Below are positions 1 through 64,000 of a DNA stretch of 64,000 bases, piece after piece. Both the position numbers and the translations under genes were made by a program. Below the pieces are notes generated by a model that was not told where the DNA came from, searched no databases, and saw nothing but the letters and a program-made list of their open reading frames with translations. Source of the DNA: Chitinophagaceae bacterium IBVUCB1 (GTDB taxonomy: Bacteria > Bacteroidota > Bacteroidia > Chitinophagales > Chitinophagaceae). Positions within the stretch are counted from its first letter, which is position 1; each line of letters starts with the position of its first letter. The stretch is from positions 570,057 to 634,056 of the forward strand of contig NFUW01000001.1 in NCBI GenBank assembly GCA_002127285.1, read 5' to 3'.

Positions 1-528
1 TACTGTACCCGCGCCTATCGTGCACCATTTACCAATTTTCTTACCGGGTATCACAACACTGCCTGCACCTATGTGTGTACCTTCGCCTACTGACACATTG
101 CCGCAAAGCGCTACGTTGGGTGAGATATGTACATAGTCGCCGATTTGGCAATCATGGTCAACTGAGGCATTTGTATTGATGATGCAATGCTTACCGATAG
201 TCGTATCGGGGTTGATAGCTACACCTGCCATGATAGCTGTGCCGTTATCTACATTCACCGTTCTTGCAAGTAATGCCTGTGGATGAATAGCAACAATATA
301 GTTTGCTTCTGCTGGCAAGCGTTCAACAACTTTTTTTCTGTTTTCATTGCTGCCTATGGAAATGATAATCGGCTCGTCTGACAATTGGGTTATATTAGGC
401 TTCTTTGTTTCGTATCCCCATACCGGTGTTACGGAATTATCATCCCATATCACTATATCGTCCACGCCGTTTAATTCCAGTATGTCTATAATTACTTTGC
501 CATGCCCGCTTGCGCCAAATAGTATCAT
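1..528 (-). CDS. PglD/NeuD-family sugar O/N-acetyltransferase (partial)
   Basis: The first 176 residues are present; the 3' end lies beyond the left edge. The N-terminus MILFGASGHGKVIIDIL is the nucleotide-sugar-binding Rossmann-like start of the PglD/NeuD family. From about residue 85 hexapeptide repeats (AINPDTTIGKHCIINTN, then VDHDCQIGDYVHISP) form the left-handed beta-helix that binds acetyl-CoA. The His in the VDHDC motif matches the family catalytic base. The ATG overlaps the TGA of the sugar transferase upstream, so the two are translationally coupled. PglC-PglD adjacency suggests acetylation of a UDP-4-amino sugar used as the initiating residue, with the matching aminotransferase probably to the left. 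The exact substrate is inferred. Confidence 0.88.
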   Translation of the reverse strand, partial: MILFGASGHGKVIIDILELNGVDDIVIWDDNSVTPVWGYETKKPNITQLSDEPIIISIGSNENRKKVVERLPAEANYIVAIHPQALLARTVNVDNGTAIMAGVAINPDTTIGKHCIINTNASVDHDCQIGDYVHISPNVALCGNVSVGEGTHIGAGSVVIPGKKIGKWCTIGAGTV

Positions 529-1142
529 ACCGCTTGCTTTGGTGTGCCTTTAAATTTCTCCATCGTTGCCGCGCCTTCCTGACTGATGCCTTTGCCACGA
601 AACACATTGACAACCGTCATCAATAAAATCTTTACATCCAGCAACAAAGACATATTATTTACATAATAAACGTCCAGTTCAAATTTCTCTTCCCAAGATA
701 TGGAATTACGTCCGTTTACCTGCGCCCAACCCGTGATTCCGGGTTTTACCTCGTGCCGGCGGCGTTGGCGTTCGTTGTACAATGGCAGGTATTCTGCCAA
801 CAAAGGGCGCGGGCCAATCAGGCTCATATTGCCTATCAGTACGTTGAGCAGTTGGGGTATTTCGTCTATAGATGTTTTGCGGACGATGCTGCCAACAAGC
901 GTGAGGCGTTTGGCATCGGGTAGCAATTCGCCATTCGTGTCTTTGGCATCATTCATGGTTTTGAACTTGATGATGCGGAAAATTCTGCCACCTTTGCCGG
1001 GGCGTGGTTGCAGGAAGAATGGCTTACCGTTATTAGCTACAAACAACAAGATAGTTGCCAATACAAATAAAGGCGATAGGATGATGAACCCTATCAAGGC
1101 TATCAGTTTATCTAACAATGGTTTTATCAGTTGCCTATACAT
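525..1142 (-). CDS. Initiating sugar-phosphate transferase (PglC/WcaJ-type)
   Basis: This 205-residue bacterial sugar transferase moves a sugar-1-phosphate from a UDP-sugar to undecaprenyl phosphate and so starts the repeat unit at the inner membrane. A single hydrophobic re-entrant helix spans residues 10-36. The catalytic core shows KFKTM (59-63), the Asp-Glu pair in SIDEIPQ (93-94) and GPRP (110-113). It is the short, monotopic PglC type without the extra N-terminal helices of WbaP. I chose the ATG at 1142 because the family begins MYRxxIK and this start overlaps the upstream stop by only 8 nt; a longer reading to 1211 would overlap by 77 nt. The PglD-like gene follows directly. Confidence 0.9.
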   Translation of the reverse strand: MYRQLIKPLLDKLIALIGFIILSPLFVLATILLFVANNGKPFFLQPRPGKGGRIFRIIKFKTMNDAKDTNGELLPDAKRLTLVGSIVRKTSIDEIPQLLNVLIGNMSLIGPRPLLAEYLPLYNERQRRRHEVKPGITGWAQVNGRNSISWEEKFELDVYYVNNMSLLLDVKILLMTVVNVFRGKGISQEGAATMEKFKGTPKQAV

Positions 1143-2277
1143 GCCACTGTAAACTGTGTGCAAAATTATTTGCCAGTTCTTTGGTGAAGTTTGTAGCGCA
1201 GCTTGCTGCATTTTGTTGCAGTTGCAGATGTTGTTCTTCAGTAATTGCGAGCAGTTTAGTTACTACTTCGTTTAATTCATTCTCTTTGAAATATAGCCCA
1301 ACATTATGTGTATCAATCAGCGACGCGATTTCCGATGCACTATTTACCATAGCAAGTAGTGGAATACCCTCTGCTAACAGGTTGTATGTTTTACTGGGTA
1401 CGGAATTGTTGGTAGCACTTGTATCGAGCGTTACATATCCCCATGTAGCGATAGAGAGTAGTTGCGACAAATCTTCAAAAGGAACGGGTGGATGAAATTG
1501 AATGTTCGTAAGCCCTGCTGACAGGTCTTTCAACTTTACTTTTTTATTATCATTACCTACTACCACTACCGCCCAATCTGTATGCGATGCTAATTTTTTA
1601 GCTATCTCAACAATATATTCAAGCGGATGTGTCAGGCCGATGTTACCTGAATAGAGAATTATTTTTTTATCCTGAAGCTCCCACTCTTTTCTGAAATCTC
1701 TGCCAGATGTATTGTGTTTATCCGTTTGCTTGTTCCAAATAGGCACTACTTGTACTTTATCTTTATCACTTGCAAGCAGGTATTGTTCTATGGCAGTTTT
1801 CAAACCTGTACCAAGTGTAAAAATTTTTTGTGCGGCAGGTAACACTTTTCGGTTTCGTTTAGCCCAACGCTTCACCATCGTACTCGTAACAGTATTCTTT
1901 CGGAAACCACTCAATACATCGGGATATAAATCGTATATCAAACAAGCGAACTGCATTTTATGCAATCGGGGCAGGAAGACGAACAATGGAGGGTTTGATA
2001 CGAAAAAGAATTTTGTGTCAGCGACTTCACTTCTCACCTTACCTCGCATCCACATATAGAACCGAAACCAAGAACGGAAACGCTTTGCAAAACTGCTACG
2101 GTCGTACACGGGGCCTTTTTGCAAACTGATATTTTGGGGCAATTGAGAAGTATCATAATCGAAACTACCATACCACGCTTCGATACGCGCATCGGGCATC
2201 TTGTGTGCAAATGCTGTGATGATGTCTGCAAACAAGTAGTTGGCGGTTTGGTTTACAAATACAATCTTCTTTGCCAC
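1135..2277 (-). CDS. Glycosyltransferase family 4 (WbuB-like)
   Basis: A 380-residue GT-B glycosyltransferase of the retaining GT4 type, cytoplasmic and membrane-associated, acting on lipid-linked oligosaccharide. The acceptor domain carries FFFVSNPPLFVFLP, a motif seen in WbuB-like enzymes. The donor domain contains ILYSGNIGLTHPLE and a late SKTYNLLAEGIPLLA segment at the nucleotide-sugar site. The start is the GTG at 2277, which shares a base with the TAG of the carbamoyltransferase upstream (TAGTG) and gives VAKKIVFVNQ, a normal GT4 beginning. Donor and acceptor cannot be read from sequence. Confidence 0.85.
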   Translation of the reverse strand: MAKKIVFVNQTANYLFADIITAFAHKMPDARIEAWYGSFDYDTSQLPQNISLQKGPVYDRSSFAKRFRSWFRFYMWMRGKVRSEVADTKFFFVSNPPLFVFLPRLHKMQFACLIYDLYPDVLSGFRKNTVTSTMVKRWAKRNRKVLPAAQKIFTLGTGLKTAIEQYLLASDKDKVQVVPIWNKQTDKHNTSGRDFRKEWELQDKKIILYSGNIGLTHPLEYIVEIAKKLASHTDWAVVVVGNDNKKVKLKDLSAGLTNIQFHPPVPFEDLSQLLSIATWGYVTLDTSATNNSVPSKTYNLLAEGIPLLAMVNSASEIASLIDTHNVGLYFKENELNEVVTKLLAITEEQHLQLQQNAASCATNFTKELANNFAHSLQWHV

Positions 2278-4004
2278 TATCTTTCTACAACGCAGTTTTC
2301 TAAGACCAGCATATCCATTTTGGTACGCAGGAAACAATCCAATGCTTCGGCAGGTGTGTTTACAATAGGTTCGTTTTCATTAAACGATGTATTGAGCAAT
2401 ATCGGCACACCTGTTTTTTGACGAAACGCATCTATCAGGTTGTAATAACGTGGCGATACTGTTTTATCAACACTCTGCAAACGCCCCGTACCATCTACGT
2501 GTGTAACGGCAGGTATGGCACTATGCTTTTCTTTTTTGATGGGGAATACTTTTTCCATGAACGGTACGTTTTCAGTACGCTCAAAGTACTCGGGAACATA
2601 TTCTTTTAAGATAGACGGCGCAAATGGGCGGAAACTTTCGCGGCGTTTTATTTTGGCATTCAGTAAATCTTTTGCATCCGTACGGCGGGGGTCTGCCAAT
2701 ATAGAACGTGCACCCAATGCGCGCGGTCCAAACTCTGCACGCCCCTGAAACCAACCAACCACACCCGCATCTACCAATCTGTCTGCAACATGATTGTATA
2801 AAGCTGCATCATCCAAACGCTTATAGGTGATATTACGTTCTTTCAAAAATGCTTCTATTTCTTCATTGCTGAATTTGCTGCCAGTGTATGCACTAAATAC
2901 TGCCTTAGCACGCGGCTGATTCATCACCTGATTGTACACATAAAAAGCAGAGCCCATAGAGATCCCCGCATCGTGCCCTGCAGATGGTATGTAGAGGTTT
3001 TCAAAAGCAGAGTTGGCTAATATCTTACCGTTGGCAACGGAGTTTTGTGCAACACCGCCTGCTATACACAGGTTTTTGAGCCCTGTACTTTTTTGCAAAT
3101 GGTTGACGATATGAAAAATCAATTCTTCGGTAAATCGCTGTACCGATGCTGCTATGTCTTTGTGATATTGTGTTAATTCATCCCCTTTGCCGCGTGCTTT
3201 GCCAAACTGCTGCTCGAAGTAAGGCGTAAATAGACCACCTACAAAAGGTATATGGTCGTCGCCATAAGTAACTACTACGTCTTTGGCAGACTTAAAATAT
3301 TGTTGATTCCAAGTAAACAAACCATCTGGTGTAAACTTGATTACATCCCTAATCTTATCTACATACTTCGGTTCGCCGTAGGGTGCAAGGCCCATTACTT
3401 TGTATTCATCTCCGTAATGCGGGAAGCCGAGATATTGTGTGAAGGCTGTATAGAATGTACCGACAGATACAGGGAAGTCAACGGAATCTATTACTTGTAT
3501 TTTGTTGCCCTTACCAGTAGCAATCATCGTGCTTGTAAAATCGCCTGAACCGTCAATAGATAATAGTGCAGCCTCATCGTAAGGACTGGCGAAAAACGCT
3601 GATGCCAAATGGCTGCGGTGATGTTCTACATTATGAATCTTGGGTTTTATCAAAGCTGCGTCAACACCAGTTATGCGCGATAGTTCCTGTTCAAGCGAAG
3701 CGACTTTTTTGGTATTGCTCAATCGGTTCAATACTGTCTTTAAACCGCCTTGCGGATTTTTCAAGAGGTAGAGTAGCTTTTTATTCAGCTTCGCTTTAGG
3801 ATCTCTGCCGATAGCTATATGGTCAACCTCGTTGATAGTTATACCTAATTCATTGAGGCAAAACAGAATGGCTTTTTCAGGAAATCCTGCCCAATGTTTT
3901 ACCCGTGTAAACCTTTCTTCTTCTGACGCAGCAATCAGTTCACCATCTTTTAGTATGGCTGCGCTGGAATCTGCGTGATAGGCATTAATACCTAAAATTA
4001 TCAT
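2277..4004 (-). CDS. NodU/CmcH-family carbamoyltransferase
   Basis: This 575-residue protein has the two-domain layout of NodU/CmcH/TobZ O-carbamoyltransferases, which make carbamoyl-adenylate from carbamoyl phosphate and ATP and transfer it to a hydroxyl. The N-terminal kinase-like domain opens GINAYHADSSAAIL and has the metal-binding HNVEHHRSHLASAF near residue 127. GGVAQNSVANGKI lies near 315. The C-terminal YrdC-like part has GRAEFGPRALGARSILADPR near 420 and ESFRPFAPSIL near 455. Length is normal for the family. Its place among glycosyltransferases implies carbamoylation of a sugar in the polysaccharide. It overlaps the next gene by one base. Confidence 0.92.
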   Translation of the reverse strand: MIILGINAYHADSSAAILKDGELIAASEEERFTRVKHWAGFPEKAILFCLNELGITINEVDHIAIGRDPKAKLNKKLLYLLKNPQGGLKTVLNRLSNTKKVASLEQELSRITGVDAALIKPKIHNVEHHRSHLASAFFASPYDEAALLSIDGSGDFTSTMIATGKGNKIQVIDSVDFPVSVGTFYTAFTQYLGFPHYGDEYKVMGLAPYGEPKYVDKIRDVIKFTPDGLFTWNQQYFKSAKDVVVTYGDDHIPFVGGLFTPYFEQQFGKARGKGDELTQYHKDIAASVQRFTEELIFHIVNHLQKSTGLKNLCIAGGVAQNSVANGKILANSAFENLYIPSAGHDAGISMGSAFYVYNQVMNQPRAKAVFSAYTGSKFSNEEIEAFLKERNITYKRLDDAALYNHVADRLVDAGVVGWFQGRAEFGPRALGARSILADPRRTDAKDLLNAKIKRRESFRPFAPSILKEYVPEYFERTENVPFMEKVFPIKKEKHSAIPAVTHVDGTGRLQSVDKTVSPRYYNLIDAFRQKTGVPILLNTSFNENEPIVNTPAEALDCFLRTKMDMLVLENCVVER

Positions 4005-4017
4005 TACTGTATCTTAT

Positions 4018-5124
4018 TTATGTGTTTACAAACATCGCGTCGTAGCTTTTTTTGATAGACGTGATGTCAATTTTATCGGTTGCGTATTGTACTGCGCCGT
4101 TGCTGTATTGCTGCATTGCATTATTATCTGCGGCAGCCATAGCTTCTATAGCATTTGCTATGGTTGATGTATTGTTTATGTCAACATTAAAACCTGCACG
4201 ATACTTTTCTAAATCGTTCCACGGAGTATTATGGCTTGTAATTACAGGCCTGCCTGCTGCAAATGCCTCATATATCGCATGTCCGAAGTTTTCGCTCTTG
4301 CTGGGTAAGATAAAACAATGGCAAGCCGCTAATGCATCCTGCACCTGATGTGGTGGTATAGCACCATGATAATGCACTTTAATGTTTTGAGGCAGTGTGG
4401 TTATCACGGTTTTACATTCTTCCCAATAAGCAGCATCCTTTACAGGACCATATATATCGTACACTACATTTGCTTTACAAGCGGCAAGTGCTTCTAATAC
4501 CAATTTGATATTCTTCATGGGGCTGATGAGTGCAACAGATAATAATCTGAGTGAGCCTGCTTCCCTTGCGGGCATTGGCAAAGTTCTTATTACATTCGGG
4601 AAATTGGGAGCTACATAAACTGTTGTGTCGCTACCAAAAGTATTTTGTATATATCCTTTCTCTTCTTCGGTTGTAGCATGGAAAACACATTTTTTATGTA
4701 AGCCAAGTAGTTTATATGCTACAAGATAAAGTTTCTTCTTCAAAGATTTCTGAGACAATGCCCCGGGGTGCAACATACCCCTTGCAGAAACGATTTTACG
4801 CCCACTACCAGTCCAGAATAATGGCTTGATATTAAAACGAGGTGAAAAAATACCGTTGATAAAAACAACATCCGGGTTGATGGTTGTCAGCACATTATAG
4901 ACTGTTTCTTTGCCTGTAGTATAGTACACTTTTGTATGATGGTTGTACGTTACCCATTCATCGTGCTTGACATTGGTAAGTACACTACCATCCATATCTG
5001 TATGGCGACAAAAAATGTAAATGTTTGCATTGGTATAATTTGCCGCCAGATTAGCTAATGACTGCACCGGACCACCTGCTTTGTAAGCAGGCAAAAAGTA
5101 TTCGTATGTGATAAAGAGCTTCAT
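4018..5124 (-). CDS. Glycosyltransferase family 4
   Basis: A 368-residue GT-B protein. The acceptor side contains YFLPAYKAGGPVQSLANLA near the start, a glycine-rich loop common in GT4. The donor side has SVALISPMKNIKLVLEAL and the phosphate-binding segment FILPSKSENFGHAIYEAFAAGRPVI with the conserved E-x7-E spacing of retaining GT4 enzymes. The start is the ATG at 5124, overlapping the upstream stop as TGATG. It is soluble apart from peripheral contacts. Acceptor and donor are unknown. Confidence 0.88.
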   Translation of the reverse strand: MKLFITYEYFLPAYKAGGPVQSLANLAANYTNANIYIFCRHTDMDGSVLTNVKHDEWVTYNHHTKVYYTTGKETVYNVLTTINPDVVFINGIFSPRFNIKPLFWTGSGRKIVSARGMLHPGALSQKSLKKKLYLVAYKLLGLHKKCVFHATTEEEKGYIQNTFGSDTTVYVAPNFPNVIRTLPMPAREAGSLRLLSVALISPMKNIKLVLEALAACKANVVYDIYGPVKDAAYWEECKTVITTLPQNIKVHYHGAIPPHQVQDALAACHCFILPSKSENFGHAIYEAFAAGRPVITSHNTPWNDLEKYRAGFNVDINNTSTIANAIEAMAAADNNAMQQYSNGAVQYATDKIDITSIKKSYDAMFVNT

Positions 5125-6554
5125 CAAGCCTTTATGTACTTATTGAGGAATGGGAACAGAAAGAAATTGCCTAACAGCATGAACACTGCATAATTTATTA
5201 CAGAGCCGATATAGAATATGATATCAGACTCAAAAGTACCCAAACTTAAAATAGTGCCTATAAAGAGTGAATAAGTAAAAATGATATTGTACTTATCGGA
5301 GTTAATAATATAGTTTGATACTTTACCAATCATCAGTGTAAGTCCTAATAAAGGTATTATCATCCACCACAAACCGAAATCAATAAACAAGTCGCAAAAA
5401 TAACCCATTGATATAGAGGTGCCCTGTGCCGCATTAGCAAAAGTTTTGCCAGTGTAGTATGAAGATTTTGAAGAAGGGTCTAGAATTGCCTTATTCGGGT
5501 CTAGAAACCTCGGCATCAACAAGAAGTTGATTGTACCTGTAAGGTTTCCACCATTAGTATGTGGTATAATATCCGGCACTCTTTCATATACTGTAATATA
5601 TTGCTGCATATACTGCATACGGTATATGAGCTTATCTGTACCATTTTTGAAAGAATCGACATTGAACTGTCCTACTTTATCACCTAAATAATTGAGCGCG
5701 TCTGATGTGCTTACATTAACCTCCTGCATCCTTGTACCTTGATTCAGATAATTTCTGTAACCCTCTTTTACCCCTGACCAAAATATCAGAAACGTGAGCA
5801 AAATAATACTAACAGGTATTAACCTGAATAATTGCTTTGATTGCATCTTCGGCTTTATAGTGAGGTAAGCAAAAATTGCCATCAATAATATTTCTTTAAA
5901 GCTAGAGAAGTATGACACGAAACTTAATACAAACTCCAATACTATTAATATTATGATAGTGTTATTATAATTCGTTTTTCTGAGCAAGACGACAAAAATC
6001 ATCATCAGCATGATCACTTTCCTGATAACCGCGAATGCTTGCACCAACTGATTGACTGATGAATTGGAACGTGTGATGGCCAACAAGGTGGGGAATACAA
6101 GCGTAACAACAGCGTAGAGTAATAAGAGTTTTTTCACATCCAATTTGGCAGCAGCTTCGTTAAACAACTCCAAAGTTGGTTTATTTTCTATCTTCAGTAT
6201 CCTTGATAGGTAGTAAACCATAATACCTATTTGCATCATGGTGATAATCAATAATACATCAATATTTTTTTCTGCTGTGTTGAACGCTTGCTCTAAGGTC
6301 TTACCATTGTAATCGGCATACAATACGGCTGCAAATACTTGCAACCAGTGAACACCGAATAAATAAATAAGTACCGGCGGCACATATTGTTTATGCAATA
6401 GGTTTACTACGAGTAAGAAAACAACTCCGGAAAAAATACTTAACCATATATATTGCGACAAAAACGCATAACAAATAAAACATAACATCACAGGTATTAC
6501 ATTTTGCTGTTGCGATTGGTTTGTCATGTTGCGAGTGTGGGTGTACTGATGCAT
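5124..6554 (-). CDS. Wzy-like polysaccharide polymerase/ligase membrane protein
   Basis: A 476-residue polytopic inner-membrane protein with roughly 11-12 hydrophobic helices. A large non-membrane loop at about residues 270-390 contains RMQYMQQYITVYERVPD and TGTINFLLMPRFLDPNKA, followed by GTSISMGYFCDLFIDFG. Such a loop before the last helices is typical of O-antigen polymerases and ligases, whose primary sequences are poorly conserved. It lies between two GT4 genes, 2 nt after the upstream stop. It is either the repeat-unit polymerase or a ligase; its coexistence with an ABC exporter makes the assignment uncertain. Confidence 0.7.
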   Translation of the reverse strand: MHQYTHTRNMTNQSQQQNVIPVMLCFICYAFLSQYIWLSIFSGVVFLLVVNLLHKQYVPPVLIYLFGVHWLQVFAAVLYADYNGKTLEQAFNTAEKNIDVLLIITMMQIGIMVYYLSRILKIENKPTLELFNEAAAKLDVKKLLLLYAVVTLVFPTLLAITRSNSSVNQLVQAFAVIRKVIMLMMIFVVLLRKTNYNNTIIILIVLEFVLSFVSYFSSFKEILLMAIFAYLTIKPKMQSKQLFRLIPVSIILLTFLIFWSGVKEGYRNYLNQGTRMQEVNVSTSDALNYLGDKVGQFNVDSFKNGTDKLIYRMQYMQQYITVYERVPDIIPHTNGGNLTGTINFLLMPRFLDPNKAILDPSSKSSYYTGKTFANAAQGTSISMGYFCDLFIDFGLWWMIIPLLGLTLMIGKVSNYIINSDKYNIIFTYSLFIGTILSLGTFESDIIFYIGSVINYAVFMLLGNFFLFPFLNKYIKA

Positions 6555-6556
6555 TA

Positions 6557-7729
6557 TTACTTCCTCTCCTGCTTAATCCGATCTGTTAATTGTATAATAT
6601 TATCTACAATGACATCGAATGAAAAACCTTGAATTCTATTTATTGAGGCAGATTTACTCTCAGTAAAAAAGCTTTTATCTGTCCTCAGTTTAGTAATATA
6701 AGATACCGCTTTGCCAATTTCATCCGGAGATATTATGATGCCATTTTCTTTTATCAAATCTATTGCTCCGCCTACTTTATTAGTTGCAATAACAGGCCTG
6801 CCACAAGCCATAGCCTCATTTAGTGCCAAGCCCCATGTTTCGTTCGGGCCTATAGATGGCAATATAAAAACGTCGGCCATATTATATATAACAGGCATTA
6901 TTTTTTGATTCTGAAAATCGAGAAATACTATTCTATTGTCATTTTGGGCACTCTCTTTTAAAGATGTCTCAAGTTCGCCATTGCCAACAATTACAAATCT
7001 CATTTTATCTCCTTTCAATTGGGCAGCTAATTGCATTAGAAAGGCAGGATTCTTTTTTTCTTCCAACTTTCCGGCAAATAAGACAACAAAATCATCTACC
7101 GCTATCCCCATCTTCTCTCTCAACTTGTATGCTTCATTTGCATAACTTCCGTCAGTATCTATAAAGCGTGTATTGTCAATTGCATGTGGGGCATATACCA
7201 ATTGATTAGTCTTAATGCCATGTGCTTTGAAATACTGCTTATTGTTTTCGCCTACATATAATGCATAGTCAATATGCCTGTACACATACGTGAGAGCTAA
7301 CCTACGCAGGTATTTCTTCAAACCAGCTTTTTCGTCCAGTAGTGTAGAGTCTCCTCTGAATAAGACGGGTATTTTCCCTTTAAAATATCGTAAACATGCC
7401 AAGTGGCTTTTATAAGCCCAGCCTATTATCAAAACCGCCTCAGCTTTCCAATCTTTAATCTCTTGTATCAACGTAGGATTATCAATACCCTTGAAATGGT
7501 GCGAACCCTGTTGAGATGCTACATTCTTTACAAAAACATGGTCGTACCCATCAAGCAAAGGTATATCCCAGCCAATAACACGTTTAAAGCCAGGATCGTA
7601 TTTTTCATTATTTTTTGATGCTTCCCAAGTATAAAACACCCTTACATCCAATTTGCCGGTTTGTGCAAGCAACCTGAACCAAGGTGCATTATATTGTATG
7701 GGATGGGTTGTTACTACTGCCAATCTCAT
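6557..7729 (-). CDS. Glycosyltransferase family 4
   Basis: A 390-residue GT-B enzyme beginning MRLAVVTTHPIQYNAPWFRLLA, a start common in GT4 proteins of polysaccharide clusters. The donor domain has VVLFAGKLEEKKNPAFLMQLA near residue 215 and DVFILPSIGPNETWGLALNEAMACGRPVIA near 290, which carries the acidic nucleotide-sugar residues. It is tightly packed with its neighbours (2-nt gaps on both sides). Linkage specificity cannot be inferred. Confidence 0.88.
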   Translation of the reverse strand: MRLAVVTTHPIQYNAPWFRLLAQTGKLDVRVFYTWEASKNNEKYDPGFKRVIGWDIPLLDGYDHVFVKNVASQQGSHHFKGIDNPTLIQEIKDWKAEAVLIIGWAYKSHLACLRYFKGKIPVLFRGDSTLLDEKAGLKKYLRRLALTYVYRHIDYALYVGENNKQYFKAHGIKTNQLVYAPHAIDNTRFIDTDGSYANEAYKLREKMGIAVDDFVVLFAGKLEEKKNPAFLMQLAAQLKGDKMRFVIVGNGELETSLKESAQNDNRIVFLDFQNQKIMPVIYNMADVFILPSIGPNETWGLALNEAMACGRPVIATNKVGGAIDLIKENGIIISPDEIGKAVSYITKLRTDKSFFTESKSASINRIQGFSFDVIVDNIIQLTDRIKQERK

Positions 7730-7731
7730 GA

Positions 7732-8838
7732 TTAGTGCTGTATATCATTTAGCAATCCGTTCATCTTGTATTGCATATCTGCCAACGAGTAGTTGGCAAT
7801 AATATGACGGCGGGCTGCACTCCCCATTGATTCTAATTTTTCAGGATGACTGTACAATTGATAAATGGCATCAAATATTTCCTGCGGCTTTTCTTTATTC
7901 ACCAAAATACCTGTTTCATTATCTATAATATTCTCCGGTAAAGCGCCCGACCTTGTGGCAATAACAGGTACTTTGTGTGCGCCTGCTTCAATTGCTACCA
8001 GAGAGAAGGCCTCATCACACACAGAAGGAACAACTACTATATCTACAGTATTGTATATTTTTTGTTTATCAGCTACATATCCTATCCATTCTATATTGCT
8101 CTCAATACCCAATGCAGTAGCCAATGCCTTCAATTCATCTATATATGATGCATTACCACTGCCGAAAACATATAACTTATAAGCAATACTTGCTTTGGAC
8201 AACATGCTGCAAGCAGTCAGCATATCTGTATGTCCTTTCACTTTCAATATCTGCCCAACGATTCCAATTTTCAATATGTTTTGTTGTATGTACTGTTTGG
8301 GGGTATCGGCAACAGAAGTTATTGCATTGCGTATTACTTCAATTCGGACAGGTGCTGCACCTGATGCAATGAGGTCTTTTTTTATGAAGTCTGAAACGGC
8401 AATATATTTACTGATTCGTTTATTGATAGGTTTAATAAACATGCGCTGATTGGCACTGAATGTAATAGCCTCGTGCACATGAAAAACAATCTTCGTTTTT
8501 ATAAATGGTGCAAGCAAAACTACGGGACGAAAACTATCTACATATAACACATCAGGGCGAAAGTGTTTTTGTACTGCTAAGAATTTCCTGACAGCACCAG
8601 GATAATGTATCAGTGAATCGAACGACCACTTGATATTTTTAAGATAGTACCAACCCAACTTTACTGGGTGGCACTTTACATGCATAGCTTGCAATCGCTC
8701 CATGAACTTTCCGTCATGCCATCCTACAAACATCGCTTCAACGCTATGCCCAGCCTGTAACCAACCACTTATTGCATCCAATGCTACATACTCTTTACCT
8801 GAGAGAATACTGCCGCTTAAAAAACAAAGAATCCTCAT
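7732..8838 (-). CDS. Glycosyltransferase family 4
   Basis: A 368-residue GT4 enzyme. The N-terminal domain begins MRILCFLSGSILSGKEYVALD. The C-terminal donor domain shows KIGIVGQILKVKGHTDMLTA near residue 200 and IVVVPSVCDEAFSLVAIEAGAHKVPVIA near 275, matching the GT4 E-x7-E region. ATG start; a 10-nt gap separates it from the upstream gene. No membrane segments. Substrate unknown. Confidence 0.87.
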   Translation of the reverse strand: MRILCFLSGSILSGKEYVALDAISGWLQAGHSVEAMFVGWHDGKFMERLQAMHVKCHPVKLGWYYLKNIKWSFDSLIHYPGAVRKFLAVQKHFRPDVLYVDSFRPVVLLAPFIKTKIVFHVHEAITFSANQRMFIKPINKRISKYIAVSDFIKKDLIASGAAPVRIEVIRNAITSVADTPKQYIQQNILKIGIVGQILKVKGHTDMLTACSMLSKASIAYKLYVFGSGNASYIDELKALATALGIESNIEWIGYVADKQKIYNTVDIVVVPSVCDEAFSLVAIEAGAHKVPVIATRSGALPENIIDNETGILVNKEKPQEIFDAIYQLYSHPEKLESMGSAARRHIIANYSLADMQYKMNGLLNDIQH

Positions 8839-8848
8839 GATGCCAGAC

Positions 8849-10123
8849 TTAGCGAATCCGTTGTTTAGGTTGTATTTTTTCTAGTGCATCACATAGTATT
8901 TTGGTTACTGCATATGCACTGTATTTATTAAAAGCTTCTTTATTCACAGCATTTTTATCAAACAAATGCATAAATGCTATGTATTGCTGAAAAGTGTCTG
9001 AAAACTGCTGTTCAATACCATTCAGATCTTCGGGGATGATTGGTAATACAATACCCGCCTTAGTATCTTGCAACAGTTCCAGGGCATTAGACTCTGAATG
9101 CAAGAGAGCCAAAACCGGTTTGCCCGATAATACCGCTTGATAAACTTTTGACGGCGTGTAGTGTGGCTCGGTGCTACCTAAAATAAAAACTCCATCTGCT
9201 GCATCAAGATGTATTAATACATCTAAGTATGGTATACGTGCCGGATACTCGAATATTATACTGCCCCACAAACCATATTTAATTGCCAACGGCTTTATAT
9301 TATACCCGTTTTTATCATTTGGGGATTTTCCTGTACCTATAAAATGTATTTCTACATCTTGAAACTGTTGCTTGTTGGCAGCGATAGACTCGAAGACTTT
9401 TTCCAATGGCTCGTAAGCCTTTGGCAACATTGCACCCGCATATACCAACTGTGTTTTATCTGATTTATTGAATAAATAAGGGCTAATGCTTAGTCGTTTT
9501 ATTGCATCATGGTCTTGTTGTTCGCCGCCATATGGCATAGCCGCAAAAAAACAAGACTTTTTTAAATGTGGATTTCTTTCTATAACCCCTGCATAATACC
9601 CCTCTGCAACACCTGTAATAAGTGATGCATATTTTACTGCTATTGGCTCTAACGTTTTTGCAACAGTTTCGCTTAGCCTGTGGCGTAGTGTTTTTTGTGG
9701 AAAAGTATGCACCCACGGGTCAATATAGTCTATACCATATGCTACGCCTGTTGCTTTATGCAACATTCTGCCTATTAACGATACATAAAACGATGGAATA
9801 GGTATATATACAAAATCTATCTTTTGTTCTTTTACTATATTTCGGGCAACATTATATAATTGCCAAAAACCTCTGAGCCCGATGTCTCCTATTATGCGCG
9901 GCTTCGTCACTTTAAAGGCACCGCACTTTATAATCTTTAATGAAGCAGGCAATAGCTTTACTAAGTTGTAGTCAAGAGCTTCTTCATAATACTTCTCATC
10001 TACAGTCAGCACAATAGGTTGCCAACCAAAGGCAGGCATGTGTTGCGCAAACAACCTGGAACGGTGTACCGCTGCCAGATTGGATGGCGGAAAATGAGGC
10101 GATATAATAAGTACTTTATTCAC
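8849..10123 (-). CDS. Glycosyltransferase (GT4-like)
   Basis: A 424-residue GT-B-like protein. The N-terminus KVLIISPHFPPSNLAAVHRS is a characteristic glycosyltransferase start in Bacteroidota polysaccharide clusters. The C-terminal half carries QLVYAGAMLPKAYEPLEKV and HIHLDAADGVFILGSTEPHY-like donor-domain elements, ending with a VLSGKPVLALLHSES segment. I chose the GTG at 10123, which places the conserved KVLIISPHF at the N-terminus and overlaps the upstream stop by 8 nt. The alternative ATG at 10162 adds 13 residues and a 47-nt overlap. Substrate unknown. Confidence 0.82.
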   Translation of the reverse strand: MNKVLIISPHFPPSNLAAVHRSRLFAQHMPAFGWQPIVLTVDEKYYEEALDYNLVKLLPASLKIIKCGAFKVTKPRIIGDIGLRGFWQLYNVARNIVKEQKIDFVYIPIPSFYVSLIGRMLHKATGVAYGIDYIDPWVHTFPQKTLRHRLSETVAKTLEPIAVKYASLITGVAEGYYAGVIERNPHLKKSCFFAAMPYGGEQQDHDAIKRLSISPYLFNKSDKTQLVYAGAMLPKAYEPLEKVFESIAANKQQFQDVEIHFIGTGKSPNDKNGYNIKPLAIKYGLWGSIIFEYPARIPYLDVLIHLDAADGVFILGSTEPHYTPSKVYQAVLSGKPVLALLHSESNALELLQDTKAGIVLPIIPEDLNGIEQQFSDTFQQYIAFMHLFDKNAVNKEAFNKYSAYAVTKILCDALEKIQPKQRIR

Positions 10124-11339
10124 CTGCTTTGCTGACCAATGCCAAAAATTTATGCTGTTCAATATCCCAATTCATAGTAGCTGAAGCAAGCGTATATGAT
10201 GCCGACCTATACTTATATAATGTCTCTTGATTATTATAGAAATCACTTAGCAATGCTGCTAATTGTGTAATATCTCCTGAATTATAAACTTTCCCTACAC
10301 CAGTATATTGTGATAAAAATGTCTTTTGTGCTTCCGTATCGGAGGCTATAATGGCATTACCACATAATAAGTAGGTAAACAGCTTATTGGTAAGGCATAA
10401 ACGTCTGTTAAGATTCGGACTCTTTTCCAACGCAAGTCCTACATCGTGCAAAGACACTTCTTCAAGTAATTCTTTTTCGGGCATTGCAGATTTTATAACA
10501 ATGTTATGCTTCTTATTTTTCAGTTGTTCATTAATCATTTGCTGCACAGTATCATTAGCATAACCAATCAGCGTAAGTGTAATGCTAAAATCGTGCAATA
10601 CATTCATAGCCTCAATTATATCGTCTAACCCTCTGTCGAGACCTATGTATTGAGAAAACCAAACTAATCTCAATGAATCAACTGTTGTCTCGCGATTTTT
10701 AAATAATGGCTGCAGGGTTTTGGGAAATACATTGTTGATTGTATGAACTTTATCTGCAGTTCCAATATCCTTAGCGGTGTGCTGCGCAATCAATGGCGAT
10801 GCACAAGAAACATATACTGCATTATTCAGCGTTTGTTGCATGAGCATACGCATACAACGCTCTGTATGGACATCTTGGTACTCTCCAGGATGATAGTCTT
10901 CTACATCAATAGCGTATTTCACATGTTTTTTTAATGCATAGTTACTCACAGGCCAAAATGTACCTGGATTATGTGCAATTACTAAATCGTATTGCGTAGT
11001 AATCTGACGCAACTTTCTGTTTAGCATATAACTGCGTTTGTCTAAGTAACAGGCTATGTTCTTTGCAGTACGAATACCTGCCCGAACAAAATATTTGCTG
11101 TATAGCTGCACTATGCTTGCTACTACCCATATAAAAAGATTCTGTGACTTATCGGGCAGTTTTATCCAATTAACGCCGGGGTAGTTTGCCTCAATTTCTT
11201 TTTCAAATGATACTGACCAGTTATTGGTATTAAACTTTAATACAGAAACCTGATGACCTGCATTTGTCAATGCCATTACCTCTTTATGACATCTGGGATT
11301 TGATGCTATGTTTACATTGGTAACTAATAATACCTTCAA
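10116..11339 (-). CDS. Glycosyltransferase
   Basis: A 407-residue GT-B-like protein starting MKVLLVTNVNIASNPRCHKE. The donor domain includes RLVWFSQYIGLDRGLDDIIEA and ALEKSPNLNRRLCLTNKLFTYLLCGNAIIA, a layout found in divergent GT4-like enzymes. The start codon is TTG at 11339; an in-frame stop lies just upstream and no earlier ATG or GTG is available. It overlaps the next gene by 8 nt. Acceptor and donor are unknown. Confidence 0.8.
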   Translation of the reverse strand: MKVLLVTNVNIASNPRCHKEVMALTNAGHQVSVLKFNTNNWSVSFEKEIEANYPGVNWIKLPDKSQNLFIWVVASIVQLYSKYFVRAGIRTAKNIACYLDKRSYMLNRKLRQITTQYDLVIAHNPGTFWPVSNYALKKHVKYAIDVEDYHPGEYQDVHTERCMRMLMQQTLNNAVYVSCASPLIAQHTAKDIGTADKVHTINNVFPKTLQPLFKNRETTVDSLRLVWFSQYIGLDRGLDDIIEAMNVLHDFSITLTLIGYANDTVQQMINEQLKNKKHNIVIKSAMPEKELLEEVSLHDVGLALEKSPNLNRRLCLTNKLFTYLLCGNAIIASDTEAQKTFLSQYTGVGKVYNSGDITQLAALLSDFYNNQETLYKYRSASYTLASATMNWDIEQHKFLALVSKAGE

Positions 11340-11352
11340 AGCTTGCTATTAA

Positions 11353-12471
11353 TTATTGCAAATAGGCAGCAATCTTCTTTATCTGCGCTGCATACAAGTG
11401 CTGTCTTGCAAATGCAATTCTCTTTTCCTGTAATGCTTTTGTGTTGTATACGGCAATATCATTAACAACACTATTAAACAATTGTGGCAGGCTATCATTC
11501 AGTTTTGTGTCTGGCATTTCTATCAGCCCGCTACCTGCGTATGTGGTAATGTTATTAGACACAATAACCTTACCTACCGCAAGGTATTCCAATACTTTAT
11601 GATAATTAGTACCCCCGCTCTGGTCTTTCAGTACATCGTAGCAAATCAAAAAACAATCTGCTTTTTTCAACTCTGTTGCAAGTGTTTGCGGAGATACCTG
11701 CCCATGTAATACAACATTCTTTTTTTGTTTCAGCTTGTTAATATTGGCAATTGCGGCATCCGCATGTGCAATACCTAAGTTGGCATTACCAACATTTACT
11801 GAACCATAAAAATGAAAAATAGCTTTATCGTTCTCATCAATAATACGTAACAGCGTTTGCCAATCTATATCGGGCCTCAAAAAATTGCCCGATAGCGAGA
11901 TGTTTATCGGTTCATGGTTAGCCTCTGTAATATCATTGTTGATAAAGTATGGCGCTACACCATGATTCAAGAAAATTTTAGGAACAGCGAAGTGTTGAAA
12001 CTTGGCTAATATTTCATTTGTTACAGAGAATATTGCTGATGCGCCGATGCTTGCTTTGGCAGCACTATCAGCAGACAGTTCATCTACAGGAATGAATATC
12101 TTTTTTATGTCATTTGGGAAGCAACGCAACGGTAACGTATCGGACAAGTCAAAAGACCAAACATAGTCAACTTTATTTTTTACCTCTTTAAGTATATTGG
12201 CAATATGTCGTTTAATCAACCAATTATATACAGCACTCAGCTTGTATTTTACAAACAATGGAAAAGAAATTCTATGATTGACAATAAACAGGTTTTCATG
12301 GCTTGCAGCCGATACTACAACTTCTCCTTTTTTCAATCCGTGTATGTGCGGCCCGTTTATAAAATACACTTGATTGCCCGCTTTGGCTAATTCTAGAGCA
12401 TAATGATGCTTTGAGATAAACATTTCTCCCCAATCTTGCTGCGACAAAATAACTATAGTCTTTCCTGTCAT
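11353..12471 (-). CDS. Glycosyltransferase
   Basis: A 372-residue protein starting MTGKTIVILSQQDWGEMFISKHHYA, typical of glycosyltransferases that resemble teichuronic-acid and capsular enzymes. The C-terminal half has NISLSGNFLRPDIDWQTLLRI and KKADCFLICYDVLKDQSGGTNYHKVLEYLAVGK, a donor-domain segment. ATG start; 8 nt separate it from the aminotransferase gene upstream. No membrane helices. Specificity not inferable. Confidence 0.78.
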   Translation of the reverse strand: MTGKTIVILSQQDWGEMFISKHHYALELAKAGNQVYFINGPHIHGLKKGEVVVSAASHENLFIVNHRISFPLFVKYKLSAVYNWLIKRHIANILKEVKNKVDYVWSFDLSDTLPLRCFPNDIKKIFIPVDELSADSAAKASIGASAIFSVTNEILAKFQHFAVPKIFLNHGVAPYFINNDITEANHEPINISLSGNFLRPDIDWQTLLRIIDENDKAIFHFYGSVNVGNANLGIAHADAAIANINKLKQKKNVVLHGQVSPQTLATELKKADCFLICYDVLKDQSGGTNYHKVLEYLAVGKVIVSNNITTYAGSGLIEMPDTKLNDSLPQLFNSVVNDIAVYNTKALQEKRIAFARQHLYAAQIKKIAAYLQ

Positions 12472-12478
12472 AGGAAGA

Positions 12479-13588
12479 TTAACCCACTGTATAAAACTCC
12501 TTAATTGTATTAGCTATGTATATAATGCTATCTTCTGTAAGTTCGGGGTACATGGGCAATGATAGAATTTCAGATTGATATTGTGTAGCAATCGGGAAAT
12601 TATTTGGTGTTTTTCCCAAATACCGATAGGCTTGTAAATTGGGCAAAGCTGTAGGATAATGGATAGCTGTTTCTATCCCTTTTTCTTTAAGAAAATGCTG
12701 TAACCTATCCCTTTCTTTTGCACGAATAACGTACAAATGAAAGGTGTGTTTTGAATCAGGGCGGATAGTGGGAACTACTATTTGATTGATGCCGGCAAGA
12801 TGTCTTGCATATAACTGCGCATTATTAATCCTTTGTTCTGTCCACTGCAATATATAAGGTAATTTGGCTGTTAAAATCGCAGCTTGCAGCCCATCCAGCC
12901 TGCTGTTTATACCTTCAATTTCGTGCTTGTGCTTTGTTAATGCACCATGGTTGGCATACATCCTGCACATTTCTGCCAATTTATCATCGTTTGTGATAAT
13001 AGCACCTGCATCTCCATATGCACCTAAGTTTTTGCCAGGATAAAAACTAAAACTGCCTGCAATTCCCCTCAACCCAGCTCTGATACCCTTGTATTCAGAA
13101 AAATGAGACTGTGCACAATCTTCAATCAAGTGTATATTTCTTTCTTTGCAAATGACCTGTATGGCCTCAATATTTGCCATCTGTCCTTGCAGATGCACAA
13201 GTATCAGGGCTTTTGTATTGTTTGTAATAGCACCTTTCAGTAAGTTTTCATCAATGCTATAGTATTCGGGATGTATGTCTACAAAAACAGGAGTAGCACC
13301 TGTTTGTGAGATTGTTTCTGAGCTCGATATCCAGCTATTTGCAACTGTAATCACTTCATCACCTTTGCCTATACCAAGCATCTTCATAGTAATGTATAAT
13401 GAGTCTGTACCATTTGCACAACTAATAACATGCTTTACACCATACAGTTCAGCAAATTTTTGTTCAAACTCTTTCACATATTTTCCGCCAATGAACGCGG
13501 TTTCATTTACTACGCAGCTAATAGCATCGTCTATACTTTGTTTAATGCTTTGGTACTGCGATTTTAGATCTACAAATGGAATATTCAT
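12479..13588 (-). CDS. DegT/DnrJ/EryC1 nucleotide-sugar aminotransferase (WlbC/WbpE-like)
   Basis: A 369-residue PLP-dependent aminotransferase of the DegT/DnrJ/EryC1/StrS family. The opening IPFVDLKSQY is diagnostic. The cofactor region shows SCANGTDSLYITMKMLGIG near residue 60, the PLP-contacting IEDCAQSHFSEYKG near 155 and the Schiff-base lysine in SFYPGKNLGAYGDAGA near 185. With the acetyltransferase and oxidoreductase next to it, the set matches WlbA-WlbC-WlbB (WbpB-E-D). Those enzymes oxidise UDP-GlcNAcA at C3, transaminate it and acetylate the new amine. The step is inferred from family and context. Confidence 0.88.
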   Translation of the reverse strand: MNIPFVDLKSQYQSIKQSIDDAISCVVNETAFIGGKYVKEFEQKFAELYGVKHVISCANGTDSLYITMKMLGIGKGDEVITVANSWISSSETISQTGATPVFVDIHPEYYSIDENLLKGAITNNTKALILVHLQGQMANIEAIQVICKERNIHLIEDCAQSHFSEYKGIRAGLRGIAGSFSFYPGKNLGAYGDAGAIITNDDKLAEMCRMYANHGALTKHKHEIEGINSRLDGLQAAILTAKLPYILQWTEQRINNAQLYARHLAGINQIVVPTIRPDSKHTFHLYVIRAKERDRLQHFLKEKGIETAIHYPTALPNLQAYRYLGKTPNNFPIATQYQSEILSLPMYPELTEDSIIYIANTIKEFYTVG

Positions 13589-13595
13589 GTATTAT

Positions 13596-14054
13596 TTATT
13601 TTATTTTTTTAGCTGGATTGCCTGCGTAGGTACCTGGCTCCGTTATATTTTTTGTTACTACTGCACCTGCACCTATTACAACGTTGTCGCAAATACTTAC
13701 AGGCAGTATAGTAGCATTTGAACCGATAGATACATGGTTACCTATTTTCGTCTCTTTCCACAATGTTTTATCGCCACGTGCGGGTCCGCCTTTGGCAAAT
13801 AGGTCGTTTATAAACATAACTCCATGGCCTATAAAACAATCATCGCCTGTAGATACCAACTCACAAATAAAACTATGAGATTGTACTTTTGTTCTGCTGC
13901 CAATGGTTACGTCTTTTTGAATTTCTACAAAAGGCCCTATAAAACAATCATCACCAATAGTGCAACCATATATATTTACGGGTTGCACTACCTTCACATT
14001 GTTTCCGAAGGCAACATCTTTTATCTGCGAATTGTACAATGTTGGCTCGTTCAT
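13596..14054 (-). CDS. UDP-3-amino-sugar N-acetyltransferase (WlbB/WbpD-like)
   Basis: A 152-residue left-handed beta-helix acyltransferase made almost entirely of hexapeptide repeats, for example VNIYGCTIGDDCFIGPFVEI and VSIGSNATILPVSICDNVVIG. An internal loop FINDLFAKGGPARGDKTLWKETKIG matches WlbB/WbpD-type N-acetyltransferases. It acetylates the amine placed by the neighbouring aminotransferase, using acetyl-CoA, in the cytoplasm. Its ATG overlaps by one base the TAA of the oxidoreductase upstream, consistent with one coupled pathway. Confidence 0.87.
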   Translation of the reverse strand: MNEPTLYNSQIKDVAFGNNVKVVQPVNIYGCTIGDDCFIGPFVEIQKDVTIGSRTKVQSHSFICELVSTGDDCFIGHGVMFINDLFAKGGPARGDKTLWKETKIGNHVSIGSNATILPVSICDNVVIGAGAVVTKNITEPGTYAGNPAKKIK

Positions 14055-15073
14055 TATTGTACGTTTTTAGCAGATGAATAAATTTTATCAATTACCTCCA
14101 CTGTCTTCAGTCCTTCAAAAGCACTGGTAGAAATTACCGCGTTGTTTAACAGTACATTTATCAGGTTTTCATACACTTTATCGTGGTTCGACATAGAGCC
14201 CTGATAAGAGCCGTAATTGTTGGCTTTATTGCCTTCGGGCAAGTTTTCAATTTTATAATCTTTTATATGCTGATACTCTAGTTCATTCAGATATTGACCA
14301 CCAATTTTTATAGTGCCATTTTCTGCAAAAATGGTAAGTGAGCCTTCCATGTTTTTCTCATAACTATTGACAGTATAATTAATTGTGCCGATAGCACCGT
14401 TGTAGAACTCTAGAATGATAGCACCCGTATCTTCAAACTCAATGGTATTTTTGTGTGCATAGTTGGCCGTATATGCCTGCACATTTTTTATATCGCCTAT
14501 TAGCCAGTATAGCAAATCTACAAAATGAGAAAACTGGGTATATAGTGTTCCTCCGTCCATATCTTTTGTTCCTTTCCAAGAATTGGCATAGTAATCGTCA
14601 TTCCTGTTCCAGAAACAACTGAGCTGCACGCTGTATATTTTACCTAAACGCCCTTCATCAATAGCTTGCTTTACTGCTGCTACAGGTGGGTTGAACCTGT
14701 TTTGCTTTATGGCAAACAATCTTTTATTAGATTGCTCTGCTGCTTTTATCATTTCACCACAATCGTTTACAGTGGTAGCCATTGGCTTTTCGCACAACAC
14801 ATGAAAGCCCGCCTTGAGCGACTGTATGGAATGTGTAGCATGCAAGCCATTGGGAGAACAAATAGATACAACATCTACATTTTTTTCGTTAGCCAGCATG
14901 TCGTTAACATCGTAGTATGCTTTGGCACTATATGTAGCAGCCAGTGCGTCTGCTCTTTCTTTAACAACATCGCACACAGCAACAAGTATGCCTTGTTTGT
15001 TTATATGTTCAGCATGCCTTTGTGCAATTCTTCCGCATCCTACCAATGCGAAACGAACCTGATTTGTAGTCAT
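14054..15073 (-). CDS. Gfo/Idh/MocA oxidoreductase (WlbA/WbpB-like)
   Basis: A 339-residue NAD-dependent oxidoreductase. The Rossmann motif is RFALVGCGRIAQRHAEHI (residues 7-24). The conserved catalytic-region segment VLCEKPMATT with its lysine lies near residue 97. A C-terminal Gfo/Idh/MocA domain includes MDGGTLYTQFSHFVDLLYWL near 170. It most resembles WlbA/WbpB, which oxidises C3 of UDP-GlcNAc-uronate. I chose the ATG at 15073 because it places the Rossmann motif normally; a reading from 15136 would run into the upstream gene. No UDP-GlcNAc 6-dehydrogenase supplying its substrate is in the window. Confidence 0.88.
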   Translation of the reverse strand: MTTNQVRFALVGCGRIAQRHAEHINKQGILVAVCDVVKERADALAATYSAKAYYDVNDMLANEKNVDVVSICSPNGLHATHSIQSLKAGFHVLCEKPMATTVNDCGEMIKAAEQSNKRLFAIKQNRFNPPVAAVKQAIDEGRLGKIYSVQLSCFWNRNDDYYANSWKGTKDMDGGTLYTQFSHFVDLLYWLIGDIKNVQAYTANYAHKNTIEFEDTGAIILEFYNGAIGTINYTVNSYEKNMEGSLTIFAENGTIKIGGQYLNELEYQHIKDYKIENLPEGNKANNYGSYQGSMSNHDKVYENLINVLLNNAVISTSAFEGLKTVEVIDKIYSSAKNVQ

Positions 15074-15119
15074 TATTAATACTTTATTTTTATTATTGTT
15101 TACTGAATGCTGTGAAAAT

Positions 15120-15875
15120 CTAAACCGATTTATCAAGGTTTTTCCCAGTCGGAAAATTTATCAATACCCCCATGCCCTTTTTCTGAAATACAAACATACT
15201 ACCAGCAGCTACTGCAGATGCGCCATTATTCACTGCTTTTTGCAAGTCGTCTAAAGAACCTGCACCACCGCACGCGATGAGTGGCACTGATACATTGGCT
15301 GAAACTTCTTTTATAATATCATATGCATAACCATTCCATGTGCCATCTGCATCAATACTATTAATCATTATTTCGCCTGCTCCGTTTGCTTCCAGGTTTT
15401 TTGCCCATTCTATAGGGTTGCTGTTTGTAGATTTTGAACCTGAGTGCGCGTACACTCTATTTTTGCCGAGTAGATTTTTTTTAAAGTCTATACACCCAAC
15501 TACTGCCTGACTGCCATATACAGCGGCAATTTTTTCAGCCAACTTAATATCATCGAACAAGATGGAATTTAATATCACTTTTTCGTAGCCTGCGTCAAAT
15601 ACTTTTTTAGCAGTATCAAAACTTTTAATACCGCCGCCATATGCCATTGGCATAAAAGCCTCACCGGCTATTTCATTAATTTTTACAAAATCTGGTTCAC
15701 GTTTTTCCAAAGAAGCATTATAGTCTAGTAAAATCAGTTCATCTGCTTCCTTTTCATTAAATATCTTGACTGCGTTAATAGGGTCGCCAACATAAACAGG
15801 ATTTTTAAACTTAACTGTTTTATACAAGCCGCTGTTTTTGAGCAGCAATACGGGTATGATTCTGACTCTTGCCAT
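15120..15875 (-). CDS. Polysaccharide-type HisF-like cyclase (amidotransferase partner)
   Basis: A 251-residue TIM barrel of the HisF family. In histidine-biosynthetic HisF the first strand reads CLDVKDG with a catalytic Asp. Here it is IIPVLLLKNSG, so that Asp is replaced by Leu, while the second catalytic Asp survives in GCIDFKK near residue 128. This pattern is what I know from HisF2 proteins of O-antigen clusters that work with WbpG to turn an acetamido group into an acetamidino group. It sits 3 nt downstream of the WbpG-like gene. It is very unlikely to make histidine. Confidence 0.87.
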   Translation of the reverse strand: MARVRIIPVLLLKNSGLYKTVKFKNPVYVGDPINAVKIFNEKEADELILLDYNASLEKREPDFVKINEIAGEAFMPMAYGGGIKSFDTAKKVFDAGYEKVILNSILFDDIKLAEKIAAVYGSQAVVGCIDFKKNLLGKNRVYAHSGSKSTNSNPIEWAKNLEANGAGEIMINSIDADGTWNGYAYDIIKEVSANVSVPLIACGGAGSLDDLQKAVNNGASAVAAGSMFVFQKKGMGVLINFPTGKNLDKSV

Positions 15876-15878
15876 TTA

Positions 15879-17021
15879 TTATTTTGGCGGAAAAATTGTT
15901 CTGTAAATCTTTTTAATCGGTTTCAGTAAGGGGTAGCGTTTATCGATAGGCATTTCATAATCAAAGTCGTAATGACTACGTGGCGGAGTATCCATAATGG
16001 CTTTAAACTCGCTTTCAGATAAGCCAAGTTTTTTCAATACAAATTCGTAGTCTGCATTAAACTGTTCCGCATCATATATTGGTTTTGCCAACTCGTCTAT
16101 AGCCTGTTGCTTTGTTATTTGTCCTGAAAAAATCAAATCGCTCAGATGGGCTTTGCGCTTATCTATCTTAAACTTTGTTGGCAAGATATATCCTTGATAG
16201 AATCTTGTCCAAATGCTTTCGTAATGCTTGCCGCCATAATCGCGCCAGCTTAGTTCTTTTTGGATGGTATCTTTTACTGCCTGTTTATTATAATCTACAT
16301 AATTGAGCAATGATACTGAGGTGATGCCTTTTGTTTGTTGATAATATCGCTTCACCTTAGCATCCATAAACGGAAATGTTTTCAGCTTAATAGAGCCGTA
16401 TGTTTTATGTATAGACTTGATGTTTATATGATCTGCTTTTGCGTGTATCCAGCTTTTGGGCAGGGTGTTTTCGGTCTGCACATTTGTGCCGCTAAGTATA
16501 TACTTAATATTTTTCTGCCCTGCTATCCGATATAGGCTGGCAAAAATAGCGTGGTCTGTTATCGCTTCTATATCTACTACTGATGCTTTTAGGTATGCTA
16601 TCTGTAAATCTTTGAACTCTTCCCAATTGATAACATATGTAAACAAATCGAAGCCCAATTTCGCCACGATGTTTTCAATATTTTTTACAGCCAGTTCGCT
16701 GTTCCATCCGTTATCAAAATGTACTGCAAGTGGCCGTAATCCATATTGCTTTGCAATCAGGGCAATATAAGTACTGTCTACCCCGCCACTAAGCCCCATG
16801 ATACAATCGTACTCTTTGCCCTTGCCTGCTTCTTTTATAGTAGTTACTACTTGCGTTAGTTTATCGTGAGCTTCTTTCCCAGTAAAGACATTATTTTTGA
16901 ATGCATCCTGGAACTCATAATAATAGTTTGATATACCTTTTGCATCGAACGATATATTTGGGTCTGCAATGGTGTCCATTACTGATATGGCACACTGCTG
17001 ATATGTTTTATCTTCCTGCAT
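15879..17021 (-). CDS. N-acetyl sugar amidotransferase (WbpG-like)
   Basis: A 380-residue PP-loop ATP pyrophosphatase of the LPS N-acetyl-sugar amidotransferase family. The ATP loop IMGLSGGVDSTYIALIAK lies near residue 75 and is followed by LAVHFDNGWNSELAVKNIE. ILSGTNVQTENTLPKSW near 180 is also typical. The enzyme adenylates an N-acetyl group and replaces oxygen with ammonia, giving an acetamidino sugar. In Pseudomonas O5-type clusters it needs HisF and the glutaminase HisH; only HisF is present here. Confidence 0.88.
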   Translation of the reverse strand: MQEDKTYQQCAISVMDTIADPNISFDAKGISNYYYEFQDAFKNNVFTGKEAHDKLTQVVTTIKEAGKGKEYDCIMGLSGGVDSTYIALIAKQYGLRPLAVHFDNGWNSELAVKNIENIVAKLGFDLFTYVINWEEFKDLQIAYLKASVVDIEAITDHAIFASLYRIAGQKNIKYILSGTNVQTENTLPKSWIHAKADHINIKSIHKTYGSIKLKTFPFMDAKVKRYYQQTKGITSVSLLNYVDYNKQAVKDTIQKELSWRDYGGKHYESIWTRFYQGYILPTKFKIDKRKAHLSDLIFSGQITKQQAIDELAKPIYDAEQFNADYEFVLKKLGLSESEFKAIMDTPPRSHYDFDYEMPIDKRYPLLKPIKKIYRTIFPPK

Positions 17022-17039
17022 TTGCTATACTCGCATTAT

Positions 17040-18314
17040 CTATGCTGCATTCTTAGCTTTTGTATAAATACGCTCTATTCTTTCAAGAAATTTTTTACTT
17101 CCGAATTCCTCTAAAGTGGCAGCACTTATATTGACATGATTATAGTTTTCAGTATTTGTAATCATATCTCTCATAGCAACTGCCAATGCTTCCGGATTTT
17201 CTCTATCCACCAAAAGCCCGTTTTCTTTTGTTACAAAAGATTCCGGACCGCCACAACGTGTAGATATTACAGGCTTGCCATACAGCATGGCTTCAATCAA
17301 TACAACACCAAAAGTTTCCACATTGCTCGACAACACGACGCAATCTGCTTTATACAGTTCATTTGCTATCTGCTGTCTGTTTAATAGCCCAACGAGCGAC
17401 ACGTTTGCTTGCAACTTTTTATCACTTATCATGGCAAGTAAATTGTCCATTTCAGTGCCAGTTCCTGCAATTATCAGCTTGGCATCAGCAAAACTGTTAT
17501 CATTTTTCAATATCGCGAAAGCCTCAATCAATAATTTTTGGTTCTTTTTAGGGTGCAATTCTGCAATATTCAAAAAGCTAAACGTACGATTCTTACTTGC
17601 ATTCTTCCTAAGCGTGATATCATTTTCTAAATAGGGGTCTATTACGTTGGGCAAATATGAAAATGTAATGTCGTTGAACTTATTATTAAGCAAATCGCAA
17701 AACGGCTTGCTGACAGCATAGTTACCATTGCTTTTTTGATAAGCTGTTCGCATTCTTGTCAGCAGCCTGTTATCCGTTATTATTCCCCGAGCAAAGTGTG
17801 TGCTATGCTCTGTAATGACGTATGGGATGTGGTGTCTGCGTTTTATCTCGCAAGCCAGCATACCTGCATACATCGCATTGTGCGCATGTATCACATCAGG
17901 CTTTCCATGTTCTTTGATATAAATATCAAATGCAGTCAATCCGGCTTTTACCCATCCATATGCATTATTGTAATCGCTTGGGGGCAAATAATAAAAACCA
18001 TCTATCCTCACTACGTCAATCTCTTCAACTTTGTCTTGTGATACAAACGATGTAGGATTAAATAGCTTATTATAAAGCAGACTAACAACTTGCATCATAG
18101 ACAGAGCATCAGTATTATTATTTGTCTTTGTGAACAAGCATTTCAAAAGAATTGCTTTCAACAACATCGGTATCGAGTATGTCTGTGTAATTGATAATGC
18201 ACCTGCTTTGTAACCGGCATTTTGCCAGATAGCTGCCTGATGAAACTGAAAAATGCCTAACGCGTGATTATGTTCCGGCACAAATTCTTCTGATGGTATT
18301 ACTAATACATGCAT
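17040..18314 (-). CDS. Glycosyltransferase family 4
   Basis: A 424-residue GT4 enzyme starting MHVLVIPSEEFVPEHNHALG. DVIHAHNAMYAGMLACEIKRR near residue 135 and YVITEHSTHFARG are acceptor-domain motifs. The donor domain has FSFLNIAELHPKKNQKLLIEA near 230 and VLSSNVETFGVVLIEAMLYGKPVIST near 320, with an intact E-x7-E region. The ATG at 18314 overlaps the upstream stop as TAATG and is preferred over a start five codons upstream. Linkage unknown. Confidence 0.9.
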   Translation of the reverse strand: MHVLVIPSEEFVPEHNHALGIFQFHQAAIWQNAGYKAGALSITQTYSIPMLLKAILLKCLFTKTNNNTDALSMMQVVSLLYNKLFNPTSFVSQDKVEEIDVVRIDGFYYLPPSDYNNAYGWVKAGLTAFDIYIKEHGKPDVIHAHNAMYAGMLACEIKRRHHIPYVITEHSTHFARGIITDNRLLTRMRTAYQKSNGNYAVSKPFCDLLNNKFNDITFSYLPNVIDPYLENDITLRKNASKNRTFSFLNIAELHPKKNQKLLIEAFAILKNDNSFADAKLIIAGTGTEMDNLLAMISDKKLQANVSLVGLLNRQQIANELYKADCVVLSSNVETFGVVLIEAMLYGKPVISTRCGGPESFVTKENGLLVDRENPEALAVAMRDMITNTENYNHVNISAATLEEFGSKKFLERIERIYTKAKNAA

Positions 18315-19096
18315 TATATCGCCTTGCAAATCCAGAATTCCTGCGCTGGGGTAGTGCTTTTAATCCTTGTCAGTAGCCATTCTATAGGGTACACACAACC
18401 CCACCACATGTATGCTAGTTTGGGAAATCTCCTTGATATTCTTACAGACAGTGCCCACCAGTATTTGTAGAGCAGACTATTGGTACCTGTAGGGTCTGAC
18501 ATCAGTACATAGTTTGGCATAGATTTAACTACTTCAAAACCTGCTGCTTTCAATGCTTGTTTATAATGTTCTCTGCTACGCGAAACCTGGTGCGTAATGT
18601 CAAAATTCTCAACAGGAAAACCTTCGGAAAAGACAAATGTTCCTCCTATATTCATTGCACTTCGGATATTAACCAAGGCATTCTGCCAATTGTCATTATC
18701 AACTATGTGATATAAAACAGAGGCACAAGTCACGTAGTCATACTTTTTACCATTCAGTACATCAATATTTTTAGCAATGTCCAGTTCGCAAAATCCATAA
18801 GCCGGAAAGGCTTTCTTTAATTGTTCTACTGCGTAGGTACTGATGTCTGAACCATCAATATTTTCATAACCTGCATCGCGCCACGTTGTAATAATAAAAC
18901 CTATCCCAGAGCCTATATCCAATATGTGTCCGTTTTTATCGGCGCAGTATTTTCTGTATATACTATGCAACCCACTACGAGTAATAGCATAAGACAGCTT
19001 ATTGTATGCCATACCCATAGATATATCACCTACGCCAACGAGGTTGAAATTTTTCTTAAGTCTTTCGTTCCAGTATTCTGATGGGCTGAATGTCAT
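18314..19096 (-). CDS. Class I SAM-dependent methyltransferase
   Basis: A 260-residue methyltransferase. Motif I, ILDIGSGIGFIIT, lies near residue 56; the acidic end of strand 2 is IDGSDIST and the motif II region is YDYVTCASVLYHI near 115. The C-terminal third carries hydrophobic and basic patches (YWWALSVRISRRFPKLAYMWW) that could contact the membrane or a lipid-linked glycan. Within this cluster it probably methylates a sugar or a glycan end. If it caps the chain it could control chain length for the ABC exporter, as known for some O-antigens; that role is speculation. Confidence 0.85.
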   Translation of the reverse strand: MTFSPSEYWNERLKKNFNLVGVGDISMGMAYNKLSYAITRSGLHSIYRKYCADKNGHILDIGSGIGFIITTWRDAGYENIDGSDISTYAVEQLKKAFPAYGFCELDIAKNIDVLNGKKYDYVTCASVLYHIVDNDNWQNALVNIRSAMNIGGTFVFSEGFPVENFDITHQVSRSREHYKQALKAAGFEVVKSMPNYVLMSDPTGTNSLLYKYWWALSVRISRRFPKLAYMWWGCVYPIEWLLTRIKSTTPAQEFWICKAI

Positions 19097-19100
19097 TTAA

Positions 19101-20021
19101 TCAGTTTTTAAATAGTTGATAAACCAAAACCGGAAAATCTTTTGAAAACAAAAAAGATGGCTTCCACCTTATAAAGCTTATTAGCGTGGCAACTGTTTCT
19201 TTGTATTTTCTATCCTTAAACAGGTGCTTTATTACATTAGTGTAAAGGCTTTGCATTTTGGTTGAATACTCAGGTGTTTTTGCAACATGAGCGTAATACT
19301 CGTCCTTTACCATATCTGAAAACTCTATGAGTTGCATAGAATAAAACTTCAATGCCTGCTCGGCAGTTTTGGCTACACTGATGTTGGCATTATGAATATG
19401 CATGTACACAGTAGCATGATTCAACATGTGCGGAGGCGCTAATGAAGCGCATCTGGCACAAAAATCATAGCACTCTGTATAATTATATTTCGGGTTAAAC
19501 GCTACCTTTTTTTTCATTAAAGATGGCAAACAAATAGTTTGTACGGGTGGTGAATATGGCAAAAAAACACTAAGCACATTATTTAAACCACCATCTTCTT
19601 GATAATACTTTTGAAAAGGTGGTTCGTACACTTCTTCTTTGCTATCTTCTTTACTTATAAACTTTGTAAACAGAAAGTGATTACTAAACCCTGCGTCAAT
19701 AGTTTCTTTAAATACCTGTAAGTGGTTTTGTTTGTACTCATCATCACTATCCAAAAAACAGATATATCTGCCAGTAGCATTCGCTAATCCGTTATTGCGG
19801 GCAGCAGATACTTTTTGATTTTCTTGATACAGGTACCTTATTCTTGCATCCGATTTGCTATACTGATTTATAATAGCAGCTGTATCATCTGTTGAGCCAT
19901 CATCAACTATCAGCAATTCCCAATCTGTATAAGTTTGTGCAATAACGCTTTCGATAGCACGTTTTATAAACCCGCTTCTGTTATACGTTGGTATTATTAT
20001 TGAGAAAAAAGGGGATTGCAT
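19101..20021 (-). CDS. Glycosyltransferase family 2
   Basis: A 306-residue GT-A enzyme of the inverting GT2 family. The N-terminus has FSIIIPTYNRSGFIKRAIES, the nucleotide-binding LLIVDDGSTDDT near residue 38, and the metal-binding DXD-like FLDSDDEY near 95. The C-terminal part is helical without clear membrane spans. It shares one base with the next GT2 gene (ATG at 20021), suggesting the two act as a pair. Substrate unknown. Confidence 0.88.
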   Translation of the reverse strand: MQSPFFSIIIPTYNRSGFIKRAIESVIAQTYTDWELLIVDDGSTDDTAAIINQYSKSDARIRYLYQENQKVSAARNNGLANATGRYICFLDSDDEYKQNHLQVFKETIDAGFSNHFLFTKFISKEDSKEEVYEPPFQKYYQEDGGLNNVLSVFLPYSPPVQTICLPSLMKKKVAFNPKYNYTECYDFCARCASLAPPHMLNHATVYMHIHNANISVAKTAEQALKFYSMQLIEFSDMVKDEYYAHVAKTPEYSTKMQSLYTNVIKHLFKDRKYKETVATLISFIRWKPSFLFSKDFPVLVYQLFKN

Positions 20022-20881
20022 TATTTTACAGCATTGATAACTTCTGCCAATGTAATCTTACATTCTTTCATCAAATACAGCACTTCCTTAAACTTCAGCT
20101 TCAACAAGCCTCCAAAAATATTTTGCCTTATAAAACCACGTCTCCATAAGTGCAATGCTTTTTGCCTATCTTCATTACTCAACGGGCAATTACTATCTTT
20201 TAGTGCACCAATGGATATATTATGTGTTAATGCTTTTTTGTATAAATAGTTCTTACTTTTCTCTTGTCCATCGTGGTCAAAATTCCATGTAAGGAAGGCA
20301 GGAACACGCACTACAGCATACTTGGCAGATAACCTGAGCCACAAATCATAATCTCCGCGATGCCTGATATTATTGAACCCGCCTTCTTTTTCAAACTCAG
20401 CGCGTCTTATTATTGTAGAAGTAGGTGCATTATGAAAAAAATCTTTTTTGAAATAGTGCCACTTATATGCCTCTTCTGATGATACCATGTAAGGCAATCT
20501 TCTTACATCATGGATATGCGATAAACCAAGTGCACCATTAGGGTTTTCTTCCATTGAACCAACCATCATTTCAAGACAGAAGGGATATAACTCTTCATCG
20601 CTATCACAATATTTCAGGTATTTACCTTGTGCATAGGAGGCGGCTTTGTTTCTATTTGGGTAGTCGCCGAGATTCGTATCGTTTTTGTAAATTTTAATAC
20701 GTGTGTCTTTTTCTGCGAATTGATTGGCTACTTCCAATGTATTATCCGTAGAGCAGTCGTCAACTATTATGAGTTCAAAGTTTGTATAAGTATTAGCCAA
20801 TACACTTTCAATAGCGCTGCCGATATAAGCACCTCTGTTATAGGCGGTCATTAATACACTTACTAAGGGTTGATGCTGCAT
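20021..20881 (-). CDS. Glycosyltransferase family 2
   Basis: A 286-residue GT2 enzyme. Motifs in order: VSVLMTAYNRGAYIGSAIES, LIIVDDCSTDNTLEVA near residue 37, and the metal site KYCDSDEELYP near 92. A second conserved region RHRGDYDLWLRLSAKYAVV near 195 contains the ED/GD acceptor-base segment of this subfamily. The start lies 1 nt after the upstream epimerase stop. Donor and acceptor unknown. Confidence 0.88.
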   Translation of the reverse strand: MQHQPLVSVLMTAYNRGAYIGSAIESVLANTYTNFELIIVDDCSTDNTLEVANQFAEKDTRIKIYKNDTNLGDYPNRNKAASYAQGKYLKYCDSDEELYPFCLEMMVGSMEENPNGALGLSHIHDVRRLPYMVSSEEAYKWHYFKKDFFHNAPTSTIIRRAEFEKEGGFNNIRHRGDYDLWLRLSAKYAVVRVPAFLTWNFDHDGQEKSKNYLYKKALTHNISIGALKDSNCPLSNEDRQKALHLWRRGFIRQNIFGGLLKLKFKEVLYLMKECKITLAEVINAVK

Positions 20882-20882
20882 A

Positions 20883-21896
20883 TTATCCTATCTTGAAGTA
20901 TTCTTTATACCAATTAACAAAAGAAGTTAATCCTGTTCTGATATCTGTAACCGGCCTATATCCTGTAGCATTACTAAGTGCTTCTATATCGGCATATGTT
21001 TCCAACATATCGCCTTTCTGTATTGGCAGGTTTTCAATGACTGCTTTCTTGCCAATCAAATCTTCGAGTATATGAATAAAGTCTGAAAGGTTTACAGGAT
21101 TATTGTTTCCTATATTATATACCTTGTACGGTGCATAACTTTCAGAAGGTAATAGTATCTGACCTTGTTTATCTGGCTGTACTGATGGTTGTTTATCTAT
21201 CAGCAATGCAATTACATTTACAATATCATCTATATACGTAAAATCTCTCCGCATATTGCCATTATTGAAAACCTTAATTGTTTTACCATGATATATGCTG
21301 TCTGTAAATGAGAAGTATGCCATATCGGGTCTGCCCCATGGGCCGTATACTGTGAAAAACCTTAATGCAGTGCTTGGTATTCCATACAATGCTGCATAGC
21401 TATGTGCTAAAGCTTCATTTGCTTTTTTAGTAGCGGCGTACAAAGACAATGGATGGTCTGTAGTATCATTTTCGGCAAAGGGTACTTTGGCATTGGCACC
21501 ATATACTGAACTTGATGATGCAAAAATTAGGTGCTTTACAGGAAACCTTCGGCATGCCTCTAATATATTGGTAAACCCGCTTATGTTACTATCAAGGTAA
21601 TTATAGGGCTTTTCGATACTATAACGCACCCCGGCCTGTGCCGCCAGATTGATAACTATATCAAACTTTTCTTTTTCGAACAGCGCATCAAGTTTTGCCT
21701 TATCGCATATGTTTATCTCTTCAAAGTAAAAATCGGGCAAGCCTTTCAGGTTACCTATTCTATCTTTTTTTAACCCTACATTGTAGTAGTCATTTATAGA
21801 GTCTATACCTACTACATTATAACCCAAGCTAACCAGCTTTTTTACTACATGAAAACCAATAAAACCCGCAGCACCTGTTACTAAAACTTTTTTCAA
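20883..21896 (-). CDS. UDP-glucuronate 4-epimerase (NAD-dependent)
   Basis: A 337-residue extended short-chain dehydrogenase. The NAD motif is VTGAAGFIGFHVVKKL (6-21). GIDSINDYYNVGLKKDRI is typical of UDP-glucuronate 4-epimerases of the LpsL/Cap1J type. The catalytic triad has Ser in FASSSSVYG and YxxxK in YAATKKANE near residue 150. FFTVYGPWGRPDMAYF near 180 is also diagnostic. It makes UDP-galacturonate from UDP-glucuronate, a natural precursor for residues amidated by the cluster's AsnB-like enzymes. The start codon is TTG, one base after the upstream TAA. No UDP-glucose 6-dehydrogenase is in the window. Confidence 0.9.
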   Translation of the reverse strand: MKKVLVTGAAGFIGFHVVKKLVSLGYNVVGIDSINDYYNVGLKKDRIGNLKGLPDFYFEEINICDKAKLDALFEKEKFDIVINLAAQAGVRYSIEKPYNYLDSNISGFTNILEACRRFPVKHLIFASSSSVYGANAKVPFAENDTTDHPLSLYAATKKANEALAHSYAALYGIPSTALRFFTVYGPWGRPDMAYFSFTDSIYHGKTIKVFNNGNMRRDFTYIDDIVNVIALLIDKQPSVQPDKQGQILLPSESYAPYKVYNIGNNNPVNLSDFIHILEDLIGKKAVIENLPIQKGDMLETYADIEALSNATGYRPVTDIRTGLTSFVNWYKEYFKIG

Positions 21897-21897
21897 C

Positions 21898-23721
21898 TTA
21901 TAAATTTTTATCTGCCCACAATGCCAGCACTAATAATGAGTGCAACATTGCAGGTTTATTTCGTAATAGATTCTGGGTTTGTTTGTAAGGCAGTACATTA
22001 TACAAAGGGCTGCTTTGTGCCATTACATAATCATTGTACAGTACCTGCATCTCTTTTGTGCCTGACCATGTATTTTTTACCAAGCCAAATCCCTGTTTTG
22101 ACCTTTCTCTTATCTGTAATGGCCAACGCATCTGCATGGCTTCCCTCAATAATATCTTATCTGCATTACTTGTTACTTTGTAATACCCGGGCATAGATAT
22201 GCAAAACTCTGCCAATGCTACATCAAGAAAAGGAGCCCTTAATTCAATACTATTAGCCATAGATGCCCTGTCGGTTTTTACTAAAATATCGCCCGGCATA
22301 TAGTCTGAAATATCAAACTTCATGGCGTCGTTGATAGTGCCATCTTCAACCCACTCCGCAAACATGGGTTGTCTTTCAGGCAGTTCTAATGCTTGTAAAG
22401 ATGAGGCAGGCAAACCATCAAACCTGGATTGAATGGCAGCTAAGGGTGTTGGGTATTTCTTGCCACTTTGGGAATAATGATATTTATCTCGCCAGTTCCT
22501 ATTAGCAGTGTTACCTGTAATCAACTCTATGGCTTTTTCTGCTAAGGCTGCCATATGCACAAATGCATACTTAAGTGCATTATTATCATTGCATTCTAAT
22601 TGTTTTATGATAGGCTGATACCACCATACATATCCTCCCAACAACTCATCTGCACCATCGCCCGTCAGTACTACTTTGCCGTGTTTTTTTGCTTCTTTGC
22701 AAATCAGGTAAGTAGCTACTGCAGATGAGTCTCCAAATGGCTCATCATATACTGTTGCAATTTTTTGTAACACTTCGCTTACGCTTACATTTTCCTCCAT
22801 CATTTCAATATGATGAGTAGCGTACATATCTGCCACCAACCTTGCGTAAGGCAGCTCGCTATCTTCTCCCTTGTACCCATAGGTAAGTGTTTTCAGTGTA
22901 TTATTTACTGACTTAGCTGCACTAACTACAGATGACGAGTCTAGCCCACCACTCAAAAATGCACAACACTCTACATCTGCAACCATCTGTTTTTTTACAG
23001 CATCATCAAACAACGATTGAAACTTATCCGCCGCATCACTCAGCGATATGTTTGTATTTTCTATCGGCAATTGCCAGTATCTACTTATTGTAAGCCCTGT
23101 GCTGTTATATACCAGATAATGCGCAGCAGGCAAAACATTTACTGAATTGTATATAGACATTGACGGACCAGTATAGCCATGTGTTAAGTACTTGCTGAGT
23201 GCCTGACGGTTTATTTCACTATTGCAGAATGACGTTCTATTTATTGCTTTTATCTCTGATGCAAAAACCATTTCATTCTCCTTGATGGAGTAGTAAAATG
23301 GTTTTTCTCCAAATCTGTCTCTAGCAGCAAATAGCTGTTGTTTATCGTTATCCCAAATAGCGAATGCAAACATACCCGGCAACCTGTTTAACATACCTAT
23401 GCCGTATTGCTTATACATGGCTATGATGAGCTCTGTATCAGAGTTGGTTTTGAAAGGGTAGTTCAGTTGACTACGTAATTCTTTATATCCGTATATCTCA
23501 CCATTAAACACTATGCAAATGCTACCTGTATCATCGTGCATGGGTTGGTTGCCAGTGGCAATATCTACAATACTAAGTCTGTTGTGTCCTAACAAACAGT
23601 TTTCAAAATGGTATTGCCCGTTGCCATCTGGTCCACGATGGTGCATAGCCGCAATCATGCTACTAAGGTCTACCTTGTATCTAACTGCTTGCTTTGCTAC
23701 AATGCCTGATATTCCGCACAT
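21898..23721 (-). CDS. AsnB-like glutamine-dependent amidotransferase (copy 1)
   Basis: A 607-residue asparagine-synthetase-family protein. The start at 23721 is fixed by the catalytic Cys2 of MCGISGIV, which becomes the N-terminus after Met removal. The glutaminase domain (about 2-190) has HRGPDGNG, HNRLSIVD, FNGEIYGY and NSDTELI. The synthetase domain has the PP-loop FLSGGLDSSS near residue 255 and LTGDGADELLGGY near 345. Members in polysaccharide clusters (for example WbpS-like proteins) amidate uronic acids rather than aspartate. It lies just upstream of the UDP-glucuronate epimerase, supporting amidation of galacturonate. Confidence 0.9.
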   Translation of the reverse strand: MCGISGIVAKQAVRYKVDLSSMIAAMHHRGPDGNGQYHFENCLLGHNRLSIVDIATGNQPMHDDTGSICIVFNGEIYGYKELRSQLNYPFKTNSDTELIIAMYKQYGIGMLNRLPGMFAFAIWDNDKQQLFAARDRFGEKPFYYSIKENEMVFASEIKAINRTSFCNSEINRQALSKYLTHGYTGPSMSIYNSVNVLPAAHYLVYNSTGLTISRYWQLPIENTNISLSDAADKFQSLFDDAVKKQMVADVECCAFLSGGLDSSSVVSAAKSVNNTLKTLTYGYKGEDSELPYARLVADMYATHHIEMMEENVSVSEVLQKIATVYDEPFGDSSAVATYLICKEAKKHGKVVLTGDGADELLGGYVWWYQPIIKQLECNDNNALKYAFVHMAALAEKAIELITGNTANRNWRDKYHYSQSGKKYPTPLAAIQSRFDGLPASSLQALELPERQPMFAEWVEDGTINDAMKFDISDYMPGDILVKTDRASMANSIELRAPFLDVALAEFCISMPGYYKVTSNADKILLREAMQMRWPLQIRERSKQGFGLVKNTWSGTKEMQVLYNDYVMAQSSPLYNVLPYKQTQNLLRNKPAMLHSLLVLALWADKNL

Positions 23722-23728
23722 AATATAT

Positions 23729-24700
23729 CTAACCCTGCGCAGAGGGAGCCACCGGGGGGATGCCACACAACGCTTCGTGTGTAGCATCTAGTACTTGTTC
23801 CCCCTTATTTAGTGTATTCAAAAAATCTTTTATAGCAGATGCAATACTTGCTCTTGCTCTATTATTATAATTATACCATTTCCACTTATCCCTTATAGAT
23901 AGTGACGACTCCTTCCATAGCAATTTGATAAGCCTTAACTTACTAATGAATGTATTATAGCTTTCAACAGGTTTATACCCAAAATAACGATACATATGAT
24001 ACAACACAGTAAAAGTGCGTTTGTATGTATAATCGGGGTTTTCGTGATGGTAATGATACACACTCGCTACAGGATTGTAAACCAATGTATACCCGGCAGC
24101 ATAAGCATCTTTTGCCCATAATGCATCTTCGGCAAAGCTTGTTTTGCGAAATGGAATCTTTTCCAACACGCTTTTTTTATACATCGCTGTTACATCATCC
24201 CAACCACATGCTGCCTTTTTTTCTTCAGGTGACAGGTTTTGAAAAGATACAGCATCAAAACTGTGAACTACAGGGGCAGGTTTAGACATCGGCCGGAACC
24301 AATCGGCCGGATTTTTATCTTTATCATGCGGCACAATTTGTGAACCACATACACCTGCTACATTATCAGACAACTTAAACCCATCTAATAAATTCTCAAG
24401 CCATTTATCATTTGTTGCCCTCGCATCTTGCACTGTCATTACAACATACTCTCCTTTGCTATAAGTCACCCCCAGGTTTCTTGTAAGACCGTGATTAAAA
24501 TCTTCCGGACTAATACTTATCACACGCACATCATAGTCTTTCAATATTTCCAATGTCTTATCAGTAGATCCTGAATCAATAATTATTGTTTCGGTTTGGT
24601 GATGCAATGTCTGCGCCTCAATTGCCTTCAGGCAGTTTTCAATCCAAGGCTCACCGTTCTTAACAGGTATTACTACTGATATCAACACGCAATCTTTCAC
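23729..24700 (-). CDS. Glycosyltransferase family 2 (rhamnosyltransferase-like)
   Basis: A 323-residue GT2 enzyme. Motifs are LISVVIPVKNGEPWIENCL, TIIIDSGSTDKTLEIL, FNHGLTRNLGVTYSKG and the TVQDA metal site. The FNHG...TRN plus QDA combination is characteristic of the RfbF-like rhamnosyltransferase subgroup, although no dTDP-rhamnose genes are in this window. The GTG at 24700 follows the upstream TAA by 4 nt with an AAGAAGG-like stretch before it, so I prefer it. A start at 24733 would add 11 residues and overlap the upstream gene by 29 nt. Confidence 0.85.
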   Translation of the reverse strand: MKDCVLISVVIPVKNGEPWIENCLKAIEAQTLHHQTETIIIDSGSTDKTLEILKDYDVRVISISPEDFNHGLTRNLGVTYSKGEYVVMTVQDARATNDKWLENLLDGFKLSDNVAGVCGSQIVPHDKDKNPADWFRPMSKPAPVVHSFDAVSFQNLSPEEKKAACGWDDVTAMYKKSVLEKIPFRKTSFAEDALWAKDAYAAGYTLVYNPVASVYHYHHENPDYTYKRTFTVLYHMYRYFGYKPVESYNTFISKLRLIKLLWKESSLSIRDKWKWYNYNNRARASIASAIKDFLNTLNKGEQVLDATHEALCGIPPVAPSAQG

Positions 24701-24704
24701 CTTC

Positions 24705-25736
24705 TTAAAGCCTAACTTCTTTTTGCCAATCAACTTGCGACAGCGTTGAACCGTTATATGGTGCCAAGTCTGCTACTTTTTGCCATATCGGATGGTACAA
24801 AGACCTGAATTTATATAATTTATATTGAGATAGCATTATCAGCCTTTTCATTCTTTTTGTTTCCGCATTATTGAATATCAGTACTTTCTCAAATAATGCA
24901 ACAGTTTTTTTAGCCCCTGCATAATATCCACTTTTCAGCGTACCTAAAAGTATATCGAGCCCCATCACACGCAAGCTTTGTGCATATTTACTTACTATAC
25001 CCAATGACTCCATCTTACTGCAAATATCTGTAAACACTTGCACCCTGCTCTCCATTTTTGGTGCGGAGTAATAACCAACACGAGACAGGCTATCATCAGA
25101 AATTCGCAAAAAAACATCGGGCTCTAAATCCATTCTCTTTTTGTATTTCACAGGCCATAATAAAGATCTGATGTGCAACTCTACGTCTTGCCACAACTTC
25201 AAACCTTCTTGCCACATGCCAATATCTATAAATGACTGACGCTTCCATAGCGTTCCGGTACCTTGACATATTGCATCTCCTTTCAATATTCGGTTCAAGT
25301 CGTCTTCATCTTTATCTATATTCCACAGCAACTTTGTATCATCCGGCTTATTTTTAAACAGCAGCATTGGGAAAATGATAAAGTCCGCATCAGGGTCTGC
25401 AACGGCTGCAAGTGCGCGCTGCTCCAGACAAAAACTTGCCAGTACATCGTCGGTATCTAAAAACATAACAAAGTCTCCGGTACACTTTTCTACAGCTATA
25501 TTTCTACAGGTGCATGCCCCTTTGGGCTCTCTATCTCGCTGATATACTTTTACTCTGTTGTCTTTTGCAGCATAGGTGCGTAGCTTCTCCCAACTATCGT
25601 CCGTACTTCCATCGTCAACAATTACCCACTCCCAATTGTCATGAGTTTGTGAAAATATTGATTGGGCGGTTTCATCTATTATATAGCCCCTGTTGTAACT
25701 GGGGGTAATGATTGATATTTTGACTTTTGCTTCCAA
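24705..25736 (-). CDS. Glycosyltransferase family 2
   Basis: A 343-residue GT2 enzyme: ISIITPSYNRGYIIDETAQS, VIVDDGSTDDSWEKL near residue 38 and FLDTDDVLASF near 93 as the DXD metal site. The C-terminal region (FTDICSKMESLGIVSKYAQS onward) is helical and of unknown role. It starts at TTG (25736); an in-frame TAG lies immediately upstream, so no longer start is possible. It is separated by 5 nt from the upstream AsnB-like gene. Confidence 0.85.
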   Translation of the reverse strand: MEAKVKISIITPSYNRGYIIDETAQSIFSQTHDNWEWVIVDDGSTDDSWEKLRTYAAKDNRVKVYQRDREPKGACTCRNIAVEKCTGDFVMFLDTDDVLASFCLEQRALAAVADPDADFIIFPMLLFKNKPDDTKLLWNIDKDEDDLNRILKGDAICQGTGTLWKRQSFIDIGMWQEGLKLWQDVELHIRSLLWPVKYKKRMDLEPDVFLRISDDSLSRVGYYSAPKMESRVQVFTDICSKMESLGIVSKYAQSLRVMGLDILLGTLKSGYYAGAKKTVALFEKVLIFNNAETKRMKRLIMLSQYKLYKFRSLYHPIWQKVADLAPYNGSTLSQVDWQKEVRL

Positions 25737-25741
25737 CTATA

Positions 25742-27658
25742 CTACTTATTACTCAACAGCCATGCGTTGATGTAAGGCCAAAAGCTATTGCACTGTTCAT
25801 GCATCCAAGCTTTTTCTTTTGTAAGTTTCAGGGCGTGGTCTCTCAATAATGGTCCATTCCAAATATCTGATTCAAGAAAGGACTTTGAACTGACAGCATC
25901 AGCAATAAAGCTACTCAAGACACCATTGAACCACTCAGTCATCGGTGCATTAATACCAATTTTGTGCTTACGGTTTCTTATTGGTTCAGGCATTAAACCA
26001 ACCATAGCATCTCGTAGTATTTTCTTTGTATAACCATCGCCCACCTTGCTGCTGCCTGGCAAGCTAAATATATATGTAACCAATCTCCAATCCATAAAAG
26101 GCATCCTTATTTCTACACCGTGCCGCATAGATGCCAAATCCCAATTTCGTAGTAAAGTTGGTAAAATATCTACGTGAAACAATCTGTATGGTATGTCGTA
26201 AGGAGCTTTGCCTGTTAATGGCGGATAAACATCTTCTGGCATATGCAATTCTTGCAACCATTCAGTATGTTTTATCTTATTGTATTTATATCTGCGTATT
26301 TTATTTTTAACCCCGACTGGCAATGTATTATACAACAACTTGCCTTTATTTTCTTTTTTTGCAGTTGTACCTAAATATTTTGCATGTACAACCTCTAACG
26401 GCAGGTTCAGCATACCGGCAAGGGTGTGGCAAAGCATATCTTTTGTACCTGCATCTTTTTCATTTACCATCCACTCTGCCACCATATTCGGATATCCGAA
26501 AAGCATTTCGTCTACACCGTGTCCGTCTAATGACACAGTAACGCCGCTTTCCCGCATATGTTTGTATATATTATGTACTACAGGTGGAGATAAATATATA
26601 AAGTCTTCTTGTTTCACTTCATCTACCAAAGCATCTGCAAGATTATTACTATTGGGATATATATATTTTGCAACTCCGTTTGTGTAAGCTACCACTTGGT
26701 CTGCATGTTCTTTTTCATCCATCGCAGTATCAGGAAAAACAGCCACAAATGCAGTCTGCCAGTCTTTCGGGGTGCTGCCTTTTTCAAAAAGGTGTTTGTC
26801 GTGTATCTCTCTAACCAAAGAGTAAACCGAAGAAGAATCCAGCCCACCGCTTAATGCAGTTCCAATATTTACATCGCTCCTCAGCCTCAATCTGCATGCA
26901 TCTGTCAATAGCTCTTTAAATTGAGCTACTTGGTCGTTGTAAGCATCAGGCACAGTTACTAAATGCTCTTCCGTTTTCCACCACTTATGTATTGTTAATT
27001 TTGAGCCTGCGCTTATCTCTGCATTATGCCCGGGTTTCAACTTATATATCTGCTGATAGATTGTTTCTCCTACAGACTCGAGGTAAAAAGGATACTTAAC
27101 TCCAAGATTAGTATTCTTCTTATCAATTTGCTTCACAAAACCATTCAGTTTTGAAAAAGCAATTGTTTCAGACGCAAATGCAAATAAACTACCCGGAGCA
27201 TACGTATAGTATAGCGGCTTTACACCAAATCTGTCTCTGGAGATAAAAATAGTCTTTTGCTCTCTATCCCAAATAGCGAATGCCCACATACCGTTGAATC
27301 TATAGACACATTCTTTACCCCATGCCTTATATGCCTCCAGAATAACTTCTGTATCTGTTCTGGTACTGAAGTGATGCCCTTTCGCACTCAGTTCTTGTTT
27401 TAATTCTATGTAGTTAAATACTTCTCCGTTATATGTTATAACATATCTACCAGAGACATCGCTCATAGGCTGCTTTCCCATGTCTGTCAGGTCTATTATT
27501 GATAACCGTCTGTGGCCAAGTGCAAGGCAAGACTGTTCGTCAATAAAAACATCTCCACCATCTGGCCCTCTATGACGTTGCGTATCGTTAAACGAAATAA
27601 TGTCTTCTCGTTTTACTGGCTTGCTATTAAGATTCCATATGCCTGTTATACCACACAT
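25742..27658 (-). CDS. AsnB-like glutamine-dependent amidotransferase (copy 2)
   Basis: A 638-residue AsnB-family protein. The glutaminase domain starts MCGITGIW with Cys2 and has QRHRGPDGG, GHRRLSIID, YNGEVFNY and RTDTEVIL. The synthetase PP-loop TALSGGLDSSSV lies near residue 265. The usual SGxGADE segment reads SLDGHGVDEMLFGY near 370, a departure shared in part with copy 3, which hints at a substrate other than aspartate. The insertion around 420-470 (KAENKGKLLYNTLP-like, basic) is longer than in E. coli AsnB. Its position among GT2 genes implies amidation of a sugar acid or an amino-sugar substituent. Confidence 0.88.
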   Translation of the reverse strand: MCGITGIWNLNSKPVKREDIISFNDTQRHRGPDGGDVFIDEQSCLALGHRRLSIIDLTDMGKQPMSDVSGRYVITYNGEVFNYIELKQELSAKGHHFSTRTDTEVILEAYKAWGKECVYRFNGMWAFAIWDREQKTIFISRDRFGVKPLYYTYAPGSLFAFASETIAFSKLNGFVKQIDKKNTNLGVKYPFYLESVGETIYQQIYKLKPGHNAEISAGSKLTIHKWWKTEEHLVTVPDAYNDQVAQFKELLTDACRLRLRSDVNIGTALSGGLDSSSVYSLVREIHDKHLFEKGSTPKDWQTAFVAVFPDTAMDEKEHADQVVAYTNGVAKYIYPNSNNLADALVDEVKQEDFIYLSPPVVHNIYKHMRESGVTVSLDGHGVDEMLFGYPNMVAEWMVNEKDAGTKDMLCHTLAGMLNLPLEVVHAKYLGTTAKKENKGKLLYNTLPVGVKNKIRRYKYNKIKHTEWLQELHMPEDVYPPLTGKAPYDIPYRLFHVDILPTLLRNWDLASMRHGVEIRMPFMDWRLVTYIFSLPGSSKVGDGYTKKILRDAMVGLMPEPIRNRKHKIGINAPMTEWFNGVLSSFIADAVSSKSFLESDIWNGPLLRDHALKLTKEKAWMHEQCNSFWPYINAWLLSNK

Positions 27659-27665
27659 AGTATTA

Positions 27666-28859
27666 TCAGCAGTCTGCTAATATTGCATTTCTAATAATGG
27701 GGTAATATGCTTCAGCAGCCTCTTTTTCAGCTGCATAGCCTGTATTTTTCTTATACCTTACAATGTCGTGTGCAGTCAATGCATTTAATGCATTAGCCAT
27801 ACTCTTCGCTGTATGGTCTTCGGTTACTATACCAATACCATATTGCTCCACTACTTTCATCATCTCTACAGATGGGCTAATGGCTACCATCAATCTTGCT
27901 TGAATAAACTCATACAATTTATTTGGCAGCATATGCCTCGTGTTAAAGTTTGTAGGTTCCAAAATATACATCCCAATATCGTATTGATTAAGTTCTGGCA
28001 ATAGTTTGTCATAACTTACCGAATCATGTAAGATTATATTTTTTCTTTGGTAGATACTTTCGATTAGCTTGTTGTAATAATCAGGATTAGTGGGCATTAG
28101 ATATAAATGGAGCTCAAATCTGTCATCAAGATAATCGCAGGCATTAATCATGGTTTCAATTTTCCTGTCTTCGTTGGCATATCCTTGATGCACGATTCTG
28201 ATTTTATTGTTTGAAACGACGGATGGTTCTAATTCTGCGTATGGTTTTACACATGGTACTATTATACTGTCCTTTTTATAATCTTCCTTATAAGCATCTG
28301 CAAGTCCATCAGAAACTGTAATGATTTTCTTTACAGCGGGCAGGTATTTCTCACATATATATTTCACCATTGGCTGTGTGCCTCTTACCCAATGTATATC
28401 GTTTTCAAATTCCTTAGGGTAGTATTCATGCGCGTTAAAAAACAATGTTGCCTGATATGCATTTGCCAGCTTTGCTGCTAAAGGCAAATTAGTTGCATGA
28501 TGGCAAATAACGACATCGTACTTTTCTTTAGATAATAGCTGATAATTATGCTTATACCCCTGTGTCTGAATTATTTTTTCATAATAATATGATGGCCAAA
28601 TTATCTTTAGCCTATTATATGTCTGCAAGTATAACGACACGAGTTTCCTGAGTAGTGTGGGATAATTAAAATGAAAGTTTTGTCTTTTTGCTATTGATGG
28701 CTCAATCTTTATATAACCGTACCCACCTTCATCGTCTTTATCTGTAGCGGCTACTGTTATATCACAAAAGTCTTTCAAAGCTCGCACCATTGTTTGTGCT
28801 CTCGGCGCTAGTGAAAGCTTATTATCAATAATCAACAGTACTTTTTTCTTATTGCTCAC
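27666..28859 (-). CDS. Glycosyltransferase
   Basis: A 397-residue GT-B-like protein. The start is KKVLLIIDNKLSLAPRAQTM. VVICHHATNLPLAAKLANAY precedes a donor domain with RIVHQGYANEDRKIETMINA near residue 225 and NTRHMLPNKLYEFIQARLMVAI near 315, the segment contacting the nucleotide sugar in related enzymes. The GTG start at 28859 lies inside the end of the AsnB-like gene upstream (11-nt overlap), so it is probably coupled. Substrate unknown. Confidence 0.8.
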   Translation of the reverse strand: MSNKKKVLLIIDNKLSLAPRAQTMVRALKDFCDITVAATDKDDEGGYGYIKIEPSIAKRQNFHFNYPTLLRKLVSLYLQTYNRLKIIWPSYYYEKIIQTQGYKHNYQLLSKEKYDVVICHHATNLPLAAKLANAYQATLFFNAHEYYPKEFENDIHWVRGTQPMVKYICEKYLPAVKKIITVSDGLADAYKEDYKKDSIIVPCVKPYAELEPSVVSNNKIRIVHQGYANEDRKIETMINACDYLDDRFELHLYLMPTNPDYYNKLIESIYQRKNIILHDSVSYDKLLPELNQYDIGMYILEPTNFNTRHMLPNKLYEFIQARLMVAISPSVEMMKVVEQYGIGIVTEDHTAKSMANALNALTAHDIVRYKKNTGYAAEKEAAEAYYPIIRNAILADC

Positions 28860-30702
28860 TACCTATACACATCATTTCGGCAAGCATCATTACTTGCCAA
28901 TCTCTACTCCTTTCTGAGTAATTTTCTCTTTTATTTACTATACCCTCTTTTTTTAGTATATCTTGCGCATTGTGTAGCTTGTCTTTCATTTTTGATGATG
29001 CAAACCAGTCTTGCTGAGGTGGTTCATAACCAATTTTGTCTTTTCTCCAGCATATTTCTTCAGGCAGCAGTTGCTCCATGCTTTTGCGCATAATGTACTT
29101 GCTCCATCCATTATGTATCTTAAACTCAGGCGGCAGAGTAAACAGAAATTCTATCAATTTATGATTCAAAAAAGGTAGTCTTACTTCTCTTGAAAAAGCC
29201 ATTGAGTTTCTATCGCTATACCTCAATAATGTTTGTAAGTTTCCGCGTGTTGCATCGTACCACAACATTTCATTAAGGGTTGCGGGTATATATGTTTCAG
29301 TATTTTTCTCAGGCAATACATCCATTAAGAAATCTTTTGTAAAAAAAGATCCTTTTGCTCTATAAGATAACCATAGGCTCTTTAATACAGGCGATAACAT
29401 AAAGCTTTTAGATACTTTTTGTTTGCTATCAGGCAAAAAGTTGTATGCAGTTTCAGGTATTATTCTGTTATGAATTGCAGTATTACTCTTTTGTTCAAGG
29501 CGCAGTAAATCTTCTCTACCCGAAAAATGCAATTCTCTTAAAAAGTAATTGAAATAATGATTGTACCCCGTAACCGACTCATCTGCCCCCTGCCCGTCCA
29601 ACAATACGATTACTCCATGCTGCTTAGCCAATTTCATTACTTCCCACTGTGCGTATTGACTGGCGCCCGCAGTAGGCTCTTCTTGATGATATACAAAGCA
29701 TGATATCTCATCTATAAATTTTTCACTATCGGGATAAGTAGTATAGCCTTTAACACCGGTTTTCTGCAATACCTTGTCAATGTATTTCCCTTCGTCTTTT
29801 TCGTAACCTGGGAAACGTGCGCTGAAAGTATGCTGATGAGGCTTGAAGTATTGATGTATCGTACATACTATTGATGAGCTATCTAACCCTCCTGACAAAC
29901 TGGAGCCTACCGGCACATCAGAGCGTAAGCGGCGTCCTACACTTGTTGTAAATAGATGTTTGAATTCTTCTACTGCATCATCAAAACTTATTTCATTATT
30001 TACACTTCTATAGTTCAGGTCCCAGTATTTTCTTTTTGACAAAGACAAAGATGCATCTATAGTAAGAAAATGTCCGGGTTCTATCTGATATATATCCTGA
30101 AAGAATGTTTGAGAAAGGTCTTCATTATTTTGCAAATAATATTTATCATTCACATAACGATATACCATCTTGTTATTGAACGTAGTACTGACACCCACTT
30201 TCCACAAGGCTTTCATTTCTGATGCAAATACAAATTTTTTACCTTGTTGATAGCTATAATAAAATGGTTTTTCTCCAAACCTGTCCCTTGCACAAAAGAG
30301 TTGCTTAGTTTGCTCATCCCAAATGGCAAAAGCAAACATACCATCCAGGTCGTTCAAACAATCTGCACCTTTTTGCGAATACAGTTGCAACAACACCTCT
30401 GTATCAGAATCTGATTTGAACTGTATTCCTTGCTTTATTAGCTCTTCTTTAAGTTCTATATAATTGTATATCTCACCGTTGAATACTATCGTGTATCTCC
30501 CATCTTTTGAGTGCATGGGTTGTGATGCATTATCAGACAAATCAATTATAGACAACCTTCTATGTCCCAAACACACACTATTACTACTATTAGCCCAATG
30601 ACCAGCACCATCTGGCCCTCTATGTGCTATTGCATCGGTCATTGACACAACATCTTCAACAAATATCCCGCCAGTACCTACTATGCCTGCTATTCCGCAC
30701 AT
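28849..30702 (-). CDS. AsnB-like glutamine-dependent amidotransferase (copy 3)
   Basis: A 617-residue AsnB-family protein starting MCGIAGIVG with catalytic Cys2. Glutaminase motifs are AHRGPDGAG, GHRRLSIID, FNGEIYNY and DSDTEVLL. The synthetase domain has the PP-loop SSLSGGLDSSS near residue 263 and LLDGQGADESVTGY near 355, again DGxGxDE instead of SGxGADE. The C-terminal EVRLPFLNHKLIEFLF is typical. It overlaps the ABC ATPase gene upstream (13 nt) and the glycosyltransferase downstream. Probable role: amidation of a uronic-acid residue or precursor. Confidence 0.89.
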   Translation of the reverse strand: MCGIAGIVGTGGIFVEDVVSMTDAIAHRGPDGAGHWANSSNSVCLGHRRLSIIDLSDNASQPMHSKDGRYTIVFNGEIYNYIELKEELIKQGIQFKSDSDTEVLLQLYSQKGADCLNDLDGMFAFAIWDEQTKQLFCARDRFGEKPFYYSYQQGKKFVFASEMKALWKVGVSTTFNNKMVYRYVNDKYYLQNNEDLSQTFFQDIYQIEPGHFLTIDASLSLSKRKYWDLNYRSVNNEISFDDAVEEFKHLFTTSVGRRLRSDVPVGSSLSGGLDSSSIVCTIHQYFKPHQHTFSARFPGYEKDEGKYIDKVLQKTGVKGYTTYPDSEKFIDEISCFVYHQEEPTAGASQYAQWEVMKLAKQHGVIVLLDGQGADESVTGYNHYFNYFLRELHFSGREDLLRLEQKSNTAIHNRIIPETAYNFLPDSKQKVSKSFMLSPVLKSLWLSYRAKGSFFTKDFLMDVLPEKNTETYIPATLNEMLWYDATRGNLQTLLRYSDRNSMAFSREVRLPFLNHKLIEFLFTLPPEFKIHNGWSKYIMRKSMEQLLPEEICWRKDKIGYEPPQQDWFASSKMKDKLHNAQDILKKEGIVNKRENYSERSRDWQVMMLAEMMCIGSEQ

Positions 30703-31982
30703 GCAATATTCCAGTTTTGTTTAAACAACACCTGCCCTTGATTTTTGTCTGATATTCTGCCCGTTCCGAAAAAATCTCCAGCATTTACGTTGAAATAACC
30801 TGCATATTCCAAGCCATCTGCCACCTCGTTATTTATTCTGCAAAACAGATTGTACCTGTATACGCCTTCGTTCAGTGGCAGTGATGGTAATTCACATGTT
30901 ATGGTTATTTTATTTTGCACACTCAATTTTATATCACTAGTAGCGTGCAAGTTTGATAAGTCTGTTATTTGATAACCCATATAATCGTACAATGCAAATG
31001 CTATAGTAATATTTTCGTGAATATTTTCTTGTGTAGTATTTATTATCTCAGCAACAATCTTAATTGATTGTCCGCTTACTACATGCTCTACGGTTTCTCC
31101 ATTGGCGTTTTCTACCCATGTATTAGCAAACTTCAGCTTTTGGTTACCAACTCTATCCTTCCTGTCTATTACGTCTTTATTGCTATGGGTGCGGTTTATT
31201 TCAAGGTATTTGTTTATAGTCTTATCAATATCGCCAGCATAATGCAGGTTGCCTTTTTCAAGAATCATACCCGATGTACACAATGAATTCATAGCAGCCA
31301 TATTATGGCTTACAAACAATACGGTTCTGCCTTCGTTTGATGATACGTCTTTCATCTTACCAAGACACTTACTCTGAAACTCAGCGTCGCCAACCGCTAA
31401 TACTTCGTCAACAATCAATATCTCGCTTTGCAAATGTGCCGCAACGGCAAATGCAAGCCTCACATACATACCACTACTATAACGCTTTACAGGTGTATCT
31501 ACATATCGTTCAACACCACTGAATGCAATTATTTCATCCAATTTTTTCTTTATTTCCGCTTTCTTCATGCCCATTATGGCACCATTCAGAAAAATATTAT
31601 CCTTGCCGCTAAGCTCAGGATGGAAACCAGTACCTACTTCCAGCAAACTGGCTATTCTGCCCTTTATACTTATTTTCCCCGCCGTTGGCGATGTAACCCT
31701 CGATAGTATCTTCAGCAAGGTGCTTTTACCAGCACCATTCCTACCAATGATACCTACTGCCTCTCCTTGCTTCACCTCGAAGCTTAGGTCTTGCAGGCTA
31801 TATACAACATTACTGTCTCCTTTCGACGCTCTATCGTTCGTTTCGCCGATGCGCAGGTAGGGGTCTTCCTTTCCTCTCACAAGTGCCCACCAACGCTCAA
31901 TATCTCGCGATAGCGTACCAGTACCAATCTCTCCTAAATTATAAACCTTGCTTAGGTTTTCTACTTTGATTGCTAAAGACAT
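30690..31982 (-). CDS. wzt: Polysaccharide ABC transporter ATP-binding protein (Wzt-like)
   Basis: A 430-residue Wzt-type ATPase. The nucleotide-binding domain has Walker A GIIGRNGAGKSTLL near residue 80, the signature RYSSGMYVRLAFAVA near 167 and Walker B ILIVDEVLAVGD near 188, then the switch His in VLFVSHNMAAM. Beyond about residue 250 an extra beta-rich domain (IKIVAEIINTTQENIHENIT onward) corresponds to the C-terminal carbohydrate-binding domain that recognises a modified chain end in O-antigen exporters. It pairs with the permease directly upstream. Confidence 0.92.
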   Translation of the reverse strand: MSLAIKVENLSKVYNLGEIGTGTLSRDIERWWALVRGKEDPYLRIGETNDRASKGDSNVVYSLQDLSFEVKQGEAVGIIGRNGAGKSTLLKILSRVTSPTAGKISIKGRIASLLEVGTGFHPELSGKDNIFLNGAIMGMKKAEIKKKLDEIIAFSGVERYVDTPVKRYSSGMYVRLAFAVAAHLQSEILIVDEVLAVGDAEFQSKCLGKMKDVSSNEGRTVLFVSHNMAAMNSLCTSGMILEKGNLHYAGDIDKTINKYLEINRTHSNKDVIDRKDRVGNQKLKFANTWVENANGETVEHVVSGQSIKIVAEIINTTQENIHENITIAFALYDYMGYQITDLSNLHATSDIKLSVQNKITITCELPSLPLNEGVYRYNLFCRINNEVADGLEYAGYFNVNAGDFFGTGRISDKNQGQVLFKQNWNIACAE

Positions 31983-31990
31983 ATTAATTG

Positions 31991-32845
31991 TCAGACTGTA
32001 TCGACAAAACTTTTTTCAACTTTATTGAAGGTTATGATACCTATAAACAGCACAACGACAACTACCGTTACTGCATACAGCAGTGATGCAATGGTTATAT
32101 CTCCCTTACCGAGCAAACCCAAGCGTATGCCTTCCAAAATAGGTGTCATCGGGTTTATTGATAGTACCCATTTTACTTTTTCGTGTGCTGCACTCAACGG
32201 GTATATTACAGGCGTTACATACATCAACAACTGAATACCGAATGAAACTAAAAAACTGAGGTCGCGGTATTTAGTTGTCATTGCAGATATTATCATGCCA
32301 GCTCCTAAACCAAATGCAGCCATCAGTAATACCATCAACGGGAAAAGCAATATGTACCATGTGATATGGAAAGTATAATCCTTAAATACTGCATAATACA
32401 ACATTGCCAATGCCAGTAAAATCAGTTGCACACCGAAACGCGTAAGGTTACTGATAACTATACTCAAAGGCATTACAAGGCGTGGAAAGTATACTTTGCC
32501 GAAAATATTGGCGTTATCTCTGAATACTGTAGATGTTTTATTGAGGCATTCTGAAAAATAATTCCATGCCACAATATTGGTGAGGTAAAACAAGGTCTGC
32601 GGCAAGCCATCTGTACTTAATGATGCAAGTGTACCAAATATAAATACGTATATAAACGTGGTAAAGAAAGGTTGTATAAAAAACCAAACCGGTCCAAATA
32701 TCGTTTGTTTATAAAACGACACAAAATCTCGGCGTACCAACAGGAGTATAAGATCTTTATAATTCCAAACCTCTGCCAGATTCAGATTAAACAAACTACT
32801 TCTTTGCTTGATGACTAAACTCCAGTTCTCATCATTATCATGCAT
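31991..32845 (-). CDS. wzm: Polysaccharide ABC transporter permease (Wzm-like)
   Basis: A 284-residue ABC-2 permease with six predicted membrane helices from about residue 50 onward. The N-terminal amphipathic region WNYKDLILLLVRRDFVSFYKQT and the IFGPVWFFIQPF segment are typical of Wzm/TagG-type polysaccharide exporters. VIYPLSAAHEKVKWVLSINPMTPILEGIR near 220 is the conserved late loop. With the Wzt-like ATPase 8 nt downstream it forms the exporter for undecaprenyl-linked chains across the inner membrane. Confidence 0.92.
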   Translation of the reverse strand: MHDNDENWSLVIKQRSSLFNLNLAEVWNYKDLILLLVRRDFVSFYKQTIFGPVWFFIQPFFTTFIYVFIFGTLASLSTDGLPQTLFYLTNIVAWNYFSECLNKTSTVFRDNANIFGKVYFPRLVMPLSIVISNLTRFGVQLILLALAMLYYAVFKDYTFHITWYILLFPLMVLLMAAFGLGAGMIISAMTTKYRDLSFLVSFGIQLLMYVTPVIYPLSAAHEKVKWVLSINPMTPILEGIRLGLLGKGDITIASLLYAVTVVVVVLFIGIITFNKVEKSFVDTV

Positions 32846-32847
32846 GA

Positions 32848-33927
32848 TTATGCAAACTTATTTTTTAGTTTTAAAAACCTTTTCTCCATCAATTCGTAAG
32901 ACAATGATGATAGAAGTACAGTTATTAAAAACATCGATAAAAAATCTATAACATACAAATTACTGATGCCTTTTATCTTGAGACCTGAGAGAAAAGACTT
33001 AATACCATTGTCAGATAAATATTGAAAATATATCGCTTTCACAAAATTGTGAAATATGTAAATGCCGTATGATATCACACCTAAATATGCAATTACTCTA
33101 TTTTCTAAGAAAAGCTTCAATGGTTTTCTAAATCCTTTTATCACAGAATAGCCAATCATTAAAAAACCTGCTGATGCAGCACCAACTCTGAAAAAAGTAT
33201 TATCAGTAATATTATCGCCCATACTTCGTATAATATATACCGAAACAAATAGCAAAACTATTGCTGCCAAAACCGCCTTGCCGTTGGAAAATACCCTTTG
33301 CAATATTGCAGGCTTATGTGTCTTCAAATAAGCTAGCAATACACCTGCAAATAGGCAATCGAAGGCAAAGAGTGTAAATCTCATATTGATAACATAATAA
33401 TCGGGCACTTGTATTATTGACAATAATGCCCTACCTATTATTGCTAGTAATATACCCCCAATTACAACCTTGTAAATATTATTACGGCTTAGGTAGAACA
33501 CTAAAAACGGGAATACAATGTAAAATTGCTCTTCTACAGACAGAGACCATAAATGCGCATAAGATGCAGGCATTCTTGATTTATCAATGCACTCCAATAT
33601 ATTGTTGGTATATGTAAGGTTCCATAGCAATATACCGCCAGTACCAAATAAGATACCATATGTTATAATAGTGATATAATACAGCGGAAATATCCTCAGC
33701 ATACGCCGGATATAAAATTTTTTCAGCGCAGCTTTTACATCCGTTGTTTGCTCTTTTTCAACCAATAGTATCTCACCTATTAAAAAACCACTGAGTACAA
33801 AAAACAAATCAACGCCCAACCCTCCTAAATGCAATTTCTCATAAATCCATTCGGGCCCCCAATGCTCTATCAACACCATGAGTATAAACAAAAACCTAAA
33901 ACCGTTTAGTTGAGGATAATAGCGCAC
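32848..33927 (-). CDS. Acyltransferase family 3 (OafA-like) membrane protein
   Basis: A 359-residue integral membrane acyltransferase with about ten helices. The N-terminus YPQLNGFRFLFILMVLIEHW carries the conserved catalytic-type His of acyltransferase-3 proteins. GLGVDLFFVLSGFLIGEIL and FYIRRMLRIFPLYY (the R-x10-R region) are diagnostic. LWSLSVEEQFYIVFPFLVF near residue 150 completes the family motifs. It probably O-acetylates the polysaccharide from the periplasmic side. The start is GTG, overlapping the fcl stop (TAGTG). There is no SGNH domain. Confidence 0.9.
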   Translation of the reverse strand: MRYYPQLNGFRFLFILMVLIEHWGPEWIYEKLHLGGLGVDLFFVLSGFLIGEILLVEKEQTTDVKAALKKFYIRRMLRIFPLYYITIITYGILFGTGGILLWNLTYTNNILECIDKSRMPASYAHLWSLSVEEQFYIVFPFLVFYLSRNNIYKVVIGGILLAIIGRALLSIIQVPDYYVINMRFTLFAFDCLFAGVLLAYLKTHKPAILQRVFSNGKAVLAAIVLLFVSVYIIRSMGDNITDNTFFRVGAASAGFLMIGYSVIKGFRKPLKLFLENRVIAYLGVISYGIYIFHNFVKAIYFQYLSDNGIKSFLSGLKIKGISNLYVIDFLSMFLITVLLSSLSYELMEKRFLKLKNKFA

Positions 33928-34856
33928 TAATTGGTATCGAATTTTTGTTTGTAAACTTCTTTTATACCATCTTTCAATTGTATTGTAGCTTTCCAGCCAA
34001 GCTTTGTAAGCTTAGTTACGTCCATCAATTTTCTGGGTGTACCGTCGGGTTTTTCGGTATCCCATATTATTTTTCCTTTATAGCCTACTATATCTTTAAT
34101 CATCTCTGCCAATTCGGCAATACTGATATCGGTGCCTACGCCTATGTTTACAAACCCGGCATCATTATATTGCTGCATAAGGTAGTAACACGCATCAGCA
34201 AGGTCGTCTGCATGCAGAAACTCTCTTAGCGGCGTGCCAGTCCCCCATACTACCACTTCTGCTGTTCCATTAGCTTTTGCTTCGTGAAATTTTCTGATTA
34301 GTGCAGGCAGCACATGTGATTTTTGTAAATCGTAATTATCATTCGGACCATACAGATTGGTTGGCATTACAGAAATGAAATTGCAGCCGTATTGATAACG
34401 GTAAGCATCGCACATTTTAATACCGGCAATTTTTGCTACTGCGTATGGCTCATTTGTTGGCTCAAGCAAACCTGTAAGTAGGTATTCTTCTTTCAATGGT
34501 TGTGGAGCCATTTTGGGATATATACAAGATGAGCCTAAAAACATGAGCTTCTTCACTCCATACTCATAAGCCTGATGAATAACATTGTTTTGTATCATTA
34601 GGTTATCGTACAAAAAATCAGCTTTGTATTCATTATTGGCTAATATCCCTCCCACTTTCGCTGCAGCCAGAAAAACATACTCGGGTTTGTGTTCTTTAAA
34701 AAAATCGGCTGTCACTTGCTGATTTCTTAAGTCTAATTCCTGCGATGCCTTTACTATTATATTATCATGCCCTTCTCTCAATAATTTCCTATGAATGGCA
34801 CTACCTACCATACCTCTATGCCCTGCGATATATATCCTACTATCTTTTTGCATCAT
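33927..34856 (-). CDS. fcl: GDP-L-fucose synthase
   Basis: A 309-residue NADPH-dependent epimerase/reductase completing GDP-L-fucose from GDP-4-keto-6-deoxymannose. The Rossmann motif is [19 protein letters not shown]. The catalytic Ser lies in [22 protein letters not shown] near residue 108, and YxxxK in [20 protein letters not shown] near 138. [10 protein letters not shown] and [14 protein letters not shown] are family signatures. It directly follows gmd with a one-base stop/start overlap, so the pair supplies fucose for the polysaccharide. Confidence 0.95.
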
Positions 34857-35968
34857 TACTCATACTTTGGCAAAAACTGATAACCTGCAGCTTTCAGTAA
34901 TTTTTGCTTTTCAAAGGTTTTAATATCGTGCGCTACCATTTCACTCACCATTTCCTGTAAGGTATACTTTGGTTGCCAGCCAAGCTTCTCTCTTGCTTTA
35001 GTTGCATCGCCTATCAACAAATCTACCTCCGTTGGCCTGAAGTATTTTGGATCTACAGATACTACTACCTGGCCCGTTTTCAGTATTGCATTGTCTTTTA
35101 CAGATTTCACAATGCCAACTTCATCTATACCATTACCTTTAAATTCAATTTCAATTCCCGCTTCTGCAAATGCCATTTTTACAAAATCCCTTACATAGGT
35201 TGTGGTGCCAGTTGCTATAACAAAATCATCTGGAGTGTCTTGTTGCAACATCAACCACATAGCCTCTACATAATCTTTCGCATGCCCCCAATCGCGCTGT
35301 GCATTGAGGTTGCCTATATACAATTTATCTTGCAGACCCAAAGATATTTGCGCTACCGCTCTTGTAATTTTTCTGGTAACAAAAGTTTCGCCACGCATCG
35401 GGCTTTCGTGGTTAAAGAGTATGCCATTACAGGCAAAAATATTGTATGCTTCTCTGTAGTTTACCGTTATCCAATATGCATACAACTTTGCAACGCCATA
35501 TGGAGACCTTGGGTAGAAAGGTGTTTTTTCTGATTGCGGCACTTCCTGCACCAAACCGTACAATTCTGATGTAGATGCCTGGTATATTTTAGTTTTCTCT
35601 GTGAGGTTCAGTAACCTTACAGCTTCTAATATCCGCAAAGTACCTGTACCATCTACATTAGCCGTATATTCAGGTGTAGCAAAGCTAACCTGTACATGGC
35701 TCATAGCACCCAGGTTATATATTTCATCAGGCTGTACTTCCTGTATTATTCTAATGATATTGGTGCTGTCTGTAAGGTCGCCGTAATGTAATACAAAATG
35801 TCTGTTTGCAATGTGCGGGTCTTCATACAAATGGTCTATCCGTTCCGTATTAAATAAAGAACTCCTGCGCTTGATGCCATGCACTTCATATCCTTTTCGC
35901 AGCAGCAATTCGCTCAGGTATGCACCATCTTGCCCTGTAACACCTGTTATTAATGCTTTCTTCGCCAT
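34856..35968 (-). CDS. gmd: GDP-mannose 4,6-dehydratase
   Basis: A 370-residue NADP-dependent dehydratase making GDP-4-keto-6-deoxy-D-mannose. [19 protein letters not shown] is the hallmark N-terminus, followed by [19 protein letters not shown]. The catalytic Thr/Ser region is [19 protein letters not shown] near residue 130 and YxxxK lies in [15 protein letters not shown] near 155. [19 protein letters not shown] near 188 and [14 protein letters not shown] near 225 are diagnostic. GDP-mannose supply genes (manB, manC) are not in the window. Confidence 0.96.
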
Positions 35969-35973
35969 TTCTG

Positions 35974-37098
35974 CTAATTAAGTATTGATTGTAATATGGT
36001 TTTCAGGTTTCCTTTATATGTATCGAAGCCGAAATAGTTGACTACCTTTTTTTGCAGCAGTGCCGATTGCGTATCGTTAAACTGATTTATTGAAAGAATC
36101 TTATCTTCTATTGCTTTTGCTATTGCATATACATCGTCAGCATTTACTATTGTTCCCATATCTCCACCACGCAATGCATCAATACTTCCATCTGCATTAC
36201 CCCCAATTACTTGCCTGCCACATGCCATTGCTTCTATGAAAACTATTCCAAAACCTTCGCCAGTACTGGGCATTACAAATACATCTGCCAGCTGATAGTG
36301 TTTTACAATTTCTCTTTCATCAACGTATCCTGCAAGTATCACTTTATCTGTAAGTCCTTTAACAGTAACTAACTCGTTTACACGTTTTTTTTCTACTTCA
36401 TCGTACTTTCCTGCAATCAGGTATTTTACATGTTGATACTTGCTGCATAACGTAGCTATTGCTTCTATCACCGCATCATACCCTTTATATTGCTCTTTTG
36501 ACGACAGCCTGCATAAGGTGTACACTACAAAATCGGTGGGTTTTATACCATAGCGCTTCTGAAGCACTACATCTTTTTTATACGCTGCAGGGTAACTGAA
36601 ATACGGGTCAATGGTATTGTGAAAAACAAATACCATACTTGCAGGCTTACCTTGTTTTTGCACTATCTGCTGTTTGGTATATTCACTTACCGCTAATATA
36701 TAGTCGGCTTTATCCATTACACGCTTCTTTATTCCTTTCAGCGGTTGCCAAACTTCTATACCGTGGCATACAAGCACCAATTTTCTTTCAGGGAATAATG
36801 TTTTGAATACTATGCCTATAACAGATGTATTGATATGACCTAATATCAGTATGTCTTGCTTTAGCATCTTCAGGATGCTATGCAGCACAAACATAAATTT
36901 ATTATTATTGAACCCTTTGTACAGCGATTGCGGAAAATATTTTTCATCTGCCTCCTCATCGCATAAAGACACTCCTGTTGCATTATACTTCAAATCACTC
37001 CCAAGCCCGTCTAATGCTTTAAGAAAGCACCTATTAAATTTTTCTAATCCGCCATAATTGCGAAAGGCAGCGAGGTTTAGAAATAAGATGTTTTTCAA
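35974..37098 (-). CDS. Glycosyltransferase family 4
   Basis: A 374-residue GT4 enzyme. The N-terminal [20 protein letters not shown] includes the glycine loop; [29 protein letters not shown] lies near residue 115. The donor domain has [22 protein letters not shown] near 190 and [26 protein letters not shown] near 270 with the E-x7-E region intact. It starts with TTG overlapping the AsnB-like stop by 4 nt. Position next to gmd/fcl is compatible with a fucosyl- or mannosyltransferase, but this is a guess. Confidence 0.88.
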
Positions 37099-38876
37099 GA
37101 TGCCTGCAGATATTGATAGTTGGCAGTAATAAGATATGCCCAGTACCTGCTCCAGCTAAGGTTGCCTGCATTGTATGATTGTGTCATTTTCTTATCTACC
37201 ACTTTAAAGTACATATTTTCATTCCCTTTCATCCAATGCTGAAACGGGAATACAAACCCTTGCTTTTTTCTGTCCCATATTTCCCTTGGCAATAAATCGG
37301 CATATGCTTTTACCAACAAATGCTTGGGCGTGTTTTCACTAAACTTTATTGCAGGTGCAATACTGTTTACTAAGCTTACTAAATCTGTATCCAAAAACGG
37401 CACCCGCACCTCTATGCTATGCCACATACTCATCATATCCGTATCTTTCAATAACTGGCTCTGCATATAGATGTTCTTTTCCAGATACGATACTTTATTA
37501 CCATAATCCCACCCTCCAATATCTGCAGGTATATTGATGCTTTCTATTGTTTCTATAATATTTTTCTCATACGCACCAAGTATCCTTGCTGCCTCTTTCG
37601 TGCTAAAATAGCCTCGGTGAAACAAGTATTCGCCTACCTGGTTTTTAGCAGACAGAAACGAGAGTTTTCTATACTTGTCTTTGATAGAGAGGTTACCTGC
37701 ACGTAACGCAATTGCAGGTATTTTTTTCAATTTGTTTATCATCTTCTCTCTCCCAAAAGATGCATATCCGCCAAACAACTCATCGGCACCCAAGCCGGAA
37801 AGAACAGCCTTTAACCCGTATGTTTTTGCATATTTACAAATGAAGTAGGTATTAATACCATCTGTAGTAGGTTGATCCATTGCCCGAAAAATATCAGGCA
37901 ACTCATTTGTAAATATCTGTGCATCAAGATTGAAGCGCCTGTGATTTGATTTGGTTTTTTCAGCAATTATGTCTTGATAGGTTTGCTCTGAGAAATGTTT
38001 ATCATCAAACACTATCGAAAGTGTATGCAAATCTGTATGACCTGTTTGCTTCGCGATTAATGTAAGTAAGCTGCTATCAATACCACCACTAAGAAACAAA
38101 CCGATAGGCGCATCTGATATCAAGTGTCTGTCAACAGCTATATTCAATTTGTTTCTTACTTCTTCTATTGCTGTTTGTTCATCCGTTATATTACTTGCAT
38201 ATACATCTGTATTGTAGTTCGTAATTGAGTACGATATTGTATGCACATCTACACACATATAACTACCTTTCGGCAACATGTAAACACCCGTCAATGTAGT
38301 GTATGGTTCGGGCAGGTAGCCATATACCAATATGTATGCTTTCCAGTTTTCAAACTCCTGCCAGTCTGGTTTCAGTTTTTTAAAAGCTTTTACTTCAGAC
38401 GCAAAACATACTGTATTACTATCTGCATAATAATACAAAGGTTTGATGCCGTTCGGATCTCTGGCTAATATTAGCTGTTGTTTTTCTTTATCATATATAG
38501 CAATAGCAAACATACCCTTTAGCATAGTGAAGCAATCTGCCCCCCATTGCTCATAAGCTTTTAGTATTACTTCTGTATCTGACGACGAATGAAACTTCTT
38601 TCCTTTTTGTGTTAATATTTGTTTTAGCTCCCTGTAATTATAAACTTCACCATTGTATGCTATTATTACATTGCCCCCATCGTTTATCATTGGTTGATGG
38701 CCACCATTTGTTAGATCTATTATAGATAGCCGCCTGTGTGCTAATGCAAACCCCACACTCGGGTCGCAATATATACCTGCATCATCAGGGCCACCATGCG
38801 CCATACTATCGCGCATACGAATAGCCGATGCCCTTATATCTGCAGTCTTATTGATTAGCCCTGCAATACGGCACAC
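37095..38876 (-). CDS. AsnB-like glutamine-dependent amidotransferase (copy 4, MCRIAG type)
   Basis: A 593-residue AsnB-family protein of a variant group: it starts MCRIAGLIN (Arg where MCGIAG is usual) and has AHGGPDDAG instead of HRGPDxxG. Cys2, HRRLSIID, YNGEVYNY and SSDTEVIL remain, so glutaminase activity is plausible. The synthetase PP-loop LFLSGGIDSSLL lies near residue 255 and LSGLGADELFGGY near 343 is canonical. The start is a GTG directly before the Cys codon; the nearest ATG is out of frame. It is the first gene after the kinase, 99 nt away. Role: probably amidation of a uronic acid. Confidence 0.88.
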   Translation of the reverse strand: MCRIAGLINKTADIRASAIRMRDSMAHGGPDDAGIYCDPSVGFALAHRRLSIIDLTNGGHQPMINDGGNVIIAYNGEVYNYRELKQILTQKGKKFHSSSDTEVILKAYEQWGADCFTMLKGMFAIAIYDKEKQQLILARDPNGIKPLYYYADSNTVCFASEVKAFKKLKPDWQEFENWKAYILVYGYLPEPYTTLTGVYMLPKGSYMCVDVHTISYSITNYNTDVYASNITDEQTAIEEVRNKLNIAVDRHLISDAPIGLFLSGGIDSSLLTLIAKQTGHTDLHTLSIVFDDKHFSEQTYQDIIAEKTKSNHRRFNLDAQIFTNELPDIFRAMDQPTTDGINTYFICKYAKTYGLKAVLSGLGADELFGGYASFGREKMINKLKKIPAIALRAGNLSIKDKYRKLSFLSAKNQVGEYLFHRGYFSTKEAARILGAYEKNIIETIESINIPADIGGWDYGNKVSYLEKNIYMQSQLLKDTDMMSMWHSIEVRVPFLDTDLVSLVNSIAPAIKFSENTPKHLLVKAYADLLPREIWDRKKQGFVFPFQHWMKGNENMYFKVVDKKMTQSYNAGNLSWSRYWAYLITANYQYLQAS

Positions 38877-38975
38877 GGCATATATTTTATGTATTGGAGA
38901 TTTATTTTTTTCATGGCTTCGCCTCAGTCAGTTACATTAACAGACTGCTTTTAAAAAAACAGGGTTCACGATGGC

Positions 38976-41420
38976 TTATTTCCGCTTTGTGACAGAACGG
39001 CGGATATTACCTGCAATCCGCTTTAGCAGGTTGGTATTCTTGTTATCTTCCTCAAAGTACCCGTTTGAGTATTTGCCATAACCGTAGCCGTACCCATAAC
39101 CGTAGCCATACCCATAGCCCGATTCGTAACCATACCCATAGCCATACGCATAGCCGCGCCTGTACACTACGTCGTTAATAACGTAGCTAAGCCTGTTCAT
39201 CTTCTTATTTTCGTTCAGTTCGTTTGGTATTTGTAACTGCTGCCTGAAAGTGTAACCCTGTCTGATGATATAAAGCGTAGCACTTGTAAATCGGTTCAGC
39301 AATAATGCATCTGTAACAAGACCTACCGGAGCAGTATCTATCAATATGTAGTCAAAGTGCTCCTTCAGATAATCAAATAATTCATCTACTTTTTGCAGCA
39401 TGATTAGTTCTGCAGGATTGGGCGGTATTGGGCCTGAAGGGATAACAAACAGATTATCCTCAAAACCGGAAGGCAGTATGATATCTTTTATCTCACTTTG
39501 ACCAACTGCATAGCTCGATAAACCTATCTTATTGTTAAGACCCAGGTGTTTGGATATTTTGGGTTTTCTAAGGTCAAGCTCCATCAACACCACTTTTTTG
39601 CCTGAAATAGCAAAAGTGTTTGCCAAATTAATGGCTATAAACGACTTACCCTCACCGCTCATGCTGGATGTAAGCAGTATTACTTTATCTCTCTTATCGG
39701 GCATCAGAAACTGCAAATTGGTTCTCAGTGCCCTGAACTGTTCGGATAATGCTGAGTGGCTATTACTTTTTACAGCTACAGCTTCTTCATTTTCATTATG
39801 ACCTATTTCGCCTATAACTGGTATTTCAGAATTGGTAGTTATATCCGTCTTCGTAATGATACGGGTATTCAACATACGCCTTAGCAATAATATCAGAATG
39901 GGTATGATAAAACCTATCAAAATTGCAGTACTCTTAACCCTCGATCTATTGGGTTTTACCGCACCAAAGTTTTCGGCACTGTTTATTACCGATACATTGG
40001 ATACTGTAGATGATTTGGCAACTTCTGTTTCTTCTCTTTTTTTCAGCAGATACAAAAACAACTCTTCATATATGTGTTGCTTGCGAGAGTAGTCTAAGTA
40101 TATCCTTTTTGTTTTAGGCACTTCGCGTATTTGAGCATCTATACTGCCTGCTTGTTTCTTTAGCTCTGATATTACAACCAGCAAGCTGCGTTTGGTAGCA
40201 GCAAGGCTGGTACGCATATCATCTCGCAGTGCCTCCAATTGTTTTTTAGCTGCAACCAATTCGGGGTGCGTCTCTGTCTTAGAAAGTTCTAATTGTTCTT
40301 TTTTATGTAGTAAATCATTGTACCGCTCAGCAATCTTCAGCACTAAGCTATTATCTGCAAGTAACCCTGCAGGTATTAACCTTTCGCTATTTTTGCTGTT
40401 GTTTATATAATTTTCAATAGAGTTAATAACCTCTAACTCTACTTCTTTTTCATATACTTCTTTATAATTTTCGTTGGTGTTAGATATAAGTGCTTTCGAC
40501 TGGTCTGCAACATCGCCTGTTATCTTTTTGCTCTTTTCAAAGTACTCTATATCTTTTTCTACACCTGTTAGCTCCTCATTTACCCTGTTCAGCCTTTCGT
40601 TTATAAAGTCAACGGTTTGAATAGCAATTCTATTCCTGTCTTCAATATTTGTAGTAGCATACACTTTTACCAATTCGTCCAGCACTTCTTTACCTCGTTG
40701 CGGTATCTCGTCTTGTATATAAATATTCAGGTAGCTTGATCCTTTATCAGGTTTAATGATATCCAATCCTCCAACCAAAGATGATGCGATGCCCGATGCA
40801 TCAAATAATAGTACTCCGTAGCGTGCATTGGGTTTGATAGCAGATGCAGTTGCATTTCTTATTATTACCACTTCTCCTATGGGCAATTGAATCGGCACGT
40901 CAATTTTACCGCTCCACTTCTTATCGCCCTCACTGATAACGTACCCTCCATTTTTATTAAACACAACATTATAAGACACCCCGCCGGCAGTTTGCAGCAC
41001 ACTATCAGCAATTATCATACTGAAAGGACAGTCGTTATAGTATTTTGTCGTTTTTACATTGCCGTATTCAAAATATTGCAGGTTCAGACGTAGCTTATTA
41101 ACAACTTTCAGCATAAGGGGCTTGCTCTTTATCACCCGTACCACATTGTTGATATCATTGTTTTTTGCAGAAAGGCCCAAACCTTCCAGCAATACTTCGT
41201 CTTTGCTCGATTTACTGTTGCTTTCGTTCAGTAGTATTTCAGTACCCATTTTATAGACGGGGGTACTATACCTAAGATACAATGTAGCGCATAGCAAAGC
41301 AATGGCAATACTGCCTGCAAATAATGGCCATGTACCCAGTAAAGTAGTAAGCAACCACCTTACATTTAGTGTAGTATTATCGCCTTCTTGTTTATTTTTA
41401 AAAGAGAAGTTATTGTCCAT
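38976..41420 (-). CDS. wzc: Wzc-like chain-length regulator / BY-kinase
   Basis: An 814-residue polysaccharide co-polymerase fused to a bacterial tyrosine kinase. A first membrane helix lies at about 27-50, a periplasmic coiled-coil region with a Wzz/GNVR-like ending (EVPKTKRIYLDYSRKQHIYE) at about 60-500, and a second helix near 515-535. The cytoplasmic kinase has Walker A TSSMSGEGKSFIAINLA, Walker A' VVLMELDLRKP and Walker B YILIDTAPVG. The tail is a Gly-Tyr run with about 15 tyrosines in some 40 residues, the likely autophosphorylation cluster, and then a basic end. It is the first gene of the 41-kb minus-strand cluster; no Wzb-like phosphatase is in the window. Confidence 0.93.
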   Translation of the reverse strand: MDNNFSFKNKQEGDNTTLNVRWLLTTLLGTWPLFAGSIAIALLCATLYLRYSTPVYKMGTEILLNESNSKSSKDEVLLEGLGLSAKNNDINNVVRVIKSKPLMLKVVNKLRLNLQYFEYGNVKTTKYYNDCPFSMIIADSVLQTAGGVSYNVVFNKNGGYVISEGDKKWSGKIDVPIQLPIGEVVIIRNATASAIKPNARYGVLLFDASGIASSLVGGLDIIKPDKGSSYLNIYIQDEIPQRGKEVLDELVKVYATTNIEDRNRIAIQTVDFINERLNRVNEELTGVEKDIEYFEKSKKITGDVADQSKALISNTNENYKEVYEKEVELEVINSIENYINNSKNSERLIPAGLLADNSLVLKIAERYNDLLHKKEQLELSKTETHPELVAAKKQLEALRDDMRTSLAATKRSLLVVISELKKQAGSIDAQIREVPKTKRIYLDYSRKQHIYEELFLYLLKKREETEVAKSSTVSNVSVINSAENFGAVKPNRSRVKSTAILIGFIIPILILLLRRMLNTRIITKTDITTNSEIPVIGEIGHNENEEAVAVKSNSHSALSEQFRALRTNLQFLMPDKRDKVILLTSSMSGEGKSFIAINLANTFAISGKKVVLMELDLRKPKISKHLGLNNKIGLSSYAVGQSEIKDIILPSGFEDNLFVIPSGPIPPNPAELIMLQKVDELFDYLKEHFDYILIDTAPVGLVTDALLLNRFTSATLYIIRQGYTFRQQLQIPNELNENKKMNRLSYVINDVVYRRGYAYGYGYGYESGYGYGYGYGYGYGYGKYSNGYFEEDNKNTNLLKRIAGNIRRSVTKRK
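39065..39170 (-). repeat. Gly-Tyr codon repeat in the kinase tail
   Basis: A coding repeat of alternating glycine (GGN) and tyrosine (TAT/TAC) codons within the Wzc-like gene, interrupted once by Glu-Ser. Seven Gly-Tyr units follow the interruption and five tyrosines precede it. The 6-bp periodicity could expand or shrink by slippage without breaking the frame. Confidence 0.8.
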
Positions 41421-41525
41421 TATTATGCGGTATTATTTTCAGGCATTTATGCAGGCAATATGCTACCCGACACGCCCAATCAGCTCATTATAAATTATGC
41501 TATTTCGGCTACCCGTTTCAAGCGG

Positions 41526-41533
41526 CAAAAGTA
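41526..41533 (-). promoter_or_regulatory. Candidate -7 box for the polysaccharide operon
   Basis: On the minus strand the sequence reads TACTTTTG, an exact match to the Bacteroidota -7 consensus TAnnTTTG, about 105 bp before the wzc start. No clear TTG lies at the expected 17-23 nt upstream, so support is partial. It faces away from the wza promoter in a 246-bp divergent intergenic region. Confidence 0.4.
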
Positions 41534-41617
41534 CTTCAAAAATCCTATACATCACAGTATCTATGTGTTACGCGAATAATAATTCAGTAGCTGCTTTGGG
41601 CTATTTACTCGCTACAT

Positions 41618-41647
41618 TTGTTTAGTTATATTTTTAAGCTACTTTTG
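41618..41647 (+). promoter_or_regulatory. Promoter of the Wza-like gene
   Basis: TTG at 41618-41620, a 19-nt spacer, then TACTTTTG at 41640-41647 match the Bacteroidota promoter pattern TTG-N17-23-TAnnTTTG. The start codon lies 19 nt after the -7 box. This is the best-formed promoter seen in the window. Confidence 0.65.
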
Positions 41648-41666
41648 ATGAAAAATAGAATAATAC

Positions 41667-42467
41667 ATGCAAAAACCTCGCAGCATTCATATTCCGTTTA
41701 TCAGCATCTTACTCATCATCATGACGGCAGTTGCTTTTCAATCATGTTCTAATGCTAAAAAAGTAACATATTTTCAGAATGTTCCGGATAGCATTTCCAA
41801 CTCATATACAATAAGCGAACACACTTACGTAGAGCCTGTGATACAGGTAAATGATCAACTATATGTTACCGTACAAACAATTGATGTAAAACCAAGCGGT
41901 ACTGAAACATCTACAGGCGTAGCCAATGAAAAAAACAGCACTTACATAGTAGATAAAAATGGCATGATTGAAGTACCGCTCGTAGGGAGGGTAAATGTAT
42001 TGGGGCAAACAACTACGCAGGCAAAGGAAACAATCAGAGGAAAAGCAGCTAAATATTATGTTGACCCGATCATCAACGTCAGATTGATGAATTTTTACAT
42101 TAATATAATTGGCGATGTAACTCGCCCCGGAAAATATAATATAGTTGATGAAAAGACCAGCATACTGGATGCACTCGCCATGGCTGGCGATATGAGCATA
42201 ACAGGTAAGCGCAACAACGTAATGCTGATAAGAGAAGAGCAAGGCCAAAAAAGGTTTGTGCGTTTTGACTTTAACTCTACCAACATCTTCACATCTCCAT
42301 ACTACTTTCTGCGTAGCGGCGACGTGATATATGTAGAACCTCTTAAGGCAAAATCACGCTCTGCAACTACAGACTATTCTAAAGACAGGTGGTTATCTAT
42401 TGCTACTTCTATCATCTCATTGTTCGCACTTACATATACAATTGTCAGTCAGAGCAATAATAATTAA
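41667..42467 (+). CDS. wza: Wza-like polysaccharide export lipoprotein
   Basis: A 266-residue outer-membrane polysaccharide export protein. The signal peptide ends in a lipobox-like AFQSC near residue 27, so it is probably a lipoprotein. The Poly_export domain begins VNDQLYVTVQTIDVKPSG near residue 70; a SLBB-like domain follows with FYINIIGDVTRPGKYNIVDEKTSILDALAMAG. The C-terminus has one hydrophobic helix (SIATSIISLFALTYTIV), as in Wza-type channels. Divergent from wzc, with its own promoter; together they make the envelope-spanning export complex. Confidence 0.92.
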   Translation: MQKPRSIHIPFISILLIIMTAVAFQSCSNAKKVTYFQNVPDSISNSYTISEHTYVEPVIQVNDQLYVTVQTIDVKPSGTETSTGVANEKNSTYIVDKNGMIEVPLVGRVNVLGQTTTQAKETIRGKAAKYYVDPIINVRLMNFYINIIGDVTRPGKYNIVDEKTSILDALAMAGDMSITGKRNNVMLIREEQGQKRFVRFDFNSTNIFTSPYYFLRSGDVIYVEPLKAKSRSATTDYSKDRWLSIATSIISLFALTYTIVSQSNNN

Positions 42468-42514
42468 TTGCCCCTCCCTTTCCAGAACTAATACTATACT
42501 TTATTTATCAAAAT

Positions 42515-42544
42515 ATAAACGGGATGCAAACGCATCCCGTTTAT
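42515..42544. terminator. Bidirectional terminator between wza and the barrel gene
   Basis: A near-perfect inverted repeat, ATAAACGGGATGC and its complement around a short A-rich loop, lies between two convergent genes and has A and T tracts on both sides. Confidence 0.8.
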
Positions 42545-42562
42545 ATTAATTCGAGGCTATAC

Positions 42563-43324
42563 TTAGTATTTACCTCTGTTATATCGTTTACTTTCGTAGT
42601 AGCGGCGGTTCGTTTTGTTGTAAGTACCATATGCACTACCTGGTACTTTGTAGAAGGTATAGCGCAAACCGAATGTAACAGGAAACGCCATAATGCTATA
42701 CTTCAGTACTTGAGGGTTCACCCATATTTGCGGTGCACCGGCATCTTTGTAGTCAAAATTATAGTACCTCATCGCAGCTTCCAGGTATATACCTATGTTT
42801 GACGATACATTGGCAGCATAGCCAAGTTGCGCGCCATATGTCAACCCACGCCCGCCATCCGGGCCGTTGTACGATTCGTTTGCTGCATAAGAGTGTGCGT
42901 TGTTTCTTGCAAAACCAACACCTAATGCTGCCCCCAAGTATGCATAACTGGCGCCACCATTAAAGTCGAAACGCTTATTAATAACCAATGTGATGTTTAC
43001 TGCATTTTTTGCATACACCAACTTTTTATCATCTCCACCTACAGAGTCTATAAGCCTTGTACCATTTATGAACCCACCGTATTTTTTAGACGATTTTGAA
43101 GATAGTTCGTGCATATGTCCTTCAAGCCCTATCTGCCACAGGTTTTTGGTAGTATAGAGCAAGCGCATATTGGTAGAGTAGTTCATCAGCGATTGGTCGC
43201 CTTTGTACACCATATTATCTGTGGGTTGTCCATTGATACTGAAACCACCACCAACACCACCTTCAAACTCCTGTGCCTGTGCCTTAATACCTATCAACAG
43301 CGTGAATAGCAACAATTTTTTCAT
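42563..43324 (-). CDS. Outer-membrane beta-barrel protein
   Basis: A 253-residue secreted protein. The signal peptide MKKLLLFTLLIGIKAQA is followed by a glycine- and aromatic-rich sequence with alternating hydrophobic strands, for example YLGAALGVGFARNN and LTYGAQLGYAANVSSNIGIYLEAAMRYYNF. The last strand region is FPVTFGLRYTFYKVPG. This fits the porin-like OMP_b-brl group of Bacteroidota; the C-terminus after the last strand is Tyr/Arg/Lys rich. No specific function can be assigned. It converges on wza. Confidence 0.75.
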   Translation of the reverse strand: MKKLLLFTLLIGIKAQAQEFEGGVGGGFSINGQPTDNMVYKGDQSLMNYSTNMRLLYTTKNLWQIGLEGHMHELSSKSSKKYGGFINGTRLIDSVGGDDKKLVYAKNAVNITLVINKRFDFNGGASYAYLGAALGVGFARNNAHSYAANESYNGPDGGRGLTYGAQLGYAANVSSNIGIYLEAAMRYYNFDYKDAGAPQIWVNPQVLKYSIMAFPVTFGLRYTFYKVPGSAYGTYNKTNRRYYESKRYNRGKY

Positions 43325-43496
43325 ACGGCAGATTTTTCAGAAAACTATCCTAAATATATTATTTATTATGATTATAGCTTACGCAAGCGTTAAATTAATC
43401 AAATTTCCGATTTACCTATAACTTTTAGCTCATTTTTTATATCTGCACAAAATATTTGTACTCATAACAGAATATGCCGGCAGCAAATGGCATAAA

Positions 43497-43519
43497 AAAG
43501 CCGGCTAAAAGCCGGCTCT
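43497..43519 (-). terminator. Terminator of the DUF3276 gene
   Basis: Two copies of the 8-bp palindrome AGCCGGCT are separated by 3 nt; on the minus strand the hairpin is followed by a run of T. It lies 28 nt after the stop codon. Confidence 0.8.
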
Positions 43520-43546
43520 GTATTATGTATGATAATGTATTCGTAA

Positions 43547-43945
43547 TTACATTTTCCAATCATCTACACCTGCACTATTATCAACAGTTTCGCTAACACT
43601 CACTTCGTCTGTTGCAGCAACAGGTGCACCCTCTTCGTTTTCCTGATCGTGGTTGTACGCATCAAAGTCAAAGTCGGGCATCAGGTCGGTTTTTACATAG
43701 TTTACCGTATCCGTCAGGGCGTTCAGAAATTTGTTGAAGTCTTCTTTGTACAAAAACATTTTATGCCTTTCGTATCCATTATCGTCAAAGCGTTTTTTGC
43801 TTTCTGTGATGGTAATGAAGTAGTCGTTGCCGCGGGTAGAGCGTACGTCAAAAAAATACGTTCTGCGCTTGCCTGCCTTAATGCGTTTGCTGTATAAGCT
43901 CTCACTGTTACGGTTTTCACCAAAGTTTTTGTTTTCGTACGCCAC
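43547..43945 (-). CDS. PUR-family DNA/RNA-binding protein (DUF3276)
   Basis: A 132-residue protein of the DUF3276/PUR-alpha-like family common in Bacteroidota. The core (about 14-95) reads SLYSKRIKAGKRRTYFFDVR, then NDYFITITESKKRF and HKMFLYKEDFNKFLNAL, the beta-beta-beta-beta-alpha pattern of a PUR repeat that binds single-stranded nucleic acid. The C-terminal tail is acidic and disordered (DFDFDAYNHDQENEEG). It starts with GTG. Cellular role is not established. Confidence 0.88.
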   Translation of the reverse strand: MAYENKNFGENRNSESLYSKRIKAGKRRTYFFDVRSTRGNDYFITITESKKRFDDNGYERHKMFLYKEDFNKFLNALTDTVNYVKTDLMPDFDFDAYNHDQENEEGAPVAATDEVSVSETVDNSAGVDDWKM

Positions 43946-43984
43946 TATTCTGTTTTTTTAGTTTTGCTGTTTTTTTACGGAAGA

Positions 43985-44014
43985 CAAATATATACAAGAT
44001 AACGTACTATCCAA
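43985..44014 (-). promoter_or_regulatory. Promoter of the DUF3276 gene
   Basis: On the minus strand TTG (44014-44012), a 19-nt spacer and TATATTTG (43992-43985) match TTG-N17-23-TAnnTTTG, about 40 nt before the GTG start. Confidence 0.55.
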
Positions 44015-44076
44015 ATCCCCCATTTTCAGACTGTTGATAAGAACAGGGATTTTCAACATAAAAGTTTTACATAATA

Positions 44077-44754
44077 TCAGAGTATGGTATTGAAAAGCTT
44101 TGCCAGCACATCGTTCAGGTTATGAACCGCCAATGGTATATCCCATTTTTCTCTATTCCTCGGCTCTACATAGTTGGATATTGCCCTTATTTGCAAAAAG
44201 GGCACGCCCTCCATAAGGCATACATAGTGCATGGCTGCTCCTTCCATGCTTTCGGTATCGGGTGCATACTCGGTTTGCATTCTTGCTATGGTAGCTTCGT
44301 TGCCCGACACGGTATTAACTGTTATGCCGCTTACAACTTGCAGTTGCAACGCCTTGCCGGCTTCAGTTTCAGGTGCAGGTAGTTTGCCATCTATATACGG
44401 ATGCGTATTACCATCCAGCAAGCCAAGTGCATTTATATCTATATAGCTGTCGTGGTCTTGCGCACCCATATCGCCATACTGTTCTGTAGCTATCAACACC
44501 ACCTGCCCCAATTGCAGTTGCCTGTTATATGCCCCGCCAATGCCTGCCTGCACCACTATATCGTACCGATGCGCAGCCAGTTGCTTAGTAAGGGCATAAG
44601 CAGTAGCAACCATGCCCACACCTGCCACACACACCACCAGCCTGCCCCATGCAAAGTGGTATGCAGTCTCACTGCCTGAAACCTTATTGTTGGCTATTAG
44701 CTTAGCCAATGGAGCTATTTCAGCCTCTGTAGCGGCTATCAGCAATATATCCAT
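44077..44754 (-). CDS. mqnB: Futalosine hydrolase
   Basis: A 225-residue member of the nucleoside phosphorylase/hydrolase superfamily. MDILLIAATEAEIAPL is the usual MqnB start. The nucleoside-binding region has VVQAGIGGAYNRQLQLGQVVLI near residue 88. TESMEGAAMHYVCLMEGVPFLQIRAISNYVEPR near 170 carries the ribose-binding Met-Glu and the Asn that replaces the catalytic Asp of phosphorylases. It removes hypoxanthine from futalosine in the alternative menaquinone pathway; mqnD lies 2 kb away. Confidence 0.92.
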   Translation of the reverse strand: MDILLIAATEAEIAPLAKLIANNKVSGSETAYHFAWGRLVVCVAGVGMVATAYALTKQLAAHRYDIVVQAGIGGAYNRQLQLGQVVLIATEQYGDMGAQDHDSYIDINALGLLDGNTHPYIDGKLPAPETEAGKALQLQVVSGITVNTVSGNEATIARMQTEYAPDTESMEGAAMHYVCLMEGVPFLQIRAISNYVEPRNREKWDIPLAVHNLNDVLAKLFNTIL

Positions 44755-44773
44755 ACTGCAAATAACTACTTTT

Positions 44774-44804
44774 TTGTCTAAACCATTATCTAAAGCTAAT
44801 TTTG
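44774..44804 (+). promoter_or_regulatory. Promoter of the pterin synthase-folE operon
   Basis: TTG at 44774-44776, a 20-nt spacer and TAATTTTG at 44797-44804 match the Bacteroidota pattern; the ATG follows 20 nt later. Confidence 0.55.
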
Positions 44805-44824
44805 CAGCCTATAATTAAAACGAT

Positions 44825-45235
44825 ATGGTGTACCTGACAAGAGTGGAACATTTTAATGCCGCCCACAGGCTATATAACAATGATTGGAGTGATGAGCAAA
44901 ACCGTGAGGTATTTGGCAAATGCGCCAATGCCAACTGGCACGGACATAACTACGAACTGCATGTGACCGTTAAAGGTACCCCCCACCCCGACACGGGTTT
45001 TATATTTAATGCCAAGACGCTTGGTGAACTTATCAGGGATGTAATTGTTGAAAGAGTGGATCATCGGAATCTGAACCTTGATGTAGATTTTATGAAAGGT
45101 AAATTTACCAGTGCCGAAAATTTTGCCATTGCTATATGGGACGAATTGCAACCCCATATACAAAGTAATGGTGCATCACTGCACTGCATAAAGCTGCTGG
45201 AAACACCACGCATCTACGTTGAGTATTTTGGGTAA
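44825..45235 (+). CDS. 6-pyruvoyl/6-carboxy-tetrahydropterin synthase family protein
   Basis: A 136-residue T-fold enzyme. The zinc-binding histidines lie in EHFNAAHRL (about residue 12) and HGHNYELHV (about 40). The catalytic Cys sits in [12 protein letters not shown] with five residues before HGH. That spacing is like eukaryotic 6-pyruvoyl-tetrahydropterin synthase rather than the shorter gap I know from E. coli QueD. DHRNLNLD and [13 protein letters not shown] complete the family. It shares an operon with folE, so it uses 7,8-dihydroneopterin triphosphate. Whether it makes a queuosine precursor or a reduced pterin is unclear. Confidence 0.85.
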
Positions 45236-45267
45236 ATACTTTTTTGCTAACTGCTGAACTGACTGAC

Positions 45268-45864
45268 GTGTCTTATAAAAAAACAGAACATTACGACGAA
45301 GCCACCACTGCTAAGCTGATAGAAAACTATCGTACCGCTATAGAGCAACTGGGCGAAGACCCCGAACGTGAAGGGCTGATAAAAACTCCTGAGCGTGTTG
45401 CCAAAGCTATGCAATACATGACGCAGGGCTACGATATGGATGCTAAAGCCATACTGAACTCGGCAAAGTTTCAGGAGTCGTATAGCGAGATGGTGATTGT
45501 AAAGGACATAGAACTATACTCTATGTGCGAACACCATATGCTGCCTTTCTTTGGAAAGGCGCATATAGCCTACATACCCAATGGCTACATCACGGGGCTT
45601 AGCAAACTGGCGCGCGTGGTTGATTGCTTCTCTCGTCGTATGCAAGTGCAGGAAAGGCTGACGCATCAGATATTGGATGCCATACAGGAAACGCTGAACC
45701 CACTGGGCGTAGCTGTAGTAATAGAAGCCAAGCACCTATGTATGATGATGCGCGGCGTGCAAAAACAAAACAGCATCACCACCACATCCGCATTCAGCGG
45801 ACAGTTTGAGAAAAATGAAACCCGCAGCGAATTTTTAAGGCTTATATCTGCCGATTTGCACTAA
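45268..45864 (+). CDS. folE: GTP cyclohydrolase I
   Basis: A 198-residue enzyme making dihydroneopterin triphosphate from GTP. The active site has [19 protein letters not shown] near residue 90 (zinc Cys and His) and [20 protein letters not shown] near 160 (second zinc Cys and substrate residues). [20 protein letters not shown] is typical of the N-terminal domain. The start is probably GTG at 45268; a TTG at 45244 is an alternative and no ATG is available nearby. It is co-transcribed with the pterin synthase. Confidence 0.93.
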
Positions 45865-45890
45865 ACTTGCACATTTTACATACCATACTG

Positions 45891-45918
45891 AGAAAACCAT
45901 CCGTACGGATGGTTTTCT
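45891..45918 (+). terminator. Terminator after folE
   Basis: A perfect 28-bp palindrome (AGAAAACCATCCG and its complement around the centre) ends in a T-rich stretch 27 nt downstream of the folE stop. It can work in both directions. Confidence 0.85.
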
Positions 45919-45961
45919 TGTTAACGTCTTAGCGCCATTGTGGCTTCATCAAGTATCATAC

Positions 45962-45992
45962 AAACAAAAGCCCAACAGCGATGTTGAGCTTT
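45962..45992 (-). terminator. Terminator, last copy in the tRNA-Pro array
   Basis: On the minus strand an AAGCTCAACA / TGTTGGGCTT stem with a 4-nt loop is followed by TTTTG. It is the last of three copies, each lying behind a tRNA 3' end. Its loop is the reverse complement of the loop in the other two copies. Confidence 0.75.
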
Positions 45993-46003
45993 CCTTTTGT
46001 TCG

Positions 46004-46055
46004 TCGGGAAGACAAGATTCGAACTTGCGACCCTCCCGCCTCAAGCGGGATGCGC
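46004..46055 (-). pseudogene. tRNA-Pro-like 3' fragment (copy 2)
   Basis: A 52-nt piece identical to copy 1 at 46116-46167. It runs from the 3' side of the D stem through an anticodon arm with loop CTTGAGG, the variable loop, the full T arm and the acceptor 3' strand CTTCCCG plus A. The 5' acceptor strand and most of the D arm are absent, so it cannot fold into a tRNA alone. Confidence 0.8.
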
Positions 46056-46115
46056 CATCCATTCATAACATAAAACAAAAAACCCAACATCGCTGTTGAG
46101 CTTTCCTTTTGTTCG

Positions 46116-46167
46116 TCGGGAAGACAAGATTCGAACTTGCGACCCTCCCGCCTCAAGCGGGATGCGC
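46116..46167 (-). pseudogene. tRNA-Pro-like 3' fragment (copy 1)
   Basis: Same 52-nt structure as the copy at 46004. The acceptor and T-arm halves are identical to the intact tRNA-Pro, but the anticodon arm differs (stem TCCCG/CGGGA, loop CTTGAGG) and matches the 5' fragment at 46559-46616 instead. Confidence 0.8.
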
Positions 46168-46190
46168 CATCCATTCATAACATAAAACAA

Positions 46191-46223
46191 AAAGCCCAAC
46201 ATCGCTGTTGAGCTTTCCTTTTG
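46191..46223 (-). terminator. Terminator directly after tRNA-Pro(GGG)
   Basis: On the minus strand a stem AGCTCAACA / TGTTGGGCT with a 4-nt loop is followed by TTTTTG, starting about 10 nt after the tRNA 3' end. An equivalent copy lies at about 46080-46111. Confidence 0.75.
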
Positions 46224-46227
46224 TTCG

Positions 46228-46301
46228 TCGGGAAGACAAGATTCGAACTTGCGACCCCTTGCACCCCATACAAGTGCGCTACCGGGCTGCGCCACTTCCC
46301 G
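46228..46301 (-). tRNA. tRNA-Pro (anticodon GGG)
   Basis: A 74-nt cloverleaf: acceptor CGGGAAG pairs with CTTCCCG, discriminator A; D stem GCGC/GCGC around AGCCCGGTA; anticodon stem CTTGT/GCAAG with loop ATGGGGT, giving anticodon GGG; variable loop GGGTC; T arm GCAAG-TTCGAAT-CTTGT. The C1-G72 pair and A73 fit proline identity. CCA is not encoded. The gene begins 5 nt after the stop codon of the GIY-YIG gene and is followed by a terminator. Confidence 0.93.
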
Positions 46302-46306
46302 AACAA

Positions 46307-46552
46307 TTACAAGACATCTATATCTTGTAAATATCGTTTAATTCCTCTTTTCTTTATTTTCTGTTCCAATCTTACAGCTTCGCTTTTTGTAGCGCAAGCA
46401 ATAATATGTACCAGTATCCAAGGTAACCCTTTAGAGGTAAAATTACCTTTCCCATTATTATGCTCCTCTATTCTTCGCTCCACATCTTCTGTATGCCCTA
46501 CATAATACTTTTCTAATTTAGTACTATACAGTATATACACCTTATAACTCAT
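46307..46552 (-). CDS. Small GIY-YIG nuclease-domain protein
   Basis: An 81-residue protein that is little more than one GIY-YIG domain. [23 protein letters not shown] gives the two motif strands (VYIL and YYVGH). [17 protein letters not shown] follows with the conserved Arg and His, and [19 protein letters not shown] near residue 57 carries the metal-binding Glu. It resembles the stand-alone UvrC-N-like proteins common in Bacteroidota. Its ATG is 6 nt after a truncated tRNA-like sequence and its stop is 5 nt before an intact tRNA-Pro, so it is probably transcribed with the tRNA. Function unknown; homing-type DNA cleavage at tRNA genes is a possibility. Confidence 0.88.
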
Positions 46553-46558
46553 AGCTTC

Positions 46559-46616
46559 CGAACTTGCAACCCTCCCGCCTCAAGCGGGATGCGCTACCGG
46601 GCTGCGCCACTTCCCG
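46559..46616 (-). pseudogene. tRNA-Pro-like 5' fragment
   Basis: 58 nt with the acceptor 5' strand CGGGAAG, a D arm identical to tRNA-Pro, an anticodon arm with loop CTTGAGG (anticodon position reads TGA), the variable loop GGGTT, T-stem GCAAG and the first four T-loop bases TTCG. The sequence then departs and the GIY-YIG start follows. The missing 3' half is represented by the fragments at 46116 and 46004, so one ancestral tRNA has been split. Confidence 0.82.
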
Positions 46617-46653
46617 AACGGTGAAAAAGAGTTTTCACTCCTTTTGGGGACGG

Positions 46654-46661
46654 CAAAGATA
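46654..46661 (-). promoter_or_regulatory. -7 box upstream of the tRNA/GIY-YIG unit
   Basis: On the minus strand TATCTTTG matches TAnnTTTG exactly, 37 nt before the tRNA-like 5' fragment. A small hairpin (GTGAAAA/TTTTCAC, 46621-46638) lies between. No good TTG lies at the expected distance. Confidence 0.45.
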
Positions 46662-46757
46662 AAAGAATTTTCCTTTCCTGCGTCGCTGTTTTCACATTAT
46701 ACATTGCAGTTATATCCGTATCATGCGTATTCCGTTACTGCATCGTAATTTTACCGC

Positions 46758-47585
46758 ATGAAACTAACGCTCGGCTTCAGTCCATGCCCAAACGATACGT
46801 TTATCTTCGATGCGATGTTGCATGGCAAGATAGATACACGCGGCTTGCAGTTTGACGTGGTGATGGAAGATGTTGAAACCCTGAATGAGTGGGCACTAAC
46901 TGGCAAGCTGCACGTTACCAAACTAAGCTATAGTACGCTGCTGCATACCACCCGCCACTATGCATTGCTGCATAGCGGCAGCGCACTGGGTATGGGTGTA
47001 GGTCCGTTACTGGTTGCAAAGCAACCGCTCAATCCAGCAGATGCCGCCAATTGGCGAATAGCCATACCGGGGCTGCACACCACTGCCAATCTTTTGTTAT
47101 CCCTTGCATTGCCGCAAGCCGCTAATAAAACACCAACACTGTTTAGCGATATTGAGCAGGCAGTACTCGATGGCAACTACGATGCAGGGCTCATCATACA
47201 CGAAGGGCGTTTTACTTATGCGCAAAAAGGGTTGGTGAAACTGATGGACTTGGGTGATTGGTGGGAGCATACCGTACAAGCTGCCATACCGCTTGGCGGC
47301 ATCGTAGCCAAACGAGAACTTGGACATGATGTAGCCGCTACTATAGATGCAGTGTTGAAAGACAGCATAGCCTACGCATGGAAAAACTATCCAACTCTTA
47401 GCCATTATGTAACAGATAACGCGCAGGAAATGCAGGAAGATGTAATGCGCCAACACATCAACCTGTATGTGAATGAATATACTGCAGACTTGGGCAATGC
47501 GGGGCGTAGTGCTATCCAAACCCTGTTTGCCAAAGCGCAAGAAGCAGGCATGATTGATGCACAGCCGAATAATATTTTTTATTGA
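46758..47585 (+). CDS. mqnD: 1,4-dihydroxy-6-naphthoate synthase
   Basis: A 275-residue periplasmic-binding-fold enzyme of the futalosine menaquinone pathway that converts cyclic dehypoxanthinyl futalosine. The family start KLTLGFSPCPNDTFIFDAMLHGKID is intact. KLSYSTLLHTTRHYALLHSGSALGMGVGPLLV near residue 55 and AGLIIHEGRFTYAQKGLVKLMDLGDWWE near 140 are hallmark segments. The ATG lies 4 nt after a TAATTTTA sequence resembling a -7 box. It complements mqnB at 44077. Confidence 0.94.
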   Translation: MKLTLGFSPCPNDTFIFDAMLHGKIDTRGLQFDVVMEDVETLNEWALTGKLHVTKLSYSTLLHTTRHYALLHSGSALGMGVGPLLVAKQPLNPADAANWRIAIPGLHTTANLLLSLALPQAANKTPTLFSDIEQAVLDGNYDAGLIIHEGRFTYAQKGLVKLMDLGDWWEHTVQAAIPLGGIVAKRELGHDVAATIDAVLKDSIAYAWKNYPTLSHYVTDNAQEMQEDVMRQHINLYVNEYTADLGNAGRSAIQTLFAKAQEAGMIDAQPNNIFY

Positions 47586-47586
47586 T

Positions 47587-48123
47587 TTAATCGCATAAGC
47601 GATATAGATGAGGCAGATTGCGCCCTTGCCCGTCATAGTCGAGCCCATAACCTACTACAAAGGTATCCTGTATCTCAAAACACATATAACGAGGTACAAC
47701 CTCACATACACGCGCTTCGGGTTTTGACAGAAAACAGGCTATCTGTACAGATGCGGGTTGTTGTTGTAGTACTTGCGGTAGAAAGCTATGCAGCGTACGC
47801 CCTGTATCTACAATGTCTTCCACTATCACGATATGCCTGCCTGCGATATTTTCTTCCAGCCCGATGGCTGTTACAATATTGCCTGTAGAGGTAGTGCCTC
47901 TGTAAGATGCCAGTTTGATAAAAGATATTTCAGCAGGGGTGCTTATATGCCTGAACAGGTCTGCCGCGAATATAAAAGAACCGTTCAATATACCGAGAAA
48001 TAATGGATTCAAGCCTTTGTAGTCGGCATCTATTTGCTTGGCAAGTGCAACCACTTTATTGGCTATGGTAGCTTTGTCAATAAATACTTCAAAGCGTTTA
48101 TCGTGTAGCTGCACTATATCCAT
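47587..48123 (-). CDS. hpt: Hypoxanthine phosphoribosyltransferase
   Basis: A 178-residue type I phosphoribosyltransferase for purine salvage. FLGILNGSFIFAADLFRHI near residue 42 is the pyrophosphate loop. The PRPP motif is IVIVEDIVDTGRTL near 95. QDTFVVGYGLDYDGQGRNLPHLY near 153 is the purine-binding end. Length and order match bacterial Hpt. It lies 4 nt downstream of the glucosaminidase gene and may share its transcript. Confidence 0.94.
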   Translation of the reverse strand: MDIVQLHDKRFEVFIDKATIANKVVALAKQIDADYKGLNPLFLGILNGSFIFAADLFRHISTPAEISFIKLASYRGTTSTGNIVTAIGLEENIAGRHIVIVEDIVDTGRTLHSFLPQVLQQQPASVQIACFLSKPEARVCEVVPRYMCFEIQDTFVVGYGLDYDGQGRNLPHLYRLCD

Positions 48124-48127
48124 ACCA

Positions 48128-50308
48128 TTATGGTTTTATACGCAGTTTCTGCCCCTCTTGTATCGCACCGAAGTTCAGCCCGTTCCATTCGTTCAGTTGC
48201 TTTACACTAATACCATACTTCTGCGCAATAGCAAAACCCGTATCTCCTTTCTTTACTATATAGTATTTGCTTGCATCGCTCGACGGAGCAAGTGGTTTTA
48301 TTTTTTCCTCGGGCTTGGGTGCTGTTGTTACCGCTTTTATTGTATCCGGCTTGGGTATAGTAGTGGCAACGGGCTGCGCAGGTGGCGGTGTAGTCCTTAC
48401 ATTGTCTTTTGCATATACTACTTTGTCAAATTTCTTTTTCAGTCTGTCTAGTTCATCTTTAGGTTCTTCTTCTATTACCGGCACTTCTACAGGTTTTACT
48501 ACCGCAGCTACTGGCTTGCTCGTAGGCAATGCAGCAGGTTTATTGACAGCAGCTACGGGCTCTATATTTACAGTAGGTAACGGCTTTGTTTCTTCTACTA
48601 TTGGCGCGGCTTGTATGGCTATTGCTGTATCTTTTGCAATGGGTGTTGTCTCTACAACGGGAACAGGTATAGCTTGTGTAGTAACTGCAACAGGTGCGGC
48701 AGGTTCAATGGCTACAGGCTTGGCTTCAGCTTGTATGGCAACTACGGGTGCCGCCTCAACGGGTGCGGGCACAGCAGGTGCAGTTATGGTTGGTTGCGTT
48801 ACAACTGCTACTGCTTGTTGTACGGTGTCTTTTTTCATTTCGGCAACTACCACGGGTTCTTTCACTACAACCGGCTGTGTAGCTACAGTTGCAGCTACTT
48901 CCGTTTTTGCGGGCGCGATTATTGGTTTTGCCACAGTAGTATCCATTATTTTTTCAGCAGCAGGCACACTGTTTTCATTTACTACTATATTAGATGTTTT
49001 AATAGCCGGCTTGGTAGATACAGTAGCTGAATTAGCCGCTACAGGTACTGCCTGCGGATATGCAGTAGGCTTTGTGTATATAACAGGAGTTTCCTTTTTC
49101 CTTATAACCACTACCGGTTTTGAAGTGCGGTATTGTTGCAGCTCCAATACTGTGCCGGGGTAGGGCTCTTCGCCGGGTTGCAGCATATTCATATCCATCA
49201 GGCTTTTTAGTTGCAAGCCCTCTGCCTGCGCAATGCTATAAGTTGTTTCTCCAGATTTTACCACATGCTTAGGGCGCACACCTCTTGTATTCTTGCGCTC
49301 CAGATACAGGTACATATCATTGGGCAATGGACGTTCGTCAATTTCATTCAGCTCCAGCAGTTTCTGATATCTAAAGCTTGTTTTATACGCATACTCCAGC
49401 GGTGTATCGCCCTTACGTGCATAGACGGCTTTCAGGCCGTTTACGCGCACCATCTGTCCGTACGCAGGTTTAAAACCATTGCCAGTACTTTCTGCAACAG
49501 GTATCTCCTGTACCTCTGTTACCATTTCCTGTTCAGGTACATTGGTAGGTGGTGCAGATACTACAGCAGGCGCGGTCGTTACAGGTACTACTACTGGCGC
49601 TGATGTTACTTGTGGTGCTGCCACTACAGGCTTGGGTTGCTTTGCAACGGCTTGCGTAGCTTTGGCGGGTGTATTATTAACGCCTGCCGTCATCCCTTTT
49701 GCCTGTTGTTGTGGCATCTCTCTTGCATCTTCTTCGGGTATCACCTCTGCCTTGCGGTCGGGCGATACAGCATTGATGTCAACATCGTTTAGTGCTGCGT
49801 AGGTATATGCTTGTAGCTTATAGTCTTCTACAATTTTTATCAGCATCTGCGCATAGCGTGGGTTGGTGGCATAGCCGCAGCGTTTCAGCCCTACCGCCCA
49901 TGCTGCATAGTCTGTTATAGACAGCTTGAACAATTCGGCATAACGCGGGCTTTTCATCAGGTAGTCCGAATGGTCTTTGTAAGAATCCTCTGCCCTGCTA
50001 TATTTTCTAAAACATTCATTGGGTGCATCGTCTGTGTGTGCAAAAGTTTCGCCAGTCCATTCTTTTTTGCATTTGATGCCAAAGTGATTATTGGCCATCG
50101 TAGCCAATTCGCTGCTGCCTGCACTGGTTTCGTGTATGCCCTGCGCCAGTGTGATGGCTGCGGGTATGCCACTGCGTTTCTGCTCTGCTACCGCCAGATG
50201 CTTGTATTGTTCTATATACGATTTAGCCCTTTCCTCATATGCACCCCCCTGCGCACCTGCGCATAGCGATGTCAGCATTATTATACCAAAGAATACAGCT
50301 TTTCTCAT
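48128..50308 (-). CDS. Secreted glucosaminidase with LysM domains
   Basis: A 726-residue cell-wall hydrolase. The signal peptide is MRKAVFFGIIMLTSLCAGAQ. The glucosaminidase domain (about 25-165) has GIPAAITLAQGIHETSAGSSELA with the catalytic Glu, NHFGIKCKKEW and ECFRKYSRAEDSYKDHSDYL. Two LysM-like segments follow at about 285-345 and 350-395, then about 270 residues of Pro-Ala-Val-Thr-rich linker. A clear C-terminal LysM (YYIVKKGDTGFAIAQKYGIS) ends the protein. It cleaves peptidoglycan glycan chains. I chose the ATG at 50308 over a TTG four codons upstream. Confidence 0.9.
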   Translation of the reverse strand: MRKAVFFGIIMLTSLCAGAQGGAYEERAKSYIEQYKHLAVAEQKRSGIPAAITLAQGIHETSAGSSELATMANNHFGIKCKKEWTGETFAHTDDAPNECFRKYSRAEDSYKDHSDYLMKSPRYAELFKLSITDYAAWAVGLKRCGYATNPRYAQMLIKIVEDYKLQAYTYAALNDVDINAVSPDRKAEVIPEEDAREMPQQQAKGMTAGVNNTPAKATQAVAKQPKPVVAAPQVTSAPVVVPVTTAPAVVSAPPTNVPEQEMVTEVQEIPVAESTGNGFKPAYGQMVRVNGLKAVYARKGDTPLEYAYKTSFRYQKLLELNEIDERPLPNDMYLYLERKNTRGVRPKHVVKSGETTYSIAQAEGLQLKSLMDMNMLQPGEEPYPGTVLELQQYRTSKPVVVIRKKETPVIYTKPTAYPQAVPVAANSATVSTKPAIKTSNIVVNENSVPAAEKIMDTTVAKPIIAPAKTEVAATVATQPVVVKEPVVVAEMKKDTVQQAVAVVTQPTITAPAVPAPVEAAPVVAIQAEAKPVAIEPAAPVAVTTQAIPVPVVETTPIAKDTAIAIQAAPIVEETKPLPTVNIEPVAAVNKPAALPTSKPVAAVVKPVEVPVIEEEPKDELDRLKKKFDKVVYAKDNVRTTPPPAQPVATTIPKPDTIKAVTTAPKPEEKIKPLAPSSDASKYYIVKKGDTGFAIAQKYGISVKQLNEWNGLNFGAIQEGQKLRIKP

Positions 50309-50333
50309 ACGTTCATTCAAAATACGTTAGTAA

Positions 50334-50987
50334 TCAATTTTCAATCTTCCTTACCAGCATTAAGCCATCCCTTACGGGCAGCAATATATGCTCTACTCTC
50401 TTATCCGCTTTTATTTTTTCATTGTACGCGTGCATGGCTTTTGCATTTTTGCTTTGCTCTGCATCGGGCCATACTACCTCGCCGTTGTACAATACATTAT
50501 CTGCTAAAATAAAGCCGCCTACGGGTACTTTATCAAATACCATATCATAGTACAGGTGATAGTTTTGTTTATCGGCATCAATGAACACTAAATCAAATTG
50601 TTCGTTGATGTTTGGTATTATCTCCGCAGCCTTACCTATATGTTGGGTTATGTTGTTCTCTAATCCTGCTTTGCAAAAGTAACGAAAACACATGTCTTGC
50701 AACTCTTCGTTTATATCTATGGTATGCAAATGCCCACCCTGCGCCAATCCCTTAGCAAGGCATATTGCCGAATAACCCGTATAAGTGCCTATTTCCAACA
50801 CGCAGCGCGGTTTTATCATACAGCTTATCATCTGCAATAGCGTGCCTTGCAACTTGCCCGATAGCATGACGGGCAGTTCTATTTTCAAGTGCGTTTCTCG
50901 GTTCAGTTGTGCCAATGCTTCGCTCTCTGCAGTAGTGTATGTTTCCGCATAATTGTCTATGGCTGCAGGCAGCAATACTTGTGTCAT
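50334..50987 (-). CDS. Class I SAM O-methyltransferase (COMT-like)
   Basis: A 217-residue O-methyltransferase of the catechol/caffeoyl-CoA type. Motif I VLEIGTYTGYSAICLAKGL lies near residue 62, the ribose Asp in LHTIDINEE near 90, and the metal-site FDLVFIDADKQNYHLYYD near 135. ILADNVLYNGEV near 162 contributes the second metal ligands (Asp-Asn). It overlaps the LOG gene stop (TGATG) and so is coupled. The small-molecule substrate is unknown. Confidence 0.88.
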   Translation of the reverse strand: MTQVLLPAAIDNYAETYTTAESEALAQLNRETHLKIELPVMLSGKLQGTLLQMISCMIKPRCVLEIGTYTGYSAICLAKGLAQGGHLHTIDINEELQDMCFRYFCKAGLENNITQHIGKAAEIIPNINEQFDLVFIDADKQNYHLYYDMVFDKVPVGGFILADNVLYNGEVVWPDAEQSKNAKAMHAYNEKIKADKRVEHILLPVRDGLMLVRKIEN

Positions 50988-51685
50988 CAGAAATTGGGTT
51001 GCAGTTTGTTATGCGAATAAAACTCGTGCAGGTAGTTTACCACCTCATCAGCCGTGTCAAATATCTTTATCATATCCAAATCCCCTGGGCTGATGTATCC
51101 TTCGCCATCCAGCATGGTTTCTTTCATCCAGTCTATCAGTCCTTTCCAATAAGATGAGCCCATACATATCATGGGTGTTTGGATGAATTTCTCTGTTTGT
51201 ATCAGCGTGGCTACTTCAAAAAACTCATCCATAGTGCCCCACCCGCCCGGCATCATGATGAAGCCCTGCGAGTATTTTGCAAACATCACTTTGCGCACAA
51301 AGAAGTAATCGAAATGCAGCGATTTGTCGGCATCTATATATGGGTTGCCGTGCTGCTCAAAGGGTAGCTCTATATTCAACCCTACTGAACGGCCGCCTGC
51401 CATATTCGCGCCTTTGTTGCCCGCTTCCATAATACCGGGGCCACCGCCTGTTATAATACCAAAACCTTCTTCCGCCAATCGTTTGGCTACTTCTACCGTC
51501 ATCTCGTAGTGCGGATGCCCTGGTTTGGTGCGCGCTGAACCGAAGATGGAAATACAAGGCCCTATCTTGGCGAGGGTTTCAAAGCCCTGTACAAACTCTG
51601 CCATTATCTTAAACACCTGCCAACTGCTATGTGCACGGGTTTCCGTCCAGTCGCGCAGTTTTATATTCGTCAGTTTATCTTTCAT
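50987..51685 (-). CDS. LOG family protein (nucleotide 5'-monophosphate phosphoribohydrolase)
   Basis: A 232-residue Rossmann-fold protein. ISIFGSARTKPGHPHYE near residue 45, FGIITGGGPGIMEAGNKGA near 73 and the PGGWGTMDEFFEVATLIQTEK signature near 145 place it in the LOG/TIGR00730 family. The family cleaves nucleoside 5'-monophosphates to base and ribose 5-phosphate. The in vivo role in Bacteroidota is unknown. It lies 1 nt downstream of the symporter gene. Confidence 0.92.
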   Translation of the reverse strand: MKDKLTNIKLRDWTETRAHSSWQVFKIMAEFVQGFETLAKIGPCISIFGSARTKPGHPHYEMTVEVAKRLAEEGFGIITGGGPGIMEAGNKGANMAGGRSVGLNIELPFEQHGNPYIDADKSLHFDYFFVRKVMFAKYSQGFIMMPGGWGTMDEFFEVATLIQTEKFIQTPMICMGSSYWKGLIDWMKETMLDGEGYISPGDLDMIKIFDTADEVVNYLHEFYSHNKLQPNF

Positions 51686-51686
51686 G

Positions 51687-53156
51687 TTATGCCTGTTTTA
51701 TGGCAGAATTTCCCTGCCTGTTCGAGAACAAAAATAAGAGTACAAAGGTCAAAGCGGCGTTAATAATCAATAGCTCCGTACCTATTGCATAGCCCCCCAA
51801 CCATTCTTTATCGTGCTGCTTTAGTATATAACAAAGTACTGGAGCAAGTATGCAAATAATGGGTACGGTCGGGCTGTTTACTCCACGCTTGGTGAGGATG
51901 CCAAATGAGAACAATGCGAGTAGTGGCCCATAAGTATAACCCGCTACAACCAGTAGTATCTGTATCAGCGAACCATTATCTACTTCTCTGAAAAAAAACA
52001 CACAAGCAAGGAAGATGATGGCAAACGCGTTATGCACCATGAGCCTTATTTTAGATTGCTGTTGCTCTGTCAATCCCTGTTTCCTTTTGATACCCAAAAT
52101 ATCTATGCAGAAAGAAGATGTCAGTGCCGTTAGTGCACCATCTGCGCTGGGGAATAGTGCCGACACCAAACCTATCATAAAACAGACAGTGATGAAAAAA
52201 GGCAAGCCACTCTGTACCGCTATGGTGGGGAATATATCGTCGCCCACAGCAGTTATGCCATTAGCACCGGCATACAAATACAATAAGCCGCCCAGCAGCA
52301 GGAAGATGAAGTTGGCAGCCAGCAGCGTAAAGCAGAATGTTATCATGTTCTTTTGCGAGTCTTTCAGGTTGCTGACGCTGATGTTTTTCTGCATCATCTC
52401 CTGGTCAAGCCCCGTCATGGCGATGGTAATAAATGCGCCACCCAGTACCTGTTTCAAAAAGAAGTTGGGAGCCATCACATCTGTACCTATCATTTTGGTA
52501 AATCCTTTTTCGGTCATTGCCTGCCATGTAGTACCAAGGTCAAGATGCAATGAATTCATGATATATACCACACAAACCAGCAATGCCAGTATCATAAAAG
52601 TGGTTTGCAAAGTATCAGTCCATACAATGGTCTTTACGCCGCCGCGATAAGTATATAATAGTATCAATGCTAGTATCACAACAGCAGTCACCTCAAAAGA
52701 GATGCCCATATCTTCCAGCACAAATTTCTCCAGCACTTTTATCACAAGGTACAAGCGCAGCGTAGCGCCCAGTGTGCGCGACAGGATGAAAAACAACGCG
52801 CCCGTTTTATACGATGTAACTCCCAACCTGCGCTCCAGATAGGTATAGATAGATGTGAGCTGCATTTTGTAATAGATGGGCAACAGTATAAATGCTACCG
52901 CAAAATAGCCCAACCAATAACCTATTACTACCTGAAAATAATCGAAGCCCTTTGCCCCCACCGTTCCCGGTACGGATATAAACGTCATGCCAGATAGGGA
53001 AGTACCTATCATACCGAAAGCTACCACCCACCACTTGCTGTTGCGGTTGCCTATAAAAAACGATTCATTATCGGAATGGCGGGATGTATAAAATGCGATA
53101 CCAAGCAGCAGGGCAAAATAGCCCAACACGATGGTTAATAACAAGGCAGAACTCAT
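51687..53156 (-). CDS. Sodium:solute symporter family protein
   Basis: A 489-residue integral membrane transporter with about 13 helices. The early region RNSKWWVVAFGMIGTSLSGMTFISVPG near residue 38 and YTYRGGVKTIVWTDTLQ near 168 are conserved in the SSS family. GLVSALFPSADGALTALTSSFCIDILG near 335 corresponds to the sodium-site helix. Substrate cannot be told from sequence; sugar-, sialate- or amino-acid-type members look alike at this level. Confidence 0.9.
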   Translation of the reverse strand: MSSALLLTIVLGYFALLLGIAFYTSRHSDNESFFIGNRNSKWWVVAFGMIGTSLSGMTFISVPGTVGAKGFDYFQVVIGYWLGYFAVAFILLPIYYKMQLTSIYTYLERRLGVTSYKTGALFFILSRTLGATLRLYLVIKVLEKFVLEDMGISFEVTAVVILALILLYTYRGGVKTIVWTDTLQTTFMILALLVCVVYIMNSLHLDLGTTWQAMTEKGFTKMIGTDVMAPNFFLKQVLGGAFITIAMTGLDQEMMQKNISVSNLKDSQKNMITFCFTLLAANFIFLLLGGLLYLYAGANGITAVGDDIFPTIAVQSGLPFFITVCFMIGLVSALFPSADGALTALTSSFCIDILGIKRKQGLTEQQQSKIRLMVHNAFAIIFLACVFFFREVDNGSLIQILLVVAGYTYGPLLALFSFGILTKRGVNSPTVPIICILAPVLCYILKQHDKEWLGGYAIGTELLIINAALTFVLLFLFSNRQGNSAIKQA

Positions 53157-53209
53157 GGCGTGAAAATAGCCACTTTTTACGGATTAGTTGAATAGCTGTT
53201 TTGCTCTAA

Positions 53210-53857
53210 CTAAAACCCTGCCAATATACCGAAGCGGAATGCGACTGTACCCCTGTACGGGCTGTTCTTATCTTGCAATATGTCGTACAATCCTTGAAAA
53301 ACGATAGATACACGTTCCGAAACCGGCTGGCGAATACCGCCACCTACCAGTATAGATGGTGCACTGTAGTTTACATTGCGTGTCAGTATATCGTTGCTTA
53401 CGGTGTAGTTGTTATAATATTCTTTAAAGGACATGAAATTATGTTCATACTCCACATGGGCAAATACATTGTTCCATAATATATACCTCATCCATAAACT
53501 GGGGGAATATACATTGGCTGTAAATGGTCTGTACACAGTATTGTAGCTGGCATCAAACACCGGGTAGTAATTCTTAACACGAACATACTGATACCCCATA
53601 CCTATACCCGCAGAAAACCTGTCTGATATACGATAACCTACTGCAGGTGCTACATTGATGTTGGTAACATTGCCAAAGCCAAAGCCAAAACCACCCCCAA
53701 ATATTATTCTGCTGGCATCAAAGCCTTTTTGCTTGCGGCCGGCCACCTTACCATCCCTCACGGGCTTGCCACTGCTGCTATATACAGGCACATCGTCTTG
53801 TGCATATACTGCGGTAATACCCAAACACAACATCAATGCTATTAGTATCTGTTTCAT
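53210..53857 (-). CDS. Outer-membrane beta-barrel protein
   Basis: A 215-residue secreted protein. The signal peptide MKQILIALMLCLGITAVYAQ starts at the ATG 53857; an upstream in-frame start would bury it. A disordered stretch is followed by barrel strands such as IIFGGGFGFGFGNVTNINVAPAVGY and FSAGIGMGYQYVRVKNYYP. The last segment YRGTVAFRFGILAGF ends in the aromatic typical of barrel C-termini. No specific function recognised. Confidence 0.75.
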   Translation of the reverse strand: MKQILIALMLCLGITAVYAQDDVPVYSSSGKPVRDGKVAGRKQKGFDASRIIFGGGFGFGFGNVTNINVAPAVGYRISDRFSAGIGMGYQYVRVKNYYPVFDASYNTVYRPFTANVYSPSLWMRYILWNNVFAHVEYEHNFMSFKEYYNNYTVSNDILTRNVNYSAPSILVGGGIRQPVSERVSIVFQGLYDILQDKNSPYRGTVAFRFGILAGF

Positions 53858-53948
53858 ATTCGCGATAATCTGTCTTACGAAGTTAGGGTAAAAACGCATT
53901 GAAAGTGCCTTTTATTGCGGGTTATGCTATTGTAAAACCAATGTCATT

Positions 53949-55355
53949 TTAATCGGCGAATACCTTGCCGGGGTTTAGGATGCCAATAGGGTCAAATACC
54001 TGCTTTATGGAACGCATGATTTGTAACTGCCTGTTGCTAAAAGCGATGTCCATATAATCTTTCTGTACAAGCCCTATGCCATGCTCGCCCGATAGTGTGC
54101 CCCCCAACCGCACCACTTCCGCAAACAGCTTGCGTATGCCTTCTGTAAGTTTTGTATTCCAGTCCTCGTCGCTCATGCTTCCTTTTACAATGTTTACATG
54201 CAGGTTGCCATCGCCTGCGTGCCCGTAGCATACCGACTGAAAACCATATTCCCTGCCCAGTTGCTTGATGATGCGCAACAGTTCGGGCAGTTCTGCCCTC
54301 GGCACTACCGTATCTTCTTCTTTGTATATAGAGTTGCTTTTTACCGCCTCGCCTACTTTGCGGCGCAGTGTCCACAGCATTTGTTTCTGCTCATGTGTAT
54401 CGGCAAACAGCACATCCCCTATGTCGTAATGCTGCACCACGGCAGCTATTGCTTCCATGTCATTGTACAGCGCGTCTTTATCGTTACCGTCCACCTCTAT
54501 CAGCAGGTGTGCTTCAATATCATCGGGCAACGATATGCCCGTAGCCTGTGTATAGCGCATAGACCATTCCAGCGCATCCCGCTCCATAAACTCCATAGCC
54601 GATGGTGTATAACCTGCCATGAAGATGGCATTTACTGCCTCACACGCCTGCACCGCTTGCCGAAATGGTACCAGCATCAGCACATCATGCCGCACGGCGG
54701 GTATCAGCCGCAGCACTATTTTGGTTATAATGCCCAATGTACCCTCGCTGCCCACCATAAGTTGAGTCAGGTTGTAGCCGGTAGCATTCTTCAGTACATT
54801 GGCACCAGTCCACACCACTTCGCCATCGGGCAGTACTACTTCAAGATTCAGCACATAGTCCTTCACCACCCCGTATTTCACAGCCCTTGGTCCGCCTGAG
54901 TTTTCGGCCACATTACCGCCAATAAAACAAGAACCTTTGCTGGCAGGGTCTGGCGGGTAAAATAAACCCGCTTCTTTTACATAGTCTTGCAAAACTTGTG
55001 TTATCACCCCTGGCTCAGTGGTTACTTGCAGGTTGCGTTTGTCGAGATGAATAATCTTGTCAAAGGCCTTCATATCCAGCACCACACCACCATATACTGG
55101 CAATGCGCCGCCACTCAGCCCTGTGCCTGCACCACGCGGGGTAACGGGTATCAGTTGTTCATTACAATACGCCATCAACCGGCTGATGGCTGCTACCGTT
55201 TGGGCTTGCACCACTACCTCGGGCATATAATGCAGGTCTTCTGTTTCGTCGCTGGCGCAGCTTTCCAGCGACTCATTATCCGTCAGCACCGCTTTCATAC
55301 CCTCAATAGATTGAAAGAAGGCTATATCGGCAGCGGTTATCTTTTTAAAAACCAT
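53949..55355 (-). CDS. FAD-linked oxidase, glycolate oxidase GlcD-like
   Basis: A 468-residue flavoprotein. The PCMH-type FAD domain has VTPRGAGTGLSGGALPVYGGVVLDM near residue 70 and CFIGGNVAENSGGPRAVKYGVVKDYV near 143. The C-terminal oxidase domain has SVCYGHAGDGNLHVNI near 385 with the metal-binding His residues and LSGEHGIGLVQKDYM near 425. This layout matches GlcD / D-lactate dehydrogenases that oxidise 2-hydroxy acids. No separate GlcE/GlcF lies nearby, so a D-2-hydroxyacid dehydrogenase is likely. I chose the ATG at 55355 to match the family start. Confidence 0.92.
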   Translation of the reverse strand: MVFKKITAADIAFFQSIEGMKAVLTDNESLESCASDETEDLHYMPEVVVQAQTVAAISRLMAYCNEQLIPVTPRGAGTGLSGGALPVYGGVVLDMKAFDKIIHLDKRNLQVTTEPGVITQVLQDYVKEAGLFYPPDPASKGSCFIGGNVAENSGGPRAVKYGVVKDYVLNLEVVLPDGEVVWTGANVLKNATGYNLTQLMVGSEGTLGIITKIVLRLIPAVRHDVLMLVPFRQAVQACEAVNAIFMAGYTPSAMEFMERDALEWSMRYTQATGISLPDDIEAHLLIEVDGNDKDALYNDMEAIAAVVQHYDIGDVLFADTHEQKQMLWTLRRKVGEAVKSNSIYKEEDTVVPRAELPELLRIIKQLGREYGFQSVCYGHAGDGNLHVNIVKGSMSDEDWNTKLTEGIRKLFAEVVRLGGTLSGEHGIGLVQKDYMDIAFSNRQLQIMRSIKQVFDPIGILNPGKVFAD

Positions 55356-55382
55356 ACTACAAAGTTGTTCCAGAACCATCTA

Positions 55383-55413
55383 AAATAAAAATGCCCCCTA
55401 TTTGGGGGCATTT
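55383..55413 (-). terminator. Terminator of the Lys/Cys-rich small gene
   Basis: AAATGCCCCC and its complement are separated by 5 nt, with a T-rich tail on the minus strand, 20 nt after the stop of the small gene. Confidence 0.85.
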
Positions 55414-55433
55414 CACTTATCATCTCGTTATGA

Positions 55434-55634
55434 TTATGATTTCTTTTCAGTGGCTGCTTTGTCGTCTTTCTTTGCTGTTTCACCTTTTTCGCAAGACTTT
55501 TTATCGCCTTTCTTGCAGCATTCTTTCTTTTCGCTCTTCTTACAGCAAGCTTTGTCGCCCTTGCCTTTACCATCGCATGCATATACTGCACCTGCTATCA
55601 CGAGGGCACCGAGTAATAATGTGAGTTTTTTCAT
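55434..55634 (-). CDS. Small secreted Lys/Cys-rich protein
   Basis: A 66-residue protein with a signal peptide (MKKLTLLLGALVIAGAVYAC). The mature part is almost only Lys, Cys, Glu, Asp, Gly and Ala, with two CC pairs and a later single Cys (ACCKKSEKKECCKKGDKKSC). The signal end VYAC could be a lipobox-like Cys or an ordinary cleavage site. The cysteine pattern hints at metal binding or disulfides in the periplasm. It has its own terminator, supporting a real gene. Function unknown. Confidence 0.75.
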   Translation of the reverse strand: MKKLTLLLGALVIAGAVYACDGKGKGDKACCKKSEKKECCKKGDKKSCEKGETAKKDDKAATEKKS

Positions 55635-55680
55635 ATCAGTTGTTTTTTTTCTGCTTTAAATAATATATGAAGTTACAAAT

Positions 55681-56340
55681 TTATGCAATACTACCCAAAA
55701 CCGTTACCCCGCCTTTCACATTATCACCAATTTTAACATCTATTTTGGTGCCAATGGGGAAGTAAATATCTACCCGAGAGCCGAAACGGATAAAGCCAAA
55801 CTCTTCGTTTTGCTTCACGGGCTGGTCTGCTTTTATGTAATAACATATCCTGCGTGCCAATGCACCCGCTATCTGGCGCATCAGTATTTCTGTCCGTTTA
55901 TTGGCAAGCACTACGGTAGTGCGCTCGTTTTCGGTAGATGATTTAGGGTGCCATGCCACCAAATACTTGCCGGGGTGGTATTTTACATATTTAACAATTC
56001 CGCCTATGGGGTTGCGGTTCACATGCACATTCAGCGGCGACATGAAGATGGATACCTGTAACCTCTTGTCGTTAAAGTATTCGGTTTCTACCGTTTCTTC
56101 TATTACCACTACTTTACCATCGGCAGGGGATACATACAGATTGTCGTTATAGGTATAATCCCTTTCTGGCAGGCGGAAAAACCATATCACCCAAAACCAT
56201 AACAGGAAGCAAGCTACATTGATAGGCCAAAACAGTATAGGCCAGTCGGTCAGCAAATACGTGTAGGTAACATAACCGATAATAGCCCATAGCACCGATG
56301 CTATGAGTATGTATTTATATCCTTCGCGATGAATTGTCAT
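55681..56340 (-). CDS. psd: Phosphatidylserine decarboxylase family proenzyme
   Basis: A 219-residue archaeal/Bacteroidota-type Psd. Two N-terminal hydrophobic helices (about 9-50) anchor it. YVSPADGKVVVIEE near residue 75, VSIFMSPLNVHVNRNPIGG near 100 and the C-terminal VTVLGSIA with the Gly-Ser self-cleavage site, which generates the pyruvoyl group, are all present. It makes phosphatidylethanolamine at the inner membrane. The -7-like TATCTTTG lies only 5 nt before the ATG. The CDP-diglyceride synthase gene lies upstream. Confidence 0.93.
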   Translation of the reverse strand: MTIHREGYKYILIASVLWAIIGYVTYTYLLTDWPILFWPINVACFLLWFWVIWFFRLPERDYTYNDNLYVSPADGKVVVIEETVETEYFNDKRLQVSIFMSPLNVHVNRNPIGGIVKYVKYHPGKYLVAWHPKSSTENERTTVVLANKRTEILMRQIAGALARRICYYIKADQPVKQNEEFGFIRFGSRVDIYFPIGTKIDVKIGDNVKGGVTVLGSIA

Positions 56341-56345
56341 GGGTG

Positions 56346-56353
56346 CAAAGATA
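56346..56353 (-). promoter_or_regulatory. -7 box abutting the psd start
   Basis: TATCTTTG on the minus strand, followed by CACCC and the ATG. The predicted transcription start would fall at or inside the start codon. See the finding on near-leaderless genes. Confidence 0.45.
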
Positions 56354-56450
56354 GACTATGAATGCTATGATAGCTATGATTCTAATGATGAAATGATAAC
56401 TATGATGGCTATGATTAAGAATGATTAATATGAATGGGCTATAATGTATT
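56352..56450. repeat. Degenerate CTATGAT-type short repeats
   Basis: The roughly 100-bp gap between psd and cdsA consists of imperfect repeats of CTATGAT/GCTATGATT and AATGAT words, interrupted by A/T. It looks like a slipped simple repeat and shows no coding potential. Confidence 0.5.
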
Positions 56451-57267
56451 AGTACATTACCAATGATATGTATGCAAACGCAAAAGGGGTTGCAATTAAC
56501 AGGGAATCAAACCTATCAAGTGCTCCGCCGTGTCCCGGCATCATGGCTCCGCTGTCTTTTACATCTGCCATGCGTTTCAGTTTCGATTCCAGCAAATCGC
56601 CAAAAGTGCCTGTAATGGCAACAACCAATGCCAGCCCTACCCACTGCATGATGGTATAGTCCGTTTGTTTGAAATAAGCCCAAACCGCCACGCTTACTAA
56701 TGTCAGGATGACACCCCCCACTGTACCTTCCCATGTCTTTTTGGGCGATATTTTGGTAAGTGGTGTTTTACCTATAAACGAACCAACCAGATATGCCAGC
56801 GTATCGTTGCACCAAATCATCAGGATAATCATTAGGGGGAAAAGGGTATCAAACATATACAACTGCATCAGCAGTATCATGGGTAGCGACAAATAGAAGA
56901 AACTCAAAAACGCATAACCTGCCGCATAGCGCGATTTGTGTACCGACAATGCCGCTGCCATCAATACAAATTGCGGCAGCATAATGACGGCAAAGATGAT
57001 TTGCTCATATTCTATAAACAAAGCCGAGTAATAAATAAGATATCCGAGGCAACCTACCTGCATGGCTACCTGCATCCACATAGGCCAGTAATACTTCGGG
57101 TATATCTTTTTCATCAGCCTGAAATACTCCCGCATGCACAGCACCTGTATCAAAGCCACTAATGCCAGAAAAGACCACTCGTTGCATAACAGCCCGGCCA
57201 TCATCACCGCGCAGAAAACAACTGCACTGCCGAGGCGGGTAAAAAATGTAGGCCAGTTCATTGCCAT
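56449..57267 (-). CDS. cdsA: Phosphatidate cytidylyltransferase
   Basis: A 272-residue membrane enzyme making CDP-diacylglycerol from phosphatidate and CTP. About eight helices are visible. The C-terminal signature is complete: KRMADVKDSGAMMPGHGGALDRFDSLL with the conserved KD and DRxD acidic residues. SPKKTWEGTVGG near residue 180 is the second family motif. It lies 2 nt downstream of the CPBP gene and upstream of psd; the products act in the same phospholipid pathway. Confidence 0.94.
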   Translation of the reverse strand: MAMNWPTFFTRLGSAVVFCAVMMAGLLCNEWSFLALVALIQVLCMREYFRLMKKIYPKYYWPMWMQVAMQVGCLGYLIYYSALFIEYEQIIFAVIMLPQFVLMAAALSVHKSRYAAGYAFLSFFYLSLPMILLMQLYMFDTLFPLMIILMIWCNDTLAYLVGSFIGKTPLTKISPKKTWEGTVGGVILTLVSVAVWAYFKQTDYTIMQWVGLALVVAITGTFGDLLESKLKRMADVKDSGAMMPGHGGALDRFDSLLIATPFAFAYISLVMY

Positions 57268-57269
57268 AA

Positions 57270-58214
57270 TTATGCTTCCGTTTGTTCTTGTTTTTGTTCT
57301 GTCAGTTCCGCTTCCGAAAAATTAGCCGACCAATCAGGTGGCAATGGAGTTTTTGTTTTCCAGAACGCGAATAAGGATGCTGCAAATACCAATGCGCCAG
57401 CCGCTACCACCCATACGGGCAGGTGCTTCGCGTTGCTTATCTGCTGCATGGTTTCGTTGCTGTTAGACAAGTATGCCATGTATATCTGCGTACCGTTATA
57501 TACAAAATGCGCTACCATGCCCGTCAGTAATGAGCCGCTCCAGTAATATATCAAACATAGCAACCCGCCCGCTATAGCAATGGGCAGAAAATTATACAAC
57601 GTGCCGTGCACTGCACCGAATAAAACAGAAGTAATAATGATAGGTAGTGTCATCTTTACCATGCGTTGATGGGCAAAACGCAACAATACGCCCCTGAAAA
57701 AAAACTCCTCGCTGATAGCTGGTATCAATGCCATCACTATCAGTACCTCTGCCAGTTGTCTGTTCGTTTTTATATCCAGCAATGCTTTTGTCAGCCGCTC
57801 TACCTTATCATCGCCAGTGCCTAGCACAAGATTTTTAAGTACCAGACCTATCTCTATCAGCAATGGCATAGCTCCCAGCATCATGCCAATACCCAGCAGT
57901 ATATGTAAGGGTTGTACAGGTGCTTTTAAACCCAGATACTCCTTTACTCGTGGCGTACTCAGATAAGCAAATAGTAACGGCGCAATGAGGAAACTAAATA
58001 CAGATGATGCGCCCTGAACCCACAAAAATGCAGACTTCAGTTTATCACTGCTATCAGCATCTATTCCAAGTATCGTTTGTACGGTGTACCCCGTAATATA
58101 TGGTACAGCGGTATATAGTACCAACGCTGCAAACGACACCATCGTAAATGCCATCAGCCCGAATAGGGTAACTTGTAAAAACCACGGGTAGTCCCGCCAA
58201 TATCGGTTGAACAT
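57270..58214 (-). CDS. CPBP-family intramembrane metalloprotease
   Basis: A 314-residue polytopic membrane protein. The CPBP/Abi motifs are ISEEFFFRGVLLRFAH near residue 180 (EExxxR), VLFGAVHGTLYNFLPIAI near 213 (FxxxH) and MVAHFVYNGTQI near 250 (HxxxN). About eight helices are present. The start is the ATG at 58214; a reading from 58256 begins at TTG. Members process membrane proteins or prenylated peptides; the target here is unknown. Confidence 0.88.
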   Translation of the reverse strand: MFNRYWRDYPWFLQVTLFGLMAFTMVSFAALVLYTAVPYITGYTVQTILGIDADSSDKLKSAFLWVQGASSVFSFLIAPLLFAYLSTPRVKEYLGLKAPVQPLHILLGIGMMLGAMPLLIEIGLVLKNLVLGTGDDKVERLTKALLDIKTNRQLAEVLIVMALIPAISEEFFFRGVLLRFAHQRMVKMTLPIIITSVLFGAVHGTLYNFLPIAIAGGLLCLIYYWSGSLLTGMVAHFVYNGTQIYMAYLSNSNETMQQISNAKHLPVWVVAAGALVFAASLFAFWKTKTPLPPDWSANFSEAELTEQKQEQTEA

Positions 58215-58360
58215 CAATTGAAAAATTAGGGCAAAGGTAACATAGCTTTGGCGCAATATTTGCCAATAGATTTTTACCCTCTATCAAAACATATTGGGGA
58301 AACATTAAACATTACTTTCTTTTTAACGTTATAATCAGTATCGCATAGCGGATTTTTACC

Positions 58361-58368
58361 TATTTTTG
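58361..58368 (+). promoter_or_regulatory. -7 box upstream of dxs
   Basis: TATTTTTG matches TAnnTTTG 28 nt before the dxs start. No clear -33 TTG at the usual distance. Confidence 0.4.
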
Positions 58369-58396
58369 AACGATTAATCCCCCACGTTTTCGGTAG

Positions 58397-60319
58397 ATGG
58401 AAGAAATAGCAGCAGGCCCATTGCTCGGCAGGATTGAATATCCTGCGGATTTGAGGAAACTGAATAAAACTGAACTACAGCAGGTTTGTAATGAGCTGAG
58501 GCAATTCATTATAGACTGCGTTAGCATACATGGCGGTCACTTTGGTGCTAGCCTCGGCGTGGTAGAACTGACCGTTGCCCTGCATTATGTCATGAATACA
58601 CCCGACGACCAGCTTGTATGGGACGTGGGGCATCAGGCATACGGGCATAAGATACTTACAGGCCGCCGCAAAGTGTTTCATACCAACCGCAAATACGGCG
58701 GGTTGAGCGGTTTCCCCAAACGCAGCGAGAGCGAATATGATACATTTGGTGTAGGGCACTCGTCCACGTCTATATCTGCCGCATTGGGTATGGCTATCGC
58801 GTCCAAACTGCAGGGCGATACCAACCGCCAGCACGTAGCCATCATAGGCGATGGTGCCATGACGGCAGGGCTGCCTTTTGAGGCTATGAACCACGCGGGT
58901 GTCAGCAACAGCAATGTGCTGATAATACTTAACGACAATAATATGTCTATAGACCCCAACGTAGGGGCATTGAAAGAATACCTGACAGACATTACCACAT
59001 CGCATACCTACAACAAGTTTCGCGATGATGTGTGGAAGCTGCTGGGCAAACTGCCTGCTGCCGACTTCCAGAAGATTGGTTCTAAGATTGAAGCCAGCCT
59101 GAAGGGCATGGTATCAAAATCGAGCAACCTGTTCGAGGCACTGAACCTACGCTACTTTGGGCCTGTTGACGGGCACAATGTATTGAAGCTGGTAGAAACG
59201 CTCGACCACCTGAAAGACATCCCCGGCCCCAAGCTGCTACACATCAAAACAGTGAAAGGTAAGGGCTACGATCTGGCAGAGCAAGACCAGACTTTGTGGC
59301 ACGCCCCCGGCACGTTTGACAAGGTAACGGGCAAAATCAATAAGAAAATCATTACTACCCCCGAACCGCCTAAATATCAGGATGTGTTTGGGCATACGAT
59401 TATAGAACTGGCAGAGAAAAACCCTGCTATTATGGGCATCACGCCTGCCATGCCATCGGGCTGCTCGCTGAAGTATATGATGGAAGCCATGCCCGACCGT
59501 GCCATAGATGTAGGCATAGCAGAACAACACGCCGTAACACTGAGCGCAGGGCTGGCTACAAGGGGCATGAAGGTGTTTTGCAATATCTATAGTTCCTTCA
59601 TGCAGCGTGCATACGACATGGTGATACACGATGTGGCCATACAAAAGCTGCCCGTTATCTTCTGTCTGGACCGTGCAGGCCTTGTGGGCGACGACGGGCC
59701 AACACACCACGGCTGCTACGATATACCGTATATGCGCTGCATACCGCATATGGTAGTTAGTGCACCGATGAACGAGGCAGAACTGCGCAACCTGATGTAT
59801 AGCGCACAGTTAGAAGACAACAAGCAGCCCTACGTTATCCGCTACCCACGCGGGCAGGGTGTAATGCCCGAATGGCGCACACCGATGCAGAAGATTGAAA
59901 CAGGCACAGGCCGCATGATAAAAGACGGCGAAGATGTAGCGATACTGACGCTGGGGCACCCCGGCAACTTTGCCGTTAAAGCATGCAGCGATTTGCAAAC
60001 CGAGGGACTGAACCCCGCGCACTACGATATGCGCTTTGCCAAGCCGCTGGATGAAAAACTGCTGCACCAGATAGCCCGCAAATACAATAAGATAATAACC
60101 GTAGAAGACGGTACCATAGTGGGTGGATTTGGTAGTGCGGTGCTGGAGTTTATGGCAGAAAACAACTACACACCAGAACTAAAGATGCTGGGCATCCCCG
60201 ACAGGCTGGTAGAGCATGGCAAACCAGAAGAGCTGCACCACGAATGTGGCTACGATGCCAAAGGCATTGCCGAAGCTGTAAAGGAAATGGTGAGTAAGCA
60301 AGTAAGTGAATTAGTGTAA
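58397..60319 (+). CDS. dxs: 1-deoxy-D-xylulose-5-phosphate synthase
   Basis: A 640-residue thiamine-diphosphate enzyme, first step of the MEP isoprenoid pathway. HGGHFGASLGVVELTVALHY near residue 45 carries the catalytic His. The TPP site is VAIIGDGAMTAGLPFEAMNHAG and VLIILNDNNMSI near 150-180. The transketolase-like domain has AVTLSAGLATRGMKVFCNIYSSFMQRAYDM near 380 and LDRAGLVGDDGPTHHG near 420. The C-terminal domain has TVEDGTIVGGFGSAV. Length is normal. Confidence 0.97.
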   Translation: MEEIAAGPLLGRIEYPADLRKLNKTELQQVCNELRQFIIDCVSIHGGHFGASLGVVELTVALHYVMNTPDDQLVWDVGHQAYGHKILTGRRKVFHTNRKYGGLSGFPKRSESEYDTFGVGHSSTSISAALGMAIASKLQGDTNRQHVAIIGDGAMTAGLPFEAMNHAGVSNSNVLIILNDNNMSIDPNVGALKEYLTDITTSHTYNKFRDDVWKLLGKLPAADFQKIGSKIEASLKGMVSKSSNLFEALNLRYFGPVDGHNVLKLVETLDHLKDIPGPKLLHIKTVKGKGYDLAEQDQTLWHAPGTFDKVTGKINKKIITTPEPPKYQDVFGHTIIELAEKNPAIMGITPAMPSGCSLKYMMEAMPDRAIDVGIAEQHAVTLSAGLATRGMKVFCNIYSSFMQRAYDMVIHDVAIQKLPVIFCLDRAGLVGDDGPTHHGCYDIPYMRCIPHMVVSAPMNEAELRNLMYSAQLEDNKQPYVIRYPRGQGVMPEWRTPMQKIETGTGRMIKDGEDVAILTLGHPGNFAVKACSDLQTEGLNPAHYDMRFAKPLDEKLLHQIARKYNKIITVEDGTIVGGFGSAVLEFMAENNYTPELKMLGIPDRLVEHGKPEELHHECGYDAKGIAEAVKEMVSKQVSELV

Positions 60320-60332
60320 AAATCCATCAAAG

Positions 60333-60740
60333 ACACAAGTACAAGCTCCTCACCTGCTAAGGAGGGGACAGATTTTGTTTTGCGTATGCAAAACGAAATC
60401 AGGGGTGGTAATACTCGCGCAAGTATTTTACCAAACACAAGTACAAGCTCCCCGCCTGCTAAGGAGGGGACAGATTTTGTTTTGCGCAGGCAAAACGAAA
60501 TCAGGGGTGGTAACACTCGCGCAGGTAGTTTACCAAACACAAATACAAAACTCCCCGCCTGCTAAGGAGGGGACAGATTTTGTTTTGCGCAGGCAAAACG
60601 AAATCAGGGGTGGTGATACGCGCACAAGCAGTTTACTAAACACAAGTACAAGCTCCCCGCCTGCTAAGGAGGGGACAGATTTTGTTTTGCGCAGGCAAAA
60701 CGAAATCAGGGGTGGTAAAGCTCGCGCAGGTAGTTTACCA
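60333..60740. repeat. Four tandem 102-bp hairpin-rich repeats
   Basis: Units start at 60333, 60435, 60537 and 60640 (102, 102, 103 and 101 bp). Each has three inverted repeats: TCCCC...GGGGA around CCT/AGG; a 13-bp stem GATTTTGTTTTGC with one G-T wobble; and TGGTAA...TTACCA. Unit 1 has GTAT in the second loop where the others have GCAG, while the stem is kept. A last hairpin CTCCTCCTT/AAGGAGGAG follows at 60758-60778. Nothing else occupies the dxs-DUF559 gap of about 510 bp. Confidence 0.9.
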
Positions 60741-60833
60741 CCTCCCCCTACGGGTACTCCTCCTTACCAAGGAGGAGAGCTTTGTTTGCTTTGCATAACT
60801 TTACTTACTTTATTTTTATACTTGTAATTGCAA

Positions 60834-61196
60834 ATGCACAACAGAAAAATCAATAACCTTTCTTATCTCAAAGACAGGCGAAAGGAGTTGAGGAACAACC
60901 TTACACCTGCTGAGGCTGCTTTATGGAAACTATTACAGAAAAGCCAGCTTAAAGGCAGAAAATTCAGGCGGCAGCATAGCATTGATAATTACATTGTTGA
61001 TTTTTATTGTCCTGCCGAAAAATTAATAATCGAACTGGACGGTCAAGTACACAACAGCCCTATAACAGCACTCAATGATGCCGACCGCGACAATCACCTG
61101 AAATCACTTGGTTATAAAATATTACGGTTTGAAAATAAATTGGTTTTTGAAAACACCGAGTGGCTGTTGGACGAAATAGAGCGAGCGTTTAACTAA
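60834..61196 (+). CDS. DUF559 endonuclease-domain protein
   Basis: A 120-residue protein of the DUF559 family (Vsr/PD-(D/E)XK-like fold). LRNNLTPAEAALWKLLQKSQL is the hallmark start, then GRKFRRQHSIDNYIVDFYCPAEKLIIELDGQVH near residue 40-75 with the Asp and Glu-x-Asp active-site residues. KSLGYKILRFENKLVFENTEWLL closes the fold. Nuclease activity is inferred from fold. The start is the ATG at 60834; a TTG two codons earlier is less likely. It lies directly after the 102-bp repeat array. Confidence 0.9.
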   Translation: MHNRKINNLSYLKDRRKELRNNLTPAEAALWKLLQKSQLKGRKFRRQHSIDNYIVDFYCPAEKLIIELDGQVHNSPITALNDADRDNHLKSLGYKILRFENKLVFENTEWLLDEIERAFN

Positions 61197-61391
61197 GCAC
61201 TATTTCAAAACGCTAAAGACAATGGCAGAAATTGATGAATTGGAGGTTAATTGTGATTATGTGTTATAAACCAGTACTACAAATTGGTATAATCAAAACA
61301 ACAGTACCGTCGGCTCTTGTGAGCTAGTTAAGAATACGCAATAGCTGGGCATTTGTACGTTACAATATATTTGTCAACTGCAAATATTGCA
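61197..61391. other. Intergenic region without recognisable feature
   Basis: About 195 bp of A/T-rich sequence between convergent genes. I see no convincing gene, hairpin or promoter. Confidence 0.5.
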
Positions 61392-62018
61392 TTAGCAAAT
61401 AATATTAAAAACAACTGAGCCTAATTTACGTACATAGCCGTCAATATAAGCCTCAATTTCTTCAAAAAAAACCTTGTCGCCCTGCTTTAGTTCGTCAAAC
61501 CATTTTTTTACTTCTTCATCACATTTCGGACCAATGATTTTTTTGCTTAATTGTTGTCCATCACACTTTAGTATTGTAACCTCAAAACTCTTAACATCAT
61601 AGGTCGTACTATTTCCATAATAATTAAGTCGCTTTAAGTTTTCATTTAGGTAAATGCTAAGTTTGCTTTGCTTGATATAATTAGGCTCTCCACCCCCATC
61701 CATAATTGGATTAGGCAGAGACTTAATCCTGAATTCTTGTTTGCCAATTAGTTTATTATCTCTTTTAGAGTATAAACTTAATGTTGTGTATCCTTTTCGA
61801 TTTAATGTCACGATATATTTACAAGGGTTGTCAGTTGGTTCTACTTTGCCGTAATTCGACACTAGCTTCAAGTCTTTACATTTATACATATTTGCAGCTA
61901 ATGTTATTTCGTTAGGCATATCTACAAACAATATATTCACCTTGCTTGCAATAACAAACTCTTGTGCATTACAAGTAAAGTATGTCATTCCTACGATAAA
62001 CAGCAGAATAGTCCTCAT
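61392..62018 (-). CDS. Secreted protein resembling the GldM C-terminal region
   Basis: A 208-residue protein. The signal peptide is MRTILLFIVGMTYFTCNAQ. The mature part resembles the C-terminal domains of gliding/T9SS protein GldM. One unit starts FVIASKVNILFVDMPNEITLAAN and ends FRIKSLPNPIMDGGG; the next has SFEVTILKCDGQQL, WFDELKQGDKVFFEEIEAYIDGYVRKLGSVVFNI. The GldM N-terminal helix and long periplasmic linker domains are missing. It stands alone between DUF559 and truB. The match is from memory of the family pattern. Confidence 0.65.
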   Translation of the reverse strand: MRTILLFIVGMTYFTCNAQEFVIASKVNILFVDMPNEITLAANMYKCKDLKLVSNYGKVEPTDNPCKYIVTLNRKGYTTLSLYSKRDNKLIGKQEFRIKSLPNPIMDGGGEPNYIKQSKLSIYLNENLKRLNYYGNSTTYDVKSFEVTILKCDGQQLSKKIIGPKCDEEVKKWFDELKQGDKVFFEEIEAYIDGYVRKLGSVVFNIIC

Positions 62019-62299
62019 CTTATAAAGTTACAAAACAGGTAGATTTATGACTAATTATATTAATCAGATAATATTTAACGTATATTTGCTATAATAAAAT
62101 CCTGTAAAATGCCATTCAATCACCTATATCAAAAAACACATCAGCCATCACACAAAATCAGCACTTCACTACCCTGAACTCAAAGCGAAACAATTTGCAC
62201 ACCGTCAAAAAACGGCAACAAAACGAAACATTTTTAACTATTGGTTGCAAAAAACTACCCTATTCAAGTGTTTGCTACCAAAACGAAACAGTTTTTGTG
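62019..62299. other. Intergenic region with repeated CGAAACA words
   Basis: About 280 bp before the truB stop. Three copies of (G/A)CGAAACA at 62185, 62223 and 62283 are visible. The last pairs with CTGTTTCG at the truB stop (CGAAACAG ... CTGTTTCG, 62284-62309), a possible weak terminator. Confidence 0.4.
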
Positions 62300-63007
62300 C
62301 TATCTGTTTCGGGCGGGTGGCTTTTCACTATAGCCCCAGTGTAGTTTCCACTGGTCGGGGGTGAGGGCATCTGCCACATCAAAGTCGCCTATTTTGGTAC
62401 GGCGCAGCTCCTGCAGGTAGCCGCCACAACCAAGAGCAGCCCCAAAGTCGTTAGCCAGAGAGCGTATATATGTACCCGTGCTGCAAGCTACCCTAAAATG
62501 TACCTCGGGCAGGGCTATATGAGTTATCTCAAAAGCGGTAATGGTTATGGGGCGTGGATGCAGTACTATCTCTTTGCCTGCCCTTGCAAGATCGTAAGCA
62601 CGCTCACCCTCTTTCTTAATGGCAGAATGGATGGGTGGCACCTGCATTATCTCACCTGTAAACTGCTTTACGGTTTCGTGTATGGCGGCTTCGGTAATGT
62701 GGTCGTAAGGTTGGGGGTTCTCGGGCTTGCTTTCCATATCGTAGGTAGGGGTAGTAGCGCCTAGGTGTATAATGCCCGTGTACTCTTTGGGCAAGCGTTG
62801 ATAGTCGCTAATCTTTTTGGTATAAGTGCCTGTGCAGCAGATGAGCAGCCCCGTAGCCAGCGGGTCCAGCGTACCTGCATGGCCTATCTTCACCTTTACA
62901 AGGCGTTTCACCATATTCACGGCGTCAAAAGACGTCCATCTGTATGGCTTGTCTATCAGCAATACGGCACCCTCTTTCAGTTGTTCTTTGGCAGGCAAGG
63001 CTAACAT
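62300..63007 (-). CDS. truB: tRNA pseudouridine(55) synthase
   Basis: A 235-residue TruB enzyme forming pseudouridine 55 in the tRNA T loop. GAVLLIDKPYRWTSFDAVN near residue 12 and the catalytic AGTLDPLATGLLICCTG near 45 with its Asp are intact. QVPPIHSAIKKEGERAYDLARAGK near 120 and CSTGTYIRSLANDFGAALG near 178 complete the family motifs. There is no PUA extension, as usual for shorter versions. The ATG follows a TATCTTTG box by 5 nt. Confidence 0.96.
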   Translation of the reverse strand: MLALPAKEQLKEGAVLLIDKPYRWTSFDAVNMVKRLVKVKIGHAGTLDPLATGLLICCTGTYTKKISDYQRLPKEYTGIIHLGATTPTYDMESKPENPQPYDHITEAAIHETVKQFTGEIMQVPPIHSAIKKEGERAYDLARAGKEIVLHPRPITITAFEITHIALPEVHFRVACSTGTYIRSLANDFGAALGCGGYLQELRRTKIGDFDVADALTPDQWKLHWGYSEKPPARNR

Positions 63008-63012
63008 GGGCG

Positions 63013-63020
63013 CAAAGATA
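63013..63020 (-). promoter_or_regulatory. -7 box abutting the truB start
   Basis: TATCTTTG on the minus strand, then CGCCC and the ATG. Same arrangement as at psd. Confidence 0.4.
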
Positions 63021-63084
63021 ATACCCCAACCCTAAAGGGCTGTTATTTTTAAAGCCCCCTTTAGGGGGTTAGGGGGTTTACCTT

Positions 63085-63092
63085 TAACTTTG
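63085..63092 (+). promoter_or_regulatory. -7 box abutting the DAHP synthase start
   Basis: TAACTTTG, then CCCC and the ATG at 63097. It faces away from the truB box in an 89-bp divergent gap that also holds a C5/G5 hairpin (63053-63075). Confidence 0.4.
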
Positions 63093-63096
63093 CCCC

Positions 63097-64000
63097 ATGT
63101 CTTTTTTCAAAACGGGCAGGCAACCGTTTATCATAGCCGGGCCGTGCAGTGCCGAAACGAGGGAGCAGGTATTGGAAGTAGCGGCAGGTATTGCCCGTCT
63201 GCCAGTTGGACTGTACCGCGCAGGTGTATGGAAGCCCCGCACACGCCCCGGCAGCTTTGAAGGCAATGGCATAGAGGCGTTGAAATGGCTGCAAGAGGTA
63301 AAGTCTGCTTATAATATACCAGTAACAGTTGAGGTAGCAGAACCTTTGCATATAGAGCAGGCACTAGCACATGGTATGGATGTATTGTGGATTGGTGCGC
63401 GTACTACGGTCAACCCGTTTCAGGTGCAGCGATTGGCAGATGCACTAAAGGGGGTGAATATACCTGTGATGGTAAAGAACCCTGTGAACCCCGATGTGGA
63501 TTTGTGGCAGGGTGCTATAGAGCGCATGATGCAGGCAGGCATTACTGATATTGCCGCTATACATAGGGGCTTTTCTACTTATCAGGCTGCATCTGTATAT
63601 CGCAATCAGCCCAACTGGCCGATACCCATTGAACTGAAACGCCGCAACCCCGAACTGCCCATCTTCTGCGACCCGAGCCATATTACCGGCAATCGCGAAC
63701 TGGTAGCTGATATAGCTCAAAAGGCAATGGATATGGGCTTTGAGGGACTGATGATAGAAACGCACCCCAAGCCACCGCAGGCATGGAGCGATGCTGCCCA
63801 GCAGGTAACACCCGCAAGGCTTGCCGAGATATTGGAGCAGCTTGTGGTGCGTCAACAGCATACTACAGATAGCAGTCGAGGGCTGACATTGGAGCACCTG
63901 CGCCAACAGATGGATAGCCTTGATGCGGAAATCATAGACCTGATAGCCCGCCGGATGGAACTGAGCGAGCGCATGGGAGGAGTAAAGAAAGCTTGCAACA
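63097..64000 (+). CDS. DAHP synthase / chorismate mutase fusion (partial)
   Basis: The first 301 residues are present; the 3' end lies beyond the right edge. The N-terminal KDPG-aldolase-type DAHP synthase has IIAGPCSAETREQVLEVA near residue 12, RAGVWKPRTRPGSFEG near 40 and PIFCDPSHITGNREL near 188. From about residue 265 a type II chorismate mutase begins (LRQQMDSLDAEIIDLIARRMELS). The fusion catalyses the first shikimate step and the chorismate-to-prephenate step, a common arrangement in Bacteroidota. No symbol is given because naming varies. Confidence 0.93.
   Translation, partial: MSFFKTGRQPFIIAGPCSAETREQVLEVAAGIARLPVGLYRAGVWKPRTRPGSFEGNGIEALKWLQEVKSAYNIPVTVEVAEPLHIEQALAHGMDVLWIGARTTVNPFQVQRLADALKGVNIPVMVKNPVNPDVDLWQGAIERMMQAGITDIAAIHRGFSTYQAASVYRNQPNWPIPIELKRRNPELPIFCDPSHITGNRELVADIAQKAMDMGFEGLMIETHPKPPQAWSDAAQQVTPARLAEILEQLVVRQQHTTDSSRGLTLEHLRQQMDSLDAEIIDLIARRMELSERMGGVKKACN

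Follow-up and report, generated by a model that had tools for sequence, protein, structure and literature searches.

Hairpin repeats beside a DUF559 gene in a Chitinophagaceae genome look like part of an unrecognised family of tiny mobile elements with a nuclease gene between fold-back repeats

Several described systems resemble parts of the locus analysed here, a repeat array beside a DUF559 gene in a stretch of 64,000 nucleotides (the window) from Chitinophagaceae bacterium IBVUCB1. REP/REPIN-RAYT systems share with it palindromic repeats, often in inverted pairs, next to one nuclease gene, with solo copies elsewhere, and this is the parallel that the first-pass annotation had drawn. RAYTs are HUH single-strand transposases, whereas the window protein has a PD-(D/E)XK/Vsr-type fold and its relatives lie as whole elements in frame within genes; no Y1 HUH transposase was found beside the repeats, so that the parallel holds as an analogy but not for the enzyme. 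Rickettsia palindromic elements are inserted in frame in protein genes and are not known to encode a nuclease; the DUF559 elements are likewise palindromic and in frame, but do encode one. Like homing elements, the DUF559 elements occupy conserved genes at fixed sites with a patchy presence, and one of these sites (LeuRS site 1) appears to be used by independent lineages. The modelled window protein also resembles EDxHD homing endonucleases in its catalytic-domain fold (I-Bth0305I, 3R3P). I-Bth0305I has long additional DNA-binding regions, according to PMC3943268, while the window protein is a single 120-aa domain without an extended DNA-binding region. Unlike homing elements carried by introns or inteins, the relatives' DUF559 domains are kept in the reading frame and bounded by fold-back repeats, and no intron or intein was seen in these scans. 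The repeats themselves are comparable to the E. coli motif TM_ECO or PIT, with a C-rich arm, a G-rich arm, a 3-nt loop and a G-rich third strand, dispersed and in inverted pairs. This arm/loop/third-strand pattern was described as an intrastrand triplex motif by Holder 2015 (PMC4666352), always intergenic in MG1655 and without a mobility gene nearby, and that text contains no word starting with nuclease or endonuclease. In contrast to TM_ECO as described there, the motif studied here bounds a nuclease gene and also occurs inside reading frames. We found no account of DUF559 as a mobile element in searches of open-licence PMC papers.

Tandem-repeat analysis of the window with TRF gave a period of 102 with 4.0 copies and 90% matches at 60333-60740. 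The array, downstream of dxs, is real and consists of four units at 60335-60743, all on the plus strand: unit 1 at 60335-60436, unit 2 at 60437-60538, unit 3 at 60539-60641 and unit 4 at 60642-60743. The first-pass annotation had described four near-identical units of 102 bp; the array was confirmed, with lengths of 102, 102, 103 and 102 bp. Each unit contains, in this order, a pyrimidine-left GC hairpin (hairpin A, CTCCCCgCCTGCTAAGGaGGGG), a hairpin with a 13-bp stem and a 4-nt loop (hairpin B, GATTTTGTTTTGC-nnnn-GCAAAACGAAATC) and AGGGGTGG; unit 1 is laid out as hairpin A, hairpin B, GGGGTGGT and a third stem. In unit 4, hairpin A, which folds, lies at 60653-60674 (copies at 60346, 60448 and 60551) and hairpin B at 60678-60707 (copies at 60371, 60473 and 60576). 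Both hairpins occur four times in the window against 0 expected from shuffles. One unit had been said to differ solely in a hairpin loop. In unit 1, the change within hairpin B is indeed confined to the loop (GTAT for GCAG), yet this unit departs from the others in hairpin A and in the third stem too. The same description had overlooked an inverted half-unit on the minus strand at 60737-60780, formed by ACCACCTCCCCC and then the hairpin CTCCTCCTTaccAAGGAGGAG at 60757-60777. The structure of the array is far above chance, with z-scores of -5.0 for the RNA fold of one repeat unit, -10.9 for the fold of 60333-60830 and -6.8 for the DNA fold of 60651-60783. By eye, the AGGGGTGG that follows hairpin B mirrors GGAGGGGA with one mismatch, and hairpin B occupies the position of the would-be second loop of the triplex motif, this second loop being a 30-nt hairpin. 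A congener locus (L042) shows, again by eye, the same layout with hairpin B in the second loop. The TM subtype pattern had 0 matches in the window's own genome, and Rfam returned nothing relevant for 60200-61400 apart from one sub-threshold miRNA match. Elsewhere in the window, a tandem repeat at 45957-46257 (2.7 copies of 112 bp) extends into a tRNA-Pro gene (46227-46301, minus strand) and duplicates part of it.

The gene beside the array, at 60834-61196 on the plus strand and 53 bp beyond the inverted half-unit, encodes a DUF559 protein of 120 aa with an endonuclease fold, as judged by profile match and predicted structure. Its assignment to DUF559 was borne out by PF04480 (E 3e-34, 117.5 bits against a curated cut-off of 20.6) and by a match to 3hrl (E 1e-18); Pfam gave no families for it other than DUF559 and MTES_1575. 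The genome (3.41 Mb, two contigs) carries one DUF559 and the full 102-bp unit at this locus only, while a 29-bp piece of the terminal unit lies at one further place. This terminal unit (window 60704-60783) is dispersed within the genus, beside DUF559 at three loci (L164, L165, L167) and without DUF559 in stretches of 1.5-2 kb (L169-L174). Unit 4 and the inverted half-unit together form a REPIN-like unit that is also dispersed in congeners (L164, L165, L169, L171, L172, L174). dxs was matched in 14 of 14 congeners; the DUF559 part was matched in 6 of these, always away from dxs. The window element has repeats on its left only. To its right, at 61224-61269 on the plus strand, comparison by eye with a congener (G151, locus L141) identified the 3'-end remnant of an acetyltransferase-like gene, which follows dxs in that congener and is longer there than the window's piece. 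The remnant suggests that local DNA, perhaps including a right-hand repeat, may have been lost at the window locus. Further on, 61392-62018 encodes a protein with a GldM C-terminal domain, and a related stretch lies near dxs in another congener (G154).

The surroundings of DUF559 were then compared in two sets of relatives. The family set held 109 domains of at least 80 aa in 105 loci of the window's family, the window's locus excluded. Matches below 80 aa and four loci contained in larger ones (L019, L020, L024, L042) were dropped, and weaker or fragmentary matches were left out, which makes all in-gene counts lower bounds. The named set, 80 domains in 79 of 80 loci, leans to near relatives because it took the best 80 of at least 581 loci from a separate scan; its loci span Bacteroidota, Chloroflexi, Cyanobacteria, Nitrospirae, Planctomycetes, Pseudomonadota and Patescibacteria, together with a Methanophagales archaeon. 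One Neisseria gonorrhoeae locus (CP119142, L266) has several CTCTCCC/GGGAGAG-type palindromes 177-571 bp downstream of its DUF559 gene. Hairpins were counted when their arms reached at least 8 and the left arm was pyrimidine-rich, and were called near within 350 bp of the domain. Their density in the family set was 1.86/kb near DUF559, compared to 0.061/kb (32 in 520,504 bp) at distances above 2 kb in the same loci. By distance, the family set gave about 4-4.5/kb over the initial 100 bp and 0.05-0.4/kb at 400-1000 bp. In the named set, the best 80 of at least 581 loci, it was 2.41/kb near and 0.085/kb (33 in 387,160 bp) elsewhere. Near hairpins stood upstream of 61, downstream of 49, on both sides of 38 and on neither side of 37 of the 109 family domains; the corresponding numbers for these best 80 were 52, 41, 35 and 22. 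Over the total sample of 189 domains in 184 loci, hairpins flanked both sides of 73 domains, compared to 2 of 1590 random positions, and either side of 130, compared to 45 of 1590; the other 59 had no hairpin of the tested type within 350 bp. Both-sided hairpins were found for 26 of the 58 family domains in long frames versus 12 of the 51 stand-alone DUF559 genes. The first-pass annotation had proposed a coupled repeat-plus-nuclease system with repeats clustering near DUF559, and had suggested that the nuclease recognises or spreads the hairpins, which stands as a hypothesis. The excess of near hairpins over the rest of the loci was 28-30-fold, and most DUF559 domains had at least one; neither an absence of excess nor a general lack of repeats was seen, and the proposed system is therefore supported, far more broadly than had been guessed. 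Its exact 13-bp stem, GATTTTGTTTTGC, proved to be just local, while the relatives keep a GC-rich hairpin and an outer G-tract. The association of hairpins with DUF559 is well supported.

The G-tract was analysed on 203 element ends oriented outwards. A tract with at least 80% identity to the mirror of the purine arm lay outside the hairpin at 67 ends, compared to 1 of 203 shuffled ends, with the other 136 falling short, and it followed after exactly 3 nt at 59 of the 67. A G-motif, most commonly GGGGTGAGG, was present at 56 of the 203 ends (3 when shuffled). Some of the relatives' ends show the TM_ECO/PIT pattern of C-arm, G-arm, 3-nt loop and mirror G-tract; in one genome (G089), six copies form a tandem array 77 bp apart. 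Among the 147 genomes of the window's family, one TM subtype occurred in 33 of 65 with a strong DUF559 match versus 11 of 70 without any (Fisher p 1.8e-5, uncorrected for phylogeny). Ten genomes with weak matches lie outside the 65, and counting weak matches as well gave 34 of 75 versus 11 of 70 (p 1.4e-4, likewise uncorrected). Two genomes (G038 and G081) were excluded from this comparison because the reversed control pattern matched in them too.

Stop-to-stop frames of at least 250 aa hold 58 of the 109 family domains. At family loci, Pfam located DUF559 within or between the domains of MetH, homocysteine methyltransferase, AroC, MetRS, CinA and IspG, and further family hosts with an internal DUF559 were adenine deaminase, IcmF, HsdR, Lhr and DNA methylases. 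DUF559 was also found N-terminal to amino-acid kinases, HisA/F, a GHMP kinase and further proteins; some of these cases may consist of two genes in a common frame. Hosts outside the window's family were HsdR, HsdM, LeuRS, MetH, another class I synthetase and riboflavin synthase, and an Eco57I type stands beside HsdR and HsdM among the restriction-gene hosts. Pfam scans of 41 host-frame proteins detected no intein or Hint family, the family LeuRS frames being judged by eye; one read-through frame (L249) gave no useful Pfam match. LeuRS carries DUF559 in at least 19 of the 147 family genomes, at site 1 (GAEIxF / VYTTRPDT) in 15 genomes and at site 2 (before NTMPGYAGS) in 6, two having both. The HsdR insert lies directly before the Walker A motif (GVIWHTQGSGKS or its like) at 4 loci, one in a genome of the window's family and one each in a Salinivirgaceae, an Acaryochloris and a Methanophagales archaeon. 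Hosts are occupied at the same sites across genera, the HsdR site being shared by Bacteria and an archaeon. In one of the HsdR proteins that contain DUF559 (L016, 106-3318), residues 265-331 form a GIY-YIG nuclease domain as well. At two other loci (L160 and L161, from G076 and G086), LeuRS site 1 lacks DUF559 but spans 75 and 64 residues, compared to 32-41 at empty sites; these stretches are possible relics of the element.

In one genome (G064), two copies of a 461-bp unit are 99.35% identical and have unrelated flanks, and therefore reveal recent movement; no target-site duplication was found at this duplicate. One copy stands at the 5' end of a DUF58 gene, the other at that of a GHMP-kinase gene. 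The host ATG of the second copy reads in frame into DUF559, and the end of the element provides a replacement ATG, which overlaps the stop codon of DUF559; a one-base difference in the first copy disrupts the frame from the host ATG. A domain tree, built on 107 columns and with many forks unresolved, gathered 47 of the 58 in-gene domains in one group without a stand-alone member (SH-aLRT 93). Mapping the insertion sites on it required 25 label changes, all groups together, versus a shuffled mean of 56; genes are mixed within the group, with AroC and LeuRS sites 1 and 2 interleaved. Vertical inheritance with loss could partly cause this same-site clustering. A single clade of LeuRS site 1 elements was rejected with an AU p of 0.015, in a test chosen post hoc after viewing the tree, and members of two genera (G044/G133 and G030/G124) carry different lineages at this site within LeuRS flanks that are 80-86% identical. 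Together, the AU result and the different lineages in congeners argue for repeated colonisation of the site, and each lineage there has its own repeat subtype. The mobility of DUF559 elements is well supported. Transport as phage or plasmid cargo is disfavoured, as relatives were found in 3 of 50,697 phage records and 43 of 72,556 plasmid records (one query each), some of the "plasmids" being chromosome-sized.

The nuclease is under purifying selection: dN/dS was 0.07-0.25 in the five of seven pairs for which it was computable. Ten positions are conserved at 99-100% in the 109 domains, and eight of them (E, W, R, Q, D, E, D, H) in 109 of 109. The AlphaFold model of the window protein (pLDDT 90.5) was compared to 3hrl, from DUF559's own family (Z 14.8), to the catalytic domain of I-Bth0305I (3r3p; Foldseek E 4.7e-5; VIA-align Z 12.8, rmsd 2.4, 91 aligned), to Vsr and a mitoribosomal protein (Z 10.4 for each) and to TnsA (Z 7.1, inside the common-fold range). 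As modelled, the homing endonuclease I-Bth0305I is the closest characterised fold after DUF559's own family.

The recurrence at the same sites, the hops to new genes, the invariant catalytic-type residues and the homing-endonuclease fold make a nuclease-driven copying element with preferred targets the simplest reading, and we read the DUF559 element as unspliced and homing-like. We give a probability of about two in three to a reading in which small mobile elements of a widespread family are copied in a homing-like manner through the nuclease and the window locus is one of them, lying between genes and probably truncated at its 3' end. The association, the in-frame residence and one recent copying event are firm; the chemistry is not, and cleavage, target and copying mechanism are what we infer. 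A complete element would measure ~0.4-0.6 kb and comprise a DUF559 gene of the Vsr/EDxHD-type fold between two inverted fold-back repeats, each with a GC-rich hairpin and then, outwards and typically after 3 nt, a G-tract mirroring the hairpin arm. The nuclease would cut or nick either a preferred DNA target or the folded repeat itself, and repair of the break would copy the element in, with a homing-like site preference and occasional jumps to new genes. Copies inside genes would use the expression of the host gene. In a lineage located at gene starts, at least one copy (L064) takes over the start codon of its host and provides a replacement. Solo repeats would have arisen from elements by internal deletion or by copying in trans, and the 102-bp array of the window would be a local tandem expansion of one half-unit in which the second loop gained a 30-nt hairpin. 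The repeats may serve as folded substrates, end markers or repair stallers. Points against this reading are that neither the G064 duplicate nor the E. coli TM sites showed a target-site duplication, that 59 of 189 domains had no near hairpin, that both-sided hairpins were uncommon at stand-alone genes, that the window element and ycjD have repeats on one side only, that the TM subtype is absent from the window's genome, and that an O157:H7 genome has repeats without ycjD.

Part of these observations could also be explained if the permissive loops of host proteins collected any repeat, same-site occupation then reflecting tolerance instead of targeting by the nuclease. Two LeuRS site 1 loops hold in-frame microsatellite-like repeats instead of an element (L157, L178), and LeuRS site 2 contains a single in-frame repeat without an element in three genomes, possibly in a fourth, as such hot spots would predict; but the clustering of lineages by site across genera and the identical HsdR position in Bacteria and an archaeon suggest more than tolerance. 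We regard hot spots as a possible but doubtful explanation, and targeting and tolerance can both be partly true. The solo repeats at LeuRS site 2 also bear on a reversed relationship, in which the repeats are primary REP-like units moved by other means and the DUF559 genes are parasites that home into them as their target. The same idea draws on the solo repeats found in 11 of the 70 genomes without detected DUF559 (11 copies in G039, for example) and on seven loci of 1.5-2 kb in the window's genus (L169-L175), six with the repeat and the seventh with a fragment of it, none of which carries DUF559. Against it stand the higher frequency of the TM subtype in genomes with DUF559 (the uncorrected comparison given above), the distinct repeat subtype that each LeuRS site 1 lineage brings with it and the absence of a mobility gene near the repeats in Holder 2015 (PMC4666352), and we consider it unlikely.

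That DUF559 is a host repair or defence nuclease fused to its partners for function, with nearby GC hairpins being regulatory or fortuitous, seems very improbable. Several hosts are restriction genes (HsdR, HsdM, Eco57I type) and the fold resembles Vsr, yet most of the Pfam-named family hosts are unrelated metabolic or translation enzymes, the repeats that flank the domain are part of the reading frame, congeners vary in whether they carry it and a near-identical duplicate has unrelated flanks. PADLOC matches for DpdF and mREase were weak only, and a defence role was not retained. The nuclease-driven element, if correct, would assign a role to the uncharacterised family DUF559 and show that selfish nucleases can survive inside essential genes with neither an intron nor an intein. 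It also carries a warning for annotation: in many "DUF559-fused" synthetases and metabolic enzymes, the domain may belong to a resident element and not to a functional fusion. In its widest form, it would define a new class of selfish DNA in Bacteria and Archaea, made of unsplicing homing-type nucleases that are translated inside essential enzymes, replicate the triplex-forming repeats bounding them and represent the missing mobiliser of TM/PIT, with ycjD and TM_ECO as an example; we see this extension as standing in even balance.

DUF559 elements may account for E. coli repeats whose spread lacks an explanation and which were studied without a mobiliser (Holder 2015), and ycjD, the DUF559 gene of E. 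coli, together with TM_ECO makes the question directly testable in E. coli K-12. A 419-bp ycjD query matched 3365 of 5426 genomes. TM-type repeats lie 3' of ycjD, where the closest points inwards and one further off points outwards; none was found within 600 bp upstream. ycjD replaces the eef operon in phylogroups A, B1 and C, according to PMC12817139; at three ycjD-less loci an efflux operon stands in its place, and for this reason ycjD has no clean insertion boundary. Comparison of the TM sites recX-recA, rhaA-rhaD and phnP-yjdP with and without the repeat showed compound indels that did not resolve a target-site duplication. Because of self-matches to the sapF-fabI stretch and confounding by phylogroup, the copy number of the repeat relative to ycjD was not used as proof. 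A 49-bp query had a median of 11 places among the 4821 of 5426 E. coli genomes with any. Among the matches listed for 30 E. coli records, which include one small record and places within sapF-fabI itself, the 19 genomes with an annotated ycjD had 9-21 places and the 10 without had 3-14; an O157:H7 genome without ycjD still had 14.
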